Assembly: GCA_030683995.1 (NCBI GenBank)
Contig: JAUXPH010000030.1
Coordinates: forward strand, 1-64,000
Source: Lutibacter sp.
GTDB taxonomy: Bacteria; Bacteroidota; Bacteroidia; Flavobacteriales; Flavobacteriaceae
DNA length: 64,000 nt
Direction of reading: 5' to 3'
The translations under genes and the position numbers were made by a program. The notes beneath the pieces were generated by a model. That model was not told the origin of the DNA. It ran no database searches and saw nothing but the letters and a program-made list of their open reading frames with translations. Position 1 is the first letter of the stretch, and every line of letters starts with the position of its first letter. Shown here piece by piece: positions 1 through 64,000 of this stretch.

Positions 1-60
1 ATTAAGTTCATTCTTATTTCTTAAAGAGTTCAAAAATACAACAGATTTTTTTAAATTGTT

Positions 61-91
61 TTGATATGTCTAAAAAATAAATTTATATTTG
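61..91 (+). promoter_or_regulatory. Bacteroidetes-type promoter of tRNA-Phe
   Basis: TTG at 61-63, a 20-nt spacer, then TATATTTG at 84-91. This matches the Bacteroidetes -33/-7 consensus (TTG ... TAnnTTTG). It lies 16 nt upstream of the mature 5' end of tRNA-Phe. The same -7 octamer occurs in front of tRNA-Leu at 32973-32980 on the other strand. Confidence 0.7.
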
Positions 92-107
92 CAACCGCTA
101 AAGCGAT

Positions 108-183
108 GGTGCCTTAGCTCAGTTGGTAGAGCAAAGGACTGAAAATCCTTGTGTCCCTGGTTCGATTCCTGGAGGCACCACCA
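108..183 (+). tRNA. tRNA-Phe (anticodon GAA)
   Basis: The cloverleaf is complete. The acceptor stem GGTGCCT (108-114) pairs with AGGCACC (173-179). The anticodon stem AAGGA/TCCTT encloses loop CTGAAAA with anticodon GAA at 141-143. A GTTCGATTC-type T loop is present, and the discriminator base is A180. CCA is encoded in the gene (181-183), unlike the tRNA-Leu in this window. A hairpin with a T run follows directly. Confidence 0.97.
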
Positions 184-193
184 TTAAAAAAGT

Positions 194-230
194 AAACCCT
201 TGATTATCAGATAGATATTCAAGGGTTTTT
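194..230 (+). terminator. Intrinsic terminator after tRNA-Phe
   Basis: A 10-bp stem AAACCCTTGA (194-203) pairs with TCAAGGGTTT (219-228) and runs into a T tract. It starts 11 nt after the tRNA. Confidence 0.75.
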
Positions 231-387
231 CTATTTCTGTAAATTTTAAAGTATAAAATGTTAGAAATTTGGAAATGGCTCAGTTAAAAAATACCCATTA
301 AAATCTGTTTAATTCATCTATAAAAAGACTTATTGTGATTGCCATAATTTTATAAAATAAATCAATTTATATGAATCATTGGCCTTT

Positions 388-804
388 TTATTTGTCAAAA
401 TCATCATCTATATCCTCATTGTAATCATCTTCACCATTCTCATCACCATTCTCATCACCATTTAAATCACCATTGTCATCAATGTCTAAATCATCATCAT
501 CCAAATCATTTTCGCCTTCAAGAGGCACTTTTAAATTCAAATCTAAGTCAATTTCTAAATCTCTTTCAATATTGTCATCTTCTTCCTCTTCGTAAAAATT
601 TTCCATACTGTCCACCAACTCATCGCTAATTTTAACAAGGTAAATGGTGTCTTCAGTTGCAACTTCAACAGCTTCTACATATTGCCCTTTATGGTTAGTG
701 AATCTAATAATGTCCCTAATGCCGTAACCGTCAGGAAATTTCTCAACCAGCAAATTAAGAATCTCAGAGGTCAGTTTTTTATAATCGACAATTATTCTCT
801 TCAT
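388..804 (-). CDS. Conserved hypothetical protein with very acidic C-terminus
   Basis: A 138-residue protein. The first ~70 residues look like a compact folded domain (starts MKRIIVDYKKLTSEIL, then a FPDGYG motif). The last ~65 residues are almost entirely Asp, Glu, Asn and Gly with repeated 'GDENGDENG'-like units, so this tail should be disordered and strongly negative. Similar small flavobacterial proteins are, as I recall, sometimes labelled 'DNA primase', but nothing here resembles a primase active site and I would not carry that name over. It stands alone between tRNA-Phe and rluB. A TATATTTG octamer on the minus strand (879-872) is a possible promoter. No signal peptide or membrane segment is visible. 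Function unknown. Confidence 0.8.
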   Translation of the reverse strand: MKRIIVDYKKLTSEILNLLVEKFPDGYGIRDIIRFTNHKGQYVEAVEVATEDTIYLVKISDELVDSMENFYEEEEDDNIERDLEIDLDLNLKVPLEGENDLDDDDLDIDDNGDLNGDENGDENGEDDYNEDIDDDFDK

Positions 805-938
805 AACAAATTGGTTATATTTTAGACTTAAATAAATACATTGGTTATTTAATTATTTCTTTATATAATGCCAAATATAAAAAAATAATAACACCAAAAA
901 ATTATTTAAATCAATATTGAAAAGAAATCTTATAAAAA

Positions 939-968
939 ACAAAAACCAAGAATAATCTTGGTTTTTGT
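939..968 (-). terminator. Intrinsic terminator after rluB
   Basis: A perfect 13-bp stem (939-951 with 956-968) with an ATAA loop, A-rich on one side and T-rich on the other, lies 11 nt downstream of the rluB stop. Both flanks are compatible with bidirectional use. Confidence 0.75.
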
Positions 969-979
969 TTATTTGATGT

Positions 980-1924
980 TTAAAGCATCATTAAGGTATT
1001 TAATTCCATTTCTGTTAAATGGCGCCAATGGCCTCGAGGTAAATCTTTTTTTGTGAGTCCGGCGAAAATTACGCGGTCAAGTTTTACCACGCTGTACTCA
1101 AAATGTTCAAATATTCTGCGAACAATTCTATTTCTTCCGGAATGAATTTTAACGCCAACTTCTGTTTTTGGTTGATTCACAACATAGGAAATATCATCAA
1201 CTATCACACGTTTTTCATCCAACATAAAACCTTCAGAAATTTTTATAAGATCGCTGTTCGACAGCTTTTTGTCCAATGATACGTGGTATATTTTTTGAAT
1301 ATTGCTCTTTGGATGCGTCAATTTTTTTGCCAACTCCCCATCATTTGTAAACAATAAAAGTCCGGTGGTGTTTCTGTCCAATCTTCCAACAGGATAAATA
1401 CGTTCTTTTGTGGCGTTTGCAATTAATTCCATCACGGTTTTACGTCCGCGCTCATCCTCCATTGTAGTGATGTAATTCTTTGGCTTGTTCAGTAAAATAT
1501 ATCTTTTTTGTTCCTGGTTAATTAAGGAACCATCGAACCGAACTTCGTCGCCAAGGGTAACTATATGTCCCATTTCAGTCACCAGTTTTCCGTTTACGGT
1601 GGCACTTCCTGCTTTAATATAAACATCGGCTTCCCTACGTGAACAAATGCCAGAGTTGGAAATATATTTATTTAAACGGATGCCTTCAATGCCATTTTCC
1701 GGTTTAACTTGTTTTGGTTTTGGGGTTGGTCTTTCTTCTCCTGAAACTGGTCTTGCTTTTTTTGAAAATGGGCTTTCCCTTTTAAAAGCAGGTTTGTCCC
1801 TGAAGTTGCCCGAAGGTTTCTTACTGGCATCAAACTTTTTAGGTTCAAATTTTTTATCTGTAGCGGTTTGAGGCTTTTTTTTACCTTGGTGTCGTCCTCC
1901 CGACGAGTTTTTACTTGAATTCAT
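980..1924 (-). CDS. rluB: 23S rRNA pseudouridine synthase, RluB/RsuA family
   Basis: Isomerises a specific uridine in 23S rRNA to pseudouridine. Residues 1-80 are a Lys/Ser/Pro-rich, probably disordered basic extension. Residues ~82-130 form an S4 RNA-binding domain (IRLNKYISNSGICSRREAD), followed by the RsuA/RluB catalytic domain with the signature GRLDRNTTGLLLFTNDGE; the catalytic Asp is D183. The long basic leader is common in Bacteroidetes homologues and probably helps rRNA binding (inference). The ATG at 1924 is preceded by a minus-strand TATTTTTG box (1948-1941). The gene appears monocistronic with its own terminator. RluB versus RluE/RsuA is assigned from overall pattern only. Confidence 0.88.
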   Translation of the reverse strand: MNSSKNSSGGRHQGKKKPQTATDKKFEPKKFDASKKPSGNFRDKPAFKRESPFSKKARPVSGEERPTPKPKQVKPENGIEGIRLNKYISNSGICSRREADVYIKAGSATVNGKLVTEMGHIVTLGDEVRFDGSLINQEQKRYILLNKPKNYITTMEDERGRKTVMELIANATKERIYPVGRLDRNTTGLLLFTNDGELAKKLTHPKSNIQKIYHVSLDKKLSNSDLIKISEGFMLDEKRVIVDDISYVVNQPKTEVGVKIHSGRNRIVRRIFEHFEYSVVKLDRVIFAGLTKKDLPRGHWRHLTEMELNTLMML

Positions 1925-1982
1925 TTTTTTTAATTTTTGGCAAAAATAATTTATATTCTGCTAATTATGAAGATTATAGTTT

Positions 1983-2918
1983 TTATTTTAAAAGAATTTT
2001 ATTTATGATGACCGAGTAGTCTATTAAAGCCAAGCTAAATACGCCGGCAAGCAGCATCAATTTCAACACAAAATGCAGTAAGGTATAATTGTTTTTGCTT
2101 TTGCTGAACCATAACAAAAGCACAAATAAGAACAGTACTACTCCACTGATGTAAAAATAGTATTTCATCCCGCCAATTTCGGGGTATTTCAACAAAAAAT
2201 AGATGGGATTTAACGTTAAAAACGCCAAAATTGTGATCAAAATTTTTGTAAAATATTCTCCATATTTTACAGCTATCGTTTGGTAATTATGAATAAAATT
2301 GCCTTTTATTCCTTCCAAATCTTTAATCAATTCTCTAATCAATAAAATAAAAAACAGAAAAGCCGCATGGGTAAAAATAATTTCTGAAAAGTTTTTATAA
2401 TAAACAAAAACGGCAAAAAACGGCAAAATGGCTAAAATTGCCGCTGAAAAAAGTCCTGTTAAAGGATATTTTTTAAGTTTATGGGAATAAAACCAGATTA
2501 AAAAAATATACACCGAAAAAAATAATGCCGCTCTCCACGAAACCAAAAAGGCGATAAGAACTCCTAAAAAATTTAAGACGAAGTAAAGCTGCAATTTTGT
2601 TTTTTGCGCAACAATGGAATCTATGGTGGCTTTTATTGGACGGTTGATTTTATCTGCTTCAAAATCGTAAAAATTATTGATGATGTAACCCGAAGCAATC
2701 ACACAAATTGTTGAAAGCACAATAAAATACAAATTAATATCGAGCAATACGTGCTTTAACTCTTTTTCAGGAGAAAAAATAAATATGGAAGCCAAGTATT
2801 GCGCAATCACAATAAGTGCAATGTTATAACCTCTTACAACTGAAAATAAACTCAGCAATTTAATGTAAATAGGCGCGTTTTTTTTGCTGTTTTTTTTGGC
2901 TATCTCAAGTAAATCCAT
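1983..2918 (-). CDS. UbiA-family prenyltransferase
   Basis: An integral membrane prenyl-group transferase of 311 residues with about eight to nine hydrophobic segments. The first Asp-rich motif is visible as NNFYDFEADKINRP (residues 81-93), the Mg-diphosphate binding site of the UbiA superfamily. Flavobacterial members are often annotated geranylgeranylglycerol-phosphate geranylgeranyltransferase, but substrate cannot be told from the sequence. It lies just downstream of mevalonate kinase and diphosphomevalonate decarboxylase on the same strand (gap 68 bp), so it probably uses an isoprenoid made by that pathway. Menaquinone or lipid prenylation are alternatives. Confidence 0.82.
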   Translation of the reverse strand: MDLLEIAKKNSKKNAPIYIKLLSLFSVVRGYNIALIVIAQYLASIFIFSPEKELKHVLLDINLYFIVLSTICVIASGYIINNFYDFEADKINRPIKATIDSIVAQKTKLQLYFVLNFLGVLIAFLVSWRAALFFSVYIFLIWFYSHKLKKYPLTGLFSAAILAILPFFAVFVYYKNFSEIIFTHAAFLFFILLIRELIKDLEGIKGNFIHNYQTIAVKYGEYFTKILITILAFLTLNPIYFLLKYPEIGGMKYYFYISGVVLFLFVLLLWFSKSKNNYTLLHFVLKLMLLAGVFSLALIDYSVIINKILLK

Positions 2919-2986
2919 AGTGAAGTGAAATAAAATTCAACAATTAAACTATGTTATTAAACTTTACTTTTTTTGTGATTATTTTG

Positions 2987-3916
2987 TTAAAATCGATAAA
3001 CCAATTCCAGTTTATAATCTTTTAGAAGTACTTTAGCCTGATCGTAATCTTCTGTAAATCCTAAGATATAACCGCCGCCGCCTGAGCCGCATAATTTTAA
3101 ATAATACGCGTTTGACTCAATGCCGTTTTTCCAAATTTTATGGAAAGCTTTTGGAATCATCGGTTTAAAATTATCCAAAACAACTTTTGAAAGCAATTTC
3201 ACATTTCCAAATAAAGATTTCGCATTTCCGCTTAAAAAATCTTCAATACAGGCATCGGTATGTTTTGCAAAATCTTCATTTAACATTTTTCTGAACCCTT
3301 CATTTTTCATTTTATTCATGAAAATGGTGATCATCGGTGCCGTTTCGCCAATCATTTCCGAATCCAATAAAAACACCGCTCCTTTTCCTTCTTTTTGGGA
3401 CGGAATGCCTGTGGCTTCTAAATTGTCTTTTGAATTGATTAAAATTGGAATGCTTAAATAAGAATTTAAAGGATCTAAACCCGAGCTTTTACCGTGAAAA
3501 AAAGATTCCATCAAGGAAAAAATGCTTTTCAGTTTCATTAATTTATCTCGCGTTAAATTATCTAAAACCGTAATTTTATCATTGGCATATTTGTCGTAAA
3601 TTGAAGCCACCAATGCGCCCGAACTTCCAACGCCGTATCCTTGAGGAATACTTGAGTCGAAATACATGCCGCTTTCAATATCCTTTTTAAACTCATCCAA
3701 TCTGAAACTTACCAAGTCCCGGATTTCCAAATTTGACAAATACACATAAAACTTTTTTAAGTTTTTGTTCGATTGTTTTGCGGCTTCCGTTAAAACTTTA
3801 GATTTTTTTAAAGCGCCTTGATATACGTTATATGGTATGGCCAAACCTTTGGAATCTTTAATGATTCCGTACTCTCCAAAAAGTAAAATTTTTGCGTAAA
3901 AAAGTGGTCCTTTCAT
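2987..3916 (-). CDS. mvk: Mevalonate kinase (GHMP kinase family)
   Basis: Phosphorylates mevalonate with ATP, the step after HMG-CoA reductase. The N-terminus MKGPLFYAKILLFGEYGI and the glycine-rich ATP loop PQGYGVGSSGALVAS are GHMP-kinase hallmarks; a C-terminal GSGGGGYILGF motif completes the fold. I start at the ATG at 3916, giving 309 residues. An in-frame TTG at 3952 would add 12 residues and overlap mvaD by 32 bp, but homologues begin near MKGPLFY. With the ATG start the gene lies 4 nt after the mvaD stop, a tight operon. The product acts in the cytoplasm. Confidence 0.88.
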   Translation of the reverse strand: MKGPLFYAKILLFGEYGIIKDSKGLAIPYNVYQGALKKSKVLTEAAKQSNKNLKKFYVYLSNLEIRDLVSFRLDEFKKDIESGMYFDSSIPQGYGVGSSGALVASIYDKYANDKITVLDNLTRDKLMKLKSIFSLMESFFHGKSSGLDPLNSYLSIPILINSKDNLEATGIPSQKEGKGAVFLLDSEMIGETAPMITIFMNKMKNEGFRKMLNEDFAKHTDACIEDFLSGNAKSLFGNVKLLSKVVLDNFKPMIPKAFHKIWKNGIESNAYYLKLCGSGGGGYILGFTEDYDQAKVLLKDYKLELVYRF

Positions 3917-3920
3917 TTGC

Positions 3921-5093
3921 TTAAATAATAATTGAAGTTGCTCCTTCTCCAATACTGTCGCAAATATAATGATTTTCCTGACAATATTGCATTAAGTTGC
4001 TTTTTATGAAATTGTTAACAGTCTCTTTTTCCTTTTCCGGGAACAACACGTGAACATTGGCGCCAGCATCTAAAGTGAAACAGATATTAGAATTCGTTTG
4101 TGCCCTAAAATCCCAGATTTCATTGATTATTTTCAAAGTGTTTGGTTTCATCAGGATAAAATACGGATTACTGGTCATCATCATCGCGTGCAAACTCAAG
4201 GCTTCACTTTCCACAATGGCGATAAAAGCATGTAAATCGCCACTTTGAAGCACCTTTGAAATCTTTAAAATATTTTCATTCGCTTGTTGAAAGCGCTGTT
4301 TTGCAAACGGATGGTTGTACATTAATTGATGTCCGACTGTGCTGGAAACTTGCTTTTCGCCTTCATCGACCAATAAAATGGTGTCTTGGTAATTTTTAAA
4401 ATTATCGTGAATTTTATGCGGAAATTTTACGCCAAATAAATTGGAACTTCCTTCAATATCCGGGTGATTTCCCCAAACAATCAGCGGACCTTCAATGCTT
4501 CTGCACGCACTGCCTGAACCCAATCGCGCCAAAAAAGATGCTTTTTTGTTGAAATATTCATTGGTCATTGCCGGATTTATTTCCCGCTCCAAACTCATCA
4601 CGCACAAAGCCAAAGCACCCATTCCACTAGCGGAAGAAGCAATGCCGCTGCTGTGCGGAAAAGAATTTTGGGATTTTATCACAAATTCAAATTCCTTCAA
4701 AAACGGAGCATATTGTTCAATTCTATTGAAAAAAGTGGCGATTTTTGGTTTGAAATCTTCTTTTTTTTCGCCTTCGAAATAAATTTCAAAACTATGGCTT
4801 CGGCTCCGCTCAGCCACCTTTGATTTTACTTGGGAATCTTCGCTGTGCTCAGAATCCTTTGATTTTACTTGGGAGGCTTCGCTTCGCTCAGTGTTCAATT
4901 TCTTATATTCCAGTGTTGTCAAGGTAAAACAGGCATCCAACGTAAAACTGATGGAAGCGTTTTCGGGAATTTGAGGCTCTTGCTTGCCCCAATATTTTAC
5001 CAAGGCAATATTGCTTGGCGTTTTCCAAGTGAAGCTTCCGTTGTTAATATTTTCTATTGAAAAATCTTTTAAAATAAAATCGGTTTCAGTCAA
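3921..5093 (-). CDS. mvaD: Diphosphomevalonate decarboxylase carrying an internal repeat insertion
   Basis: Converts mevalonate diphosphate to isopentenyl diphosphate with ATP. It has the N-terminal signature TPSNIALVKYWGKQ (residues 25-38) and the GHMP loop HSSGIASSASGMGALAL (147-163). At 390 residues it is longer than expected because residues ~69-100 are three tandem 13-residue units (ERSEASQVKSKDS, EHSEDSQVKSKVA, ERSRSHS...). These are encoded by an in-frame array of the interspersed repeat at 4796-4896. The reading frame is intact on both sides and the insertion falls in a strand/loop near the start, so the enzyme is probably active (inference). A minus-strand TACCTTTG box (5115-5108) is a possible promoter. 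First gene of mvaD-mvk-ubiA. Confidence 0.92.
   Translation of the reverse strand: MTETDFILKDFSIENINNGSFTWKTPSNIALVKYWGKQEPQIPENASISFTLDACFTLTTLEYKKLNTERSEASQVKSKDSEHSEDSQVKSKVAERSRSHSFEIYFEGEKKEDFKPKIATFFNRIEQYAPFLKEFEFVIKSQNSFPHSSGIASSASGMGALALCVMSLEREINPAMTNEYFNKKASFLARLGSGSACRSIEGPLIVWGNHPDIEGSSNLFGVKFPHKIHDNFKNYQDTILLVDEGEKQVSSTVGHQLMYNHPFAKQRFQQANENILKISKVLQSGDLHAFIAIVESEALSLHAMMMTSNPYFILMKPNTLKIINEIWDFRAQTNSNICFTLDAGANVHVLFPEKEKETVNNFIKSNLMQYCQENHYICDSIGEGATSIII
4796..4896. repeat. In-frame tandem array of the 23-bp interspersed repeat inside mvaD
   Basis: One near-consensus unit (4796-4818, GGCTTCGGCTCCGCTCAGCC plus ACC) is followed by two diverged units. The CAG of each unit is at 4811, 4850 and 4889, an exact 39-bp period. 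The spacer TTTGATTTTACTTGGGA is the same in both intervals. The period is a multiple of three, so mvaD remains open. Confidence 0.9.
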
Positions 5094-5125
5094 AACAAAA
5101 ATTTTGTCAAAGGTAATTGATTTAA

Positions 5126-5842
5126 CTAAACATTTTCCAATCTTGAAAGCACATCTTTTTTGTAACTTCTGCTAATTGTAATTGCTTTTTTATTCACTTC
5201 AACAAATTCATTGGTAAATGAATCAATTTTATCAATAGAGACAATAAATGAACGGTGAATTCTAATGAAATCTTTTTTTGGAAGTTTGGCTTCAATGCAG
5301 GTAATTGTTTCTCTTGTTATTACTACAGAATTTTCGATGTGAATTTTTATATAATCACTAAAACTCTCAATATAATCGATATCAGAAAAATTAATTTTTA
5401 GCATTTTTCGATCTGAACGCACAAAAATAAAGTCATTTGTTTCTTGACTAATTTCTTTGGCGGCTTCAATAATTACAGGGCAATTTTCACCCAAATATTT
5501 ATTTACTGATTGTAATATTCGCTCAAAAGAAATCGGTTTTAACAAATAATCAACGGCTTGCAAATCAAATCCGTCAACAGCATATTCTCTATATGCAGTC
5601 GTAAAAATTATTTTGATATTTTTATTGATGGTTTTAGCAAATGACAAACCTGAAATTTCTGGCATATTAATGTCTAAAAAAATTAAGTCCACTTTTTTGG
5701 AATTAATTTCATTAAACGCTTCAATGGCATTTTTACAAGTTGCAACTACATTTATTTTAGCTATTTTTTGTAAATGATTCTCCAATATTTCGCGGGCAAT
5801 TGGTTCATCATCAACAATTATGCATTGAATAGTTTCAGTCAT
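5126..5842 (-). CDS. LytTR-family response regulator
   Basis: A 238-residue transcriptional regulator: receiver domain (CIIVDDEP near residues 7-14, phospho-acceptor Asp57 in LIFLDINMPE, conserved Lys near residue 105) followed by a LytTR DNA-binding domain (about 135-235, with DIDYIESFSDYIKIH and FIRIHRSFIVS). I start at the ATG at 5842 (MTETIQCIIVDDEP). A longer frame to 5887 would run into the kinase gene. It starts 2 nt after the stop of the upstream histidine kinase, so the two are co-transcribed and co-translated. The target genes are unknown; the divergent 7114 gene is a candidate. Confidence 0.92.
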   Translation of the reverse strand: MTETIQCIIVDDEPIAREILENHLQKIAKINVVATCKNAIEAFNEINSKKVDLIFLDINMPEISGLSFAKTINKNIKIIFTTAYREYAVDGFDLQAVDYLLKPISFERILQSVNKYLGENCPVIIEAAKEISQETNDFIFVRSDRKMLKINFSDIDYIESFSDYIKIHIENSVVITRETITCIEAKLPKKDFIRIHRSFIVSIDKIDSFTNEFVEVNKKAITISRSYKKDVLSRLENV

Positions 5843-5844
5843 TT

Positions 5845-6918
5845 TCAGGCAGTTAAATTGGTGATTTTCAAATTTATCATAAACCAATTATCACGATTTT
5901 CAATTTGCAATTGATGGTTATTTTTGTACAATAAACTTAGTCTTTTTTTAATGTTTTCGAGTCCTATTCCTTCTATGTTTTGATTTTCATCATTTTCTAA
6001 AACGGTATTTTTAATACAAAACTCAAACTCATTTTCATTTAATGAAATTAAAATTTCAACGGTTAAAAACCCATCAATTAAACTTCCGTGCTTAAAAGCA
6101 TTTTCTACAAAAGGAATCAACAACATTGGCGCCACTTGAATTTCATCAGAAATAGCATCAGATTTAAACGAAATATTCAATGTATCCTGAAACCGTATTT
6201 TCTCTAATTCAATATATTCTTTAATATGTAAAACTTCCTCTTTTAAACTCACTTTAGGTTTGTTTACTTGGTACAAAATATAGTCCAATAAATTCGAGAG
6301 TTTTAAAATAATCTCAGGTGTGTCTTTCGATTGCTTCAACGCAAATCCATAAATAGTATTTAAAGTATTGAATAAAAAATGTGGGTGGATTTGCTTTTTT
6401 AAATACTGCAATTCCTGATTTTTAATTTGTAATTGCGTTTCTAAAATTTTGTTTTGTAACTCTTTGTTCTTTGAAATTGTTTTAAAATTATGATTTAATA
6501 AACTTACAAAACTTACAAATCCAACTACCAAATAAACCAATATTAACACAAATCCGAAATTCTTACTCATAAATGGTATATTTTCGATTTCCAAATTTGA
6601 TAAAGAAATAAAACAAGCAAAAAAAGACATTATAATTAAATATACCGAAAATATTAAAGTGTAAACGCTGTATAATGCGAATAATTTATAATTTTTAGTG
6701 TATAAATATCTAGGAAGTAAAAAATATACCACAAAATAAGTAGTTAACATTGATACTGGTAATAAAAAACTTGAAAACCAAGTTGCATAACTCCCATTAC
6801 TAGAATTATAACTAAAAAAATAAAGAAAGAAAAACCATACGCCAATCCAAAACAGAAAGTGTTTTAATACAAATTTTAATTTATACATTTGAACGGTATT
6901 CATAAGTGCAAGTTGCAT
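5845..6918 (-). CDS. Sensor histidine kinase of the LytS (His_kinase) type
   Basis: A membrane sensor of 357 residues: four transmembrane segments in residues ~15-145, a short coiled coil (~147-175), then the His_kinase domain with HPHFLFNTLNTIYG (phospho-acceptor H180), and an HATPase domain with VENAFKHG and GIGLENIKKRL. There is no extracytoplasmic sensing domain, so the signal is probably sensed in the membrane. The partner is the LytTR regulator directly downstream. The ATG at 6918 is used; ATGs at 6903 and 6888 are also possible. Confidence 0.9.
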   Translation of the reverse strand: MQLALMNTVQMYKLKFVLKHFLFWIGVWFFFLYFFSYNSSNGSYATWFSSFLLPVSMLTTYFVVYFLLPRYLYTKNYKLFALYSVYTLIFSVYLIIMSFFACFISLSNLEIENIPFMSKNFGFVLILVYLVVGFVSFVSLLNHNFKTISKNKELQNKILETQLQIKNQELQYLKKQIHPHFLFNTLNTIYGFALKQSKDTPEIILKLSNLLDYILYQVNKPKVSLKEEVLHIKEYIELEKIRFQDTLNISFKSDAISDEIQVAPMLLIPFVENAFKHGSLIDGFLTVEILISLNENEFEFCIKNTVLENDENQNIEGIGLENIKKRLSLLYKNNHQLQIENRDNWFMINLKITNLTA

Positions 6919-7113
6919 TTATTATTTTTAATTTACACTTTATAATAGACAGATCACCATTTTAATACTTCTTTTAGCATATTTCCAAATTAAAATCACA
7001 ATTATATATTTAAATTAGTCAAATACATTGTTTAAATTGAATTCTATCTATAATTAATATTTTCAACCTAAAACTAAATTACTTTTGATTGAATAACTTT
7101 AAAAATAAAAATT

Positions 7114-7464
7114 ATGTATTTATCAATTTTAAATGATGGAGGACCTTTTTTTATGTATCCTTTATTAATGTTACTTATTTTAGTAATCGTTTTAATTGTG
7201 ATGGGTTTTATTAAAAAACAGACCTTTACAAAAAATATTAAATTAATATCTTCAATAAGTTTATTTGCATTAGTTTGGGGAGTTTTGGGACAGGCAATTG
7301 GATTAATTACGGGATTTGATGTGATTTCACAATCTGCTGGAATTTCACCACAAGTGTTGGCAGCAGGTTTAAGAATTAGTGCTTTACCATCTGCCTTTGG
7401 AATGGTTATTTTTCTAATTGGAAGATTAGGAATTATTATTCTTACTTTGATTCAAAAAGAATAA
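7114..7464 (+). CDS. Small membrane protein resembling the ExbB/MotA/TolQ family
   Basis: 116 residues with three hydrophobic segments (about 12-33, 43-65, 90-113). The middle part (GVLGQAIGLITGFDVISQ ... SPQVLAAGLRISALPSAFG) resembles the ExbB/TolQ core, where a polar loop is followed by 'ALxxTxxGL'-like residues. It is shorter than true ExbB and no ExbD or TonB gene is next to it, so a proton-channel role is unproven. It is divergent from the kinase/LytTR pair across a 195-bp AT-rich intergenic region and is a plausible target of that pair (inference). Confidence 0.75.
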   Translation: MYLSILNDGGPFFMYPLLMLLILVIVLIVMGFIKKQTFTKNIKLISSISLFALVWGVLGQAIGLITGFDVISQSAGISPQVLAAGLRISALPSAFGMVIFLIGRLGIIILTLIQKE

Positions 7465-7514
7465 TATCTCTTCATAACTCAAACTTATCTGCCTTTTTAG
7501 TTATTTTTGCAGAA

Positions 7515-8123
7515 ATGAAAAACAAAAAGGTATTTATTCTGCTCAACGGCGCGGAACCTAAAATATTTCCGGATTTATCGGGTTACGATCTTGTTTGTGC
7601 CATCGACGGCGCTTACAATCATTTTAAATTGAAAAATATACAACCCGATTTGGTTACGGGAGACTTTGATTCTATCCATTTAATTCCCGGCAATATAGAA
7701 GTCATTAACACGCCTGATCAAAATTTTACCGATTTCGACAAAGCGTTGAGCATATTAAAAAACAGGGGCTACATTCACATTGATGTTTATGGAGGAAGCG
7801 GCAAGGAACACGATCATTTTTTAGGAAATATAAGCACAGCGCTTCAATGGAAAAACAGCTTAAAAATTTCCTTTTTCGACGATTTTGGAACCTACTTTTT
7901 TATTGAAGAACAAATTACTTTAACCAATGTAAAAGGGAGAAATATTTCCATCATTCCTTTTCCAATCGCCCACGAAATTTTCACGGAAGGATTGGCATAC
8001 CCAATCATCAATGAAACTTTAACCTTCGGAAAACGCATTGGCACAAGAAATATAGCGCACAGCAAAGATGTTCAAATTTCTTTCAAAGGCGGAGAATTAT
8101 TGGTTTATGTGAGCAACGTTTAA
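7515..8123 (+). CDS. thiN: Thiamine pyrophosphokinase
   Basis: Transfers pyrophosphate from ATP to thiamine, giving thiamine diphosphate. 202 residues, the usual size for a bacterial enzyme. The sequence shows the conserved N-terminal CAIDGAYNHF, then PDLVTGDFDSI, then TDFDKAL and GGSGKEHDHFLGN, which are the substrate- and Mg-binding motifs of the family. A TATTTTTG box ends 5 nt before the ATG (7502-7509), so transcripts may have almost no leader. No TPP riboswitch is seen upstream. The small gene at 8134 follows closely. Confidence 0.9.
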   Translation: MKNKKVFILLNGAEPKIFPDLSGYDLVCAIDGAYNHFKLKNIQPDLVTGDFDSIHLIPGNIEVINTPDQNFTDFDKALSILKNRGYIHIDVYGGSGKEHDHFLGNISTALQWKNSLKISFFDDFGTYFFIEEQITLTNVKGRNISIIPFPIAHEIFTEGLAYPIINETLTFGKRIGTRNIAHSKDVQISFKGGELLVYVSNV

Positions 8124-8133
8124 AACAATTATT

Positions 8134-8373
8134 TTGAACAGAAAATTAAAACTGATATGGGATTTTAGAGGGGAATCTTCAGAAAAAACTGCCGAGCATC
8201 ATTGCATTCATTTAAAGGAATTTGCCAACATTGAAAAACTGCAATTTTATGAAAGTGATTTTTCTGTAATTTCAGAAATACACACCATCGCTTTTATTGT
8301 GGTTGATGAAGCGGATATGAAAACCTATAGAGATGCTTTAAAACCTCATCGGGGGCAAGTTTTTAATGAATAA
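8134..8373 (+). CDS. Conserved-looking hypothetical protein (TTG start)
   Basis: 79 residues, soluble, no recognisable domain. It begins 10 nt after thiN, so it is probably co-transcribed. No ATG or GTG exists between the upstream in-frame stop (8110) and the TTG at 8134, so TTG is the only standard start. Residues ~8-30 carry charged/His-rich sequence (DFRGESSEKTAEHHCIHLKE) and the middle is a predicted beta-alpha unit. Function not recognised. The downstream region carries repeats (8376-8537). Confidence 0.65.
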   Translation: MNRKLKLIWDFRGESSEKTAEHHCIHLKEFANIEKLQFYESDFSVISEIHTIAFIVVDEADMKTYRDALKPHRGQVFNE

Positions 8374-8375
8374 TT

Positions 8376-8423
8376 AAAAAGAACAAAGAAAAGAACAAAG
8401 AGAAGAGAGAAAAGAAAAAAGAC
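8376..8423. repeat. A/G-only polypurine tract
   Basis: A stretch made of AAAGAACAAAGAAAAGA / GAGAAGAGAG-like units. Related tracts occur at 53491-53530 and 56482-56512, all intergenic and next to gene ends. No coding potential was recognised. Confidence 0.6.
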
Positions 8424-8435
8424 AAATAACATTAA

Positions 8436-8537
8436 TCCTATCCCCAACCCTTTCCAAAGGAAAGGGAGTTTGTGTATAAGTCTAAAAAAAATTATACTTT
8501 TTTAAGGTAAAATTCCCCCTTCGGGGGTTAGGGGGCC
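8436..8537. repeat. Composite G/C-rich hairpin repeat (modules A' and B)
   Basis: Module A' (8436-8470, CCTATCCCCAACCCTTTCC then AAAGGAAAGGGAG) forms a hairpin. Module B (8511-8537, AATTCCCCCTTCGGGGG then TTAGGGGGCC) forms a second. The same pair, in the same order and orientation, is at 46116-46189. Module B overlaps the 3' end of the flavoprotein gene and encodes its last residues. Confidence 0.85.
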
Positions 8538-9740
8538 TACCGATTGTGCCACAATCCACCCGCCGGTCCACGCATTTTGAAAATTAAATCCGCCCGTAAC
8601 GGCATCAATATTTAAGACTTCTCCAGCAAAAAACAGATTTTTATGCAATTTGCTTTCAAAACGTTTAAAGTTGATTTCTTTTAAATCGATACCGCCTGCA
8701 GTCACAAACTCTTCTTTAAAAGTACTTTTTCCGGAAACATTAAATCGGCTTTTTGTAAGTTGAAGCGCCAACGCTTCCAATTGTTTGTTGTTTAATTGCG
8801 CCCATTGAAAATCGTAAGGAATTTTGGCGGCAACAACCAGTTTTTCCCACAATCTTTTGGAGATTTCTTCAAAAACAGAACGCAAAATCACTTGTTTTTT
8901 TGACTGCTCATTTTTAACAGACTTCAATTCGTCCAAAACTTTTTCAAAGGATTTCGACAACCAATTGACTTCAATTTCAAACTGATAATCTTTTTGATGC
9001 AATTCCAAAGCACCCCAGGCAGATAGCTTTAAAATTCCAGGTCCGCTTAATCCCCAATGCGTGATTAACAAAGGTCCTTGATCCGCTAATTTTGAATTTA
9101 CAACATTTACGGAAGCTTTTGGAACGGAAATTCCCGGAATATCCTTTAACCTATCATCCACAATATTAAAGGTAAACAATGAAGGAACTGGTTTTATGAC
9201 TGTGTGACCCAAACCTTCCAGCATTGCCCAAACTTTGGCATTGCTTCCAGCTGCCACCAATAAAAAATCGGCTTCAAAAGTTTCTGAACTTGTTTTTATG
9301 ATGAATTTATCTTCATTTTTTTCAATGGCATCAACCCTTGTACTTGTTTTAAGTTGAACACCAGCATTTTTCGCACTTTCCAAAAAACAATCGATAATCG
9401 TTTGCGACGAATTGGATTCGGGAAAAATGCGATTGTCGTTTTCAATTTTTAATGGAATTCCCCTGTTTTCAAACCACTCCATAGTGTCACCTGTCATAAA
9501 TTGATGAAACGGTCCCAACAATTCTTTTTTCCCGCGCGGATAAAATTCAACCAATTCATTTGGGGTAAAACAAGCGTGACTTACATTGCAGCGTCCGCCG
9601 CCAGAAACTTTTACTTTTTGTAGCACTTTATTGCTGCCTTCCAAAATAATCACTTCCAAATCGGGATGCATTTCTGCGGCATTTATGGCTGCGAAATATC
9701 CTGCTGCGCCTCCGCCAATAATGATAAATTTTTTCTTCAT
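8502..9740 (-). CDS. NAD(P)/FAD-dependent oxidoreductase, HI0933/YhiN family
   Basis: A flavoprotein of 412 residues with an N-terminal Rossmann FAD motif (FIIIGGGAAGYFAAI), the family motif KVSGGGRCNVSHACF, and a C-terminal FAD contact FFAGEVLNIDAVTGGFNFQ then AWTGG. The true substrate of this family is not established. The last ~10 residues (GPLTPEGGILP) are encoded by module B of the interspersed repeat; relatives normally end near the AQS motif. The repeat therefore appears to have displaced the original stop and added a short tail. The start ATG at 9740 gives the conventional N-terminus. Cytoplasmic. Confidence 0.88.
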   Translation of the reverse strand: MKKKFIIIGGGAAGYFAAINAAEMHPDLEVIILEGSNKVLQKVKVSGGGRCNVSHACFTPNELVEFYPRGKKELLGPFHQFMTGDTMEWFENRGIPLKIENDNRIFPESNSSQTIIDCFLESAKNAGVQLKTSTRVDAIEKNEDKFIIKTSSETFEADFLLVAAGSNAKVWAMLEGLGHTVIKPVPSLFTFNIVDDRLKDIPGISVPKASVNVVNSKLADQGPLLITHWGLSGPGILKLSAWGALELHQKDYQFEIEVNWLSKSFEKVLDELKSVKNEQSKKQVILRSVFEEISKRLWEKLVVAAKIPYDFQWAQLNNKQLEALALQLTKSRFNVSGKSTFKEEFVTAGGIDLKEINFKRFESKLHKNLFFAGEVLNIDAVTGGFNFQNAWTGGWIVAQSVGPLTPEGGILP

Positions 9741-9807
9741 TAAATATTTTTTACAACAACTTCTCTAATAAAATTCTTAGATCTATTATTTAATTTTGAT
9801 AAGTTCC

Positions 9808-9960
9808 CCCTTCGGGGCAATGCCATTAAGTTAAGACTTTAATACCCTTTTTTGTCCTTCCGAGGTACGAGGAATCTCATAATGATAGCCGGTTTGATGC
9901 GATTCCTCCTTTGTCGGAATGACAAATATTTCCTTAACTTAATGACATTGCCCTTCGGGG
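9808..9960. mobile_element. 133-bp MITE-like element inserted in a module B repeat
   Basis: The element is 9818-9950. Its ends are 18-bp inverted repeats, CAATGCCATTAAGTTAAG (9818-9835) and the complement of CAATGTCATTAAGTTAAG (9933-9950), with one mismatch. It is flanked by a perfect 10-bp direct repeat CCCTTCGGGG (9808-9817 and 9951-9960). Removing the element and one flank restores an intact module B, so the empty site can be read directly. There is no ORF inside. The interior includes a GATTCCTC...GTCGGAATGAC segment. A 10-bp target duplication would fit mobilisation by an IS4-like transposase, but no transposase is in the window. Confidence 0.85.
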
Positions 9961-9970
9961 GCTAGGGGGC

Positions 9971-10921
9971 TTACAACACCATTTCTTTATAAGGAATCAC
10001 CGTAGAAAAACCCTTTTGATTAAAATAATTTGCACTGTCTTCGTTCCCCGTGGCCAAAATAAAATCGCCGCCCCAAGCGCCTAAGCTTTTTGTTTGTCCG
10101 AAATAATCTGAAAATAATTCTTGCTGTATTGTTTTTAACTGTATCGTTTTTGAAACGATTTGCTCGTGTTCCTTCATCAATTTTTCAAAATCGGATAATT
10201 TAGTACAGGTCAAAAAACCTGCAGACAATTCGGATATTTGTTTGAGTTCTGAAGTCAGATTTCCCTTCAATTTTTTATATCTTTCAATGCCTTCCCTGCT
10301 GTTTTGCTTTTTATTCAAATGCACAAAATACAGTTGATTCCTAAAAGTCGGATTGAAATTCACTTCCTCAATAACAATTTCCGTGTTGCGTTTCGTGAAT
10401 AAAATTGGCGAATTGTGTTGTGCGCAGGCTATGTCGTAACCGCTTCCTCCAAAAGTGTTTTCCAATAATTTATACGGATTCACTTTTGCCCAATTTGCGA
10501 TATTGTTAATTAAAGTTGATGATGTTCCCAATCCCCAGTTTCTTGGAAAATCTAATTTAGTTTTAACCAAAAATCCCTTTTCCGAATTTAAAAATGCCGG
10601 ATTTAAATTTTGGGTTTCTCTTAAAATTTTATTTAAATTTTCAGCAATCGTGTCTTTTCCTCCATCTTCAACTGCTTCAAATGTGGCATTCGCCAATCGC
10701 AATTTAGGCAAATCGAAAATGGCTTCGAGCCAACATTCTCCTTCATTGGTAAAACTTTGCCAAATTAATTGTGGTTCTTGAATGAGTTCAACAGTTAAAT
10801 CTTGTCCGCAAGTTGTTGGAACCGCTAAAGATTTTGCACCGTCAAGCACAAAATATTCACCGGTTAATAATAACTTCCCGTGGCTTCGGCTCCGCTCAGC
10901 CACCTTTTGATTTTCTTTCAT
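9971..10921 (-). CDS. GHMP kinase of the 'GYDIA' type, N-terminus recoded by a repeat
   Basis: 316 residues. It shows the GHMP start GKLLLTGEYFVLDGAKSLAVP, an ATP loop WGLGTSSTLINN, and the diagnostic GGSGYDIACAQ motif. GYDIA kinases accompany HMG-CoA reductase in Bacteroidetes and may supply the phosphomevalonate kinase step, since no other candidate for it is seen in this window (inference). Residues 7-13 (VAERSRS) are encoded by a 23-bp repeat at 10882-10904, so the original start region has been replaced or extended in frame. The ATG at 10921 is the only sensible start. The stop abuts a module B repeat. Confidence 0.85.
   Translation of the reverse strand: MKENQKVAERSRSHGKLLLTGEYFVLDGAKSLAVPTTCGQDLTVELIQEPQLIWQSFTNEGECWLEAIFDLPKLRLANATFEAVEDGGKDTIAENLNKILRETQNLNPAFLNSEKGFLVKTKLDFPRNWGLGTSSTLINNIANWAKVNPYKLLENTFGGSGYDIACAQHNSPILFTKRNTEIVIEEVNFNPTFRNQLYFVHLNKKQNSREGIERYKKLKGNLTSELKQISELSAGFLTCTKLSDFEKLMKEHEQIVSKTIQLKTIQQELFSDYFGQTKSLGAWGGDFILATGNEDSANYFNQKGFSTVIPYKEMVL
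10882..10904. repeat. 23-bp interspersed repeat within the GYDIA kinase N-terminus
   Basis: A consensus copy (GGCTTCGGCTCCGCTCAGCC plus ACC), read on the minus strand as VAERSRS. It has the same orientation as the mvaD copy and is inverted relative to the copies flanking the GIY-YIG gene. Confidence 0.9.
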
Positions 10922-10985
10922 TGGTTATTTTTTGATTTCGCTTTGCTCAATTACAAATTATTTTATTCACTTTATTCCTTCACTC

Positions 10986-11095
10986 GGTGGCTGAGCGGAG
11001 CCGAAGCCCAGTTTATTTTATTCTCTCTCCTGTGGCTGAGCGGAGCCGAAGCTCAGTTTTACTCATCATCCAGGTGGCTGAGCGGAGTCGAAGCC
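10986..11095. repeat. Left ~110-bp direct repeat flanking the GIY-YIG gene
   Basis: Three copies of the 23-bp unit (10986-11008, 11032-11052, 11073-11095) are separated by TTTATTTTATTCTCTCTCC- and TTTTACTCATCATCCA-containing spacers. The same three-unit layout and the same spacers recur at 11432-11540. The third unit encodes the C-terminal GFDSAQPP of the GIY-YIG protein. Confidence 0.9.
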
Positions 11096-11395
11096 ATTTT
11101 TGTGATGTGATTCATTTTGGCACTCTGAAAACTTTTCTAAATCACTATAATTATTTTCAATCAAAGCTTCTTTCTTATTTCTGCTCCAACCTTGCACTTG
11201 TTTCTCCCTATAAAAAGCTTCATCAATTCTTTGAAATTCTTCATAATACAATAAAACAACAGGCAATCTTTTTGCCGTGTGATTAGCTCCAAATCCATTT
11301 TGATGCTGCTCCAAACGAATTTTTAGGTCTTTGGTACTTCCTGTATAATATGAACCGTCAGAACATTCCAATATATACATATAGCCTTTTACCAT
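11066..11395 (-). CDS. Single-domain GIY-YIG nuclease bracketed by direct repeats
   Basis: 109 residues, nearly all one GIY-YIG domain: the YMYILECSDGSYYTGSTKDL segment carries the paired Tyr motifs (YIL and YTGST in place of GIY-YIG). This is followed by the catalytic Arg in LKIRLEQHQNG and a YREKQVQGWSRNKKEALI segment with the usual Glu/Lys. This is the small family related to the YhbQ/UPF0213 and Slx1 nuclease fold, which cuts DNA. The last residues, NGFDSAQPPG, come from the flanking repeat. The gene lies between HMG-CoA reductase and the GYDIA kinase, inside a cassette bounded by ~110-bp direct repeats. It may drive or have travelled with the repeat (inference). Confidence 0.88.
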   Translation of the reverse strand: MVKGYMYILECSDGSYYTGSTKDLKIRLEQHQNGFGANHTAKRLPVVLLYYEEFQRIDEAFYREKQVQGWSRNKKEALIENNYSDLEKFSECQNESHHKNGFDSAQPPG

Positions 11396-11431
11396 AGCTT
11401 TTTTATTTTTTTACATCTACAAATTCATCCA

Positions 11432-11540
11432 AATGGCTGAGCGAAGCCGAAACCCTGATTATTTTATTCTCTATCCAGTGGCTGAGGAAACCGAAGCCCA
11501 ATTTTACTCATCATCAAGGTGGCTGAGCGGAGCCGAAGCC
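11432..11540. repeat. Right ~110-bp direct repeat flanking the GIY-YIG gene
   Basis: Three units (11433-11454, 11477-11498, 11518-11540) with the same spacers as the left copy (TTATTTTATTCTCTATCC and TTTTACTCATCATCAA). The middle unit has lost two bases. The third unit runs into HMG-CoA reductase and encodes its C-terminal ASAPLSHL. Confidence 0.9.
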
Positions 11541-12802
11541 AGTTTGTTATACGCCTCAACCACAGCATTGTGCGTGATGGTTTTGTGCTCAAAATAATCA
11601 ATTAAAAATACCTTTTCTTTATTGCTTGCACCCAACTGCTTGATAATATTTGTCAAGTGCATTTTCATATGTCCTTTTTGGATTCCCGCTGTTGTCAATG
11701 CCCGTAAAGCAGCAAAATTTTGCGCCAAACCGGCCACGGCAATAATTTCCATCAATGCTGTTGCGGAAGGATTCCCCAACAATTGCAAAGAAAATTTCGA
11801 TAAAGGATGCAAAGAAGTTAATCCGCCCACAGTTCCCACAGCCAAAGGAATATCAATCCAAAATTTAAAAATACCATTTTCTATGCTGGCATTTGTCAGG
11901 CTTTTATAGGTTCCGCTTCGCGCGGCAAAAGCGTGAACGCCGGCTTCAATCGCCCTAAAATCATTTCCTGTTGCTATCACAACCGCATCAATGCCATTCA
12001 TGATTCCTTTATTATGGGTAACCGCCCGGTGAGGTTCTGCGTTCGCAATTTGTATGGCTTGCACAAACTTTTGCGCCAAAGCTGCTGAATCTTCGGCATA
12101 TAAATCTTCCACATCACAACTCACTTCGGCGTGAACCAGACATTCAGGAACGTAATTTGATAAAATGCTCATCACAATTTGGATGTCTTCTTTTTCAAAT
12201 TCCTTTGCGATCACTTCCAAGCAAGAATTTATAAAATTGGCGCCCATACTGTCGGCAGTTTCAAAAGTGACATGCAGCTGATAATAATTTTGAAGATCGG
12301 CAGTTTTATCGCGTAACTCAATATCTAAAATCCCGCCGCCACGTTTGCGCATATTTTTGGTTATCGCATCGGTAACTTTAAAAAATTGCGCTTTTTTTGA
12401 GTTGAAATAGTTTATAAGTTCAATTTTATCGCCTTCATACATAAAATGTACCTGCCCTATTTTTGTGGTGGAAATAACCGTGGCTTTAAATCCGCCCCGA
12501 GTGCTCCAAAATTTCGCCACCAAAGAAGCGGCCGCAACCACCGAACTTTCTTCGATAACCAAAGGAATGGTATATGATTTTCCGTTAATCACAAAATTTG
12601 GCGCAACGCCAAACGGCAAATAAAAATTTGTTAAGGTATTTTCAATAAAATCATCGTGCAAGTTTTGCAATATTTCATTCGAATTCCAATATTGCAATAA
12701 AACCTGTTTCGCCTTCTTATCATTTTTAAAGAAATGTGCTATCAGCCAATCTATTTTTTCAAGTTTGCTCAACTTTGAAAATCCGTTAACATTTTTTGAC
12801 AT
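11504..12802 (-). CDS. Hydroxymethylglutaryl-CoA reductase with repeat-encoded C-terminus
   Basis: Reduces HMG-CoA to mevalonate, the committed step of the mevalonate pathway. The 432-residue sequence carries STRGGFKATV, the substrate motif ADSMGANFINSCLE, THNKGIMNGIDAVVIATGND (cofactor region) and a His in QKGHMKMHL near the C-terminus. It lacks a membrane anchor. It resembles class II bacterial reductases, often called 'degradative', although here it sits with biosynthetic genes. The final residues ASAPLSHLDDE are encoded by the interspersed repeat and its spacer (11504-11540). A minus-strand TATCTTTG box (12835-12828) with TTG 22 nt upstream is its likely promoter. Confidence 0.93.
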   Translation of the reverse strand: MSKNVNGFSKLSKLEKIDWLIAHFFKNDKKAKQVLLQYWNSNEILQNLHDDFIENTLTNFYLPFGVAPNFVINGKSYTIPLVIEESSVVAAASLVAKFWSTRGGFKATVISTTKIGQVHFMYEGDKIELINYFNSKKAQFFKVTDAITKNMRKRGGGILDIELRDKTADLQNYYQLHVTFETADSMGANFINSCLEVIAKEFEKEDIQIVMSILSNYVPECLVHAEVSCDVEDLYAEDSAALAQKFVQAIQIANAEPHRAVTHNKGIMNGIDAVVIATGNDFRAIEAGVHAFAARSGTYKSLTNASIENGIFKFWIDIPLAVGTVGGLTSLHPLSKFSLQLLGNPSATALMEIIAVAGLAQNFAALRALTTAGIQKGHMKMHLTNIIKQLGASNKEKVFLIDYFEHKTITHNAVVEAYNKLASAPLSHLDDE

Positions 12803-12827
12803 TTTTTACTAAATTTTATAACCGCTA

Positions 12828-12860
12828 CAAAGATAATTTAATAAATAGAAATTACCGCAA
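12828..12860 (-). promoter_or_regulatory. Probable promoter of HMG-CoA reductase
   Basis: On the minus strand, TTG (12860-12858), 22 nt, then TATCTTTG (12835-12828), 25 nt before the start codon. It lies in the 150-bp divergent region shared with the S9 peptidase gene. Confidence 0.5.
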
Positions 12861-12952
12861 ATTCAGATATTGTTAATTTTAATGACATAATTCATACGTG
12901 AATTGCTAAATTTTTCTTAAACTTGACAATTATTTTAAGAACTCATAATTAA

Positions 12953-15133
12953 ATGAAAAAACTCCTTATTATTTTTATTGCCATTACCTCTTTGGCAACA
13001 GCACAAAAAAAAGACATTGCCTTAGAAGAAATATGGAATGGCTCGTTTTCAACAGAGCGCATGAATTCGCTAAACTCCATGAATGGCGACTTTTATTCCT
13101 TGCTGAATTTTGACAGAAACACCAAAAGCACCACGGTTGATAAATACAGTTACGCCACTTTAGAAAAGGTTGAAACTGTTGTAAACAGCAAAGATTTAAA
13201 AGAAATCAATTATTTTGAAAATTATGCTTTTAACAATGACGAAACCAAATTATTGTTGGGCGTTGATGAAGAGCAAATTTACAGACATTCGAGTTTGGGT
13301 GTTTTTTACGTGTACGATTTGGCTTCAAAATCTCTGCAGTTAATCGACAAAGAAAAAATTCAGGAGCCTACTTTTTCTCCCGACAGCAAAAAGGTGGCTT
13401 ATGTTAAAAACAACAATATTTTTATTAAAAATTTAGAGACAGGCGAAGTGGTCCAAGTTACTTCCGACGGAAAAAAGAATCACATTATCAATGGTATTTG
13501 CGACTGGGTTTATGAAGAAGAATTTTCGTTTGTCAGGGCTTTTGAATGGAGCAAAGACAGTAAAAATTTGGCATTTTTAAGGTTTGATGAAACTGAAGTT
13601 CCAACATTCTCAATGGATATTGTGGGCAGCGAGTTATATCCAACCCAACAAGTCTTCAAATATCCAAAAGCCGGTGAAAAAAACTCAATTGTAACACTAA
13701 ATATTTACAATGTAGCCGCTGCCAAAACCACAAAAATGGATCTTGGCAATTATGAGTACATTCCAAGGATAAAATGGACAAACAATCCGGAAATATTATC
13801 GGTTATCACTTTAAACCGTCATCAAAATGATTTAAAATTGTTTGCGGTAAATGCCGTAAATTTTACTTCAAAGGTGATTTTAAATGAAACTGACAAAGCT
13901 TTTGTGGACATTCACGACAATTTAACTTTTTTAAATGACCACAGTTTTATCTGGACCAGCGAAAAAAGCGGATTTAACCATATTTATCATTATTCGAAAG
14001 ACGGGAAACTCATCAACCAAGTGACAAAAGGAAACTGGGAAGTGACAAATTTCTTCGGCATCAACGAAAAAAATAACACTGTTTATTATCAATCGGTTGA
14101 AGATGGATCCATCAACAGAACGGTTTATTCCATAAAATTAAACGGAACCGCAAAAAAAAGATTGTCAAATGATTCGGGCACAAACGATGCTGCCTTCAGC
14201 AAAAACTTAAATTATTTTATCAATACTTTTTCTGATGCAAATACACCTACAGTTTATTCACTTTATACTGGTGATGGAAATTTATTGAAAGAAATTTTGA
14301 ACAACAAAAAACTTTCTGAAAAATTGGACAATTATAACATTGCCAAAAAAGAATTTTTTGTTTTAAATACCAAAAATGGCGGATTCAATGCCTGGATGCT
14401 GAAACCAAACAATTTCGACCCAAACAAAAAATACCCGATGTTTATGACGCAGTATTCTGGCCCTGGATCACAATCGGTAAGCAATACTTGGAATGCCGCA
14501 AATGATTATTGGTTTCAACATTTGGCAGCGCAAGGCTATATTATTGTTTGTGTTGACGGAAGAGGAACAGGCTATAAAGGTGCCGAATTCAAAAAAGTCA
14601 CCTATAAGGAATTGGGTAAATACGAAGTTGAAGACCAAATTGAATCGGCCGTAGAATTGGGAAAACGACCTTATATTGATGAAAATGAAATGGGAATTTG
14701 GGGATGGAGTTATGGCGGATTTATGTCGGCCAACTGTTTGTTTAAAGGAAACGATGTATTTAAAATGGCTATTGCTGTTGCTCCGGTAACAAGCTGGCGT
14801 TTTTACGATTCCATTTATACGGAACGTTATATGCAAACGCCACAGGAAAACCCGAGTGGATACGATGAAAATTCACCATTGAATTTTGCCAACTTCTTAA
14901 AAGGAAATTTCCTGCTGGTTCACGGAAGCGGCGATGATAACGTGCATGTACAAAACACCATGCGGTTGACAAATGCCTTAATTGAAGCAAACAAACCCTT
15001 TGATTTGGCCATATATCCAGACAGAAATCACGGAATTTATACCGGAAAAAATACTAGGCTTCATTTATACGAAAAAATGACTAGATTTATCGAAGAAAAT
15101 TTAATCAGAAAAACAACAAATACTGAACTTTAA
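12953..15133 (+). CDS. S9 family peptidase, dipeptidyl-peptidase IV type
   Basis: An exported serine peptidase of 726 residues. It has a signal peptide (MKKLLIIFIAITSLATAQ), a beta-propeller over about residues 30-450, and a C-terminal alpha/beta-hydrolase. The catalytic triad is visible: Ser586 in GWSYGGF, Asp661 in GSGDDNVH and His693 in DRNHGIY. A double-Glu segment EEEFSF near residue 185 matches the DPP-IV N-terminus-binding motif. It removes dipeptides from peptides, probably in the periplasm. Two POT-type di/tripeptide importers follow on the same strand (45-bp gap), which makes a peptide-scavenging unit. Confidence 0.92.
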   Translation: MKKLLIIFIAITSLATAQKKDIALEEIWNGSFSTERMNSLNSMNGDFYSLLNFDRNTKSTTVDKYSYATLEKVETVVNSKDLKEINYFENYAFNNDETKLLLGVDEEQIYRHSSLGVFYVYDLASKSLQLIDKEKIQEPTFSPDSKKVAYVKNNNIFIKNLETGEVVQVTSDGKKNHIINGICDWVYEEEFSFVRAFEWSKDSKNLAFLRFDETEVPTFSMDIVGSELYPTQQVFKYPKAGEKNSIVTLNIYNVAAAKTTKMDLGNYEYIPRIKWTNNPEILSVITLNRHQNDLKLFAVNAVNFTSKVILNETDKAFVDIHDNLTFLNDHSFIWTSEKSGFNHIYHYSKDGKLINQVTKGNWEVTNFFGINEKNNTVYYQSVEDGSINRTVYSIKLNGTAKKRLSNDSGTNDAAFSKNLNYFINTFSDANTPTVYSLYTGDGNLLKEILNNKKLSEKLDNYNIAKKEFFVLNTKNGGFNAWMLKPNNFDPNKKYPMFMTQYSGPGSQSVSNTWNAANDYWFQHLAAQGYIIVCVDGRGTGYKGAEFKKVTYKELGKYEVEDQIESAVELGKRPYIDENEMGIWGWSYGGFMSANCLFKGNDVFKMAIAVAPVTSWRFYDSIYTERYMQTPQENPSGYDENSPLNFANFLKGNFLLVHGSGDDNVHVQNTMRLTNALIEANKPFDLAIYPDRNHGIYTGKNTRLHLYEKMTRFIEENLIRKTTNTEL

Positions 15134-15178
15134 TTAACCAAAACTATTTTTAATATTTAACCTAAATTAACAATCATT

Positions 15179-16672
15179 ATGGCTGACAAAACAATAAAAG
15201 AAGGACATCCAAAGGCGCTCTATACGCTATTTGCCACTGAAATGTGGGAACGTTTCAGTTACTACGGAATGAGGGCGTTGTTAACGCTTTATCTAACCGC
15301 AGAGCTTGCAAACGGAGGATTTGGATTAAACAGGGAAGAATCTTTGGCAATTTACGCCATCTTTACAGGTTTGGTTTACTTAACGCCAATTTTAGGAGGT
15401 TGGGTGGCCGACAGTTTTTTAGGAAAACGAAAAACAGTTTATATTGGAGGTTTGGTGATGGCTGTTGGTCAGTCTTTGCTAGCCGCCAGCGCATTTTTGG
15501 TGGGCTCTGTAGATGCAGAAACGCGTCTATTTATGTTTAATTTTGGTTTGGGTGTGCTTATTATAGGTAACGGATTTTTCAAACCAAACATTTCAACCAT
15601 TGTTGGTGAATTTTATGAAGACAACGATCCAAGAAAAGACTCGGCGTTTAACATTTTCTATATGGGAATAAACCTTGGCGCTATTTTAGGGCCATTTATT
15701 GCAGGCGCTTTAGGAGAAAATGTTTCTTGGGGTTACGGTTATTTAGCAGCTTCGGTTGGTATGATTGTTGGCGTGCTTTGGTTAAAATTTAATGAAAGTA
15801 CCCTTGAACAAAAAGGACTTCCGCCAAATTCACCGGATGATAAATTTATTTTGGACGGAAAAGACTGGCGCGATATTATTATCTATTCCATTGCTTTGGT
15901 TTTAGCCACCTTGGCTATTATTTTCGTATGGAGAATGCTGCCTGATGACGTCACAAGCATTATTACGTACCTAGGTTTTGCTGCTTTGGTGATTGGGTTG
16001 GGTTACACCATTAAAAAAGGAACAAACGGCTCGGCAGAATGGACGCGAATGATCGTTATTTTAGTGCTCGCTTTTTTCAATATTGCTTTTTGGGCAGGAT
16101 TTGAACAAGCCGGCGGTACCATGAACTTGTTTGCGAAAGAAAATACAGACCGACTTTTATTTGGCTGGGAAGTTCCGGCATCTTGGTATCAAAATATCAA
16201 TCCGCTAGCCATTTTAATTTTCGCTCCAATATTCTCAGTAATGTGGCTGAAACTTGATGCGATGAAATTTAACCCAAGAACGCCACTGAAATTTGCCATC
16301 GGGCTGTTTTTAGGTGCTTTGGCATTTTTTATTATGACACAGGCAAGCAATGCTGCCGCTGGAGGAAATTTAGTTTCGCCTTGGTGGTTAGTGGTTGTTT
16401 ATCTTGTTTTAACTTTTGGAGAATTGATGTTATCGCCTATCGGACTTTCGATGATCACAAAATTGGCGCCGAAAAAATTGGTTTCGGTGGTGATGGGATT
16501 GTGGATGGCGAGTTTTGCCGCAGGTAACTATTTGGCAGGGATGCTGGAAAGTATTCTGCATAAATATGATTTTGCTTTGTATCCTTTTATTACAGGGTTA
16601 ATGTTAGCTTCTGGAGTTTGTTTGTTAATATTGTCTCCGTTCTTAAACAAAGCCATGAAAGGAATTCACTAA
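15179..16672 (+). CDS. Proton-coupled peptide MFS transporter (POT family)
   Basis: A 497-residue inner-membrane importer of di- and tripeptides with 12-14 hydrophobic segments. The POT signature EMWERFSYYGMRALL (ExxERFxYY, residues ~20-34) and the second PTR2 motif FNIFYMGINLGA are present. The gene begins 45 bp after the S9 peptidase, so the two are likely co-transcribed, and a terminator at 16702-16737 separates it from a second, longer transporter. Homologous to that neighbour, so the pair probably arose by an old duplication (inference). Confidence 0.92.
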   Translation: MADKTIKEGHPKALYTLFATEMWERFSYYGMRALLTLYLTAELANGGFGLNREESLAIYAIFTGLVYLTPILGGWVADSFLGKRKTVYIGGLVMAVGQSLLAASAFLVGSVDAETRLFMFNFGLGVLIIGNGFFKPNISTIVGEFYEDNDPRKDSAFNIFYMGINLGAILGPFIAGALGENVSWGYGYLAASVGMIVGVLWLKFNESTLEQKGLPPNSPDDKFILDGKDWRDIIIYSIALVLATLAIIFVWRMLPDDVTSIITYLGFAALVIGLGYTIKKGTNGSAEWTRMIVILVLAFFNIAFWAGFEQAGGTMNLFAKENTDRLLFGWEVPASWYQNINPLAILIFAPIFSVMWLKLDAMKFNPRTPLKFAIGLFLGALAFFIMTQASNAAAGGNLVSPWWLVVVYLVLTFGELMLSPIGLSMITKLAPKKLVSVVMGLWMASFAAGNYLAGMLESILHKYDFALYPFITGLMLASGVCLLILSPFLNKAMKGIH

Positions 16673-16701
16673 AATATGATTACAAATCAATTATTTTAAT
16701 A

Positions 16702-16737
16702 AAAAAAGCTCAGGTAATTAATTGTCTGGGCTTTTTT
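16702..16737 (+). terminator. Intrinsic terminator between the two peptide transporters
   Basis: AAAAAAGCTCAG (16702-16713) pairs imperfectly with CTGGGCTTTTTT (16726-16737) around a 12-nt loop, ending in six T. It suggests that the second transporter has its own promoter or is expressed by read-through. Confidence 0.7.
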
Positions 16738-16764
16738 GTGTTTAAAACTTATATATAAATACTT

Positions 16765-18795
16765 ATGGACAAATCAAGAAACGACTTTTTTAAATCACAA
16801 GTCTTAGGTCATCCTTCTGGACTTTTCGTGTTATTTTTTACTGAAATGTGGGAACGTTTTTCATTTTATGGAATGCGTGCCTTGTTGGTGCTATTTTTAG
16901 TGAGTGCTTTAGGAATTGGCGGATGGGATTGGCCACGTGAAAATGCGTTGGCTTTGTACGGAACATATTTGGCATTGTTATATTTAACACCCATTATAGG
17001 CGGAATTTTAGCCGACAAATACTTAGGAAACAGACGTGCAATTATTATTGGCGCTGTTATTATGACTTTGGGCCACGCAAGTATGGCTATTGAATCCAAT
17101 CCGTTTTTTTTATATACAGGTTTGGGCTTATTGGTTATTGGAACCGGATTTTTTAAACCAAATATGACTTCTTTCATTTCTGTGCTGTACAAAGATTTTC
17201 CGGAGAAAAAAGATGGCGCTTACACCATTTTTTATATGGGCGTAAATGCCGGTGCCTTCTTGGGAATTATGCTTTGCGGTTATATGGGCGAAATGCTGGG
17301 CTGGAGTTGGGGTTTTGGTTTAGCGGGTATTTTTATGCTGTTGGGCTTGCTTCAATTTACGTTGGCACAAGGCATTTTTGGCGATGTTGGGAAAAAACCA
17401 AACAAGGAAGACAAAACCATTAAAATTGATGAAAAAACGGAAGTTGAAGACCAATTAAATCCGTTTACTTTGATTGACAGAATCCTGATTGTTATTATTG
17501 CCGTTGCAGGTTTAACCTGGGTTATCAATGATCCTTTGTCTAAAATTGGGGCCGTTAACTTTTTGGAATTTGGCGGAACAGATTATTCAAGTGCCACCAT
17601 AATAATAACGCTCCTGCTTTTTGTTTACCTTTTAGGTTCAAGAATTGTAAGATACAGTCCAGTTACCAGAGACAAAATGTTTGCCGTGGTGATTTTTGCA
17701 TTTTTCATTATTTTCTTCTGGGCTTCTTTTGAGCAAGCGGGCGGATCTATGAGTATTTTTGCAAAAGATTATACAAGCAGAATCTTGTCGGGAAATTCAG
17801 CCATGATTTTCAATGTTGTTGATGTAATCATCACCGTGGTGCCTGTTGCAATCATTACCTGGGTGTTGTTTTTACTTTTTAAACAAACCTTTAAAAAATA
17901 TTTATGGTCAAATTTGGTGTTGGGATTTAGTTTTATCATTATCTGGGGATTGATTATTTGGAAAGTGAACACAAACTTCAGCACCTATTCTTATGAAATA
18001 AGCTATCAAACCTATCGAATTTCAGAAACCAATGACAAAGGCGAAACAACTGTAAAAGATTTTCCTATAACTGCAGAAACTGTTGTTCCGGAAAATGCTG
18101 TTTTGGTCGACAATACAACCGTTGTTAGAGTTGCCAACGATTTTGTTGAAAATGATAAAATAGCCATTATTGATATTGATAAAAAAGGAACAAATTACAA
18201 ATATTTAACCACCCAACAGGCCGATTTAATCAATACAAATATTGCAGCAACCGTTGTGGCAAAAAAAGACAATGAAATTCAAATTCCAGCTACGTGGTTT
18301 TTAATTCTAAACTCTTTGTTTATCATCGCTTTTGCACCTTTATTTTCTAAATGGTGGGAAAGCAAATACAATCCGAAACCCGCCAATAAATACGCCATTG
18401 GCTTATTTTTTCTGGGAATCGGTTTTGCATTTTTGGCTTATGGTGCCGCAGGAATTCCACAAGGTGCCAAAACAGCTTCGGTTAGCATTGTTTGGCTAAT
18501 ACTCGCCTATTTGTTTCATACGTTAGGAGAACTTTGCGTGTCACCGGTCGGACTTTCATATGTCAGTAAATTGGTGCCGGCAAGAATGATTGCTTTTATG
18601 TTTGGTGTTTGGTATTTGGCATTGGCCATCGGTAACAAAACATCGGGACAAATGGGTGCAATGATTGATGTTATTACGGAGAAATATGACATTTCCACTT
18701 TCTTTTTGATATTCACTTTTGTGCCAATCATTATTGGTCTAATTGCGCTATCATTAAATCCGGTTTTGAAAAAATTAATGCACGGTGTAAAATAA
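16765..18795 (+). CDS. Peptide MFS transporter (POT family) with large hydrophilic insertion
   Basis: 676 residues, about 180 more than its neighbour. It has the POT signature TEMWERFSFYGMRALL and the FYMGVNAGAFLG motif. Residues ~400-505 are a hydrophilic, Thr/Val/Asp-rich segment between two membrane helices (for example TVVPENAVLVDNTTVVRVAN) that looks like an extra beta-rich extracytoplasmic or cytoplasmic domain. The rest aligns with the upstream transporter. Probably imports peptides released by the S9 peptidase; the role of the insertion is unknown. Confidence 0.9.
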   Translation: MDKSRNDFFKSQVLGHPSGLFVLFFTEMWERFSFYGMRALLVLFLVSALGIGGWDWPRENALALYGTYLALLYLTPIIGGILADKYLGNRRAIIIGAVIMTLGHASMAIESNPFFLYTGLGLLVIGTGFFKPNMTSFISVLYKDFPEKKDGAYTIFYMGVNAGAFLGIMLCGYMGEMLGWSWGFGLAGIFMLLGLLQFTLAQGIFGDVGKKPNKEDKTIKIDEKTEVEDQLNPFTLIDRILIVIIAVAGLTWVINDPLSKIGAVNFLEFGGTDYSSATIIITLLLFVYLLGSRIVRYSPVTRDKMFAVVIFAFFIIFFWASFEQAGGSMSIFAKDYTSRILSGNSAMIFNVVDVIITVVPVAIITWVLFLLFKQTFKKYLWSNLVLGFSFIIIWGLIIWKVNTNFSTYSYEISYQTYRISETNDKGETTVKDFPITAETVVPENAVLVDNTTVVRVANDFVENDKIAIIDIDKKGTNYKYLTTQQADLINTNIAATVVAKKDNEIQIPATWFLILNSLFIIAFAPLFSKWWESKYNPKPANKYAIGLFFLGIGFAFLAYGAAGIPQGAKTASVSIVWLILAYLFHTLGELCVSPVGLSYVSKLVPARMIAFMFGVWYLALAIGNKTSGQMGAMIDVITEKYDISTFFLIFTFVPIIIGLIALSLNPVLKKLMHGVK

Positions 18796-18864
18796 TTTAA
18801 AAAACTTTGTAAATTTGGCAACGTTATTGCGTCAAACGTTCAGATAAACGTAAAATTAATAAAC

Positions 18865-19404
18865 ATGAAAAAAATACTTATTTTAACAATTGCGTTATTC
18901 AGCCTGTCAATTTCTGCACAAGGAATTAAATGGATGAGTTTTGAAGACGCTGTTAAAGCCCAGAAAGTTACGCCCAAAAAAATATTTGTGGATGCGTATA
19001 CTGTTTGGTGCGGACCGTGTAAATTGTTAGATAAAAACACCTTTTCCAATCCGGATTTGATTGCCTATATGAACAAAAACTATTATTCAGTTAAATTCAA
19101 TGCTGAAGGCAATGAAACTGTAACTTTTAAAGGTAAAAAATACACCAATCCCGGTTTTAATCCAAATTCAAACGGCAGAAACAGTTCGCATGAATTATCG
19201 GCATATTTTGGTGTCAGAGCTTATCCAACATTGTTATTTTTGGATGAAGAAGCTAATTTTATTACGCCTTTAACGGGTTACAGAACGCCTACGCAATTGG
19301 AACTTTATTTAAAAATGTTTTTAAATGACGATTATAAAAATTTAAAAACACAGGAAGAATTCAATGCATATTCTGCCAATTTTAAATATGAGTTTAAAGA
19401 ATAG
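18865..19404 (+). CDS. Secreted thioredoxin-family protein
   Basis: 179 residues. A signal peptide (MKKILILTIALFSLSISAQG) is followed by a thioredoxin fold with the active site VWCGPCKLL and a conserved cis-Pro region in VRAYPTLLFLD. An insertion between these (KGKKYTNPGFNPNSNGRNSS) is typical of DUF255/thioredoxin_7-like periplasmic members. It probably acts on disulfides in the periplasm; its partner is unknown. A TAAATTTG box (18810-18817) precedes it. Its terminator overlaps the 3' end of the convergent comEC gene. Confidence 0.88.
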   Translation: MKKILILTIALFSLSISAQGIKWMSFEDAVKAQKVTPKKIFVDAYTVWCGPCKLLDKNTFSNPDLIAYMNKNYYSVKFNAEGNETVTFKGKKYTNPGFNPNSNGRNSSHELSAYFGVRAYPTLLFLDEEANFITPLTGYRTPTQLELYLKMFLNDDYKNLKTQEEFNAYSANFKYEFKE

Positions 19405-19409
19405 TTAAA

Positions 19410-21455
19410 TTATTTATTGAGAATAAAAGCTCCTTTTTGCAACGTGTTGTGAAAAGGAGTTTTATTTTTTAGGCACGTTTCTTCCCAATCTTTCAAATAA
19501 CTTTTATAGTTTGTGCCATCTGCAATAATTATTTTTGGATTGAGTTCTTTTAAAAGCCTTTCCAGATTTATTTTAGGCGATTGCCTTAAAATTATCATGG
19601 TTGGCTTTACTGATGTAAACTTGTAAAGCCCCAAACTATCAACAATTAAAATAATTTCGTTGTTAAATGTATACAGATTTTTTATTTTTTCTGAAGGCAG
19701 CATTTCGTCCAATTCCGCGCCAACCAAATAGGCAATTTTAAAATTAGAGGATGTTTTTAAGGAATCAGATGAAGAACTGAATTGAATCTTATTTCCGGTC
19801 CTTTGCCCGATTGTGCTTGCTTTGCTTTGATTAAAAACAATAAATTCATCCGCAGATTCACGCTTGTGTTTTTCATAAATAAAGACTGTTTGAAGCAAAA
19901 CAACTGAAATTAAAACGAGTGCAAATCGGTAAAAAACTTTTTTCTCTGTCCATTTAAGTCCGAAAAATAAAAAAGCGTAAAATGCAACCATCAGCAAAAA
20001 AGACATAGAAATTTGCTGGATGATAAAATATTCCTGATGGGCAATCCACCCAATAAAATGATTCATTTGCTGAATCACGAAAATATAAGCATCCGCCAAA
20101 AACTGTGGCGCAATTTGTAAAACGGCCAGCGCCATTAAAACAATTCCAACAGTTAAAATAACACCTAAAAATGGAATAATCACCAAATTTGAAACAAAAA
20201 ACAATCCGGGAAATTGATGAAAATAATACAAACTCAAAGGCAAAACGCCAATTTGTGCTGCCGCTGAAACCGTTAACAATTGCCATAATTTATCTAAAAT
20301 CCAAAATTTCGACTTCCATAAATTGTAAATTTTTGGCTGAATCCAAACAATGGAAAAAACGGCCAGATAGCTCAGCTGAAATCCGACTTCAAACAAATAA
20401 TACGGATTAAAGAGCAATAGAAAAAACATAGAAATCACCAATGTTTTGTAGGTACCTGAAGGACGGTTTACGAACATTCCAACCGCTATTGCGGTGAACA
20501 TCGCCACCGCCCTGACCACTGAAGCAGACAAACAGGCAATAATGGCGTACATCCACAAAACAACAATAATGAGCGCCGTAGCCATCAATTTTCCATGTTT
20601 AAAATAGTGCAACGGCTTAAAAACCGCCAATAAAATGATTAATATAATCCCGATGTGCAGTCCGGAAATTGCCAAAATATGAATGGCTCCGGCGCCTATA
20701 TAACTTTGTTGCAATTCACTTGTTAAGTGTTGCCGTTGGCCTAAAAGCAAGGCATTTACCACCGCCAGCTCGTCGTTTTTAAATCCATACTGAATTAAAG
20801 CAACATTGATCTTTTCTCTAATATTGGCCGCAATGCCTTTTATGGTTTGATTGGTTTTCTTCAAACTTAAAAATTGGGAATTGTCTCCAGAAATCTGATG
20901 GTGAATTTGTTGTTGCCGCAAATATTTTTTATAATCAAAAACATACGGATTTAAAGGTTCAGCAATTTCATTGAAAATCAATTTAACCCCCAAATGATCA
21001 TCGACCTGAAACTGGTTAATTGCGCTGTCTTTTTTAATGTTGACCAATATTTTACCGATGGTTTTTTTACCGTTCAGCTGAAAAACCTCCGCTTCATATT
21101 TGTGATAATAGTTGGTGGATTTTAATACGCTTTCAATGGTAATTAAAGCAGAAACGGGCTCATTTGTTGATAATTGAAGTTGCTTGGAATAGTGTTTTTT
21201 ATCATTTAACTGATTTTTAAATGTAACGCCAGCAACACCTATAAAAAAGGAAAGCAAAAAAACCAATACGGGAAATATAAAAGGCGTTTGATATTGTTTA
21301 TTGGCGTAAAAAAAAGCAATGGTAAACATTAAAATTATAGCGCCAAAAACCACAATCAATTGAATTGGCTGAAAGCTGAAATAATTTCCAAAAAGAATAC
21401 CCACTATCAAAAAGAAGGTAAGTTGTGCGGGAATAAATTTCAGGAATTTTATCAT
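19410..21455 (-). CDS. comEC: ComEC/Rec2-family competence protein
   Basis: An inner-membrane channel protein for DNA uptake, 681 residues. An N-terminal membrane and DUF4131-like region is followed by the competence domain (residues ~230-500) with the family motif GAIHILAISGLHIGIILII and many hydrophobic helices. The C-terminal ~150 residues are soluble but lack an obvious metallo-beta-lactamase HxHxDH motif, as in other Bacteroidetes versions. Known in this phylum for natural transformation. It is single, convergent with the thioredoxin gene (5-bp gap). Confidence 0.9.
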   Translation of the reverse strand: MIKFLKFIPAQLTFFLIVGILFGNYFSFQPIQLIVVFGAIILMFTIAFFYANKQYQTPFIFPVLVFLLSFFIGVAGVTFKNQLNDKKHYSKQLQLSTNEPVSALITIESVLKSTNYYHKYEAEVFQLNGKKTIGKILVNIKKDSAINQFQVDDHLGVKLIFNEIAEPLNPYVFDYKKYLRQQQIHHQISGDNSQFLSLKKTNQTIKGIAANIREKINVALIQYGFKNDELAVVNALLLGQRQHLTSELQQSYIGAGAIHILAISGLHIGIILIILLAVFKPLHYFKHGKLMATALIIVVLWMYAIIACLSASVVRAVAMFTAIAVGMFVNRPSGTYKTLVISMFFLLLFNPYYLFEVGFQLSYLAVFSIVWIQPKIYNLWKSKFWILDKLWQLLTVSAAAQIGVLPLSLYYFHQFPGLFFVSNLVIIPFLGVILTVGIVLMALAVLQIAPQFLADAYIFVIQQMNHFIGWIAHQEYFIIQQISMSFLLMVAFYAFLFFGLKWTEKKVFYRFALVLISVVLLQTVFIYEKHKRESADEFIVFNQSKASTIGQRTGNKIQFSSSSDSLKTSSNFKIAYLVGAELDEMLPSEKIKNLYTFNNEIILIVDSLGLYKFTSVKPTMIILRQSPKINLERLLKELNPKIIIADGTNYKSYLKDWEETCLKNKTPFHNTLQKGAFILNK
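19426..19470 (+). terminator. Terminator hairpin embedded in the 3' end of comEC
   Basis: AAAAGCTCCTTTT (19426-19438) pairs, with one bulge, with AAAAGGAGTTTT (19452-19463) and is followed by ATTTTTT. It lies 21 nt beyond the thioredoxin stop, but inside comEC on the other strand, where it encodes the QKGAFILN end. Confidence 0.6.
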
Positions 21456-21610
21456 AGCAGGATAAAGTTACTTAAAAAAACAACAGAAATAAGAAATACA
21501 TCAACTCATTTTTAAGCCAAATTACCGGTAACAATTGTTACCGACTGATTTTTATCACTATTGTCCACTTTCATTACAAGTAATTTTGATCGATTAATAA
21601 AATCCACATT

Positions 21611-22498
21611 ATGAAAAACATCTTTATCACCCTTATTTTTGTGTTGATTTTCAGCACAGGTTCTTTCGGACAAAATTTATCGCCGTATCTTAAAATTGGT
21701 GAAACATCCGAAACCTTACAACAAGCATCTGAAAAAATAACCCAAGCATTACAAAACAATGCCTTTACCATTTTAGGAACTTACAATCCGTCAAACAAAA
21801 GCACTTTAAAAGTGATTGCCTTTACCAGAACCGATTTGAAAAACACCGTTGTAAAAGTGACCGACAGAGGCGCACTTGCTGCGGTATTTAAAGTTGGCTT
21901 GGTTGAAAAAAACGGAAAGGTAACCATGTCGTACACCAATCCTGAATATCTATTAAGAGCTTATTTAGGCGACAGTTACAATACCCACAAAAGCGCACTT
22001 CAAAAAGTTACTGCCGATTTAAAAACAACATTTGCTGCCATTGGCCAAGAATCCAGTCCGTTTGGAGGAAGTGTGAAAGCAGAAAATTTAAAAAAATATC
22101 ACTACAAGGTGATGATGCCTTATTTTACCGATCCAGTTACGCTTAATGAATTTACATCTTTTGAAGAAGGCGTGAAAACAATAGAAGCCAATTTAAAAGC
22201 TAAAAAAGGAGAAACGGTTTTGGTTTATAAACTGATTTATGAAAAAGAAAACGTGGCGGTTTTTGGCATTGGTATGCAAAACAAAGCAAAAGGAGAATCT
22301 CATTTTTTGCCAATTATTGGAGAAAATAATATTGCAGCAATGCCTTATGAAATTATTTTACAGGGGAAAAAAGCAACGATGCTTCCTGGAAAATACAGAT
22401 TGGCGGTAAGCTGGCCTGAATTAAGTATGGGAACTTTTATGAAAATTGTGAGCACTCCGGGTTATATTGAAGATACGTTGGAAGCTGTTTGTAAGTAG
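21611..22498 (+). CDS. Secreted protein of unknown function (possible DUF302-like)
   Basis: 295 residues with a signal peptide (MKNIFITLIFVLIFSTGSFGQ). Residues ~35-115 alternate helix and strand (SEKITQALQNNAFTILGTYN ... VIAFTRTDLKNTVVKV) in a way that recalls DUF302, and the second half repeats a similar pattern (FEEGVKTIEANLKAKKGETV ... AVFGIGMQ). I do not recognise a catalytic motif. It is monocistronic: comEC is divergent upstream and a repeat-rich region follows. Periplasmic location is likely. Confidence 0.75.
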   Translation: MKNIFITLIFVLIFSTGSFGQNLSPYLKIGETSETLQQASEKITQALQNNAFTILGTYNPSNKSTLKVIAFTRTDLKNTVVKVTDRGALAAVFKVGLVEKNGKVTMSYTNPEYLLRAYLGDSYNTHKSALQKVTADLKTTFAAIGQESSPFGGSVKAENLKKYHYKVMMPYFTDPVTLNEFTSFEEGVKTIEANLKAKKGETVLVYKLIYEKENVAVFGIGMQNKAKGESHFLPIIGENNIAAMPYEIILQGKKATMLPGKYRLAVSWPELSMGTFMKIVSTPGYIEDTLEAVCK

Positions 22499-22602
22499 AA
22501 ATTTTAATTGAAACTTTTTAACAGGGTTTAGGATTTTGATAAAATTTTAAACCCTATTTTCTGCGCTATGTTTTAAAATGGAATAGGAATGATTACGGAT
22601 TT

Positions 22603-22758
22603 AACCGCAAAGAAAAATTCGCAAGGAGCGCTAAATAAATTATCAATTGTAAACCAAATGCGTATTCTATGATAAAAACAAGTGAAAAATCATAAAAATC
22701 AATTCAATTGAAATTTATTTAACCGCAAAAAACGCAAAGAAAATACGCAAAGAACGCT
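22603..22758. repeat. Two copies of an AACCGCAAA...CGCAAAG repeat
   Basis: Copies at 22603-22632 and 22721-22758 share AACCGCAAA, CGCAAAGA and ACGCAAAGAACGC blocks. A third is at 30239-30275. Short, internally repetitive and intergenic. Confidence 0.7.
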
Positions 22759-22846
22759 ATTTGTTTTGGTTAAGATTTGATTAAGTCATTTTAAAAATCG
22801 TTTATCGTAAAATCTAAATCCCGATCTATCGGGACGTAAATCAATT

Positions 22847-23004
22847 GCGTTAAGGATTGAAGTGGAAATCCTTTTTTTGAGATTTTTCTTCTCAAAAAAA
22901 GATTGGAACGGAAAGCCTGACCTGCCTGCCGGCAGGCAGGCCTGCCAGCTGGCGGGTAACACCTACCATAATGGCAGGCAGGCCTACCATAATGGCAGGC
23001 AGAC
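22847..23004. repeat. Structured intergenic repeat, copy 1 (diverged)
   Basis: Starts GCGTTAAGGATTGAAGTGGAAATCC, forms an A/T hairpin (TTTTTTTGAGA ... TCTCAAAAAAA), then GATTGGAACGGAAAGCC. It ends in nested palindromes built from GCCTGCC/GGCAGGC and two CCTACCATAATGGCAGGCAGG units. It shares its opening and layout with the copies at 30306 and 35258. Together with 22499-22846 (AT-rich, including a small CCCGATCTATCGGG hairpin) it fills the 520-bp gap between the 21611 gene and lpxB. No gene is seen there. Confidence 0.75.
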
Positions 23005-23020
23005 TCAAAATATACTTTAA

Positions 23021-24142
23021 TTAAATTGCCTTTTGATTCTTATCAATGATCAGCTCCGCCACTTTTTTGGAAGCGCCTTTGCCGCCAAGTTTTTTCTCTA
23101 AATCATAATAATCCATAAACATCAAGGCGCGTTGGTAGCCATCAATAATTTTATGAAGCTCAAATTCCAAATTTTGTACGTTGAATTCATCCTGAATCAA
23201 TTCTTTCACCACTTCTTTGTCCATAATTAGATTTACCAACGAAATAAATTTCAATTTCACCAAACGCTTGCCAATTTGATAGGACATATTGCTGGTTTTA
23301 TAGCAAACAATTTGCGGAATTTTAAATAAGGCCGTTTCCAAGGTTGCCGTTCCGGAAGTGACGATGGCCGCATAGGAAACGGACAGCAAATCGTAGGTTT
23401 TGTTGGGCACAAATTTCACATTGTCTTTGGTGATAAACTGCTGGTAAAAATCATAATCCTGACTTGGTGCGCCGGCTATCACAAACTGGAAATCGGGAAA
23501 TTTTTCGACGATGTTTAACATTATGGAAAGCATTTTTTTAATTTCCTGCTTTCTGCTTCCTGGCAATAAGGCAACAATGGGTTTGCTGTTGAGCTGGTGT
23601 ATTTCCCTAAAGGTATTTTCATCCATTTGGGTTCTGTCGGCAATCGCGTCAATTAACGGATGTCCAACAAAATGTACCGGAAAATGGTGTTTTTTCTCGT
23701 AAAAATCTTTTTCAAAAGGCAAAATCACGTACATTTCATCCACATCGCGTTTGATGATTTTAATGCGATTTTCTTTCCACGCCCAAATTTGGGGCGAAAT
23801 ATAATAGTGCACTTTTATGCCTTCTTTTTTGGCAAATTCGGCAATTCGCATATTAAATCCGGGATAATCTATCAAGATTAATACGTCGGGCTTAAATTTT
23901 AATAGATCGCTTTTACAAACACTGATATTTTTAAAAATTTCCCGTAAATTCATAAAAACTTCGGCAAAACCCATAAACGCCAAATCACGATAATGTTTTA
24001 CCAAAGTACCGCCAACCTGTTGCATTAAATCACCTCCCCAAAATCTGATTTCGGCTGATGGATCTTTCTCCATCAATGCTTTCATCAAATTAGAACCATG
24101 CAAATCTCCCGAAGCCTCGCCAGCGATAATGTAATACTTCAT
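23021..24142 (-). CDS. lpxB: Lipid-A-disaccharide synthase
   Basis: A glycosyltransferase joining UDP-2,3-diacylglucosamine and lipid X to make the lipid A disaccharide core on the inner face of the cytoplasmic membrane. 373 residues from the ATG at 24142 (MKYYIIAGEASGDLHGSNL, the family N-terminus). A longer frame reaching 24190 would overlap the upstream gene and has an unrelated, Cys-rich leader. PGSRKQEI and TSGTATLETALFKIPQIVCY are the nucleotide-sugar motifs. Last gene of surE - small membrane protein - lpxB, starting 7 nt after the neighbour's stop. Confidence 0.94.
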   Translation of the reverse strand: MKYYIIAGEASGDLHGSNLMKALMEKDPSAEIRFWGGDLMQQVGGTLVKHYRDLAFMGFAEVFMNLREIFKNISVCKSDLLKFKPDVLILIDYPGFNMRIAEFAKKEGIKVHYYISPQIWAWKENRIKIIKRDVDEMYVILPFEKDFYEKKHHFPVHFVGHPLIDAIADRTQMDENTFREIHQLNSKPIVALLPGSRKQEIKKMLSIMLNIVEKFPDFQFVIAGAPSQDYDFYQQFITKDNVKFVPNKTYDLLSVSYAAIVTSGTATLETALFKIPQIVCYKTSNMSYQIGKRLVKLKFISLVNLIMDKEVVKELIQDEFNVQNLEFELHKIIDGYQRALMFMDYYDLEKKLGGKGASKKVAELIIDKNQKAI

Positions 24143-24149
24143 TATAAAA

Positions 24150-24434
24150 TTACTTTTTAAACAATGTGAGCAATAAAACGATAAATGCAATTAAAAAAGT
24201 TTCCATGACAACGCCTCTTGCCCTGTAAATTTGCTTCTTCTTCAAAAATACAAAAAACACAAAAAAGTTTGCAATGGCGCCCAAAACCAAAATTTTTCCT
24301 TCTAAATTGCCTTCTTTTATGCGTATCAAACTTTCTTCAAAATCTAAAGGCGAAAAGAATTCAATAAACAGAAAACAACCGAATGATGTTGCCACCAAAG
24401 CAACCAAAAAACCAATAAGCATTTCCTTTTTCAT
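24150..24434 (-). CDS. Small membrane protein between surE and lpxB
   Basis: 94 residues with three predicted membrane helices (about 5-27, 47-65 and 75-92) and a short acidic loop (SPLDFEESLIRIKEGNLEGK). Not a recognised family. Its close coupling to lpxB (7-nt gap) suggests co-expression with lipid A synthesis; a direct role is not shown. Confidence 0.75.
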   Translation of the reverse strand: MKKEMLIGFLVALVATSFGCFLFIEFFSPLDFEESLIRIKEGNLEGKILVLGAIANFFVFFVFLKKKQIYRARGVVMETFLIAFIVLLLTLFKK

Positions 24435-24538
24435 CTGTTTATATTTTATTTTTTATTGGTACAGATGCAGTCGCCATTAATCATTCTACTGTGTATCAAA
24501 ATTTGTTATGGCTCGTTTCATCTGTTTCATAATTTAAA

Positions 24539-25303
24539 TTACAAATTCCAACCATTTAATTTTTGCAAAAAATGGTGCGCTGTTAAATCGAATTGAACGG
24601 GAACCACAGAAACATAATTGTTTTCCAGAGCCCATTCATCAGTATCTTCGCCCTTATCCATATTTACAAATTTCCCGGTAAGCCAATAATACGTTTTTCC
24701 TTGCGGATTGGTTCGTTTGTCAAATTCTTCCACCCAATTTGCACGCGCCTGACGGCATATTTTAATGCCATTAAATGTTTCACTTTTAGGAAAGTTAACA
24801 TTGAGCACAACACCATCGGGCAATCCGTTTTCCAACACATTAAGGGCAATTTTTTTGATATGCTCTTTTAAAGGTTCAAAATCGGCATTCCAGGAATAAT
24901 CGAGCAATGAAAACCCGATGGCAGGAATTCCTTCCACGCCGGCTTCCACGGCAGCGCTCATCGTTCCTGAATAAATAACGTTGATAGAAGAATTTGATCC
25001 GTGATTGATGCCAGAAACACACAAATCGGGTCTTCTGTCTAAAATTTCACTTACCGCCAACTTTACGCAATCAGCCGGTGTTCCGGAAGATTGGTATTCT
25101 TTTTGGGGTCCGTCATCAACTTTTATCAAATCACAATACAAAGTTTCATTAATGGTAATTGCATGCCCCATGCCGCTTTGCGGACTGTCGGGCGCAATCA
25201 CCACCACATCGCCAATTTCATTCATCACAGCAATTAAAGTTCTAATTCCCGGTGCCGTAATGCCATCATCATTGGTGACTAAAATCAAAGGTCTTTTATT
25301 CAT
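24539..25303 (-). CDS. surE: 5'/3'-nucleotidase SurE
   Basis: A survival protein that removes phosphate from nucleoside monophosphates with a divalent metal. The N-terminal metal-site motif ILVTNDDGITAPG is followed by APDSPQSGMGHAIT, SGTPADCVKLA and VSGINHGSNSS, all family motifs. I start at the ATG at 25303 (MNKRPLILVTNDDG, 254 residues). Longer starts at 25306, 25312 and 25324 exist, but a minus-strand TAAATTTG box (25329-25322) overlaps the outermost one, which argues for an inner start. Cytoplasmic. Confidence 0.93.
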   Translation of the reverse strand: MNKRPLILVTNDDGITAPGIRTLIAVMNEIGDVVVIAPDSPQSGMGHAITINETLYCDLIKVDDGPQKEYQSSGTPADCVKLAVSEILDRRPDLCVSGINHGSNSSINVIYSGTMSAAVEAGVEGIPAIGFSLLDYSWNADFEPLKEHIKKIALNVLENGLPDGVVLNVNFPKSETFNGIKICRQARANWVEEFDKRTNPQGKTYYWLTGKFVNMDKGEDTDEWALENNYVSVVPVQFDLTAHHFLQKLNGWNL

Positions 25304-25321
25304 CATACGCATATTAAGCAA

Positions 25322-25329
25322 CAAATTTA
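25322..25329 (-). promoter_or_regulatory. -7 box of the surE promoter
   Basis: TAAATTTG on the minus strand, 19 nt before the chosen ATG. It decides between alternative surE starts. No clear -33 TTG is found at the standard distance. Confidence 0.45.
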
Positions 25330-25605
25330 GGTTATTTTATTTGCTTACCATAAATTAAAAATTAACATTTCGTAAAGTTAAATTCAGTTATTATTTGATT
25401 ATAATTGCGACAGCCCACAGAAAATTACCTAAAAAAATAAACAAAACAAATTGATTGGGAAATCGGAAAATTTTAGTTAAAATAGTGATAAAACCATAGT
25501 AGACTTAAGGAAAATTTATAAAAAAAGGTTAATTTAGGCGTCTAACTAAAAAATGGCACTATTTTAGTAGTTGCAAAAACATATTAACAAATATTGATTC
25601 GACAG

Positions 25606-27717
25606 ATGATGATTAGAAAATTCAAATTCGTATTGCCTTTACTGTTTGTTTTCAGCTTATTTACAAGTTTTCAAACAAATGCAAACAACGACCCGAAAGA
25701 TAAAGTTTTATTGACGATTTTAAAATATGTGTTGGTGCAGGGCCATTATGAGCCCCAGCAAATTGATGATGCTTTTTCCATAAAAGTTTATGATGAATTT
25801 TTAGAAAGATTAGACCCTTCAAAAAGGTATTTTCTGCAATCGGACATTGATGAATTTTCGGCTTTCAGAACTAAAATTGATGACCAAATCAACAATGAGG
25901 ATTTGTCATTCTTCTTTTTGGTTTACAATCGTTTTATGCAACGAACCGAAGAATCCAAAATCTATTACAAAGAAATTTTAGCGAATAAATTTAATTTTGA
26001 GGCGGTTGAAACCCTAGAATTAGACCCAGAAAAAATGCCTTATCCCAAAACAAAAAACGACTTGGTAAATATTTGGAATAAACAATTAAAATACAACGCA
26101 CTTACACGTTTACACGACAAAATAAGTGATGAGGAAGACAAATTTAAAGCCGACAGCACCTACGTTAAAAAACCAACAGATTTACTTGAAATTGAAGTGC
26201 GTGAAGCTACATTGACCAGCATGAACGATCTTTACGAACGTATTGATGAGCTTACTTATGCCGATTGGTTTTCAACTTTTGCGAATTGCATCACTGAAAC
26301 TTTTGACCCGCATACCAGTTATTTTGCCCCAAACGTAAAAAAACAGTTTGACGAATCCATGGCCGGTAAATTGGAAGGCATTGGCGCACGACTTCAAAAG
26401 AAAAATGATTACACAAGAATTGATGAATTGATCTCTGGCGGTCCGGCCTGGAAATCGGGAGAATTGGAAGTTGGCGACATCATTTTAAAAGTGGCGCAGG
26501 GAAATCAAGAACCTTTAGATATTGTTGGGATGCGTTTAGACCACGCCATTGAATTTATCAAAGGAAAAAAAGGCACCGAGGTTAGATTGACCGTAAAAAA
26601 AATAGACGGCACTGTTAAAGTTGTTTCTATTATCAGAGACATTGTTGAATTGGAAGAGACTTTTGTAAAATCGAGCATCATAAAAAAAGACGGCAGAACT
26701 TTTGGCATTATTAATTTGCCGAAGTTTTATATTGATTTTGACGAAAAAAACTTTAGAAACTCCACCACGGATATGGCCCAAGAAATTGAGCGCATGAAAA
26801 AAGAAAACGTTGAAGGGATTATGTTGGATTTGAGAAATAACGGCGGCGGATCGTTGCAAACAGCCATTGAAATTAGTGGACTTTTCATCAATAAAGGTCC
26901 GATAGTTCAAGTTAAATATCGTGACGCAAAACCCGATATTAAAAACGACACAGATCCAAAAATTCAATGGAACGGACCGTTGGTGGTTTTGGTGAATGAA
27001 CTTTCGGCATCTGCCTCAGAAATTTTTGCGGCGGCGATGCAAGATTATCATAGAGCCGTGATTATTGGCGGAAAACAAACCTTTGGAAAAGGGACAGTTC
27101 AAAGTGTGCTGGATTTAAACAGATACCATAATTTAAAAGAAGATTTAGGCGGCCTAAAAATCACAATCCAAAAATTTTACCGAATCAACGGCGGCTCCAC
27201 TCAAATGGAAGGCGTACACTCTGATATTATGCTGCCAAGCAGATACAGTTATATGGAAATTGGCGAGCGCGATATGAAAAATGCCTTGGTATTTGATAAA
27301 GTTCCAGCAGCAAATTATACGCTTTGGAATAATTATGAAAATTATGATTTGGCAATCAACAATAGCAAAAAACGTATTGAAAACAATAAATATTTCAAAT
27401 TAATAGACGAAAATGCGAAATGGCTGAAAAGTTCACAGGATGAAAGTATGGTTTATTTGAATTATGAAGCATACAAAAATGATTTGGAAAATCGTAAAAA
27501 TGAATCCTTAAAATATAAAGAACTTGGGGAATACACTTCCAATTTAACCTATACATCACCGCTTTATGAACAGCCTATTCTTGAAACCGATAAAGAATTG
27601 GCCGAAAAACGTGAGGCCTGGCACGCCAATTTGAAAAAGGATATTTATGTTGAAGAGGCCTTAAATGTGCTCAGCGAATTAAAAATTAAACCACACGTTC
27701 AATTGGTGAAAAATTAA
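25606..27717 (+). CDS. prc: Carboxy-terminal processing (tail-specific) protease
   Basis: A periplasmic S41 serine protease of 703 residues. It has a signal-like N-terminus (KFKFVLPLLFVFSLFTSFQT), a Tsp N-terminal domain (residues ~40-200), a PDZ domain (~240-330), the catalytic core and a C-terminal DUF3340-like helical region. The catalytic Ser lies in LSASASEIFAAAMQDY and the Lys/Gln pair in TFGKGTVQ, as in E. coli Prc. I use the ATG at 25606; an in-frame TTG at 25594 is less likely. It degrades misfolded or tagged envelope proteins. A 290-bp AT-rich region with no clear motif precedes it. Confidence 0.92.
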   Translation: MMIRKFKFVLPLLFVFSLFTSFQTNANNDPKDKVLLTILKYVLVQGHYEPQQIDDAFSIKVYDEFLERLDPSKRYFLQSDIDEFSAFRTKIDDQINNEDLSFFFLVYNRFMQRTEESKIYYKEILANKFNFEAVETLELDPEKMPYPKTKNDLVNIWNKQLKYNALTRLHDKISDEEDKFKADSTYVKKPTDLLEIEVREATLTSMNDLYERIDELTYADWFSTFANCITETFDPHTSYFAPNVKKQFDESMAGKLEGIGARLQKKNDYTRIDELISGGPAWKSGELEVGDIILKVAQGNQEPLDIVGMRLDHAIEFIKGKKGTEVRLTVKKIDGTVKVVSIIRDIVELEETFVKSSIIKKDGRTFGIINLPKFYIDFDEKNFRNSTTDMAQEIERMKKENVEGIMLDLRNNGGGSLQTAIEISGLFINKGPIVQVKYRDAKPDIKNDTDPKIQWNGPLVVLVNELSASASEIFAAAMQDYHRAVIIGGKQTFGKGTVQSVLDLNRYHNLKEDLGGLKITIQKFYRINGGSTQMEGVHSDIMLPSRYSYMEIGERDMKNALVFDKVPAANYTLWNNYENYDLAINNSKKRIENNKYFKLIDENAKWLKSSQDESMVYLNYEAYKNDLENRKNESLKYKELGEYTSNLTYTSPLYEQPILETDKELAEKREAWHANLKKDIYVEEALNVLSELKIKPHVQLVKN

Positions 27718-27758
27718 TTTTAAAATAGTGTAACTTTACACTTGTAAAGCAACAACTA

Positions 27759-28853
27759 TTGAAAACCAAAGCAAACTCATTATCAGCACTGGCACTCCAG
27801 AAGTTTAAAAAAAATACTTCTGGAGTGTTATCATTTTGGTTTGTGATTTCATGTGCGTTAATAGCCATATTTGCTTACGTTTTAGCACCCGACAACAGCA
27901 GCAATGCCAACCAGATGCATTTGGAAATCCATTCTAAAAAACCGGGTTTTGAGGTATTGATGTTGACCATTCCTTCAGACAAAACGATCAGTCAATCTTT
28001 TTTTTCCGCTGTGTTATTCGGCAAAAGAAATCCGAAAACTGAAATTCCGATTTCAAAATACAGCCTTTCTGAAACTGAATTGAACATTCACACCTATACT
28101 GAAAACAATGCAGTCAGTTTAACAAAAACGTATCCACTTTCAAAATTTCAGGGAAAAGACATTTCAACATTCATTAAAACAAAAAAATTCTATTTGGGAA
28201 CCGATAAATATGGAAGAGATTTGTTGAGCAGAATGCTGATTGGCACAAGAATTTCCTTTTCTATAGGTTTTATAGCTGTTTTCATTTCTTTGGTCATAGG
28301 ACTTTCCATTGGTGCGATAGCAGGTTATTTTGGTGGAAAAATCGACGCTTTTATTATGTGGCTCATCAATATTACCTGGTCTATTCCCACATTGCTTTTG
28401 GTAATCGCCATCACTTTGGCGTTGGGAAAAGGATTTTGGCAAGTTTTTATTGCCGTAGGTTTAACCATGTGGGTTGAAGTTGCCAGGGTTGTGCGCGGAC
28501 AACTCATTAGCGCAAAGGAAATGCAATATGTTGAAGCGGCAAAAGCATTGGGTTTTTCAAACTTCAGAATTATATTTAAACATATTTTACCCAATATTAT
28601 GGCGCCCGTAATTGTGATTTCGGCAGCCAACTTCGCCGGGGCCATTTTAATGGAAAGCGGCTTGAGTTTTTTGGGAATTGGCGCGCAACCACCAATACCT
28701 TCCTGGGGCGCTATGATTAAAGACCATTACAGCTATATTATTTTGGGAAAAGCCTATTTGGCCATTATTCCAGGATTGGCCATTATGAGTTTGGTGATGG
28801 CTTTTATGCTGATAGGTAACGCCTTGCGCGATGCGTTGGATGTGAAAAATTAA
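27759..28853 (+). CDS. ABC transporter permease, DppC/OppC type (TTG start)
   Basis: An inner-membrane permease of 364 residues for peptide or nickel-type ABC import. It has an N-terminal helix (LSFWFVISCALIAIFAYVLAP), then an unusual ~110-residue periplasmic segment (residues 45-150), then five helices with the EAA loop EAAKALGFSNFRIIFKHILP. It begins at TTG 27759; relatives share the start KTKxxSLSALA. No partner permease, ATPase or binding protein is adjacent, so the rest of the system must be elsewhere. Confidence 0.88.
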   Translation: MKTKANSLSALALQKFKKNTSGVLSFWFVISCALIAIFAYVLAPDNSSNANQMHLEIHSKKPGFEVLMLTIPSDKTISQSFFSAVLFGKRNPKTEIPISKYSLSETELNIHTYTENNAVSLTKTYPLSKFQGKDISTFIKTKKFYLGTDKYGRDLLSRMLIGTRISFSIGFIAVFISLVIGLSIGAIAGYFGGKIDAFIMWLINITWSIPTLLLVIAITLALGKGFWQVFIAVGLTMWVEVARVVRGQLISAKEMQYVEAAKALGFSNFRIIFKHILPNIMAPVIVISAANFAGAILMESGLSFLGIGAQPPIPSWGAMIKDHYSYIILGKAYLAIIPGLAIMSLVMAFMLIGNALRDALDVKN

Positions 28854-28938
28854 AAAACCTTAAAAATTTAAACCTTTTTTGTCTTAGATTTATTTAAACA
28901 AAACTTAAGCCCTAAATTTGCCCCTCAAAAAATAATTC

Positions 28939-29388
28939 ATGAATTTCGAAATTACCTTCAAAACAAAATGGTCGGAATTTGACCCAAACAGACATATGCG
29001 CCACACGGCATATAACGATTATGCAGCAGAAGTCAGAGTGCGATTTTTTCAGGAACACGGACTTTCCATCAACGAATTTGCAAAACTGAATATCGGTCCG
29101 ATTTTATTCAAAGAAGAAACTTCCTTTTTTAAAGAAATACATATTGGCGAAGACATTACCGTTAAAATGGAACTGGAAGGCGTTTCAAAAGGTATTGAAC
29201 GCTGGCGTTTTAATCATAAAATTTACAATGAAACAGGCCAGCTTTCCGCTGAAATAAAGGTGTATGGCGCTTGGATAGATTTGATGAAACGCAAATTGAC
29301 TTCGCCGCCCCAAAAATTTGTGACCATCTTTGATGACCTTCCAAAATCTGAATATTTTCAGGAAATTTTGTTGAAAAGTGAAAAATAG
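28939..29388 (+). CDS. Acyl-CoA thioesterase (hotdog fold)
   Basis: 149 residues of a 4-hydroxybenzoyl-CoA-thioesterase/FatA-like hotdog enzyme. The motif SEFDPNRHMRHTAYNDYAAE (residues ~13-32) contains the catalytic-type Asp and the DxNxHMxxxxY pattern. It probably hydrolyses acyl-CoA in the cytoplasm; substrate unknown. A TAAATTTG box (28913-28920) precedes the ATG. Its end overlaps the next gene by 11 bp. Confidence 0.85.
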   Translation: MNFEITFKTKWSEFDPNRHMRHTAYNDYAAEVRVRFFQEHGLSINEFAKLNIGPILFKEETSFFKEIHIGEDITVKMELEGVSKGIERWRFNHKIYNETGQLSAEIKVYGAWIDLMKRKLTSPPQKFVTIFDDLPKSEYFQEILLKSEK

Positions 29389-30172
29389 AAAAGTAGTTTA
29401 CATTGTTATAACCTTATTATTCGCTGTCGGATTTTATTTTTATGATGGTTTTGCTTTTGAAACATCGGCATCAACTGAAACAGTTGAAGTTTCTGATTTC
29501 AATTTTTTGCCAACCTCAACAACCGGACAAGTTGTTCATCATCAATTTTATGCGCTTTCCTATCACGAAAAATACGAACAGGCAGAATGGGTGGCTTATG
29601 AATTAACGCAAAATCAACTTTCAGGCATAAGCATTAAAAGACCATATTTTGAGCAAGATCCGAAGGTAACAACCCAAAGCGCCCATTTTAAGAATTTTAA
29701 AAATTCAGGTTATAACAAAGGACATTTATGTCCGGCCGGCGATCGAAAATTTTCTGCGGCTTCTTACAATGAAACATTTTTTACCTCTAATATTTCACCC
29801 CAAACTTATGGATTTAACGCTGGTGTTTGGAACAGGTTGGAAGAAAAAGTACGTTACTGGGCGCAAAAATATCAAAAAGTGTACATTGTGACGGGCGGCA
29901 TTTTAAAACCGGATTTAAAAACCATCGGAACCGAAAAAGTTGCAGTTCCAAAGTATTTCTACAAAATAATTTTAGATTACAATGGCGCTGAAACAAAAGC
30001 CATTGCATTTTTAATTCCACACGAAAAATCAGAAAAAGGATTGTATCAATTTGTTACCAGCATTGATGAAATTGAGAGTTTAACCGGCATAGATTTTTAC
30101 CCTGAATTGCCTGATGAAATTGAAAATAAAATAGAAAAATCAAGCGATTATAAGCATTGGGCTTTTAGGTAA
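29378..30172 (+). CDS. DNA/RNA non-specific endonuclease (NUC family), exported
   Basis: 264 residues. An N-terminal hydrophobic anchor or signal (VVYIVITLLFAVGFYFYDGF) is followed by the NUC domain. The active-site motif reads NKGHLCPAGDRKFSAA, where most relatives have DRGH; the catalytic His is kept. The metal-binding Asn/Glu region NISPQTYGFNAGVWNRLEEK follows. The start is GTG at 29378, overlapping the thioesterase gene by 11 bp, so the two are translationally coupled. It probably acts outside the cytoplasm on nucleic acids. Confidence 0.88.
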   Translation: MKNRKVVYIVITLLFAVGFYFYDGFAFETSASTETVEVSDFNFLPTSTTGQVVHHQFYALSYHEKYEQAEWVAYELTQNQLSGISIKRPYFEQDPKVTTQSAHFKNFKNSGYNKGHLCPAGDRKFSAASYNETFFTSNISPQTYGFNAGVWNRLEEKVRYWAQKYQKVYIVTGGILKPDLKTIGTEKVAVPKYFYKIILDYNGAETKAIAFLIPHEKSEKGLYQFVTSIDEIESLTGIDFYPELPDEIENKIEKSSDYKHWAFR

Positions 30173-30238
30173 TTCCTAGAATATCCTATTAAAAAAGCGT
30201 TGGTGAAATTCCAAAATTGACCCAAACATAAAAAAATT

Positions 30239-30275
30239 AACCGCAAATTCCGCAAAGTTAATACGCAAAGAGCGC
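30239..30275. repeat. AACCGCAAA...CGCAAAG repeat, third copy
   Basis: AACCGCAAATTCCGCAAAG then TTAATACGCAAAGAGCGCC. Related to 22603-22632 and 22721-22758, and here too it directly precedes a structured repeat. Confidence 0.7.
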
Positions 30276-30305
30276 CAGAAATTTTAAAATTATTTATTGT
30301 TAATT

Positions 30306-30453
30306 GAAGCCGCGTTAGCGATGGCAGTGAAAAGCCCGCAGTCACGCTTTTGGGCGTGACGAGGACTTGCAACGAACAGCGCGACCCGCCAAGTGGCGGG
30401 GAACGCCCACCAAAATGGCGGGCAGGCCCACCAAAAAGGTCGGCAGGCAGGCC
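30306..30453. repeat. Structured intergenic repeat, copy 2
   Basis: GAAGCCGCGTTAGCGATGGC, then GCAGTGAAAAGCCC, a hairpin GTCACGC-TTTT-GGGCGTGAC, an unpaired core GAGGACTTGCAACGAACAGC, and a hairpin CCCGCCAAGTGGCGGG, ending in GGCAGG units. Nearly identical to the reverse-orientation copy at 35258-35353. It occupies most of the 380-bp gap between the nuclease and SSS genes. No gene is supported there. Confidence 0.85.
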
Positions 30454-30502
30454 CAAAATAACTTTATATCAATTGCTGTACTAATTGGTATTAAACCATA
30501 AA

Positions 30503-30531
30503 AAAAGCGCCTGAAAATTTCCGGCGCTTTT
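30503..30531 (-). terminator. Intrinsic terminator after the SSS transporter
   Basis: AAAAGCGCC (30503-30511) pairs perfectly with GGCGCTTTT (30523-30531) around an 11-nt loop. It lies 21 nt downstream of the transporter stop and has A/T tracts on both sides. Confidence 0.8.
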
Positions 30532-30552
30532 GATTCAATATTTATGTATTTG

Positions 30553-32205
30553 TTATTTCCAGAAAGCGGCATACAGCGCCACTAAAATAATCATCACGGC
30601 AAATGCGCCAATGTTAAATTCCGGACTTGTTTTGAACAGTGCTTTTGAAAGCGGAATACCTTTTTCATCATCTTTTCCTTTATTTTGCGTCCAGCTCACA
30701 ATCGCAATAACAATCATAGTAAGTATTGCCGTATATCCCATTTGGTCCAAGAAAGGAACATCAACAAATATAGCATTTGTAGACCATCCTTTTGGCGCCA
30801 CTTTAAAATACATGGCGATTGGAATGGAAACCAAAGCCCCAACAATGGCGCCTTTGTTGGTTGTTTTTTTCCAGAACAATCCCAAAATAAATATGGCCAA
30901 AATTCCAGGGCTCACAACACCCGTATATTCTTGTATATATTGAAAAGCTTGATCTAAACCCTGTAAAAATGGAGCAATTAAACAAGCAATTGCCAAAGCA
31001 ACAGCCGCGGAGATTCTTCCCATATTCACGGTGCTTTTATCGCTTGCGTTTTTGTTGATGTACTGTTTGTAAATATCCATCGTAAAAATGGTGGAAGTTG
31101 AATTTAGCATAGAAGCCAAAGACGATACAATTGCCGCAGCCAAAGCCGCAAAAGCAACCCCTTTTAATCCGGTAGGCAAAAATTGCAACAACCAAGGGTA
31201 GGCTTTATCTGCCTGTTCCAAGGTCGGTAAATTTTTAAGTCCGGCCACGCCCAAACGTGCCATAATCTCAGGGTCATTTACCATCACATAAGCTGCAATA
31301 CCAGGAACTACCACAATTAAAGGAATTATTAATTTTAATCCGGCCGCCAATAAAATCCCTTTTTGTGCTTCTTTTAATGATTTTGCTGCCAAAGTTCTTT
31401 GAATGATATACTGATTAAAACCCCAATAATATAGATTCGCAACCCACATACCGCCAAGCAATACGCCAATGCCCGGCAACATTTCATAATAATCGCTCGA
31501 TTCATCAAAAATCATCACAAATCTTTCAGGGGCGGCTTCATAAATAGTTTTAAAACCTGCAAGAATCCCTTGTCCGTCTGATACCGCGTTTAAAGCTATA
31601 TAAGTTGTAACCAAACCTCCCAACACTAAAAACACTACCTGGATAACATCTGTCCACGCCACTGCTGAAAGTCCGCCGTACAAAGAATAAGCCGCCGCAA
31701 ACAACGCCAAGCCGATTACCCCATAAACCATAGGAATTCCCATAATGGTTTCTAAAGCCAAAGAGCCTAAATACAATACCGACGTTAAATTCACAAACAC
31801 ATAAAGTGCTATCCAGAATACCGCCAAAATGGTTTTTAAGTTGGTGGAAAATCGTTTTTCAACAAATTCGGGAATGGTATACAATCCTTTTTCAATAAAA
31901 ATAGGCAAAAAGAATTTCCCAACTATGATTAAAGTGATGGCAGCCATCCATTCATAAGAAGCAATTGCCAATCCCAAGGCAAAACCTGAACCCGACATTC
32001 CAATAAATTGTTCTGCAGAAATATTTGCAGCGATTAATGAAGCTCCAATAGCCCACCAAGGCAAAGATTTACTTGCCAAAAAATAATCTTCGGCAGTTTT
32101 TTGATGTCCTTTTTTGTCTCTGGACACCCATAAACCTACCCCTAAAATTAATACAGCATACGCTATAAAAACGAAATAATCCCAAAATCCGAAATGTGCA
32201 GTCAT
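30553..32205 (-). CDS. Sodium:solute symporter (SSS/SGLT family)
   Basis: A 550-residue inner-membrane symporter with about 13-14 helices. The vSGLT-like start (FIAYAVLILGVGLWVSRDKK), the first Na-site region AANISAEQFIGMSGSGFA, the helix MLNSTSTIFTMDIYKQYI and the GRISA motif indicate the sugar/Na branch. Sugar transport is likely but the substrate is not certain. It stands alone, with a 79-residue ORF 73 bp upstream that might be a remnant of a sugar kinase. Confidence 0.9.
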   Translation of the reverse strand: MTAHFGFWDYFVFIAYAVLILGVGLWVSRDKKGHQKTAEDYFLASKSLPWWAIGASLIAANISAEQFIGMSGSGFALGLAIASYEWMAAITLIIVGKFFLPIFIEKGLYTIPEFVEKRFSTNLKTILAVFWIALYVFVNLTSVLYLGSLALETIMGIPMVYGVIGLALFAAAYSLYGGLSAVAWTDVIQVVFLVLGGLVTTYIALNAVSDGQGILAGFKTIYEAAPERFVMIFDESSDYYEMLPGIGVLLGGMWVANLYYWGFNQYIIQRTLAAKSLKEAQKGILLAAGLKLIIPLIVVVPGIAAYVMVNDPEIMARLGVAGLKNLPTLEQADKAYPWLLQFLPTGLKGVAFAALAAAIVSSLASMLNSTSTIFTMDIYKQYINKNASDKSTVNMGRISAAVALAIACLIAPFLQGLDQAFQYIQEYTGVVSPGILAIFILGLFWKKTTNKGAIVGALVSIPIAMYFKVAPKGWSTNAIFVDVPFLDQMGYTAILTMIVIAIVSWTQNKGKDDEKGIPLSKALFKTSPEFNIGAFAVMIILVALYAAFWK

Positions 32206-32278
32206 GATATTTTATTAGTATTTAGTTATTGATTCTTATTGAAATTTCTCTAAGCATAGCCTGTTAATTGTTGATTTT

Positions 32279-32518
32279 TTATTGAATTTGTAAAATTAGG
32301 TATGATTCACAGCTCACAAAAGTTTCAAAATCTTTACTGAAAACACCAGAATGATTTAAAGCCCTGTTTTTTTCTGAATTAAAACTATTTTTATGGTCGG
32401 AAGCAACAAGTAAAACAGCACTATTGTTACTAGTGATTCTTTCTCCAATAATGTCAATTTTTTCTGGAGATTGTATATTTACAACGTTTTCGGAGCCGGT
32501 AAAATCAATTTGTTTCAT
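32279..32518 (-). CDS. Short hypothetical ORF, possible galactokinase N-terminal remnant
   Basis: 79 residues with an ATG and its own stop. The segment SPEKIDIIGERITSNNSAVL resembles the galactokinase substrate motif (S/A)PGR(I/V)NxIGEHTDYN, but the Gly, His and Asp are replaced. The remainder shows no GHMP motif. It may be a decayed kinase fragment next to a sugar symporter, or a small unrelated protein, or chance. Low confidence that it is expressed. Confidence 0.35.
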   Translation of the reverse strand: MKQIDFTGSENVVNIQSPEKIDIIGERITSNNSAVLLVASDHKNSFNSEKNRALNHSGVFSKDFETFVSCESYLILQIQ

Positions 32519-32687
32519 TAAAAGACCAAAATTATTTAGAAGTTTTATTAATTAGTACGCTAACTTACTAAATTTATTGATACAAATTCACTTATTTATA
32601 GGAGTAATTTTCAAAAATATATTGGAAACAAGACAAGCAATGAAAGGTTGTATAGCTTGAATTTGTACTGTTAAAAAACAAAAAAAA

Positions 32688-32883
32688 CCTCTCGTTTCCG
32701 AAAAGCTTTTTGTGCGGGTCCTTCGGCAAACTCAGGACAGGCTCACGATCCTTCCCTCGGCTCCGCCTGCCTAACGGACAGGCAGGCTCGGGATAAACTT
32801 CTCGTCTCTCCGCCTTCCTTTTAACAAATCAAAATTTATTTCACAAAAAAAGCCTCTCGTTTCCGAAAAGCTTTTTGTGCGGG
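32688..32883. repeat. 31-bp direct duplication of the tRNA-Leu 3' flank
   Basis: CCTCTCGTTTCCGAAAAGC then TTTTTGTGCGGG occurs at 32688-32718 and again at 32853-32883, 165 bp apart and both after an A-rich run. The right copy includes the last bases of tRNA-Leu and its terminator. The 134 bp between hold a CCTTCGGCAAACTCAGGACAGG repeat, a GCCTGCC/GGCAGGC palindrome, and an inverted fragment like the tRNA 3' end (TCTCTCCGCC at 32805-32814). Confidence 0.85.
32843..32877 (-). terminator. Terminator after tRNA-Leu
   Basis: An A-run/T-run hairpin (ACAAAAAAAGC ... GCTTTTTGT) directly downstream of tRNA-Leu on the minus strand. A duplicate copy is at 32680-32712. Confidence 0.55.
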
Positions 32884-32959
32884 CGGAGAGACTCGAACTC
32901 TCAAACCTCGCGGCACCAGATCCTAAGTCTGGCGTGTCTACCAATTTCACCACGCCCGC
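32878..32959 (-). tRNA. tRNA-Leu (anticodon UAG)
   Basis: An 82-nt class II tRNA. The acceptor stem GCGGGCG pairs with CGCCCGC, discriminator A. The anticodon stem CCAGA/TCTGG encloses CTTAGGA with anticodon TAG (complement at 32923-32925). There is a D arm with GGTAGACA, a long variable arm (TGCCGCGAGGTTTGA) and a TTCGAGT T loop. CCA is not encoded. A promoter TTG-N18-TATATTTG precedes it. Confidence 0.96.
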
Positions 32960-32972
32960 ATTATTATGGCTG

Positions 32973-33001
32973 CAAATATACACAATACTTACAAATTGCA
33001 A
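32973..33001 (-). promoter_or_regulatory. Promoter of tRNA-Leu
   Basis: On the minus strand TTG (33001-32999), 18 nt, TATATTTG (32980-32973), 14 nt before the mature tRNA end. Same -7 octamer as tRNA-Phe. Confidence 0.7.
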
Positions 33002-33076
33002 AGTACATCTTACTCTTTTTTCAACAATTTCTATCAAATAAAAATTTCGTAATTTTGGACATTTAAATATAGTAAT

Positions 33077-34462
33077 ATGGAAAATATAAAATCATACGTA
33101 AATCAGCATAAAGACCGCTTTATCGCTGAACTAATTGAACTGCTAAAAATACCATCCGTAAGCGCCGATTCTGCTTTCAGCAAGGATATTTTAAAAACTG
33201 CCGACGCCGTGAAATCTGCACTGGAAAAAGCGGGTTGCGACAAAGTTGAAATATGCAAAACTCCGGGAAACCCAATTGTTTACGGAGAAAAAATAATCGA
33301 CAAAAAATTGCCGACCATCCTTGTGTACGGACATTATGATGTTCAGCCAGCCGACCCCATTGATCTTTGGGATTCTCCGCCGTTTGAACCAGTGATCAAA
33401 AAAACTAAAATCCATCCCGATGGCGCTATTTTTGCCCGCGGCTCTTGCGACGATAAAGGTCAGGTTTATATGCACGTGAAAGCGCTGGAATATATGATTT
33501 CTACCAACCAACTTCCTTGCAATGTGAAATTTATGATTGAAGGCGAAGAAGAAATTGGGTCCGTTAGTTTGGCTTGGTTCGTGGAACGCAACCAGGAAAA
33601 ATTGGCCAACGACATTATTTTGATTTCCGATACCGGAATGATTTCAAACTCACAACCCTCAATAACCACCGGTTTGCGCGGTTTGAGCTATGTTGAAGTC
33701 GAGGTTACCGGTCCGAACCGAGATTTACATTCTGGTTTGTACGGTGGCGTAGTCGCCAATCCAATCAATATTTTAGCCAAAATGATTGCTTCTTTACACG
33801 ATGAAAACAACCGCGTAACCATTCCAGGTTTTTATGATAAAGTAGTAGATTTATCGAAAGAAGAAAGAGCAGAAATGGCAAAAGCGCCTTTTTCATTGGA
33901 CAATTATAAAAAAGCATTGGACATTGAAGAAGTGTACGGCGAAAAAGGCTATACCACCAACGAACGCAATTCCATCCGCCCAACATTGGACGTGAACGGA
34001 ATTTGGGGTGGTTATACCGGTGAAGGCTCAAAAACAGTGATTGCAGCAAAAGCACACGCAAAAATTTCGATGCGTTTGGTGCCAAACCAAGATTGGCAGG
34101 AAATTACCGAATTGTTTAAAAAACACTTTGAAAAAATCGCGCCGAAATCGGTGAAAGTGATCGTAAAACCGCATCATGGCGGACAAGGATATGTTACGCC
34201 AATTGACACCATTGGGTACAAAGCCGCAAGCAAAGCGTATCAGGAATCGTTTGGCGTAGCTCCAATTCCGCAACGATCTGGCGGAAGTATTCCTATTGTG
34301 GCACTGTTTGAAAAAGAACTGAAAAGCAAAACGATATTAATGGGATTTGGGTTGGACAGCGATGCCATCCATTCCCCAAACGAACATTTTGGTATTTTTA
34401 ATTACCTCAAAGGCATTGAAACCATTCCGTTATTTTACAAGTATTTTACGGAAATGTCCTAA
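33077..34462 (+). CDS. M20 family dipeptidase
   Basis: A cytoplasmic zinc peptidase of 461 residues related to carnosinase/PepV-type dipeptidases. The metal ligands are visible in VYGHYDVQPAD, SCDDKGQ and EGEEEIGS (catalytic Glu plus ligand), and a late His in SDAIHSPNEHFG. Residues ~200-350 form the lid/dimerisation domain. A TAATTTTG box (33050-33057) lies 19 nt before the ATG. A strong terminator follows at once. It may complete breakdown of imported peptides. Confidence 0.92.
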   Translation: MENIKSYVNQHKDRFIAELIELLKIPSVSADSAFSKDILKTADAVKSALEKAGCDKVEICKTPGNPIVYGEKIIDKKLPTILVYGHYDVQPADPIDLWDSPPFEPVIKKTKIHPDGAIFARGSCDDKGQVYMHVKALEYMISTNQLPCNVKFMIEGEEEIGSVSLAWFVERNQEKLANDIILISDTGMISNSQPSITTGLRGLSYVEVEVTGPNRDLHSGLYGGVVANPINILAKMIASLHDENNRVTIPGFYDKVVDLSKEERAEMAKAPFSLDNYKKALDIEEVYGEKGYTTNERNSIRPTLDVNGIWGGYTGEGSKTVIAAKAHAKISMRLVPNQDWQEITELFKKHFEKIAPKSVKVIVKPHHGGQGYVTPIDTIGYKAASKAYQESFGVAPIPQRSGGSIPIVALFEKELKSKTILMGFGLDSDAIHSPNEHFGIFNYLKGIETIPLFYKYFTEMS

Positions 34463-34508
34463 AAAAAGAAGCCCAAATTTGCGTTGCAAATTTGAGCTTC
34501 TTTTTTTG
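34461..34508 (+). terminator. Strong terminator after the M20 dipeptidase
   Basis: AAAAAAAGAAGC (34461-34472), CCAAATTTGC pairing with GCAAATTTG, then GCTTCTTTTTTT. The stem is long, with 12 A/G:T/C pairs at the base, and it overlaps the stop codon region. Probably bidirectional with the convergent PhnA gene. Confidence 0.85.
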
Positions 34509-34588
34509 TTTAATCGTTTATTTGTGTAACTGTTTATTTTTACTTCGGTCTTCAAACTTGCGTCTTCCGTCTTCGGTCTTCCCACTTC

Positions 34589-35167
34589 CTACATTTTCTT
34601 CACAAACTTGGTCAAAATCACAATTTGGATGCCGTCCACTTTGCCTTCAATATGTTCCGCATTATCGTGAACTAACGAAATTCTTCGCACGGCAGTTCCG
34701 CGTTTTGCAACCATACTCGATCCCCTTACTGGCAAATCCTTGATTAAAACCACCGTATCTCCCATTTCCAAAATCACGCCGTTGCTGTCTCTGTGCACCA
34801 ATTTATCACTGTCAACTTCGCCTTCGCCGCTCGCTTTTGCCCAAGCCAAAGTTTCCTCATCCAAATACAGCATATCCAATAAATCTTGTGGCCAGCCTTC
34901 TGTTTTTAAACGGGTTAACATTCGCCAAGCCATCACCTGAACCGCCGGAACTTCACTCCACATACTGTCGTTCAAACAACGCCAATGATTCGCCTCAACC
35001 GCATCCTCATTTTCAATTTGATTGCTGCAAGTTCCACAAACAACCACACTGTCATCCTCATTTCCGTTTTTTGCCGGCTGCACTTCGTAAGTACTTAAAT
35101 CCTCCGTTGAACCGCACAATTCACATTTACCTCCGCTGCGTGAGGCTAATTTTTTCGATATATCCAT
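34589..35167 (-). CDS. PhnA/YjdM-type zinc-ribbon protein
   Basis: 192 residues. The N-terminus carries a zinc ribbon (CELCGSTEDLS ... CGTCSNQ). The C-terminus is a PhnA (YjdM) domain with DSNGVILEMGDTVVLIKDLP and KRGTAVRRISL. Despite the historical name, these proteins are not shown to act on phosphonates and no phosphonate genes are nearby. A minus-strand TAGTTTTG box (35193-35186) lies 19 nt from the ATG. Convergent with the M20 gene. Confidence 0.85.
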   Translation of the reverse strand: MDISKKLASRSGGKCELCGSTEDLSTYEVQPAKNGNEDDSVVVCGTCSNQIENEDAVEANHWRCLNDSMWSEVPAVQVMAWRMLTRLKTEGWPQDLLDMLYLDEETLAWAKASGEGEVDSDKLVHRDSNGVILEMGDTVVLIKDLPVRGSSMVAKRGTAVRRISLVHDNAEHIEGKVDGIQIVILTKFVKKM

Positions 35168-35257
35168 ACTGTGTTTTTAAAAACGCAAAACTACGGTTAA
35201 TAAACAGCAATTACAACCGCTTCTTAAATTCTGCATTTTTTGACTTTACTTTTTGCA

Positions 35258-35353
35258 GGGTGTCCCCCGCCGGTTGGCGGGTCGCGCTGTTCGTTGCAAG
35301 TCCTCGTCACGCCCAAAAGCGTGCCTTCGGGCTTTTCACTGCCATCGCTAACA
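35258..35353. repeat. Structured intergenic repeat, copy 3 (reverse orientation)
   Basis: Reverse complement of the 30306 copy: the GTTAGCGATGGCAGTGAAAA block, the GGGCGTGAC hairpin, the GAGGACTTGCAACGAACAGC core and the CCCGCC...GGCGGG hairpin are all kept, with changes limited to the hairpin ends and loops. It lies in the 463-bp gap between PhnA and DUF4407, which also holds CCTATCCCAGCCCTTTCC-type sequence (35360-35408) and a GGACAGGATGCGACCAGTC hairpin (35471-35489). No gene is seen in that gap. Confidence 0.85.
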
Positions 35354-35630
35354 CAAAATCCTATCCCAGCCCTTTCCGTCCCGATAGATATCGTGAGAAA
35401 GGGAGCTTGATTTTGTCATTAGAGAATGATATTTCTTAAAAACAACAATTCATTTTTTAACTTTTAGAACGGACAGGATGCGACCAGTCATTAATATTAA
35501 CTCTTTCATCATTATATATACAATAAAAATCCAATTCTGTTGTTATTTTAATTCTCCTGTTATTTTTAATAATTCTTTAAGAAAATAATTCAAGAACTTT
35601 TACGTTATTTGCATTACAAACTACTATGTT

Positions 35631-36734
35631 ATGCTTAACCAATTCTTTTGGATGTGCTCAGGTTCAGATACCGACATCCTAAAAACCAGCTCAAAAGCCG
35701 AACAACTCAAATATGCAGGCATTGGCGGAACCGTATTTTTTACCGCAGTTATGGCTTTTATTGCCTCAAGTTATGCGCTATTTACTGTTTTCGACAATTA
35801 TTATACCGCCATTTTTTTCGGACTTATTTGGGGATTGCTCATTTTTAATTTAGACCGCTTTATTGTTTCCACCATCAAAAAAAGCGATTCCAAATGGAAA
35901 GAAATTTGGCAGGCGACACCACGAATCATATTGGCCATCATTATTGCGGTGGTCATTTCAAAGCCTTTGGAAATAAAGATTTTCGAAAAAGAAATCAACC
36001 AGGTTTTGCTAAAGCAAAAAAACGATTTTACGCTGGCAAACAAAGCGCAAATCGCCAACCAGTTTTCACCGGGAATTAAAACGCTCCAAAACGAAATAAG
36101 TGGTTTAAAACAAGAAATTGAAACCAAGGAAACCGAAACAAATGCCTTATATGAAACGTATATCGCGGAAGCTGAGGGCAGAAAAGGAACCAAATTACTT
36201 GGTAAAGGTCCGGTTTATGCAGAAAAACGAGAAAAACACGATGCGGCTTTGGCCGAATTGCAGCAAATAAAAACAGAAAACAAAGCAAAAATTGCTGAAA
36301 AGGAAGCGCAAATTATCGCATTAACCAAACAACAAACAGCACAAATAAACACGACACAACCCATTATTGATGGTTTTGACGGATTGATGGCGCGGATAAA
36401 TGCTTTGGAAAAATTGCCTTGGCTGCCATCCTTTTTTATTTTCCTGTTGTTTTTGGCTATTGAAACTTCACCTATTTTGGCAAAATTAATCGCCTCAAAA
36501 GGCGAGTACGATTTCAAAACGCAAGATGTAGAAAATTCGGTAAGAGATTGGGTGCAACAAAAAGCAAATCAGCGTGAAAAACTATTGGTTACGGATGACA
36601 CACTCAATGAAGCCATTTACAACGAATTGGCCGATGAAAAAGAGCTGTACAATTACAAAAAACAAAAAGCACGTGAAATTTTGCAATTTCAGGCAGACGC
36701 ATTTTATAAAAGTCAGAAAAATATTGTTGGATAA
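35631..36734 (+). CDS. DUF4407 membrane protein
   Basis: 367 residues. Three membrane segments in the first ~105 residues and one at ~265-285 flank a long coiled-coil region (about 140-235, rich in Lys/Glu/Gln, for example KTLQNEISGLKQEIETKETE). A cytoplasmic tail follows. This arrangement is the DUF4407 family, whose function is unknown. The N-terminus MLNQFFWMCSGSDTDILK is conserved in the family. Possibly a scaffold or mechanosensor in the envelope (speculation). Confidence 0.85.
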   Translation: MLNQFFWMCSGSDTDILKTSSKAEQLKYAGIGGTVFFTAVMAFIASSYALFTVFDNYYTAIFFGLIWGLLIFNLDRFIVSTIKKSDSKWKEIWQATPRIILAIIIAVVISKPLEIKIFEKEINQVLLKQKNDFTLANKAQIANQFSPGIKTLQNEISGLKQEIETKETETNALYETYIAEAEGRKGTKLLGKGPVYAEKREKHDAALAELQQIKTENKAKIAEKEAQIIALTKQQTAQINTTQPIIDGFDGLMARINALEKLPWLPSFFIFLLFLAIETSPILAKLIASKGEYDFKTQDVENSVRDWVQQKANQREKLLVTDDTLNEAIYNELADEKELYNYKKQKAREILQFQADAFYKSQKNIVG

Positions 36735-36845
36735 TTTTTATTGATGTTTTTTGGCTTCTAGACTTTTTATAATCAACCTCATTACTGTTTTTACTTTTGC
36801 TGATATAATTAAAAAACGTAATCTGATATATTTTATCACTCCCTT

Positions 36846-36869
36846 TTCCCCCTTCGGGGGTTAGGGGGC
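36846..36869. repeat. Module B hairpin repeat at the end of the S37 gene
   Basis: TTCCCCCTTCGGGGG then TTAGGGGGC. On the minus strand the TAA it contains is the stop codon of the S37-like gene, whose last residues (AP) are read from the repeat. Confidence 0.85.
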
Positions 36870-38189
36870 TTTTTCCAGCGGATAAATAGTGACACTGTAT
36901 CCCAGCCAGTTTTGCAATTTATTGTAAATGAGTTGTTGGTCTTCTTTAGAAAAATCGGATATTCTTGTTTTGTGTGAGCCTTCTTTCAACACCATTTTCA
37001 AAGCATTCACGTGAGGTTTCGGATTTGGCGCACAAGCGCCCCAAGTGTCGTATTCCCCATAAATATACAGTATTTTATTTCCTTTATTCTCTACAAAATC
37101 GCGCACTTCATTGATGTAATCTGGATTGTAGGTTAAATCCACATTTTTTGGCGCAAAACGGTTTTTTGTTGGGCTGTGAACCACTTTTAACAAATCTTTC
37201 ACCGGCGTTGTGTCAAATCCGTAATAACCCAATTCTGTTAAATGTTGGTAGTATGAAGGCAGCAAATCAGTATACGTTTGGTCATTATAAAAAGAAATGC
37301 CCACAATGTCGTTAATATAATGGAACATTGAAGCGGCAGTCGCGTTTTCTTCAGGAATTTCGGCACATTTTCCGCCCCATTGCCAAAATGAAAAAGGAAA
37401 TTCCAATACGGCATATTCCAACGCTTCATCCACAGAAAGTTCCGTAAAACTCATATTTTTTACTGTTGCATAGTTTTTAATTTCATTTAAAACAGCTTCT
37501 CTGTTTTTTAAAACCGCTCTTTGAAATTCAGTAATTTTCATCCTGCAGGCATCACTTCCAACGGTATTAATATGGTTTTCTGTTCTTTTGTCTTCTTGTC
37601 CATTAATAAGCGGAGCAACATAAGGTACTGCAACCTCAACATCCCAAGGATATTTCGATTTGTAAATTAATACGGTTTCTCCGCCTTTGCTGATTCCGGT
37701 TGAAATCCATTTTCCGGTGTACAATCGTTTCAATTTGGTGACTAGTTTGTGATAATCTTCAATGGCTTGGTCATTTTTTAAATACTGCCAGGGAATGGTA
37801 TCGGGACGCGATTTACCGTAAAACCGGTATTCGACCTGAACCTGGTTTGCTTTGAATATTTTGCTTAATTCATAAGTGCTCGGGTTCGCATTATAGCCTT
37901 CGGTAATTAATACTGTCGGCATTTTTGTGTCGGTATGCGATAAATAAACGTGATGTTTAAAGGTGCCTGCTGAAATATTTTTATGGTCCAAAGGCTGTTC
38001 CAAAACAATTTGATAAGCTTTTTTAAAATGGTCTTTGGCTTCCATTTCGGTGATTTCGGCAGTTGGAAAAAGGGTTGAAAATTTTTGCTCAAAAGTTAAA
38101 ATTTCTACGGGATCTAATGCTACAACTTTACAGGAAACGATTGAAAAACTTAAGGAAACAAATAAAATCAGGGATTTATAAAACTTCAT
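36861..38189 (-). CDS. S37/S28-like serine aminopeptidase, lipoprotein
   Basis: 442 residues from the ATG at 38189; a TTG 9 nt upstream is unlikely. The N-terminus FYKSLILFVSLSFSIVSC ends in a lipobox Cys, so it is predicted to be a lipoprotein in the envelope. The alpha/beta-hydrolase nucleophile is in STGISKGGETVLIY, and the C-terminal region has LYIYGEYDTWGA (Asp) and KEGSHKTRI (His). This fits secreted tripeptidyl aminopeptidases of the S37 group. The stop is provided by a module B repeat. Its substrate is presumably extracellular peptides. Confidence 0.85.
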   Translation of the reverse strand: MKFYKSLILFVSLSFSIVSCKVVALDPVEILTFEQKFSTLFPTAEITEMEAKDHFKKAYQIVLEQPLDHKNISAGTFKHHVYLSHTDTKMPTVLITEGYNANPSTYELSKIFKANQVQVEYRFYGKSRPDTIPWQYLKNDQAIEDYHKLVTKLKRLYTGKWISTGISKGGETVLIYKSKYPWDVEVAVPYVAPLINGQEDKRTENHINTVGSDACRMKITEFQRAVLKNREAVLNEIKNYATVKNMSFTELSVDEALEYAVLEFPFSFWQWGGKCAEIPEENATAASMFHYINDIVGISFYNDQTYTDLLPSYYQHLTELGYYGFDTTPVKDLLKVVHSPTKNRFAPKNVDLTYNPDYINEVRDFVENKGNKILYIYGEYDTWGACAPNPKPHVNALKMVLKEGSHKTRISDFSKEDQQLIYNKLQNWLGYSVTIYPLEKAP

Positions 38190-38224
38190 TTTTATCAAAT
38201 AATTATTTGAACCATTTATTTAGC

Positions 38225-38623
38225 TTACTTCATAATATATTTATCTATCAACGCCTTTAATTCGCTTTGGCTGAAAGGTTTTGAGATATAATCGTTGCAG
38301 CCTGCTGCAATTGCTTTTTCCCTGTCTCCCGGAAGCGCAAAGGCTGTTTGTGCAAAAATAATTAGGTCTTTATTAAATTCTCTTATTTGCTTTGTTGCTT
38401 CATAGCCATTTAATACTTGCATTTTAATGTCCATCAACACAAAATCTATATCTGGATTCTCTTTACATAACTTAACCGCTTCCAATCCGTTAAACGCAAT
38501 TAAAGGCGTTTTACAATAATCTTCAATCATTATTTCGAGCATCATTTCTGATGTTGGATCGTCTTCAACAATTAATATTTTTAAATCTTTAGATTGAAGC
38601 CGTTCACTAATTTCTTTTTTCAT
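38225..38623 (-). CDS. Stand-alone receiver-domain response regulator
   Basis: 132 residues: a single CheY-like receiver. The acidic pair is in ILIVEDDPTSE, the phospho-acceptor Asp in DFVLMDIKMQV, a Thr in FAQTAFA and a Lys in YISKPF. There is no output domain. It begins 11 nt after the PAS sensor kinase and is almost certainly its partner, perhaps as a phosphate relay to another regulator. Confidence 0.92.
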   Translation of the reverse strand: MKKEISERLQSKDLKILIVEDDPTSEMMLEIMIEDYCKTPLIAFNGLEAVKLCKENPDIDFVLMDIKMQVLNGYEATKQIREFNKDLIIFAQTAFALPGDREKAIAAGCNDYISKPFSQSELKALIDKYIMK

Positions 38624-38634
38624 AATTGTATCCT

Positions 38635-40440
38635 TTATTTTATGTCATAAGGCGTCGTAAAGTAAAAAATAGTGGTTCCAATTTCGCCTAAGGCACGGTT
38701 TTCAACTTCGCTTTCAACCCAAATTCTGCCCCCCAACATCTCCACAAAAGCTTTAGAAATAGTCAATCCCAATCCAGCGCCTTCATAATTTCTGTTAAGT
38801 GCTTCACTTCCTTGCCTAAACCTTTCAAAGATTAGTTCCTTTTGTTCTTGGCGAACACCTTCTCCAGTATCACTTACAAAAAACTCGAGTTCGACCGGAA
38901 CGTTTTCTTTTTTTAGGATGTAGCCAAATTCAACAGAACCTTTATGGGTGAATTTTATGGCATTTTTTATCAAATTTACAAGTACCGCATATATTTTTTC
39001 GCCGTCTGTATTGATAATTGCTTCACTGTCCAATAATGCATTTTTATAGCTAAAATTAATTCCTTTTTGAGCGATTTCTTCCTTAAATAAATCGTATACG
39101 CTTACTATTTGCTCATTAATACTACATTTAAAATTATGAATTTCGACATTTCCTGATTCAATCTTTGAGATCAAAACAATGTCGTCTATAATATTGAGCA
39201 TTCGTTTTCCACTATGCTCAATAACGGAAATATATTTGGTTCGCTTGTCACTTGTAAGTTTCGATTCTTTCAGCAAGTCTGAAAAGCCAAGAATACTGTT
39301 CATCGGGGTTCGAATTTCGTGGCTCATATTGGCAAGAAAAGCCGATTTTAATCTGTCGCTTTGTTCCGCTTGTTCTTTAGCTTGCCTTAATTCCTGATTT
39401 ATTTTTTTATACTCTTCGTTTTGCGCTTCTATTTCCGCATTTTTTTCTTCAAGCATTTTTTCATGCCTTTTGCTTTCTGTGATATTTACGCCTATGCTGG
39501 CGGATCCCAATACTTCACGCTCATCCGATTTTAATGCAATATTATTCCATAAAATGTATAATTCCTCCCCTGTTTTAGTCAATATAGGGTTTTCAAAATT
39601 TTTTGAAAATTCATTTGTTTTCATGCCTGCGAAAAAAAGCTCCATCAATTTTCTTCTGTTATCATCTGGCACAAATACCTCGAACCAGTTTTTTTCCAAT
39701 ACTTCCTCCCTTTCATAACCGGTAATTCTCAACAAATAATCATTGCAAAAATTAATGGTTCCATCATTATTCAGCATAAGCGACAACACATTGCCGCTTT
39801 CCAATATTTGCGTAAATCGGCGTTCATATTCCTGTAATTTAAATTGCGCCAATTCATTTTGCCAGTTTTTATATTGATTAACCATTAAAACACCTAACAA
39901 CATGGTGACTGGAGCATAAATAAATATAAGTGGAATTGCAATGACTTTTAAGGTAGAGAGCATCATATCGGGTGGCAACAATACTGTAAGCGCAAACATT
40001 ATTAGGTGCACAGCCAATCCCAATGCCAACAGTTCCATGTAATAGTTATTGGATTTCCAATTTGGCCTAAATTTTCTCCAAAGCAAACCTATTGATCCTG
40101 AAGTGATAATAACTGCCAAACCCATCCACAAACCACTGCCGCCAATAGATAAACGAACAATTCCTGTGGCCAACATCGCAATGACAGTGGGAATTGGGCC
40201 AAAAAATAAGCCAGCAACTGAAAGTAGCACAGAACGCATGTCAAATGTGATTCCCGGAACCATCATCCAAGGCGTAGACATTAAAATAATACCTATGCTG
40301 CTTAAAACGAGTCCGGCAATAATTTTTTCAGAAATGCTCTTAGGTCCTTCATGCTTAATCCAAAAATTTTGATAAAGCATTGAAAAGGCAATCAATAAAG
40401 CCGCATTTTGTAACAATCCTATTAAAATAGATTCCTTCAT
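38635..40440 (-). CDS. Sensor histidine kinase with 5TM-LytS-type and PAS domains
   Basis: 601 residues from the ATG at 40440. Residues ~1-195 hold about six helices with a 5TMR-LYT-like motif ([19 protein letters not shown]). A PAS domain (~205-325) follows, then a short coiled coil, HisKA with [19 protein letters not shown] (phospho-His) and HATPase with [13 protein letters not shown] and [18 protein letters not shown]. It probably senses a membrane or small-molecule cue; the signal is unknown. Co-transcribed with the receiver at 38225. An apparent TTG start (40446) is discounted. Confidence 0.92.
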
Positions 40441-40811
40441 TATCAATTATTTGACGATAAATACTTCATTAACAGGATTTTTTAATCCCTTTTTCTTTCC
40501 GCAATATTATTACCTGCGGCCTTAATTGATTTTTTCTTCGTACTAAATGTAGGTAAATTAATGTTAATCAAAACCTTAAAAATGCAATGTACTGTTTTTA
40601 AAACGTTAATTTATATATTTAGTCTTTCACTTTTTCCTAGTATACAATCATGCTGCCTGACAGTTTCCAAGTATCGAAGTATTTCATGCTAATTATTAAC
40701 ACTTGAATTTTCAATTCGTTACTAAATTAAGCATTTTTGTGATTGAAGCAGAAATTGAAACGGTTTTTTTGTACCAATTAATCGTAGTTTTTTAACTTTA
40801 GGTTTGGAATT
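40441..40811. other. 371-bp AT-rich intergenic region with no recognised feature
   Basis: It lies between the PAS kinase start and the aminopeptidase stop, both minus strand. I see no convincing ORF, hairpin terminator, repeat copy or TAnnTTTG box on the minus strand. The kinase promoter must lie here but was not located. Confidence 0.4.
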
Positions 40812-42104
40812 CTAAATTTTCATGAATGCTTCAATGTCATCAATTTCAATGGGTATTTCTGCTGTTAAATTAATGTTGCCATTTTTGGTGATCAAATAAT
40901 CATTTTCCAAACGACAGCCAATGCCTTCTTCGGCAATATAAATTCCGGGTTCGCAAGTAAGCACCATTCCCGCTTCAAATGGCCTGGTGTATAAACCAAC
41001 ATCGTGCACATCCAAACCAATAAAATGGGCCGTTCCGTGCATAAAATATTTTTTATACAAAGGATTTTCAGGATCCTGATTTTTGACTTTTTCGGCATCC
41101 AGCAAACCCAAATTAATCAGTTGTTGCTCAACCAAACTTGCCATTTGCTTTTCATATTCGGAAGAAACCGCTCCGGGCTTTAACAATTTAGAACCTTTTT
41201 TTAAACAATGCAATACGGCATTGTAAACTTCTTTCTGTCTTTTTGAAAATTTCCTGTTTACCGGAAAACAACGTGTTGCATCAGAATTATAATTGGCGTA
41301 ACATACCCCAAAATCCATTAATATCAACTCGCCATCCTTGCAAATGGAATCATTGGTGTTGTAATGCAAAGCGCAGGCATTTGCTCCTGAAGCCACAATT
41401 GGCTTAAAAGCGTGACGTTTAGCACCATTTCTGATGAACTCATAAGTCAACTCCGCTTCCAATTCGTACTCCATCTTTCCTGGTTTCACAGCTTTTAAAA
41501 CCCTTTTAAAACCGTTAACACTGATGTTTGCGGCTTGTTGCATCAATACAATTTCTTCATCCGATTTAATTTGGCGAAGTTCTCGTGTAATTTTTGCAGC
41601 GCGAAGGTAATTGTGCAATGGATATTTTTCTTTGCACTTGGCAATCATCCGGTCCTGTTGCGTCAACATTTCAGCAGTCAATGTTTTTTTATGTTCATTG
41701 TGGCCCAAATAAAAAGTGTCTGCTTCAAACGCCATATATTGCAATGTCAGGTCAAAATCTTGCAGCCATTTTACATTTTTAATGCCCGAAACTTCAAAAG
41801 CCTTTTCTTTGGTTAATTTGTCGCCTTCCCAAATCTTTATCAATTCGCTGGTTTCTTTCACAAATAAAATTTCTCTGATTGCAGGCAACGCGGCATCTGG
41901 ATACAAAAGCAAAATAGATTCTTCCTGATCAACACCGCTTAAATAAAACAAATCATTGTTTTGGGAAAATCCCATTTCATCGTCTGCATTGTTGGGCATT
42001 ACATCATTTGATGTTAATATGGCGATGGAATTCGGTTCCATTTTTGCCGTAAAATCTTGTCTGTTTTTAATAAATAAAGCGGAAGGAATTTGCGCGTATC
42101 TCAT
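40812..42104 (-). CDS. Xaa-Pro aminopeptidase (aminopeptidase P)
   Basis: A cytoplasmic M24B metallopeptidase of 430 residues removing an N-terminal residue before proline. An AMP_N domain (about 1-140) is followed by the pita-bread fold with metal ligands in LMDFGVCYANYNSDATRC (two Asp), GTAHFIGLDVHDVG (His), LTCEPGIYI (Glu) and GCRLENDYL (Glu). It complements the DPP-IV, M20 and S37 peptidases in the window. Monocistronic. Confidence 0.93.
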   Translation of the reverse strand: MRYAQIPSALFIKNRQDFTAKMEPNSIAILTSNDVMPNNADDEMGFSQNNDLFYLSGVDQEESILLLYPDAALPAIREILFVKETSELIKIWEGDKLTKEKAFEVSGIKNVKWLQDFDLTLQYMAFEADTFYLGHNEHKKTLTAEMLTQQDRMIAKCKEKYPLHNYLRAAKITRELRQIKSDEEIVLMQQAANISVNGFKRVLKAVKPGKMEYELEAELTYEFIRNGAKRHAFKPIVASGANACALHYNTNDSICKDGELILMDFGVCYANYNSDATRCFPVNRKFSKRQKEVYNAVLHCLKKGSKLLKPGAVSSEYEKQMASLVEQQLINLGLLDAEKVKNQDPENPLYKKYFMHGTAHFIGLDVHDVGLYTRPFEAGMVLTCEPGIYIAEEGIGCRLENDYLITKNGNINLTAEIPIEIDDIEAFMKI

Positions 42105-42237
42105 ACCATTTAATTTAGTTACATTTTTTATTGAAAATGTCTAAATTTAAGGAAGTTTTTTCGCTTTAAAATCAATTTTGAAGAAAATTTAATGCCATAA
42201 AACAGCATCCGAATCAATCTGGAAAGAAAGCAATACA

Positions 42238-43311
42238 TTAAACCAGTTTTTTATCGATATATTCGGAGTTCATAATGCGCAATGCGCCCATATATTTCAT
42301 TTTAAACCTTACCAAATCACCCACTTTATATTTTTTTGTTGTTTGGCTCAAATCAACCACCAACATATCGGAACTTGCACCAATAAAAGAAATATTTTCA
42401 TCAACAGGCGTAATAAATTCGGTTTTGGAAATATCCAAAAGTCCGATGTCTAAAATTCCCCTGCTGTGGTTTTTTCCATAATCCTCGGGGTCAATTTCCA
42501 AGGTTTCTCCCGATGGATTTTCTTCCATATAACCATAAGGAACAATGGGTTTTTCAGTAATTTCAATGATTTCAGCATAAAGCATAAAAACATCGTTTTT
42601 CATTTTGGGGATTGTTTTATTGGTAAACAAATCAACACCAAAAAATAGTGATTCTCCAATACGGAAATGATTGACGCCTTTAGGAATTTGCTTTTTCAAT
42701 AAAAGCGGCAACATTACGGATGATCCACCAGACACATAATCTATTTTTTTTCCAAATTTCGCCTCAATCAATTGTTCATACAAACTTAATTGAATCAGTT
42801 TGTCTTTGCTTGGCATCACACCGCTTAAACAATTGAGATTTGCGCCAATTCCCGCGACGTGAATATTGGGTAATTCAAATATTTTTTTGTAAAAATCCAT
42901 TAAATGTTCTCCTAATATTCCTTCGCGCAGGTCACCCAATTCAATCATAATAATAATTCGGTGAATTTTTTCTTGCTTAACCGCTTCTTCCGAAAGCCAT
43001 TTGATGGTCGTTAATTCGGTATTGAAACTTACATCGGCATATTTCACGATGCTGGCTATGCTTCTTTTCGCAGGCGGTTTTATGTAGATGGTTTCTTTGT
43101 TAGGATTGATGGTTTTAATGGTTTTTAAATTGGTTAGCCTGGCATCGCAAACCTGCTCATCACCCAATGACAACACAAATTCCAAGAATGTTTTATTGCC
43201 GCAAAGCATTTTCAAAACTGGCCCCCATTCTCTTCCGTGGCTTTTAAACAAATCTTGCAAAAATGAATAATTATGGGCTAAAGATTTCCTGTTAAGTGTT
43301 ATATAAGCCAT
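42238..43311 (-). CDS. Alanine/ornithine racemase family PLP enzyme
   Basis: 357 residues of a fold-type III PLP enzyme like YhfX and ornithine racemases. The PLP Lys is in GPVLKMLCGNKTFLEFVLSL (the N-terminal strand motif), followed by SFNTELTTIKWL, GDLREGILGEH (phosphate-site Arg) and SGGSSVMLPLLLK. A C-terminal beta domain is present. It probably interconverts D- and L-amino acids, such as ornithine or alanine; substrate undetermined. No ornithine genes lie beside it. Confidence 0.85.
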   Translation of the reverse strand: MAYITLNRKSLAHNYSFLQDLFKSHGREWGPVLKMLCGNKTFLEFVLSLGDEQVCDARLTNLKTIKTINPNKETIYIKPPAKRSIASIVKYADVSFNTELTTIKWLSEEAVKQEKIHRIIIMIELGDLREGILGEHLMDFYKKIFELPNIHVAGIGANLNCLSGVMPSKDKLIQLSLYEQLIEAKFGKKIDYVSGGSSVMLPLLLKKQIPKGVNHFRIGESLFFGVDLFTNKTIPKMKNDVFMLYAEIIEITEKPIVPYGYMEENPSGETLEIDPEDYGKNHSRGILDIGLLDISKTEFITPVDENISFIGASSDMLVVDLSQTTKKYKVGDLVRFKMKYMGALRIMNSEYIDKKLV

Positions 43312-43496
43312 CTGCTAAATATTTAATTGATGAATAGTTAAGCTAGAAATTCTCACTAAAAATTGAGCTCGAATGCTAAAAAAAATTTAAAATTCAGAAA
43401 ACGTGAGGATAAAAATGAAAATTTTCTGACAACGGAGAAAAAAATAATAACTAGAAGTATTTCCAAAAATTTTGACTAAAAATACAAATTTAAGGA

Positions 43497-43940
43497 TTAT
43501 TTTTTAAGTCGCATTTCTAAGTATTTGTTTTCAAAGCCTAATTTTTCGTATAAAAATTTGGCAGGGTTGTTTGGTTCAACGTGCAAAGCAATATCTCCGT
43601 CGGCCAATTCAATGGCTTTGTTCATCAATTTTTTACCGTAGCCTTTGCCTCTGGTTTTTTCGTGAACGGCAATGTAAACAAGAATGTTTTCAGGAATATA
43701 ACCCGCCATTCCGGTTTTGTTGACAATTGTTGCACCCATAATTTCGTCATTTTCGAGCAGCATCAACACAAATCCGCCAAGTCCTTCTTCAGAATCCCTA
43801 ACAGCAAAATCGAAACATTTGCCAATGTCCTCTTTTTTATCGCCGTATTCCTGCAAATGATGAAATAAAAATGAAATAACCTCCTCTTTTTCTGCTGCTG
43901 AAGGTTCTGTAATTTTGTTGTAAATTTTAAAAGTTTCCAT
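43497..43940 (-). CDS. GNAT-family N-acetyltransferase
   Basis: 147 residues. The acetyl-CoA motif A is visible as ENILVYIAVHEKTRGKGYGK, followed by LMNKAIELA and the late NNPAKFLYEKLGF. The acceptor is unknown. It starts 2 nt after the rpsU stop, so both are one operon. It might acetylate a protein linked to translation, but that is only suggested by position. Confidence 0.88.
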   Translation of the reverse strand: METFKIYNKITEPSAAEKEEVISFLFHHLQEYGDKKEDIGKCFDFAVRDSEEGLGGFVLMLLENDEIMGATIVNKTGMAGYIPENILVYIAVHEKTRGKGYGKKLMNKAIELADGDIALHVEPNNPAKFLYEKLGFENKYLEMRLKK

Positions 43941-43942
43941 AC

Positions 43943-44137
43943 TTATTTGTCCTCTTGATTTCTTAAATTTTGTACGTAAATCGCTTTTCCTTTTTGCGTT
44001 CTGTTTTTAACCGATTTCTTGATAAATTGTTTTTGATCCCTTAAATTGTTTATCAGTTTTGTTCTTCGTGTTTTTTGTTTGTATCTTTTCAGCGCTCTGT
44101 CAATATTTTCGCCTTCCTTTACCTGTATAATGAGCAT
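43943..44137 (-). CDS. rpsU: 30S ribosomal protein S21
   Basis: A 64-residue basic protein. The N-terminal MLIIQVKEGENIDRALKRY followed by the Lys/Arg-rich tail matches S21. Bacteroidetes ribosomes hide the anti-Shine-Dalgarno sequence with S21, which fits the scarcity of SD motifs in this window (knowledge plus inference). A minus-strand TATTTTTG box (44175-44168) lies 31 nt before the ATG, with a perfect palindrome just upstream of it. Confidence 0.95.
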   Translation of the reverse strand: MLIIQVKEGENIDRALKRYKQKTRRTKLINNLRDQKQFIKKSVKNRTQKGKAIYVQNLRNQEDK

Positions 44138-44167
44138 AGTTCCTATTTTATTTTAATGGTTATGATG

Positions 44168-44200
44168 CAAAAATACGAAATAGTTTCTATAGAAACTATT
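44168..44200 (-). promoter_or_regulatory. rpsU promoter with a palindromic operator candidate
   Basis: The palindrome core TAGTTTCTATAGAAACTA (44181-44198) extends perfectly to 22 bp (44179-44200). It lies in the spacer just upstream of the -7 box TATTTTTG (44175-44168, minus strand). A second site sharing TTTCTnnAGAAACTATTATT is at 44298-44316. A dimeric regulator bound here could block polymerase. The MarR protein encoded directly upstream is one candidate. Confidence 0.55.
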
Positions 44201-44297
44201 ATTATTTAATTAATATAATTCAATAAGCAAGCAAAAAATACACATTTAATGCAATTAATGTCGATTATTTTGAACAAAAATTGCTCAAAATCCACTC

Positions 44298-44316
44298 TTT
44301 CTGCAGAAACTATTAT
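44298..44316. promoter_or_regulatory. Second copy of the TTTCTnnAGAAA palindrome
   Basis: TTTCTGCAGAAACTATTAT, a 12-bp perfect palindrome plus the same right flank as the 44179-44200 site. The centres are 114 bp apart. Confidence 0.5.
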
Positions 44317-44346
44317 TAAAAAACAATAAATCAATGCTAAAAATTA

Positions 44347-44817
44347 CTATATAAATTCTTCTGAAGTAATAATGGGTGAAGCATCAATTTCGTCAACTTC
44401 CATAAGTTCGGTCAGCATGTCCATGCCGTCTACAATCGCTTTAAGTTTTTCCGGCGGAAGGGCTTGCAATTTTTCACTTAATTTTTGCTGAAAAGTAATT
44501 GGCGCACTTTGGATAAGCGCCATTCCTTTAGCTGTTAAAGAAATTAAGGTAATTCGTTTGTCGGTAACTTTAGGAAGTTTTACAACCAAGTTTTTTTTCT
44601 CCAATCTGGCAATAATTCCGGTAATGGTGCTCGCATTTAAATTTAAGAAACCCTTTAATTTTGACGAATTTGCCCGGTAGTCTTCTTGTTCCGCCAAAAA
44701 TTGCAGGCATAACAATTGCGGAATGCTCACGCCCAATTCTTTATCCACTCGTTTGCTTTCCAAATTTATGGAACGCACAATTCTTCTGAGTTTTATTAAA
44801 ATTTCGATAGAATTCAT
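44347..44817 (-). CDS. MarR-family transcriptional regulator
   Basis: 156 residues with a winged helix-turn-helix: the LKGFLNLNASTITGIIARLEKKN recognition region (written here only as its start LNLNASTITGIIARL) and the wing KVTDKRITLISLTAKG. The start is taken at ATG 44817; an in-frame TTG 6 nt upstream is less likely. It lies 22 bp after the D-hydroxyproline dehydrogenase gene, so it may be transcribed from it, and two matching palindromes lie directly downstream before rpsU. Confidence 0.88.
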   Translation of the reverse strand: MNSIEILIKLRRIVRSINLESKRVDKELGVSIPQLLCLQFLAEQEDYRANSSKLKGFLNLNASTITGIIARLEKKNLVVKLPKVTDKRITLISLTAKGMALIQSAPITFQQKLSEKLQALPPEKLKAIVDGMDMLTELMEVDEIDASPIITSEEFI

Positions 44818-44839
44818 AGTCAAAAGTAACCAAAAAACA

Positions 44840-46078
44840 TTAACAACTCCTAAATTCGGTAATATCCACCGATGTTTTTTTACCCAAAATCAATTCACTT
44901 ACCAATTTGCCGGAAGCTGGTGCCAAACTCAAACCCATCATCGCATGGCCTGTTGCGATGGTTAAATTTTTAATTTTTTTTGATTTCTCAATAATGGGCA
45001 ATCCGGTTGGTGTGCAAGGCCTAAAACCAAGCCACACTTTTTCTTTATCAGGAAGGCCAACTTTGATATCAGGATAAAACTGATTCACTTTTTCAACAAT
45101 CCCCTGTAGTCTTTTGATGTTGATTTTAGTGTCTTTGTTGTTGGTGATTTCCAAAGTTCCGCCAAACCTAACTGTTTCGCCCAAAGGTGTTACAGCTACT
45201 TTTCCTTCGCATAAAATAGTGGGAATTGTTGGTTTTACCCTGAGGTTTTCCACATTAAAACTATAGCCTTTCCCTGGCAAAATATGCAATTTTACTCCTA
45301 ATTTTTTGGCAATCTCCACGCTCCAAGAACCCGCGGCAATCACAAATTCATCGGCTTTAAAATCACCTTTATTTGTAATTAATTCAGCTATTTTTCCATC
45401 TGAAGAATTAAAATCAACCACAGAACAATTGGAAATCATCTTCACGCCCATTTCATTTAATTCGGCTTTTAAGAAGGCGATAAAATGATTTGGAGACAAA
45501 TGCGCATCAGATTTATAATGCACTGCGCCCAAAGCGTTAACAGCAATGTTTTTTTCTAATTCTTTAACTTCCTGTTGGTTTAAAAAACCGACATCAATCC
45601 CCAATTCTTCCGCAATTTTTCCGATTTTAACTTCCTCTTCACCCGTTTTTTCGGTATTGTAAAGCATCAAAAGCCCTTTTTCCTGATAGCCAAATTCTTT
45701 GGTCGATTGCGCAAATTCCTGGTACAATTCTTTGCTGAATAAAGAAAGATTCCGCAAAGGAACCATGGATTTGTCAACGTGATTTTGATTGGAGTTTTTG
45801 TAAAATTGAATCAGCCAGAATAGCAAATCCAGACTTAAAGCAGGTTTTATGTAAAACGGACTTTTGGCATTGAACATCCATTTGATGCCTCGGTGAATGA
45901 CGCCAGGCTGCGCCATTGGAATAATGTGGCTGGGAACAATCATCCCCGCATTTCCGTAAGAACATCCGTCCGCCATATCAGATTTATCAATAACCGTAAC
46001 TTGAACGCCTTCTTTTGCCAAATAATAAGCAGAACACAATCCGATGATTCCGCCTCCAATGATGATTACACTTTTCAA
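44840..46078 (-). CDS. FAD-dependent D-amino-acid (D-hydroxyproline) dehydrogenase
   Basis: A DadA-like flavoenzyme of 412 residues. The FAD motif VIIIGGGIIGLCSAYYLAKEG begins immediately after the start; GCSYGNAGMIVPSHIIPMAQ and TGHAMMGLSLAPASGKLV are family motifs. I place the start at TTG 46078 ((M)KSVIIIGGG), because the only upstream alternative, GTG 46126, lies inside a repeat. By its neighbours it oxidises cis-4-hydroxy-D-proline to 1-pyrroline-4-hydroxy-2-carboxylate. A composite repeat separates it from the epimerase. Confidence 0.88.
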   Translation of the reverse strand: MKSVIIIGGGIIGLCSAYYLAKEGVQVTVIDKSDMADGCSYGNAGMIVPSHIIPMAQPGVIHRGIKWMFNAKSPFYIKPALSLDLLFWLIQFYKNSNQNHVDKSMVPLRNLSLFSKELYQEFAQSTKEFGYQEKGLLMLYNTEKTGEEEVKIGKIAEELGIDVGFLNQQEVKELEKNIAVNALGAVHYKSDAHLSPNHFIAFLKAELNEMGVKMISNCSVVDFNSSDGKIAELITNKGDFKADEFVIAAGSWSVEIAKKLGVKLHILPGKGYSFNVENLRVKPTIPTILCEGKVAVTPLGETVRFGGTLEITNNKDTKINIKRLQGIVEKVNQFYPDIKVGLPDKEKVWLGFRPCTPTGLPIIEKSKKIKNLTIATGHAMMGLSLAPASGKLVSELILGKKTSVDITEFRSC

Positions 46079-46115
46079 TTTATGATTGTTTAATTTGAAT
46101 ACTTTTCGCTTTTTT

Positions 46116-46189
46116 CCTATCCCCACCCTTTCCTAAGGAAAGGGAGTTTGATTTAATTTTTAAATTCCCCCTTCGGGGGTTAGGGGGCC
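46116..46189. repeat. Composite G/C-rich hairpin repeat (modules A' and B), second copy
   Basis: CCTATCCCCACCCTTTCCT then AAGGAAAGGGAG (46116-46150), followed by AATTCCCCCTTCGGGGG and TTAGGGGGCC (46163-46189). Same order as at 8436-8537. It sits between the epimerase stop and the dehydrogenase start. Confidence 0.88.
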
Positions 46190-47199
46190 TACAAAACCTG
46201 AAATCCGTGTGCATACGGATCATCCTCCTCATCAATAATAATGGTGTTGTATCCGTATATTTTTGCCCATCCCTGTATGCTCGGCACAATTGCTTTTTTT
46301 CCGTCCAAAGTGGTTTCTTCCTCTATTTTTCCAATAAATTTAGAGCCAATATAACTTTCATGTATATATTCTTCTCCCAGTTTTAGTTTGCCTTTTGCAT
46401 ACAATTGCGCCATACGTGCCGATGTTCCGGTGCCGCAAGGAGATCTATCAATTGCTTTGTCTCCATAAAAAACAGCGTTTCTGCCTGAAGAATTTGGGTC
46501 CATTGGATTCCCTGTCCACAACATATGGCTCACATCTTTGATAGTTTCATTCTCAGGATGCACAAATAAATTGGGATATTTTTCATTGATGCGCGTTCTT
46601 ACAATTTGTGAAAATTGGATCAATTTGCTCGCCGTAAAATTGTGAACGCCGCTAAAGTTTTTCTGCGGATCAACAATGGCGTAGTAATTTCCGCCGTAGG
46701 CAACATCAAAGGTAATTTCGCCCAATTCCGGACAATCAACCGTCAGTCCTTCCGCAGCCAAATACGATTTTACGTTGATTAATTTCACCCAATCCACTTT
46801 TTTACTGGTTTTTTGATATTCAATTTGTACCAATCCGGCCGGAGCTTCCATCCTTATTTTACCAGGAATTTTAGGCACAATCAAACCTTCTTCAATGACA
46901 ATGGTCACCGTTCCGATAGTTCCGTGGCCGCACATAGGCAAACAACCGGAAGTTTCGATAAATAAAATGGCAAAATCATTTTCTTCATCGTGTGGCGGAA
47001 ATAAAATGCTTCCGCTCATCATATCGTGACCGCGTGGCTCAAACATCAAACCTTTGCGAATCCAGTCGAATTCCTTCAAAAAATGCTGACGCTTTTCGCT
47101 CATATTCGCTCCTTTTAAATTCGGACCGCCGCCGGCAACAACACGAACGGGATTTCCACAAGTATGCGCATCAATGCAAAAAAATGTTTTTCTGCTCAT
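46189..47199 (-). CDS. 4-hydroxyproline 2-epimerase (proline racemase family)
   Basis: Converts trans-4-hydroxy-L-proline to cis-4-hydroxy-D-proline. 336 residues. Both catalytic cysteines are present: C90 in LPMCGHGTIGT and the second in DRSPCGTGTSARMAQ. A Cys at the second site separates epimerases/racemases from the Thr-containing trans-3-hydroxyproline dehydratases. Proline racemase itself is an alternative, but the cluster argues for the epimerase. The stop codon abuts a module B repeat. Second-to-last step before the FAD dehydrogenase in the operon order. Confidence 0.92.
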   Translation of the reverse strand: MSRKTFFCIDAHTCGNPVRVVAGGGPNLKGANMSEKRQHFLKEFDWIRKGLMFEPRGHDMMSGSILFPPHDEENDFAILFIETSGCLPMCGHGTIGTVTIVIEEGLIVPKIPGKIRMEAPAGLVQIEYQKTSKKVDWVKLINVKSYLAAEGLTVDCPELGEITFDVAYGGNYYAIVDPQKNFSGVHNFTASKLIQFSQIVRTRINEKYPNLFVHPENETIKDVSHMLWTGNPMDPNSSGRNAVFYGDKAIDRSPCGTGTSARMAQLYAKGKLKLGEEYIHESYIGSKFIGKIEEETTLDGKKAIVPSIQGWAKIYGYNTIIIDEEDDPYAHGFQVL

Positions 47200-47208
47200 A
47201 AATTATTT

Positions 47209-48792
47209 TTATAAAGGTTCGACCGTGCTTTTTCCATCAATGATTCTTGAAATTTTTAGCGGATTCTCATTCTGCAATTCATCTGGCAACAAATCGTTTG
47301 GCCAGCTTTGAAAACTAAACGGACGCACCCAACGTTTTATGGAATTGATTCCCACCGCCGTAAATCGGCTGTCGGTTGATGCCGGATACGGGCCGCCGTG
47401 AACCATCGCCGCACAAACCTCAACACCCGTTGGAACGCCATTAAAAATAATGCGTCCAACCCTGTTTTGAAGTGCATTTATTACATTATTATAATTGATC
47501 AATTCTTCATTTTCGGCCAAAACTGTTCCCGTTAACTGACCTTCCAAATTGGCAATAATTTCTTCCAATTGTTGTGCATTTTCACATTGAACCACCATAG
47601 AAAATGGCCCGAAAACCTCCTGATGCAAAGCGGTATTTTCTAAAAAAGTGGCACCTTCAACGGTTGTAATTGCTTGCCGGCCAAAATTAGGGGCGATTTC
47701 ATCAGAAAAACTTGCCTTAATATGCAAACCTTCTTGTTTTTGCATAGCCGCTTTTTTGGTTTCATAAGCGCCAATAATGTTTGGATGCAACATACAAGAA
47801 GGTTCAATTTTTATGATTTCTTCTGATAATTTTTCAATGAAATTAGTCAAATCACCGCTTTTGATTCCTATAATCAAACCCGGATTTGTGCAAAATTGTC
47901 CCGAACTCAACGTGATGGAACCTGCATAAATTTTTGCCCAATCATTTCCTTTGTTTTTTGCGGCTTCCGGTAAAATAATCACCGGATTTACGCTTCCCAT
48001 TTCTGCAAAAACAGGAATAGGTTCCGGACGCTGTGAAGCCATATTGTACAAAGCTCTTCCTCCGCCAATGCTTCCCGTAAAACCAACCGCTTTTACCTGC
48101 GGATGTTTCACCAATGTAACACCAACTTCAATGCCGCTGCTGTTTAAATTTGAAAATACGCCGTTTGGCATTCCGGTTTTTTCGGCAGCGTTTATAATGG
48201 CCGATGCTACCAATTCACCAGTTCCGGCATGCATTGGATGCGATTTTACGATAACCGGACAACCGGCAGCGAAAGCCGAAGCGGTATCTCCGCCAGCTGT
48301 AGAATACGCCAACGGAAAGTTGCTTGCGCCAAAAACAACCACAGGACCGATTGGAATTAACATTTTACGAATGTCAACTTTTGGAATCGGCTGTCGGTTT
48401 GGGTCGACAGTATCAATGGTGGCTTCTACCCAAGATCCTTCTTTGACTAAATTGGCAAAAGTGCGCAACTGAAAAATGGTTCTTCCTCTTTCGCCAATTG
48501 CCCTGCCTTCCGGCAAACCGGATTCTAAGCAATACATTTTTATGAGCTCATCGCCCAACGCTCCAATTTCGTTGGCGATTTGATTTAAAAATTCACTTTT
48601 TTTGACTCCCGAAACGTGTCTAAATTCCTTAAAAGCTTCTGAAGCCAATGCAACCGCCATCTCAATTTCTGCCGAAGAAGCTTCAGAAAAAACAACATCG
48701 TTCTCCTTATTTTCCTGTGGATTGAATGTTTTAAATGTTACTTTCCCTGTTGATGAAAGTAAATTCCCAATGTAATTTTTTCCTGTGATCAT
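47209..48792 (-). CDS. 2,5-dioxovalerate (ketoglutarate semialdehyde) dehydrogenase
   Basis: An aldehyde dehydrogenase of 527 residues that oxidises 2-oxoglutarate semialdehyde to 2-oxoglutarate with NADP+ (or NAD+). The catalytic Cys is in SGQFCTNPGL, the general base Glu in PVFAEMGSVNPV, and the cofactor loop is AVGFTGSIGGGRAL. Length and the NFPLAYSTAGGDTASAFAAG segment match this ALDH subgroup. It follows the deaminase gene and directly precedes the epimerase (9-bp gap). Confidence 0.92.
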   Translation of the reverse strand: MITGKNYIGNLLSSTGKVTFKTFNPQENKENDVVFSEASSAEIEMAVALASEAFKEFRHVSGVKKSEFLNQIANEIGALGDELIKMYCLESGLPEGRAIGERGRTIFQLRTFANLVKEGSWVEATIDTVDPNRQPIPKVDIRKMLIPIGPVVVFGASNFPLAYSTAGGDTASAFAAGCPVIVKSHPMHAGTGELVASAIINAAEKTGMPNGVFSNLNSSGIEVGVTLVKHPQVKAVGFTGSIGGGRALYNMASQRPEPIPVFAEMGSVNPVIILPEAAKNKGNDWAKIYAGSITLSSGQFCTNPGLIIGIKSGDLTNFIEKLSEEIIKIEPSCMLHPNIIGAYETKKAAMQKQEGLHIKASFSDEIAPNFGRQAITTVEGATFLENTALHQEVFGPFSMVVQCENAQQLEEIIANLEGQLTGTVLAENEELINYNNVINALQNRVGRIIFNGVPTGVEVCAAMVHGGPYPASTDSRFTAVGINSIKRWVRPFSFQSWPNDLLPDELQNENPLKISRIIDGKSTVEPL

Positions 48793-48820
48793 TTTTTTAT
48801 TGATTTGTTGATTGTATTTT

Positions 48821-48854
48821 ACACACCCCTAGCCCCTCTCGAGAGGGGAATTTA
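48821..48854. repeat. Module B variant between the deaminase and dehydrogenase genes
   Basis: ACACACCCCTAGCCCCTCTC then GAGAGGGGAATTTA. The hairpin CCCCTCTCGAGAGGGG is perfect. It is related to the other module B copies but in the opposite orientation with a CTCTCGAGAG centre. Confidence 0.75.
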
Positions 48855-48901
48855 ATTCATTTAACTTCAGACTTCATTACAACTTTGAGCTTTAAACTTT
48901 T

Positions 48902-49801
48902 TTAATTGATCTTCGGTCTGTTTTTCAACGCTTTTTCAATAATCGCCAACACTTTTGCCCTTTCTTCACCCACCAACGGCAAACGTGGTTCCCGAACATT
49001 TTCAGTTCCTATTCCTGTGGCAACTTCCGCCAATTTAATATTTTGTACCAATTTAGTGTTTATATCCAACTCCAACAAAGGTAAAAACCAACGATAAATA
49101 GCGATGGCTTCTTGTATTTTTCCTGCTTTTACCAATTTGTAAATCCTTACGGTTTCTAGGGGAAAAGCGCAGACCAAACCAGCAACCCAGCCATCGGCGC
49201 CCATCAATAAACTCTCCAATGCTAACGTGTCAACACCGCATAAAATTTTAAAACGATCCCCAAAACGTGTTTTCATCCTGCTCACATTTGAAATATCGCG
49301 GGTAGATTCTTTTACCGCCTGAATATTTTCGCATTCCATCAATTCCTCAAACATATCCAACGTAACTTCAATGCCATAATCGACAGGATTGTTGTAAATC
49401 ATAATTGGCAACGAAGTGGTTTTGGCAATTTTTTTAAAATAAGTAACCGTTTCCCTGGCATCGGCTTTGTAACGCATCGGCGGCAACAACATCAATCCGT
49501 TTGCGCCGTATTCTTCAGCCAAACGAACGGCTTCAATGGCGCCAGTTGTAGATTGTTCGGCGATATTGATAATCACCGGAGCTTTGCCTTTTACAATTTC
49601 GACCGTTTTTTTGATCAGAATTCTTTTTTCATCTGCAGTAAGCGTACTTGCTTCGCCCAAAGTGCCTCCAAGGATAATTCCGTTGACGCCGGCCGCCAAT
49701 TGCGCGTTGATATTTAGTTCAAAATTCACCAAATCCAACGTGTCTTCATTCGTAAATTTTGTTGTAACCGCTGGCATTACGCCGTTCCATTGTATGCTCA
49801 T
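48902..49801 (-). CDS. DapA-superfamily 1-pyrroline-4-hydroxy-2-carboxylate deaminase
   Basis: A class I aldolase-fold enzyme of 299 residues. The Schiff-base Lys is in NIQAVKESTRDIS, the catalytic Tyr in PIMIYNNPVDYG, and the GGTLGEASTL motif is near residue 41. By genomic context it deaminates the dehydrogenase product to 2-oxoglutarate semialdehyde, rather than making dihydrodipicolinate. First gene of the hydroxyproline cluster, divergent from the AraC regulator across 280 bp. Confidence 0.9.
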   Translation of the reverse strand: MSIQWNGVMPAVTTKFTNEDTLDLVNFELNINAQLAAGVNGIILGGTLGEASTLTADEKRILIKKTVEIVKGKAPVIINIAEQSTTGAIEAVRLAEEYGANGLMLLPPMRYKADARETVTYFKKIAKTTSLPIMIYNNPVDYGIEVTLDMFEELMECENIQAVKESTRDISNVSRMKTRFGDRFKILCGVDTLALESLLMGADGWVAGLVCAFPLETVRIYKLVKAGKIQEAIAIYRWFLPLLELDINTKLVQNIKLAEVATGIGTENVREPRLPLVGEERAKVLAIIEKALKNRPKIN

Positions 49802-50081
49802 TTTTCTAAATGTTTAAATGAATGTAATATGTTTTAACCAATAATCTGTAACCAATAAGCTTTTTCATTATTGAATTTTATTTTGCTTTCCTACTTTTAA
49901 CTTCCGTCAAAAAGGCCTTCTGACTTCTGACTTCCGACTTCCAGCTTTTAAATGTGCAACCAAAATAATACTTTCTAAGTTTCGGCACTAGCCTATTTAT
50001 TAGCTATTCATAATAGTATTTTACCTTGTATTTATCGTTTAATCAAAAAAATAGATTAATTTCGACGTATAATTCGCAGAT

Positions 50082-50933
50082 ATGAAGGTATTGCCATTTA
50101 AAATTCCGAAACCTGAAAATGTAACTTTATACATTCAGAAATATGATGAAGCGTCTTTTTATGAAAAACTGCACCAACATCAGGAAATTCAAATAAGCAT
50201 TTTTATTGAAGGCGAAGGCACTTATATTATTGGCGATTGCGTTGGGGAATTTAAAAAAAACGACATTTTTGTAATCGGCGAAAACTTACCGCATATTTTT
50301 AAAAGAGATGCTGCCTTTGAGCAGGAAACCGTAATGATCTCCTTGTTTTTTTCGAAAAACTCCTATGGCGAACATTTTTTTAATATGCCCGAGTTTGAGC
50401 ATTTCAATTCCTTTTTTTATGATGCGGTTTTAGGATTTGAAATACTTTCCAACAAACCTGAACTTTTCTCCTTACTGACAAAAATTAATTCCTATTCAAA
50501 ATACAAACAATTCACCGCTTTTTTAAACATTCTATCTTTAATTTCTGAAGCGGAAAAACAAACATTATCCTCATTAATCAATTTAAAAAAATATGATGGT
50601 GACGAAGGAAAACGAATGAGCGATATTTTTCAATACACGATGAATAATTTTCACAAAGAAGTTACTTTAGACAGTGTTGCCGATATTGCGAATATGACGC
50701 CCAATGCCTTTTGCCGGTATTTTAAGCAGCGAACCAACAAGACTTTTGTGAATTTTTTAATTGATATAAGAATTGGAAATGCGTGTAAATTGCTGACCAA
50801 AAACAACGATTTGAACATCACCGAAATCTCCTACAAATCAGGTTTTAACAATCTGGCCAATTTTAACCGAAAATTTAAAGCGATCAAAGGCGTTACGCCA
50901 TCTGATTACAGAAGGAAACAACTAGCCCTCTAA
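50082..50933 (+). CDS. AraC-family transcriptional regulator
   Basis: 283 residues. An N-terminal cupin-like sensing domain (YEKLHQHQEIQISIFIEGEG) is followed by two C-terminal helix-turn-helix motifs (SVADIANMTPNAFCRYFKQR and ITEISYKSGFNNLANFNRKF) and the ending GVTPSDYRR. It is transcribed away from the deaminase gene, so it is the likely activator of the hydroxyproline operon. The 280-bp divergent region also holds a CT-rich TTCTGACTTCTGACTTCCGA repeat (49918-49937). Confidence 0.9.
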   Translation: MKVLPFKIPKPENVTLYIQKYDEASFYEKLHQHQEIQISIFIEGEGTYIIGDCVGEFKKNDIFVIGENLPHIFKRDAAFEQETVMISLFFSKNSYGEHFFNMPEFEHFNSFFYDAVLGFEILSNKPELFSLLTKINSYSKYKQFTAFLNILSLISEAEKQTLSSLINLKKYDGDEGKRMSDIFQYTMNNFHKEVTLDSVADIANMTPNAFCRYFKQRTNKTFVNFLIDIRIGNACKLLTKNNDLNITEISYKSGFNNLANFNRKFKAIKGVTPSDYRRKQLAL

Positions 50934-50985
50934 AATTAATATTGCACAAGGAATAAGCTCTAATCGTCTGTCCTCAGTCTCCCGA

Positions 50986-51345
50986 CTAACTTTCAAACCC
51001 AAATTCTTTTTGTTGCTTTTTTGTCAGTCCTTTTACCACCAAATTATAAGAATCATCGATTAATTCCCTGATTAATTTATGCGATAAATTGCCGTCAATG
51101 ATGACGGAATTCCAATGAATTTTACTCATATGATATCCCGGCGTAATTTCATCGTGTTGCTCTCGTAATTCCAACGCTTTTTCGGGATCGCATTTTAAAC
51201 TTACCGTTGCCGGATGATATTCCAATCCCGCCAACGCAAACATTTTGCCGGCCACTTTAAAAACCAGTGTTTCTTCATCAAAAGGAAAACTTTCGGTGAC
51301 GTGATTTTTAGCCAAACAGTAATCTCTAAATTCTTCGATATTCAT
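50986..51345 (-). CDS. MmcQ/YjbR family protein
   Basis: 119 residues. The start MNIEEFRDYCLAKNHVTESF, then FPFDEETLVFKVAGKMFAL, and the late HWNSVIIDG are signatures of the YjbR/CyaY-like fold. Often called DNA-binding from its shape, but a function is not established. Monocistronic, cytoplasmic. Confidence 0.88.
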   Translation of the reverse strand: MNIEEFRDYCLAKNHVTESFPFDEETLVFKVAGKMFALAGLEYHPATVSLKCDPEKALELREQHDEITPGYHMSKIHWNSVIIDGNLSHKLIRELIDDSYNLVVKGLTKKQQKEFGFES

Positions 51346-51423
51346 ACCTACTTATTTAAATCTTAAAAACATAGACAGTGCTTAAAACTCTAAAATTATC
51401 AAAATATTTTGTGTTTTACGCAT

Positions 51424-51452
51424 AAAAAAACAGCTTATAAAAGCTGTTTTTT
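51424..51452 (-). terminator. Terminator after the OsmC gene
   Basis: AAAAAAACAGCTT (51424-51436) pairs with AAGCTGTTTTTT (51441-51452) around a 4-nt loop, 24 nt downstream of the OsmC stop. Confidence 0.85.
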
Positions 51453-51475
51453 AATAAATTTACTTGGGATTATTT

Positions 51476-51847
51476 CTACAATACCGGATTTAAATTTGCA
51501 ATTACATTAAATGTCGGTGGTTCGGCCAAATGACGTTTAACCGGACATTGCGCAATCACATTTTTAATGGCGCTCACATATTTTTCAGGAAAATTCGGCG
51601 GTAAATCCACCACCATATCAATGTCGCCTACCATATTGGTTGTTCTGTCGTAACTCATTTTTTGCGTGATTCCCACTTCCTGAAAAGGCAATCCTCTTTG
51701 TTGCATAAACGATCTCACAAAAACTGCTGAACACATTCCTGCTGTTGCCAAAAATATTAAGAAAGGCGATTCGTTCATCGTGATTTCATTGCCTTTCATA
51801 AATGGAACAATTCTGCCGTTTGCATCAAATTTTATTTGTATTTCCAT
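51476..51847 (-). CDS. OsmC/Ohr-family protein
   Basis: 123 residues. Two conserved cysteines lie in LATAGMCSAVFV and VIAQCPVKRHL, as in OsmC/Ohr thiol peroxidases that reduce organic peroxides. The N-terminal beta-hairpin region is short. It may also be a YhfA-type member. Monocistronic with its own terminator. A short AT-rich gap separates it from hemW. Confidence 0.87.
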   Translation of the reverse strand: MEIQIKFDANGRIVPFMKGNEITMNESPFLIFLATAGMCSAVFVRSFMQQRGLPFQEVGITQKMSYDRTTNMVGDIDMVVDLPPNFPEKYVSAIKNVIAQCPVKRHLAEPPTFNVIANLNPVL

Positions 51848-51919
51848 AATTATCTATTTAATTTTCCGCAAAGTTATTGCGATAATAAATAGTATTCTGT
51901 AACTATAATTACATACAAA

Positions 51920-53065
51920 TCAGGAACTTATTTTAAATAAATCCGAAGCAATTCCATCTGCTAAAAATTTGCCTTTTTTGGTGGTGACCAAAACTTTGCC
52001 CGAAAAAGCACGCAGCTCAATTTCAAGCAATCCCGATTTTATATGGTGTTCCGCGCTTTTTTTCAACTCTTGCAAATACATCGCGCCAAATTCTTTTTCA
52101 ATCTTTTGAAAAGAAACGCCCCAAATAGTGCGCAAACCAGTCATAATATACTCATTAAACCTGTTTGTTTCCGAAAGCTGTTCCTTTTCTGAAGGCAATT
52201 CATCGGCAAGCAAGGCATTGATGTATTTTGAATTGTTTGAAACATTCCAGCTTCTTTCAAAACCGTTAAATGAGTGCGCTGACGGACCAATTCCCAAATA
52301 TTTTTCGCCAAACCAATAGGAAGTATTGTGTTTTGAAAAATAAGCCGGATTCCCAAAATTAGAAATTTCGTAGTTTACAAAGCCTCGTTTTTCGGTTTCT
52401 GACACCAAAATATGATATTGTTCCAGTGCCAAATTTTCATCAACAGGAGGAACTTTTCCTTTTTCAATCAGCTTATGCAACACTGTTTTCTCTTCCACTG
52501 TTAACGCATAACCGGAAATATGCGGAATATTAAAATCAAATGCCTGTTGTAAATTCGACAGCCATTTTTCGTTGCTCATATTTGGTACCCCGTAAATTAA
52601 ATCGATGGTGATATTTTTAAAATATTGGGTTGCTTCAGCCAAACATTTTTTGGATTCTTCCGCATTATGCGCACGATTCATAAATTTTAAATCGTCCTCA
52701 AAAAAGGATTGAATTCCGATGCTTAATCGGTTTATTGGAAGTTTCGACAGCTCTTTAATTTTTTTGGAAGTCAAATCATCCGGATTTGCTTCAATGGTAA
52801 TTTCAGCATCATCAGCCACATCATAATTTTCAAAAATGGTGTCAATCAACATTTTCAATTCATCAATTTTTAATAAAGACGGCGTTCCTCCGCCAAAATA
52901 AATTGTTTCAATTTGTTCTTTATTGAGCTCATCTTTCCTTAAAACCAATTCCCGTTTTATCGCTGTGATCATTTCTTCTTTTCTTTTTAAGGAAGTCGAA
53001 AAATGAAAATCGCAATAATAACAAGCTTGTTTACAAAAAGGTATGTGTAAATAAATTCCAGCCAA
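51920..53065 (-). CDS. hemW: Radical SAM heme chaperone HemW (TTG start)
   Basis: A protein of 381 residues that inserts heme into respiratory enzymes. The N-terminus AGIYLHIPFCKQACYYC holds the radical-SAM CxxxCxxC cluster, followed by FGGGTPSLL and NPDDLTSKK. It resembles HemN but lacks its N-terminal extension. I start at TTG 53065, giving (M)AGIYLHIPFC as in relatives. A GTG at 53095 would add ten unrelated residues. Confidence 0.92.
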   Translation of the reverse strand: MAGIYLHIPFCKQACYYCDFHFSTSLKRKEEMITAIKRELVLRKDELNKEQIETIYFGGGTPSLLKIDELKMLIDTIFENYDVADDAEITIEANPDDLTSKKIKELSKLPINRLSIGIQSFFEDDLKFMNRAHNAEESKKCLAEATQYFKNITIDLIYGVPNMSNEKWLSNLQQAFDFNIPHISGYALTVEEKTVLHKLIEKGKVPPVDENLALEQYHILVSETEKRGFVNYEISNFGNPAYFSKHNTSYWFGEKYLGIGPSAHSFNGFERSWNVSNNSKYINALLADELPSEKEQLSETNRFNEYIMTGLRTIWGVSFQKIEKEFGAMYLQELKKSAEHHIKSGLLEIELRAFSGKVLVTTKKGKFLADGIASDLFKISS

Positions 53066-53177
53066 AATGTATTTTATTATTCCATAAATGTACACTTTTT
53101 TTAAAAAACTATGAAAAGTGATTTTTGTTACCTTTTTTATGAAAAGTGTATTGTAAATTTGAGAAAACCGATGAGTT

Positions 53178-53465
53178 ATGTATGCATATATCGTTTCATT
53201 TAAGGTAAAAGACGGGGAAGGAATTACATTTGTTGAACTTCAAAAATTTGAGGAATTGACTGAAGCAAAACCCGCAGGTCTGGATCATTTTCATATTTTT
53301 AAAGACAGAATTGAGGAAAATAAGTATTTTTTGGTTGAATATTGGGATTCTAAAGCGGATAAAGATAAATTGGAAGCGTCTAAAGAACACCAACTTTTCC
53401 ACGAACACAGAAATTTGGTGATTGATAAAAAATGTGAAACTTACGAGTGTGATGTGATTGTTTGA
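53178..53465 (+). CDS. Small ABM-like (antibiotic biosynthesis monooxygenase fold) protein
   Basis: 95 residues. The pattern (a first strand YAYIVSFKVKDG, helix VELQKFEELTEAK, strand DHFHIFKDRIEENKYFLVEYW, helix DKDKLEASKEHQLFHEHRN) is the dimeric alpha/beta barrel of ABM-like proteins. It has no recognised catalytic residues. Monocistronic; followed by a polypurine tract and a GGACAGGT hairpin. Confidence 0.75.
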   Translation: MYAYIVSFKVKDGEGITFVELQKFEELTEAKPAGLDHFHIFKDRIEENKYFLVEYWDSKADKDKLEASKEHQLFHEHRNLVIDKKCETYECDVIV

Positions 53466-53490
53466 AGTTAATCTTGAGCTTAGAGAATTC

Positions 53491-53530
53491 AGAAAAAGAG
53501 AGAAGAGAAAAGAGAAAAGAGAAAAGAGAT
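53491..53530. repeat. Polypurine repeat (AGAGAAAAGAGAAAAGAG)
   Basis: Consists only of A and G except for one T, with a 7-8-bp AGAGAAA period. Followed by the hairpin at 53553-53572. Related tracts are at 8376 and 56482. Confidence 0.65.
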
Positions 53531-53552
53531 AGAAACTTTTAACTTTTAGAAC

Positions 53553-53572
53553 GGACAGGTTGCGACCTGTCC
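53553..53572. repeat. GGACAGGT...ACCTGTCC hairpin repeat
   Basis: GGACAGGTTGCGACCTGTCC, an 8-bp perfect stem with a TGCG loop, preceded by ACTTTTAGAAC. A diverged copy with the same leader is at 35463-35489. Possibly a terminator for the convergent genes, though no T run follows. Confidence 0.7.
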
Positions 53573-53625
53573 TTACTTTGAATTTTCATTCCACAAATCA
53601 TAAATCCAAAATCGTAATTCGTAAA

Positions 53626-54180
53626 TTATTTATTCACTCTTTTTCCATTTTGTTTCACGAAAGCATCCCAGCCCGTATAACTTTTTTCTGAAGAAGTTTT
53701 TCCGAAATTGTAAAAATGGCAAACCGCAGCGGCCAGGCCGTCTGTGGAATCCAGATTTGTTGGCAACTCCTTAATTTTAAGCAAATTTTGCAACATTTTG
53801 GCCACTTGTTCTTTGCTCGCATTTCCGTTGCCGGTAATGGCCATTTTTATTTTTTTCGGAGAATATTCCGTGATTGGAATTTCTCTGGACAAACCCGCCG
53901 CCATCGCAACGCCTTGTGCGCGTCCCAATTTTAACATCGACTGTACATTTTTTCCGAAAAATGGCGCTTCAATCGCAATTTCGTCGGGATGGTAAGTGTC
54001 AATAAGTTGAATGGTGTGTTCAAAAATAAGTTTGAGTTTTAAATAATGATCATCATATTTTTTGAGCATCAATTCATCCATTCGAACTAATTCCATATTT
54101 TTATTGACAATTTTTATCAAACCAAAACCCATAATCGTGGTTCCAGGATCAATGCCCAATATGATTTTTTCTGTGCTCAA
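53626..54180 (-). CDS. ruvC: Crossover junction endodeoxyribonuclease RuvC
   Basis: Resolves Holliday junctions with RuvAB. 184 residues. The acidic active site is spread over GIDPGTTIMGFG (Asp11), AIEAPFFGKNVQSMLKLGRA (Glu) and NLDSTDGLAAAVCH (two Asp). Standard length for the family. Divergent from the flippase-like gene by 24 bp. Confidence 0.95.
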   Translation of the reverse strand: MSTEKIILGIDPGTTIMGFGLIKIVNKNMELVRMDELMLKKYDDHYLKLKLIFEHTIQLIDTYHPDEIAIEAPFFGKNVQSMLKLGRAQGVAMAAGLSREIPITEYSPKKIKMAITGNGNASKEQVAKMLQNLLKIKELPTNLDSTDGLAAAVCHFYNFGKTSSEKSYTGWDAFVKQNGKRVNK

Positions 54181-54204
54181 TTAGTTGTTTATTTGTAAAA
54201 CCAA

Positions 54205-55167
54205 ATGTACAATAGTTTACACAAATATAAGCGCTTCATTTTATTGCTGATTAAATTGGCGATTGTTATTGGCGCGTTTTATTTTTTATTTCGGCAGTTG
54301 GCAACCCACGAACATTTATCATTTACGCAACTGAAACAACAAATTTCTGTACTTTTTTCAAAAAACGTGTGGCTGCTTTTGCTGTTGCTTTTGTTTACCG
54401 ATGCAAATTGGCTGTTGGAAATATTTAAATGGAAATCATTGGTTTCCAATGAAAAAAAAATCACCTTTTTTGAAGCTTATGAACAGTGTTTTGCTTCTTT
54501 AACCGCTTCGATAATAACGCCAAACAGAATTGGGGAATATGGCGCAAAAGCGCTATATTTTGAAAAGAAACAGCGCAAAAAAGTGATGGTTCTAAATTTG
54601 GTCGGAAATTTAAGTCAGTTAACAGTATCCATTTTTTTCGGAATCTTCGGAATATTTTTTTTGATTTCCAATTTTGAAATTGGCTTGTTTACTTTTGACA
54701 ACTCTAAATTCGTGCTGTTTTTAAGTGTATTATTGTTGTTTTTTATTATTGGCAGCTATTTTGGCATCACAAAAAAAATAACAAAATACACCATCAAAAT
54801 TTTTCATTATTCACAAAAAATACCACTGCAAATTCACTTGAAAACAATTGCTTTTTCCTTGTTGCGATATCTGGTTTTTTCACACCAATTTTACTTTTTA
54901 TTAAGACTTTTTGAAGTGGAAACCGATTATTTTACACTCATAAACCTAATTTTTTGCACGTATTTTTTGGCTTCTGTTATTCCAAGTCTGGCCATTTTCG
55001 ATTGGGCAATTAAAGGCTCTGTTGCAGTAATTATTTTTGGATTTATTGGCGTAAATCCGCTCACAATTGTAACCGTTACCACTTTTATGTGGCTGTTAAA
55101 TTTCGCCATTCCTGCACTATTAGGAAGTATATTTGTGTTGAACTTTAAAATGGTTGCTGAAAAATGA
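54205..55167 (+). CDS. Lysylphosphatidylglycerol synthase TM-region/flippase-like membrane protein
   Basis: 320 residues with seven to eight hydrophobic helices and the family motifs ASIITPNRIGEYGAKALYF and FLASVIPSLAIFDWAIKGS. It belongs to the UPF0104/AglD group, which lacks the synthase domain and is often paired with glycosyltransferases. Its stop overlaps the next gene's start (ATGA), so the two are coupled. Probably handles a lipid-linked sugar or polar lipid. Confidence 0.88.
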   Translation: MYNSLHKYKRFILLLIKLAIVIGAFYFLFRQLATHEHLSFTQLKQQISVLFSKNVWLLLLLLLFTDANWLLEIFKWKSLVSNEKKITFFEAYEQCFASLTASIITPNRIGEYGAKALYFEKKQRKKVMVLNLVGNLSQLTVSIFFGIFGIFFLISNFEIGLFTFDNSKFVLFLSVLLLFFIIGSYFGITKKITKYTIKIFHYSQKIPLQIHLKTIAFSLLRYLVFSHQFYFLLRLFEVETDYFTLINLIFCTYFLASVIPSLAIFDWAIKGSVAVIIFGFIGVNPLTIVTVTTFMWLLNFAIPALLGSIFVLNFKMVAEK

Positions 55168-56291
55168 TTTACATTTTAATTCTTATTTCCATCATTTATT
55201 TGGCGTTAATTATGGCATTTATCATTGGTTTTGAGAAAGTTGAAACGGTAAAAAATAATGATGCTGTTCCAAAAAACAGGTTTTCAATAATAATTCCGTT
55301 CAGAAACGAAGCGCACAATTTACCTGGATTATTGAAATCAATTTCAATCATAAATTATCCATCAGAATTGTTTGAAATTTTACTGGTGAACGATGATTCC
55401 AAGGATAATTTTAATCCGATTATTGAAGAATTTACGAACAGAAATCCGAGCTTAAATTTTCAATTGTTAAAAAATATACGAAAAACAAACTCACCTAAAA
55501 AAGATGCCATCAAAACCGCTATAAATTTATCGAATTTTGAGTGGATTGTCACTACGGATGCCGATAGTGCGGTTCCTGTGAATTGGCTGAAATTGTTCAA
55601 TCAATTTATTGAAGATGAAAATCCGGTTTTTATAAGTGCTCCCGTAAAATTCAGCTTACAAAATTCATTGTTGTCTCATTTTCAAAATTTGAATTTCACC
55701 AGTCTTATGGGAAGTACCTTGGGCGGATTCGGAATTGACAATCCTTTTATGTGCAATGGCGCCAATTTATGTTATCACAAAGAAACTTTTTTTGAACTGA
55801 AAGGTTTTGAAGGAAACACCAATATTGCAAGCGGCGACGATATTTTTCTGATGGAAAAAATGTTCAGAATCTATCCGAACAAAGTGAAATTTTTAAAATC
55901 GAAGGAATCGATTGTGGAAACAAGATCTGAAAATAGTTGGAAACTGTTTATGAATCAACAAATTCGCTGGGCTTCCAAATCGGTTTCTTACACCATTTTT
56001 TTTGCTAAATTTGTTGGAATTATAGTGTTTTTAGAAAGTTTGATGGTGTTAATTTTAGGAATTTTCACCTTGCTATTTCCGCAATTTTGGCTGACTTTTA
56101 TAATTGTTTTTGCCATAAAAATCATGGTTGATTTTATGCTGATTGCACAGACTTCAGTTTTTTTGAAAAGCACAAAATCTTTAAAATATTATTTACCGAT
56201 AAGTTTATTTTATCCCTTTTTCATTGTTTTTACCGGTTTTTTATCAACCTTTAAAAACTACGAATGGAAAGGCCGAAGTTTTAAGAAATAA
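55164..56291 (+). CDS. Glycosyltransferase family 2, membrane-bound
   Basis: 375 residues. An N-terminal helix, then a GT-A domain (SIIIPFRNEAHNLPGLLKSI, TTDADSAVP with the DxD site, ASGDDIFLMEKM and the QQIRWASKS motif), then three C-terminal helices (~285-360). It resembles cellulose-synthase/icaA-type processive enzymes in layout. It probably adds sugar from a nucleotide donor to a lipid or polysaccharide. Coupled with the upstream membrane protein. Confidence 0.9.
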   Translation: MIYILILISIIYLALIMAFIIGFEKVETVKNNDAVPKNRFSIIIPFRNEAHNLPGLLKSISIINYPSELFEILLVNDDSKDNFNPIIEEFTNRNPSLNFQLLKNIRKTNSPKKDAIKTAINLSNFEWIVTTDADSAVPVNWLKLFNQFIEDENPVFISAPVKFSLQNSLLSHFQNLNFTSLMGSTLGGFGIDNPFMCNGANLCYHKETFFELKGFEGNTNIASGDDIFLMEKMFRIYPNKVKFLKSKESIVETRSENSWKLFMNQQIRWASKSVSYTIFFAKFVGIIVFLESLMVLILGIFTLLFPQFWLTFIIVFAIKIMVDFMLIAQTSVFLKSTKSLKYYLPISLFYPFFIVFTGFLSTFKNYEWKGRSFKK

Positions 56292-56321
56292 TTGATTTAA
56301 ACTTAAATCAATCTACTTAAA

Positions 56322-56459
56322 CTAACCTTTTACGCCAAAAAAAGCATTAACAAGGCTATCCAAATTCATCCAAATATAGATGATAACCAACAACAAAATT
56401 GCCAAAGCTATGCCTCGTTTGTAATTTGGTTTTTTACGTTTTTTAAATCTGTGTTCCAT
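56322..56459 (-). CDS. 45-residue single-pass membrane protein
   Basis: A small ORF, ATG at 56459 and TAG at 56322. A basic N-terminus (MEHRFKKRKKPNYKRG) is followed by a hydrophobic helix (IALAILLLVIIYIWMNL) and a short tail (DSLVNAFFGVKG). The topology should be N-in. The strong positive-inside pattern and good length of helix make it a believable gene. Family unknown. Between the glycosyltransferase (convergent) and mnmD. Confidence 0.7.
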   Translation of the reverse strand: MEHRFKKRKKPNYKRGIALAILLLVIIYIWMNLDSLVNAFFGVKG

Positions 56460-56481
56460 TATTTTTGAGAATTACTAGTTT

Positions 56482-56512
56482 AGAAAAGAGAGAAGAGAAT
56501 AGAGAACAAAGA
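56482..56512. repeat. Polypurine repeat, third copy
   Basis: AGAAAAGAGAGAAGAGAATA then GAGAACAAAGA. Intergenic, between the small membrane protein and mnmD. Confidence 0.55.
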
Positions 56513-56550
56513 CTATCAATTTCAACTTTCCAATCTTTAACTTTTAATAT

Positions 56551-57225
56551 TTAATATCTTATATCTAACTTTTTTCCTCTCAACATTTCCCTCTTTCCCG
56601 GTGGTCCAGGCAATTTCTCAACTGAAAAACCGACTGCCAGCATCGCTCTTCTTACGCTTCCTTTCGCGCTGTAAGTCACTAAAACTCCGCCCGATTTTAA
56701 GGCTTTGTGCATTTTTTCAAAGATCTCTTCTGTCCACAATTCAGGCTGAACTCTTGCGCCGAAAGCATCAAAATAAATAAGATCGAACTTGTTTTTGTCG
56801 TCAATTTCGTTAAAAAACTGTTTGCGTTTTGTGAGCGAAAATTCGGGTGAAATTTCCCCTTTTATTTCCCATTCCTGATGGTGCATTTTGTTAAAATCAT
56901 TTGAAAACGCATTCGCATTTAATTGTTCAACATAATTCATTTTCTCAACCTCTTCGGCAGCCAACGGATACGCTTCAACGCCCACATAATCAATTATTAG
57001 TTTCATTTTTGCAGCTTCCAAAAAAGTGATGAAACTATTGAGTCCGGTTCCGAAACCAATTTCCAAAATACTTATTTTCTGTTCAGAAAAAAGCGATAAT
57101 CCATTTTTAATAAAAACGTGCTTTGCCTCTTGAATGGCGCCGTGCTTGGAATGGTATTGTTCATCCCATTCCGTAATATGTATGGTGGTTGAACCATCGG
57201 CGGTTATCATTATTTTTCTTTCCAA
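56551..57225 (-). CDS. mnmD: tRNA mnm5s2U34 methyltransferase MnmD
   Basis: The methyltransferase half of MnmC as a separate protein: it makes 5-methylaminomethyl-2-thiouridine at the tRNA wobble position. 224 residues. The N-terminus ITADGSTTIHITEWDEQYHS, the SAM motif ISILEIGFGTGLNSFI and YFDAFGARVQPELWT fit the family. TTG at 57225 gives MERKIMITADGS, close to relatives; ATG at 57210 is the alternative. Divergent from ilvE across 276 bp of AT-rich DNA in which a minus-strand TAAATTTG box (57298-57291) lies. Confidence 0.9.
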   Translation of the reverse strand: MERKIMITADGSTTIHITEWDEQYHSKHGAIQEAKHVFIKNGLSLFSEQKISILEIGFGTGLNSFITFLEAAKMKLIIDYVGVEAYPLAAEEVEKMNYVEQLNANAFSNDFNKMHHQEWEIKGEISPEFSLTKRKQFFNEIDDKNKFDLIYFDAFGARVQPELWTEEIFEKMHKALKSGGVLVTYSAKGSVRRAMLAVGFSVEKLPGPPGKREMLRGKKLDIRY

Positions 57226-57471
57226 AATTTTTAAAATTAAAAATACGTTTCCTATCTTCAGAAAATTGACTTTAACAGTTTGTTTTTCAGCAAATTTACA
57301 TCATTTTAGACCGTGTCATTTTTATAATAAAATAACACAAATCACCTTAAATATGTCAATAATGCAATTTTATTTTATCCATATTGCTCATATCAATATT
57401 TTAGCTCAAATATATTAAAAATAAGACAGTAACCTTCAGGAAAATTAAAACTGTGAATTAAAAAATTATAG

Positions 57472-57479
57472 TAAATTTG
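57472..57479 (+). promoter_or_regulatory. -7 box upstream of ilvE
   Basis: TAAATTTG, 22 nt before the ilvE ATG. No exact TTG at the usual -33 distance (a TGTG is near). Confidence 0.4.
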
Positions 57480-57501
57480 CGTAACTAAATATAGATTAAC
57501 A

Positions 57502-58554
57502 ATGGCTTTACTTATTGAAAAAACAACAAAATCGAAAATTTCAGAAGTCGATTTTAACAATTTAACGTTTGGAAAAATTTTTACCGACCATATGTTTGAA
57601 TGTGATTATGAAAATGGAAAATGGCAAACGCCTCAAATTGTGCCTTATCACCCTTTAACCTTGGATCCTTCTGCAAAAGTTTTTCATTACGGACAAGCCG
57701 TTTTTGAAGGAATGAAAGCGTATAAAGATGATAATGATGATGTTTGGTTGTTTAGACCTGATCAAAATCAGGAAAGAATCAACAAATCCGCAGAAAGGTT
57801 GGATATGCCTGCTTTTCCAAAAAATTTGTTTTTTGAAGGATTGAATGAATTGTTGAAATTGGATAAAGATTGGGTAAGAAAAGGCGCAGATAGCGCACTT
57901 TATATCAGACCTTTTATTATTGCAACTGAGCTTTGCGTTTCGGCATCGACTTCTAACCAATATAAATTTATGATTATTTGTTCGCCTGTTCAATCATATT
58001 ATTCAGGTGAAGTAAAAGTGGTTTTTGCCGATAAATACAGCCGATCTGCAAATGGCGGCGTTGGTGCAGCAAAAGCAGCAGGAAACTATGCAGGATCTTT
58101 TTATCCAACCAAATTGGCAAATCAGCAAGGTTTTCAACAAGTGGTTTGGACAGATTCATGCACGCATGAATTGTTGGAAGAAGCCGGCGTGATGAATGTT
58201 TTTTTTAGGGTAAATGACACTTTGTTGACTGCCCCAGTGAGCGACAGAATTTTAGATGGCGTTACACGAAAAAGCATCATTCAATTTTGTGAAGACAAAG
58301 GAATTAAAACTGAAGTTAGGCCTGTAAAAGTCGCTGAAATTGTGGAAGCAGCCCGCAAAGGAGAATTACTGGAAATGTTTGGCGCAGGAACAGCAGCGGT
58401 AGTAAGCGTTATCAACGCTTTTTCAAACAAAGGAGAAAATTTTGAACTGCCAAAAGTGGAAAACAGTTTTGCAGCTATCATCAAAAAAGGAATTACAGAT
58501 ATCCAACGCAAAAAAGCGGAGGATAAATTTAACTGGACCTATAAAGTAAAATAA
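57502..58554 (+). CDS. ilvE: Branched-chain amino acid aminotransferase
   Basis: A cytoplasmic class IV PLP aminotransferase of 350 residues for leucine, isoleucine and valine. It has HYGQAVFEGMKAYK, GADSALYIRPFI, AKAAGNYAGSF and CTHELLEEAGVMNVFF motifs. No biosynthetic neighbours; a terminator separates it from nadA. Confidence 0.94.
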   Translation: MALLIEKTTKSKISEVDFNNLTFGKIFTDHMFECDYENGKWQTPQIVPYHPLTLDPSAKVFHYGQAVFEGMKAYKDDNDDVWLFRPDQNQERINKSAERLDMPAFPKNLFFEGLNELLKLDKDWVRKGADSALYIRPFIIATELCVSASTSNQYKFMIICSPVQSYYSGEVKVVFADKYSRSANGGVGAAKAAGNYAGSFYPTKLANQQGFQQVVWTDSCTHELLEEAGVMNVFFRVNDTLLTAPVSDRILDGVTRKSIIQFCEDKGIKTEVRPVKVAEIVEAARKGELLEMFGAGTAAVVSVINAFSNKGENFELPKVENSFAAIIKKGITDIQRKKAEDKFNWTYKVK

Positions 58555-58608
58555 ATCCAATTTGGACAGCTTTGCCAAAAAGCATACTTTTATTGCATGG
58601 AAATTATA

Positions 58609-58637
58609 AAACAATCGGATTTATCATCCGATTGTTT
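58609..58637 (+). terminator. Terminator between ilvE and nadA
   Basis: A perfect 12-bp stem AAACAATCGGAT (58609-58620) with ATCCGATTGTTT (58626-58637), a 5-nt loop. No long T tail but the stem ends in TTT. Confidence 0.7.
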
Positions 58638-58677
58638 GGCATATTATTTGGTCTTAATCCAGCAAAAAAAATAAAAT

Positions 58678-59670
58678 ATGACTACGTTAGAACAAGCCAA
58701 AAATGAGCTTCAGGAAAAAGGGTTTTTAGACATTAAAACTCCAGGCATTGATTACGTAAAGGAAATAAATCGTCTTAGAAAAGAAAAAAACGCTGTTATT
58801 TTGGCGCATTATTACCAAGAAGATGCCATACAGGATATTGCCGATTTTGTGGGCGACAGTTTGGCATTGGCGCAACAAGCCGCTAAAACCAGCGCTGATA
58901 TTATTGTGTTTGCCGGCGTGCATTTTATGGCAGAGACCGCAAAAATTTTAAATCCGTCCAAAAAAGTTTTATTGCCCGATTTAAAAGCAGGCTGTTCATT
59001 GGCCGACTCTTGTCCGCCCGACGATTTTGCCTCTTTCAAAAAATTGCATCCAAATCATTTGGTGGTTTCTTACGTAAACACTTCGGCAGAAATAAAATCG
59101 ATGACCGATATTGTTTGCACTTCATCAAACGCCGAAAAAATCATCAATTCCATACCAAAAGACCAACCGATAATTTTTGCGCCAGACAGGAATTTAGGCG
59201 CCTGGCTGATTAAAAAAACGGGGCGGGATATGTTGCTTTGGGATGGCGCTTGTATGGTTCACGAAGCTTTTTCGATAGATAAAATATTAAAATTGTACGC
59301 TGAAAATCCGGGTGCCGAAATTATTGCGCATCCTGAATCCAAAGAGCATTTACTGAAAGTTGCCAAATATGTTGGCTCAACATCAGGATTGTTAAATTAC
59401 GTAAAAACCAGCAAGGCGAAAACATTTATTGTGGCAACCGAAGTGGGTATTTTGCATAAAATGCGACAAGAATCGCCCGATAAAATTTTAATTCCTGCGC
59501 CTGTTGATGATGACAATTGCAATTGCAGCGAGTGTTTTTATATGAAAATGAACACGATGCAAAAATTGTATTTATGCTTAAAACACGAATTGCCTGAAGT
59601 TACTGTAGAAGCAGCATTAAGCAAAAAAGCATTGGTTTCTATTGAACGTATGCTTGAACTTTCAAAATAA
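58678..59670 (+). CDS. nadA: Quinolinate synthase A
   Basis: Condenses iminoaspartate with dihydroxyacetone phosphate to quinolinate, first committed step to NAD. 330 residues. The [4Fe-4S] cluster cysteines are in [18 protein letters not shown] and [10 protein letters not shown]. The [19 protein letters not shown] motif binds substrate. It leads an operon with nadB, 12 bp downstream. Confidence 0.95.
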
Positions 59671-59682
59671 CAAACGAATCAA

Positions 59683-61278
59683 ATGAATGCTGAAAAAAAA
59701 TCATACAACTCCGATTTTCTAATCATAGGTTCGGGAATCGCCGGGTTGAGTTTTGCTTTAAAAGTGGCAAATCACTTTAAAGATGCAACCGTTACCATTA
59801 TCACGAAAAGCGAAAAGAGCGAAAGCAATACCAAATATGCCCAAGGCGGAATTGCCACCGTTTGGAATGAAGCCGTTGATTCTTTTGAACAACATATTGA
59901 AGACACTTTAATTGCCGGCGACGGATTGTGTGATGAAGAAGTGGTAAGAATGGTAGTTGAGGATGCTCCTGCCCGACTCAGGGAATTGATGGAATGGGGT
60001 GCTAACTTCGATAAAACATCAAAAGGGAATTTTTCTTTGGGAAGAGAAGGCGGACATTCACAAGACCGGATTTTACACCACGAAGACCTCACAGGCGCCG
60101 AAATTGAAAGAGCGCTTATTGCACAAGTTGACGCGACTGAAAATATTCAATTTTTGACACACCATTTCGCGATCGATTTGATTACAGAACACCAAGTTAA
60201 AAAAAGACAAACCTCTGTTTCAGAAAAAATCACTTGTTATGGCGCTTATGTGCTGGATGAAAAAGAAAATGTAGTGAATACATTTGGGGCAAAAGTGACG
60301 ATGCTGGCTTCAGGCGGAAGCGGACAGGTTTATTTTTCCACCACAAATCCGGAAGTAGCCACCGGCGACGGGGTTGCGATGGCTTACAGGGCGATGGCAG
60401 AAGTTTCTGAGGTTGAGTTTATCCAGTTTCATCCAACTGCTTTATACAATCCGGGCGAATACCCGGCTTTTTTAATTTCAGAAGCTGTGCGCGGCGCCGG
60501 CGCAATTTTAAGAGATTATTATGGCAACCGCTTTATGCATAAATATGATGAACGTGAAGAATTGGCTTCGCGGGATATTGTGGCAAGAGCCATTGACCAC
60601 GAACTTAAAATAAGCGGAATGCCTAATGTTTATTTAGACTGCACCCATTTGGAATATGAAACTTTTTTAAAGCATTTTCCTAACATCACCGAAAAATGTT
60701 TGACGTTGGGCATTGATGTCCGGAAGGATTTTATTCCTGTATCACCAGCCGCACATTATATTTGCGGTGGCGTAAATGTGAATAAAAAAGGAAAAACCTC
60801 CATTAAAAATTTATATGGTGCCGGCGAAGCTACAAGAACCGGACTTCATGGCGCAAACAGATTGGCTTCAAACTCTTTGTTGGAAGGCATTGTTTTTGCC
60901 CACAAGGCTTTTGAAAATTTGACCCTTCGATTTGATAAAATTAAAGCACCCAAAAATATTCCTGATTGGAATGACAGCGGCGTGGTAAAAAACATGGAGA
61001 AAATTTTAATTACGCACGACAGGAATGAAGTGAAAACCATTATGAGCAATTATGTGGGAATTGTTCGTTCCAATGAACGTTTGTTGCGTGCAGAAAGAAA
61101 ACTTCACGTATTGTTTGAAGATAACAAACGTTTATATGACCATTCTGAACTTTCTGTAGATTTGTGTGAACTGAGAAACTTAATTACCACCGCGTTTTTA
61201 ATCACGCGATTTTCTAAAGAAAGAAAAGAAAACAAGGGCGGATTTTACAATGTTGATTTAATAAAAAAGGAGCTTTAA
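59683..61278 (+). CDS. nadB: L-aspartate oxidase
   Basis: An FAD enzyme of 531 residues that turns L-aspartate into iminoaspartate for NadA. It shows the FAD motif LIIGSGIAGLSFAL, TKYAQGGIATVW, QFHPTALYNPG, SEAVRGAGAILRDYYGN (with the active-site Arg) and ASNSLLEGIVFA, all succinate-dehydrogenase-family motifs, and the C-terminal helical domain. Its stop is inside a terminator hairpin. Confidence 0.95.
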   Translation: MNAEKKSYNSDFLIIGSGIAGLSFALKVANHFKDATVTIITKSEKSESNTKYAQGGIATVWNEAVDSFEQHIEDTLIAGDGLCDEEVVRMVVEDAPARLRELMEWGANFDKTSKGNFSLGREGGHSQDRILHHEDLTGAEIERALIAQVDATENIQFLTHHFAIDLITEHQVKKRQTSVSEKITCYGAYVLDEKENVVNTFGAKVTMLASGGSGQVYFSTTNPEVATGDGVAMAYRAMAEVSEVEFIQFHPTALYNPGEYPAFLISEAVRGAGAILRDYYGNRFMHKYDEREELASRDIVARAIDHELKISGMPNVYLDCTHLEYETFLKHFPNITEKCLTLGIDVRKDFIPVSPAAHYICGGVNVNKKGKTSIKNLYGAGEATRTGLHGANRLASNSLLEGIVFAHKAFENLTLRFDKIKAPKNIPDWNDSGVVKNMEKILITHDRNEVKTIMSNYVGIVRSNERLLRAERKLHVLFEDNKRLYDHSELSVDLCELRNLITTAFLITRFSKERKENKGGFYNVDLIKKEL

Positions 61279-61291
61279 AAGCTCCTTTTTT
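61263..61291. terminator. Bidirectional terminator shared by nadB and the M13 peptidase
   Basis: AAAAAAGGAGC (61264-61274) and GCTCCTTTTTT (61281-61291) with a TTTAAA loop region. The nadB stop codon lies in the hairpin. The convergent peptidase stop is 12 bp away. Confidence 0.85.
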
Positions 61292-61302
61292 ATTGTTTAA
61301 CG

Positions 61303-63399
61303 TTACCAAATTTTAACCCGGTCTTCCGGTTTCAAAAACATGTTGTCTTTTGGTTTGATATTAAATGCGTCATAAAATGCATCAACATTTTGCAGTGGCA
61401 TAAAAGCCCTATACATTCCCGGTGCATGCGGATCGGTTTTTATTAAATTACGCAAAGCATCCTCACGCATTTTTGTGCGCCAAACGGTTGCCCAAGATAT
61501 AAAAAATCGTTGCTCTGCGGTAAATCCGTCAATTTTTCCAGGCTTGCCGTTTGTTTTATAAAATAATTCCAATCCTTCCAAAGCGGCATTCACGCCACCT
61601 AAATCGCCAATGTTCTCCCCTAAATTAAATTTACCGTTTAAGTACACTCCCGGCAATGCTTCCTTTACGCTATATTGATCTGCCAATTTAGTTCCCAGCA
61701 CGGTGAATTTTTCCAAATCTTCCGCAGTCCACCAATCCACTAAATTACCGTCACCATCAAATCTAGAGCCTGAATCATCAAAACTATGAGAAATTTCATG
61801 TCCGATTACAGCGCCTATTCCGCCATAATTAACAGCTTCATCGGCCAAATAATTGTAAAAAGGCGGTTGTAAAATCGCTGCCGGAAATACAATTTCATTG
61901 TTTGTTGCGTTAAAATAAGCATTCACTGTTTGAGGTGACATTCCCCATTCTGTTCTGTCGACTGGGCTTCCCAATTTTGCAATATTTTTATCGAAATTCC
62001 ATTTTCTGGCATTCATTGAATTTTGGAAATAGGAACCGCCGTCATTAACGCCAACAACCACCAATGCCGAATAATCTTTCCATTGATCGGGATAAGCGAT
62101 TTTAACGGTTAATTTATGCAATTTTTCTATGGCTTTTTGTTTTGTGTCATCACTCATCCAAGGTAATTTTTGGATTCTTATTTCATAACCTGCCATCACA
62201 TTTTTTATCATTTCCATGGCTTTGGCTTTGGCTTCCGGCGGAAATTTTTTATCTACGTACAATTTTCCCAACGCTTCACCAATAACGCCATTTATAGAAC
62301 CTAAAGCTCTTTCATTGCGAGGAAGCTGTTTTAAAGCTCCTGTTAATTCCTTGCTGTAAAACTCCCAATTTGCGACTTCAATTTCATCGCTTAACATATT
62401 TGCGGCACCATCTATTGCCGTCCATTTTAAATACAATTTAATATCGTCAACAGAACTTGCTTTGATGATGGAATCCATTTTAGCCATATATTTTGGCTCT
62501 CTAACCACAACGGTATCTATTTTAGCTACGCCAATGCCCGTAAAATAAGCATTCCAATGAATTGTTGAAGTAAGTGTCGCTAATTCGTCGATACTTTTTG
62601 GATTGTACGATTTTCTGCGGTCTCTTGATTCTTCCTTGGTCATTCTTGGCTTTGCCAAATTGTATTCATAATTAAAAATACGTTGTGCATTTTTGCTTGC
62701 AATTTCTTTGGAATCCCCATAAAATTGCAGCATTTTGGCAATATGCGCAATGTATTTTTCTCTTTTCAATTTGGTGTTGTCATCCTGATCCACATAATAA
62801 TCGCGTGACAAACCCAATCTTGCCGGCGAAACATAGCCCACATACCTATTGCTGTTTTTTAAATCGTTGGAAATAAAAAAATTATAAAACCCCAATCCGC
62901 CATAAGGAGCGCTTTCTACTAAAAGTCGATTCAAGTCTTCCAAATTATTTACGGCATCAATTTTAGCCAAAAATGGAAGCACAGGATTAATGCCTTGGCT
63001 GTTTCTAGAAACGGTATCCATAATGGATTCATAATAATTCACCGCTTTTTCCTGATCGGACATTGCCTTTAAATTTCCTTGTGCATCTTTTAATTTAGGG
63101 GCGTTTTTTTGCGCAATCGCTTCATTTAAAATTTCCAGAACATCGGCATCTGTTTTTTTTCTGAGCTCGTTGAAACTTCCCCAAGAAGTTCTGTCGGCCG
63201 GAATTTCAGCTTTATCCAACCACGCCCCATTCACATATCTAAAAAAATCATTCGATGGTTTTGTTTTGGGATCCATATTCTGGACATTGATTCCCGGTGT
63301 ATTTTTTTTGGTTTTCATGTTTTGTGCTTCACTTTGGTGCGTTATCGCAAACGCTAAAAGCATTAAGCTTATCCATTTAAAATTTGTGTTACTTTTCAT
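61303..63399 (-). CDS. M13 family metallopeptidase (neprilysin/PepO-like)
   Basis: 698 residues, exported: a signal peptide (WISLMLLAFAITHQSEA). The zinc site is GAVIGHEISHSFD (HExxH) with the third ligand in ENIGDLGGVNAAL; the substrate-binding NAYF motif lies just upstream. The N-terminal domain starts DPKTKPSNDFFRYVNGAWLD. It cleaves peptides in the periplasm and completes the window's set of exported peptidases. It overlaps nothing; the MazG-like gene is 12 bp upstream, on the same strand. Confidence 0.93.
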   Translation of the reverse strand: MKSNTNFKWISLMLLAFAITHQSEAQNMKTKKNTPGINVQNMDPKTKPSNDFFRYVNGAWLDKAEIPADRTSWGSFNELRKKTDADVLEILNEAIAQKNAPKLKDAQGNLKAMSDQEKAVNYYESIMDTVSRNSQGINPVLPFLAKIDAVNNLEDLNRLLVESAPYGGLGFYNFFISNDLKNSNRYVGYVSPARLGLSRDYYVDQDDNTKLKREKYIAHIAKMLQFYGDSKEIASKNAQRIFNYEYNLAKPRMTKEESRDRRKSYNPKSIDELATLTSTIHWNAYFTGIGVAKIDTVVVREPKYMAKMDSIIKASSVDDIKLYLKWTAIDGAANMLSDEIEVANWEFYSKELTGALKQLPRNERALGSINGVIGEALGKLYVDKKFPPEAKAKAMEMIKNVMAGYEIRIQKLPWMSDDTKQKAIEKLHKLTVKIAYPDQWKDYSALVVVGVNDGGSYFQNSMNARKWNFDKNIAKLGSPVDRTEWGMSPQTVNAYFNATNNEIVFPAAILQPPFYNYLADEAVNYGGIGAVIGHEISHSFDDSGSRFDGDGNLVDWWTAEDLEKFTVLGTKLADQYSVKEALPGVYLNGKFNLGENIGDLGGVNAALEGLELFYKTNGKPGKIDGFTAEQRFFISWATVWRTKMREDALRNLIKTDPHAPGMYRAFMPLQNVDAFYDAFNIKPKDNMFLKPEDRVKIW

Positions 63400-63411
63400 T
63401 ATTTTAGGATT

Positions 63412-63801
63412 TTATTGATCATTTAAAATTTTTAAAATATTTGGTTTAAAATAGTTTGGGCCTTTTAAAACTTTACCGTCTTCCCTGTAAATCGGGTTGC
63501 CGTCTTCTCCCAATTTGCTCATATTGCTGCGCTGAATTTCATTAAAAACTTCCTCAATTTTATATTGCATGCCGTGCTCTAAAATAGTTCCGCATAAAAT
63601 ATACAGCATATCGCCCAAAGCATCGGCGACTTCAGTCAAATCATTGTTTTTGGCGGCTTCCAGATATTCCTCATTTTCTTCCGCCATTAAATTGAAACGT
63701 AATTTTAATTTATCATCATCCAGTTTTGCAATAGGTTTGTGCTGAATTCCCAATCCGAAGGATTCGTGAAATTCCTGAACGGCTTTCAGTTTATTGATCA
63801 T
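63412..63801 (-). CDS. MazG-like pyrophosphohydrolase
   Basis: 129 residues of an all-alpha NTP pyrophosphohydrolase-like domain. The metal-binding acidic motifs are LMAEENEEYLEA (EExxE) and EVADALGDMLYI (ExxD), as in MazG/PRA-PH. It probably hydrolyses a nucleoside triphosphate or similar. It likely shares an operon with the M13 gene downstream (12-bp gap). Confidence 0.88.
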   Translation of the reverse strand: MINKLKAVQEFHESFGLGIQHKPIAKLDDDKLKLRFNLMAEENEEYLEAAKNNDLTEVADALGDMLYILCGTILEHGMQYKIEEVFNEIQRSNMSKLGEDGNPIYREDGKVLKGPNYFKPNILKILNDQ

Positions 63802-63833
63802 TTTATTAATGTTATTTGGAGTTGGTAACTCAT

Positions 63834-64000
63834 TTAGGTAAACTTAAACAACAATGACGAAGGCACAATTTTTAGCACAAATGCCACCAATCTCCATCGT
63901 TTTGTGATATAGGCTTTTTTCTTTTTGGTTTGTATTGCCTTATAAATTTGTTTAGAAGCCTTTTCTGCGGAAGCCATCCAAAAAGTTTTTCCCAAAGCCA
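63834..64000 (-). CDS. SDR-family oxidoreductase, C-terminal part (cut by the window edge)
   Basis: The last 55 codons of a minus-strand gene, stop TAA at 63834-63836. The sequence AEKASKQIYKAIQTKKKKAY then ITKRWRLVAFVLKIVP resembles the C-terminal tail of a short-chain dehydrogenase (SDR) of the DltE/YqjQ group, whose members end in a basic helix. The Rossmann part lies beyond 64000. Confidence 0.6.
   Translation of the reverse strand, partial: ALGKTFWMASAEKASKQIYKAIQTKKKKAYITKRWRLVAFVLKIVPSSLLFKFT

Follow-up and report, generated by a model that had tools for sequence, protein, structure and literature searches.

The closest precedent for the cassette described here appears to be Ssn, a family of small GIY-YIG single-strand nucleases that is reportedly tied to the dispersed NTS repeat of Neisseria (the report is said to have appeared in Nature Communications in 2025). 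The Ssn family is defined by sequence-specific cleavage of single-stranded DNA only, and its homologues are said to have different target sequences. Set against this description, the gene studied here is alike in having a repeat nearby that is also dispersed in the genome, but differs in the core of the repeat, TGAGCGNAGYCGA, in the occurrence in Bacteroidota plus several other phyla, and in the self-bracketing cassette, the empty sites and the in-gene copy.

The earlier note on this DNA had compared the locus with the REP/REPIN repeats and their RAYT (TnpA-REP) proteins, for which excerpts of three papers describe a gene flanked by a dispersed hairpin family, with inverted pairs and solitary copies (PMC3116915, PMC8266576, PMC3733652). 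The comparison is apt in that the window gene is flanked by a dispersed hairpin; the enzyme here is, however, a GIY-YIG protein and not a tyrosine transposase, and the element carries no GTAG tag. Because the enzyme family differs, the comparison concerns the mode of action and does not assign the gene to that system. According to parts of a 2013 survey, the CGTC-tagged REPs, including dRS3 and the rickettsial RPE-4 and RPE-6, are short hairpins found in five phyla including Bacteroidetes, are in some cases intragenic, and are apparently without a dedicated transposase (PMC3733652). The window's element differs from these in carrying no CGTC tag; by eye, both the CGTC/TGTC tag and the AT stem start are absent from GGTGGCTGAGCGGAGCCGAAGCC. 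At the level of titles and abstract openings, no paper linking GIY-YIG proteins with bacterial palindromic repeats was recognised in the literature searched.

The cassette in the window and its hairpin element

The window is a stretch of 64,000 nucleotides from Lutibacter sp. (assembly GCA_030683995.1, contig JAUXPH010000030.1, positions 1 to 64,000). The earlier note had described in it a minus-strand ORF with a single GIY-YIG domain, enclosed by two arrays of three repeat units each (10986-11095 and 11432-11540), ending in residues encoded by the repeat and lying between the genes for HMG-CoA reductase (HMGR) and GYDIA kinase. Each of these points was borne out, the coordinates included (C-terminal residues GFDSAQPPG), and the observation of a repeat-bracketed GIY-YIG gene is confirmed as real. 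The features are as follows.

4796..4818, minus strand: hairpin element, in frame in the diphosphomevalonate decarboxylase-like ORF (3921-5093, minus strand)
9971..10921, minus strand: GYDIA family GHMP kinase (NF040656, 423.9 bits); initial residues (MKENQKVAERSRSHGK) cassette-derived
10882..10904, minus strand: outer inverted hairpin element within the opening codons of the GYDIA kinase; marks the cassette's outer boundary
10986..11008, plus strand: first of the three hairpin elements downstream of the nuclease gene
11031..11053, plus strand: second of the three downstream hairpin elements
11066..11395, minus strand: GIY-YIG gene, single domain (PF01541), 109 aa; tail encoded by a hairpin element
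11073..11095, plus strand: third of the downstream hairpin elements; shares sequence with the end of the nuclease ORF
11432..11454, plus strand: first of the three hairpin elements upstream of the nuclease gene, with 2 mismatches
11478..11500, plus strand: hairpin element, degenerate copy 2 of the upstream array (by eye; folded)
11504..12802, minus strand: HMG-CoA reductase (PF00368, TIGR00532); final residues ASAPLSHLDDE cassette-derived
11518..11540, plus strand: third of the upstream hairpin elements; encodes the HMG-CoA reductase C-terminus

The GGTGGCTGAGCGGAGCCGAA unit has 6 matches in the window at no more than 2 mismatches and none in 100 shuffles, and pieces of the two arrays align to each other with 89% identity across 53 nt and 91% across 55 nt. 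By eye, the second array has a degenerate middle unit (about 11478-11500). Two further copies, absent from the earlier note, are the inverted one in the kinase ORF and the one in the decarboxylase-like ORF, the latter accompanied by degenerate copies at about 4790-4905. The NF040656 model match to the kinase begins at residue 12. In the decarboxylase-like gene one loop carries in-frame pieces that differ between species, some of them other palindromes as judged by eye; the loop peptides of the Lutibacter species include VAERSRS, RHAELVSASHEN and QPELVSGS (window 3921-5093; L288, L289, L290, L192, L293), and they resemble the palindromic elements within rickettsial genes.

The nuclease matches PF01541 with 61.7 bits against a cut-off of 22.6, which places it in the GIY-YIG superfamily; GIY-YIG is the only Pfam domain in the gene, and the domain of a tyrosine (HUH Y1) transposase was not found. 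Residues Y17, G19, R27, H31 and E64, which are presumably in the catalytic region, are invariant in a 10-sequence alignment, and among 120 wider homologues the strict motif pattern is found in 92 and a second pattern in 115. The gene is under purifying selection (dN/dS of 0.04-0.07 against four relatives over 95 codons). NCBIfam and PADLOC gave no match to it, and PHROGs just one weak match, to an endonuclease (E 0.038). The closest solved structures by sequence are those of the UPF0213 proteins BH0048 (1zg2, 78 bits) and EF2693 (1ywl, 64 bits), both named hypothetical proteins in the PDB.

The 23-bp direct-repeat unit proposed in the earlier note is present, but the repeat is a hairpin, with the core TGAGCGNAGYCGA set within a strongly covarying stem, and its commonest bracket around the gene is convergent. 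In a set of 251 distinct elements from the surroundings of homologous genes, the five column pairs of the stem that adjoin a nearly invariant T-A pair are Watson-Crick in 237, 226, 230, 200 and 155 cases, as compared with 156, 101, 135, 140 and 76 expected from the make-up of the columns. In an alignment of 58 of 74 elements, from which near-duplicates and odd ones had been omitted, the covariation score was 0.461. Shuffled alignments scored 0.133, with 0 of 500 reaching the observed value, and slid ones no more than 0.146; the core, which the search itself had set, is uninformative on covariation. Folding energy alone, tried as support for the hairpin, failed, since DNA folding of the elements is weak (-2.5 to -5.3 kcal/mol, z-scores +0.77 to -1.92), and the support came from covariation. 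The tip would consist of tandem G.A pairs, a GNA-type loop and a bulged pyrimidine. Elsewhere, core hairpins occur as opposed pairs about 57-67 bp apart, reminiscent of REPIN doublets (G131:C2:51384-67028; L078).

All five sites of the exact 21-bp form with a GGC stem in the whole draft genome fall in the window. When the outer stem was left free, the core CTGAGCGNAGYCGAAG was found at 62 sites genome-wide, with none for the reversed-pattern control; of the 56 sites examined beyond the locus region, 46 fall outside long ORFs, 7 within them and 3 close to the end of one.

Gene and element across genomes

The earlier note had tied the nuclease to the repeat. This tie holds well beyond the window: among the best 80 of 519 homologues by score, the strict core lies within 400 bp of the gene at 76 loci and a looser motif at 77. 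These 80 named loci, for which the query included tail-bearing proteins, come from Bacteroidota, Cyanobacteria, Desulfobacterota, Ignavibacteria, Cloacimonadota, Acidobacteria and others, with many metagenome bins among them. At the same best 80 of 519, the core reaches 8.3-8.9 copies per kb in the first 100 bp from the gene and about 0.1 per kb past 400 bp (reversed control 0), the density within 400 bp being about 80 times that further out. Elements stand on both sides at 50 of these 80 loci, and in 41 the ORF enters the downstream element. The nearest upstream copy is on the plus strand in 42 of 55 loci and the nearest downstream copy on the minus strand in 54 of 71; this convergent bracket is the commonest, with 29 of the 50 two-sided loci, and the direct-repeat form is therefore a lineage-specific arrangement.

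Closer to the window, a homologue of at least 66% identity was found in nine Lutibacter genomes among 60 relatives, and eight of the nine carry the core at the gene. Lutibacter oceani, a laboratory strain, also has the gene (L148), and L023 and L230 are examples of homologues with another tip at their loci. The ninth, G013, has sibling hairpins with the tips GCTTGTC or GCCTGTC plus one core copy 305 bp upstream, and in G040, from another family, a third tip replaces the core at a 74% homologue. The 60 relatives also have 19 GIY-YIG genes that are more distant, and the core was found at none of them (0/19), nor was a perfect stem with the GCGNAGNC tip found near any of them.

The earlier note had proposed to test whether repeat number tracks the gene, and in Lutibacter the number is higher where the gene is present. 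Among 37 genomes of the genus, the core count is 5-83 in the nine with the gene (median 26) and 0-47 in the 28 without it (median 3.5), where a homologue of 56% identity in G023 was scored as absent. The Mann-Whitney p value is 2e-4, or 3e-4 after subtraction of the copies at the gene and 0.003 in genomes at least 90% complete; the local copies subtracted are slightly overstated for some genomes, a bias that opposes the link between gene and repeat. Across the phylum (392 genomes), 45 of 62 genomes with a homologue (E <= 1e-20) have the core, as do 70 of 330 without, and at least 5 copies are present in 26 of 62 and 35 of 330, respectively. The odds ratios are 9.8 and 6.1, uncorrected for shared ancestry; the reversed pattern occurs once each in 2 of the 392.

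By the earlier note, repeats equally abundant in close relatives without the gene would refute the tie. A situation close to this, which speaks against a strict link, was observed: many copies without a close homologue are found in G003 (47) and G019 (40) within the genus and in G062 (164) and G131 (136) within the phylum. When ten many-copy genomes of this kind were searched again at E 0.001, the core was found beside a distant GIY-YIG gene in G378 and beside a broken one in G228, and related hairpins beside a distant one in G131. G062 gave no GIY-YIG match at this threshold, and the six other genomes had no core within 400 bp of their matches.

Empty sites, for which the earlier note had proposed to look, exist. 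Of 30 Lutibacter HMGR-kinase loci, from 34 of 38 genomes with HMGR, 29 were readable; at 15 of these junctions the two genes are directly adjacent with no element, and at 8 the gene lies there together with elements. The others are an array and no gene (G003), elements and no gene (G032, G030), a short remnant as judged by eye (G018), and another insert (G024, G009), the nuclease gene of G009 lying just past the kinase. The junction is empty in G005, the HMGR of which is 98% identical to that of the window, and relative to it the window cassette has taken the place of about 31 bp, among them the stop of HMGR and the start of the kinase. Accordingly, HMGR ends in ASAPLSHLDDE in the window and in VQDK in the closest empty-site relatives, G005 among them, and the kinase begins with MKENQKVAERSRSHGK in the window and MEYYSNGK in G005. 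No target-site duplication was seen at this one site by eye, and with about 31 bp replaced, ordinary transposition is therefore not indicated. The boundaries of the cassette at this junction vary among Lutibacter lineages.

Other GIY-YIG genes and their repeats

At several loci devoid of the core, sibling elements share the frame CTGAG...TCGAAG and differ in their tips. Tip type clusters on the protein tree, with 16 changes as compared with 43.6 after shuffling (0 of 200 as low), in a tree that is weak, with few columns and 67 of 126 inner branches open, so that the clustering may partly reflect relatedness; four duplicate loci and rows shorter than 75 aa were omitted from it.

The upstream and downstream flanks of each gene were compared for a shared word of at least 13 nt, at 77 of the 80 named, 18 of the 19 distant and 23 of the 27 paralogue loci (L252, L256, L261 and L275 of the paralogue loci were omitted, and others for short flanks). 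Of the 77 named genes, 44 had such a word (2 of 138 in control windows), as did 15 of the 18 distant genes (0 of 34) and 21 of the 23 paralogue loci (2 of 46). Nine loci are tandem neighbours or lie beside tRNA-like sequence and were therefore dropped from a stricter count, in which the distant and paralogue loci gave 13 of 16 and 14 of 16 (controls 0 of 30 and 1 of 32); pooled, other repeats bracket 27 of 32 of these more distant small GIY-YIG genes, with 1 of 62 controls. A perfect inverted repeat of at least 6 bp is present at the shared word in 13 of these 27, where siblings with the G.A core score as having none because the core is not perfectly palindromic. That most of the related genes examined have their own repeat on the flanks suggests that such enzymes recognise some of the dispersed bacterial repeats.

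In the two-contig genome G329, 6 of 8 GIY-YIG paralogues have a bracket of their own, and the pair L268 and L277 have a 27-bp word in common; tandem paralogues with common flanks occur in G190 and G084. The window's genome has nine GIY-YIG matches, and of the eight other than the window gene, L281, L283, L284 and L287 share a flank word of at least 17 nt and L282 one of 13, and L280, L285 and L286 have no shared word or an AT-rich 13-mer, L285 and L286 sitting in long ORFs and L280 near a contig end. Two paralogues of this genome lie in another repeat-rich region, of the CGTCATTGCGAGG...GCAATGACG type (G000:C71:218500-229500; L178), and L273 and L278 are GIY-YIG genes with repeated tRNA-like sequence on their flanks, as judged by eye.

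The likeness to the CGTC-tagged REPs lies at other loci: hairpins of this type occur within 400 bp of 7 of 52 small GIY-YIG genes, with 18 sites in 53 kb at GIY-YIG loci as compared with 5 in 108 kb of more remote sequence; the reversed control gave 0. Small GIY-YIG genes are candidates for the enzyme of the CGTC repeats. CGTC/TGTC-tagged hairpins stand beside the small GIY-YIG genes L274, L268, L266 and L272 (G329, G019).

Explanations of the cassette

The genome comparison shows the association of gene and element, the hairpin (through covariation), the purifying selection, and the presence or absence of the cassette at one junction. The earlier note had supposed that the nuclease may spread the repeat or be spread by it, and its interpretation is partly supported: the nuclease-repeat tie and the likeness to REP and RAYT stand, the checks it proposed of copy number and empty sites came out in favour, and the direct-repeat form does not hold as stated. 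We consider it probable that the cassette is a stand-alone GIY-YIG endonuclease together with hairpins that are its own recognition targets, including the following mechanism. The protein would bind the element as a single-strand hairpin, with the covarying stem, the tandem G.A mismatches, the GNA-type tip and the bulged pyrimidine, and would cut in or beside it while it is single-stranded, that is, on the lagging strand, in incoming transformation DNA or in an extruded cruciform. Repair of the cut might then place copies of elements, or of the gene along with the elements that bracket it, at new sites; each GIY-YIG subfamily would keep a different hairpin, and the solitary elements elsewhere would be non-autonomous derivatives. 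The enzyme most likely works as a single-strand nuclease specific for hairpins that are its own targets, in the manner of Ssn with NTS or RAYT with REP, and any movement driven by it is inferred. In favour of this explanation stand also the clustering of tip types, the different brackets of other small GIY-YIG genes and the higher repeat load where the gene is present. Against it weigh the genomes with many elements and no close homologue, the weak folding energies, the missing target duplication, the weak tree behind the tip clustering, the choice of the best-scoring loci, the perfect inverted repeat at just 13 of 27 shared words and the common flanks of tandem paralogues in G190 and G084.

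A domesticated target-site system, in which the nuclease cuts incoming or exposed hairpin-bearing single-stranded DNA and modulates transformation or recombination, the elements being kept and not moved by it, seems to us unlikely though worth weighing: the purifying selection, the position of 46 of the 56 own-genome elements outside long ORFs and the reported description of Ssn and NTS in such terms agree with it, but the cassette at 8 of 29 junctions, with 15 empty and free of the repeat, does not, and in-frame coding copies are needless for a purely useful site. The same 8 filled and 15 empty junctions would suit a homing-type cassette, whose nuclease cuts the empty HMGR-kinase duplex and is copied in by repair with the repeats as mere recombination handles; this is improbable, as the cassette boundaries differ among Lutibacter lineages, the gene of G009 lies past the kinase, and the core accompanies the gene in several phyla.

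Ordinary RNA-level hairpins, such as terminators or mRNA stabilisers lying near a nuclease gene by coincidence, would likewise form hairpins mostly outside long ORFs, but T-rich tails follow only 29 of 283 elements, Rfam gave no match in 10500-11900 of the window, density is concentrated at GIY-YIG genes and falls away from them, and both orientations occur, one coding copy being in frame, so that we regard this explanation as very improbable. Chance or an assembly artefact is hardly credible: the window's genome is a 71-contig draft, but the same cassette is found in other assemblies, including the single-contig G011, and the shuffles contained no match to the unit.

Beyond the nuclease with its own hairpin targets at this one locus, we are evenly divided on a wider reading, that many orphan palindromic repeats of bacteria (the TGAG...CGA family and CGTC-type REPs) generally have a small stand-alone GIY-YIG nuclease as their dedicated partner, these nucleases forming a hairpin-specific class, parasitic or domesticated, that parallels the RAYTs, with the specificity in the tip and with paralogues each having a repeat family of its own. 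Palindromic repeats for which no enzyme is at hand are widespread, and the pattern of self-bracketed GIY-YIG genes offers a candidate enzyme for several of these families. The target of such a nuclease can be guessed from the flanks of its gene, which makes the question directly testable and would yield many predicted hairpin-specific nucleases.
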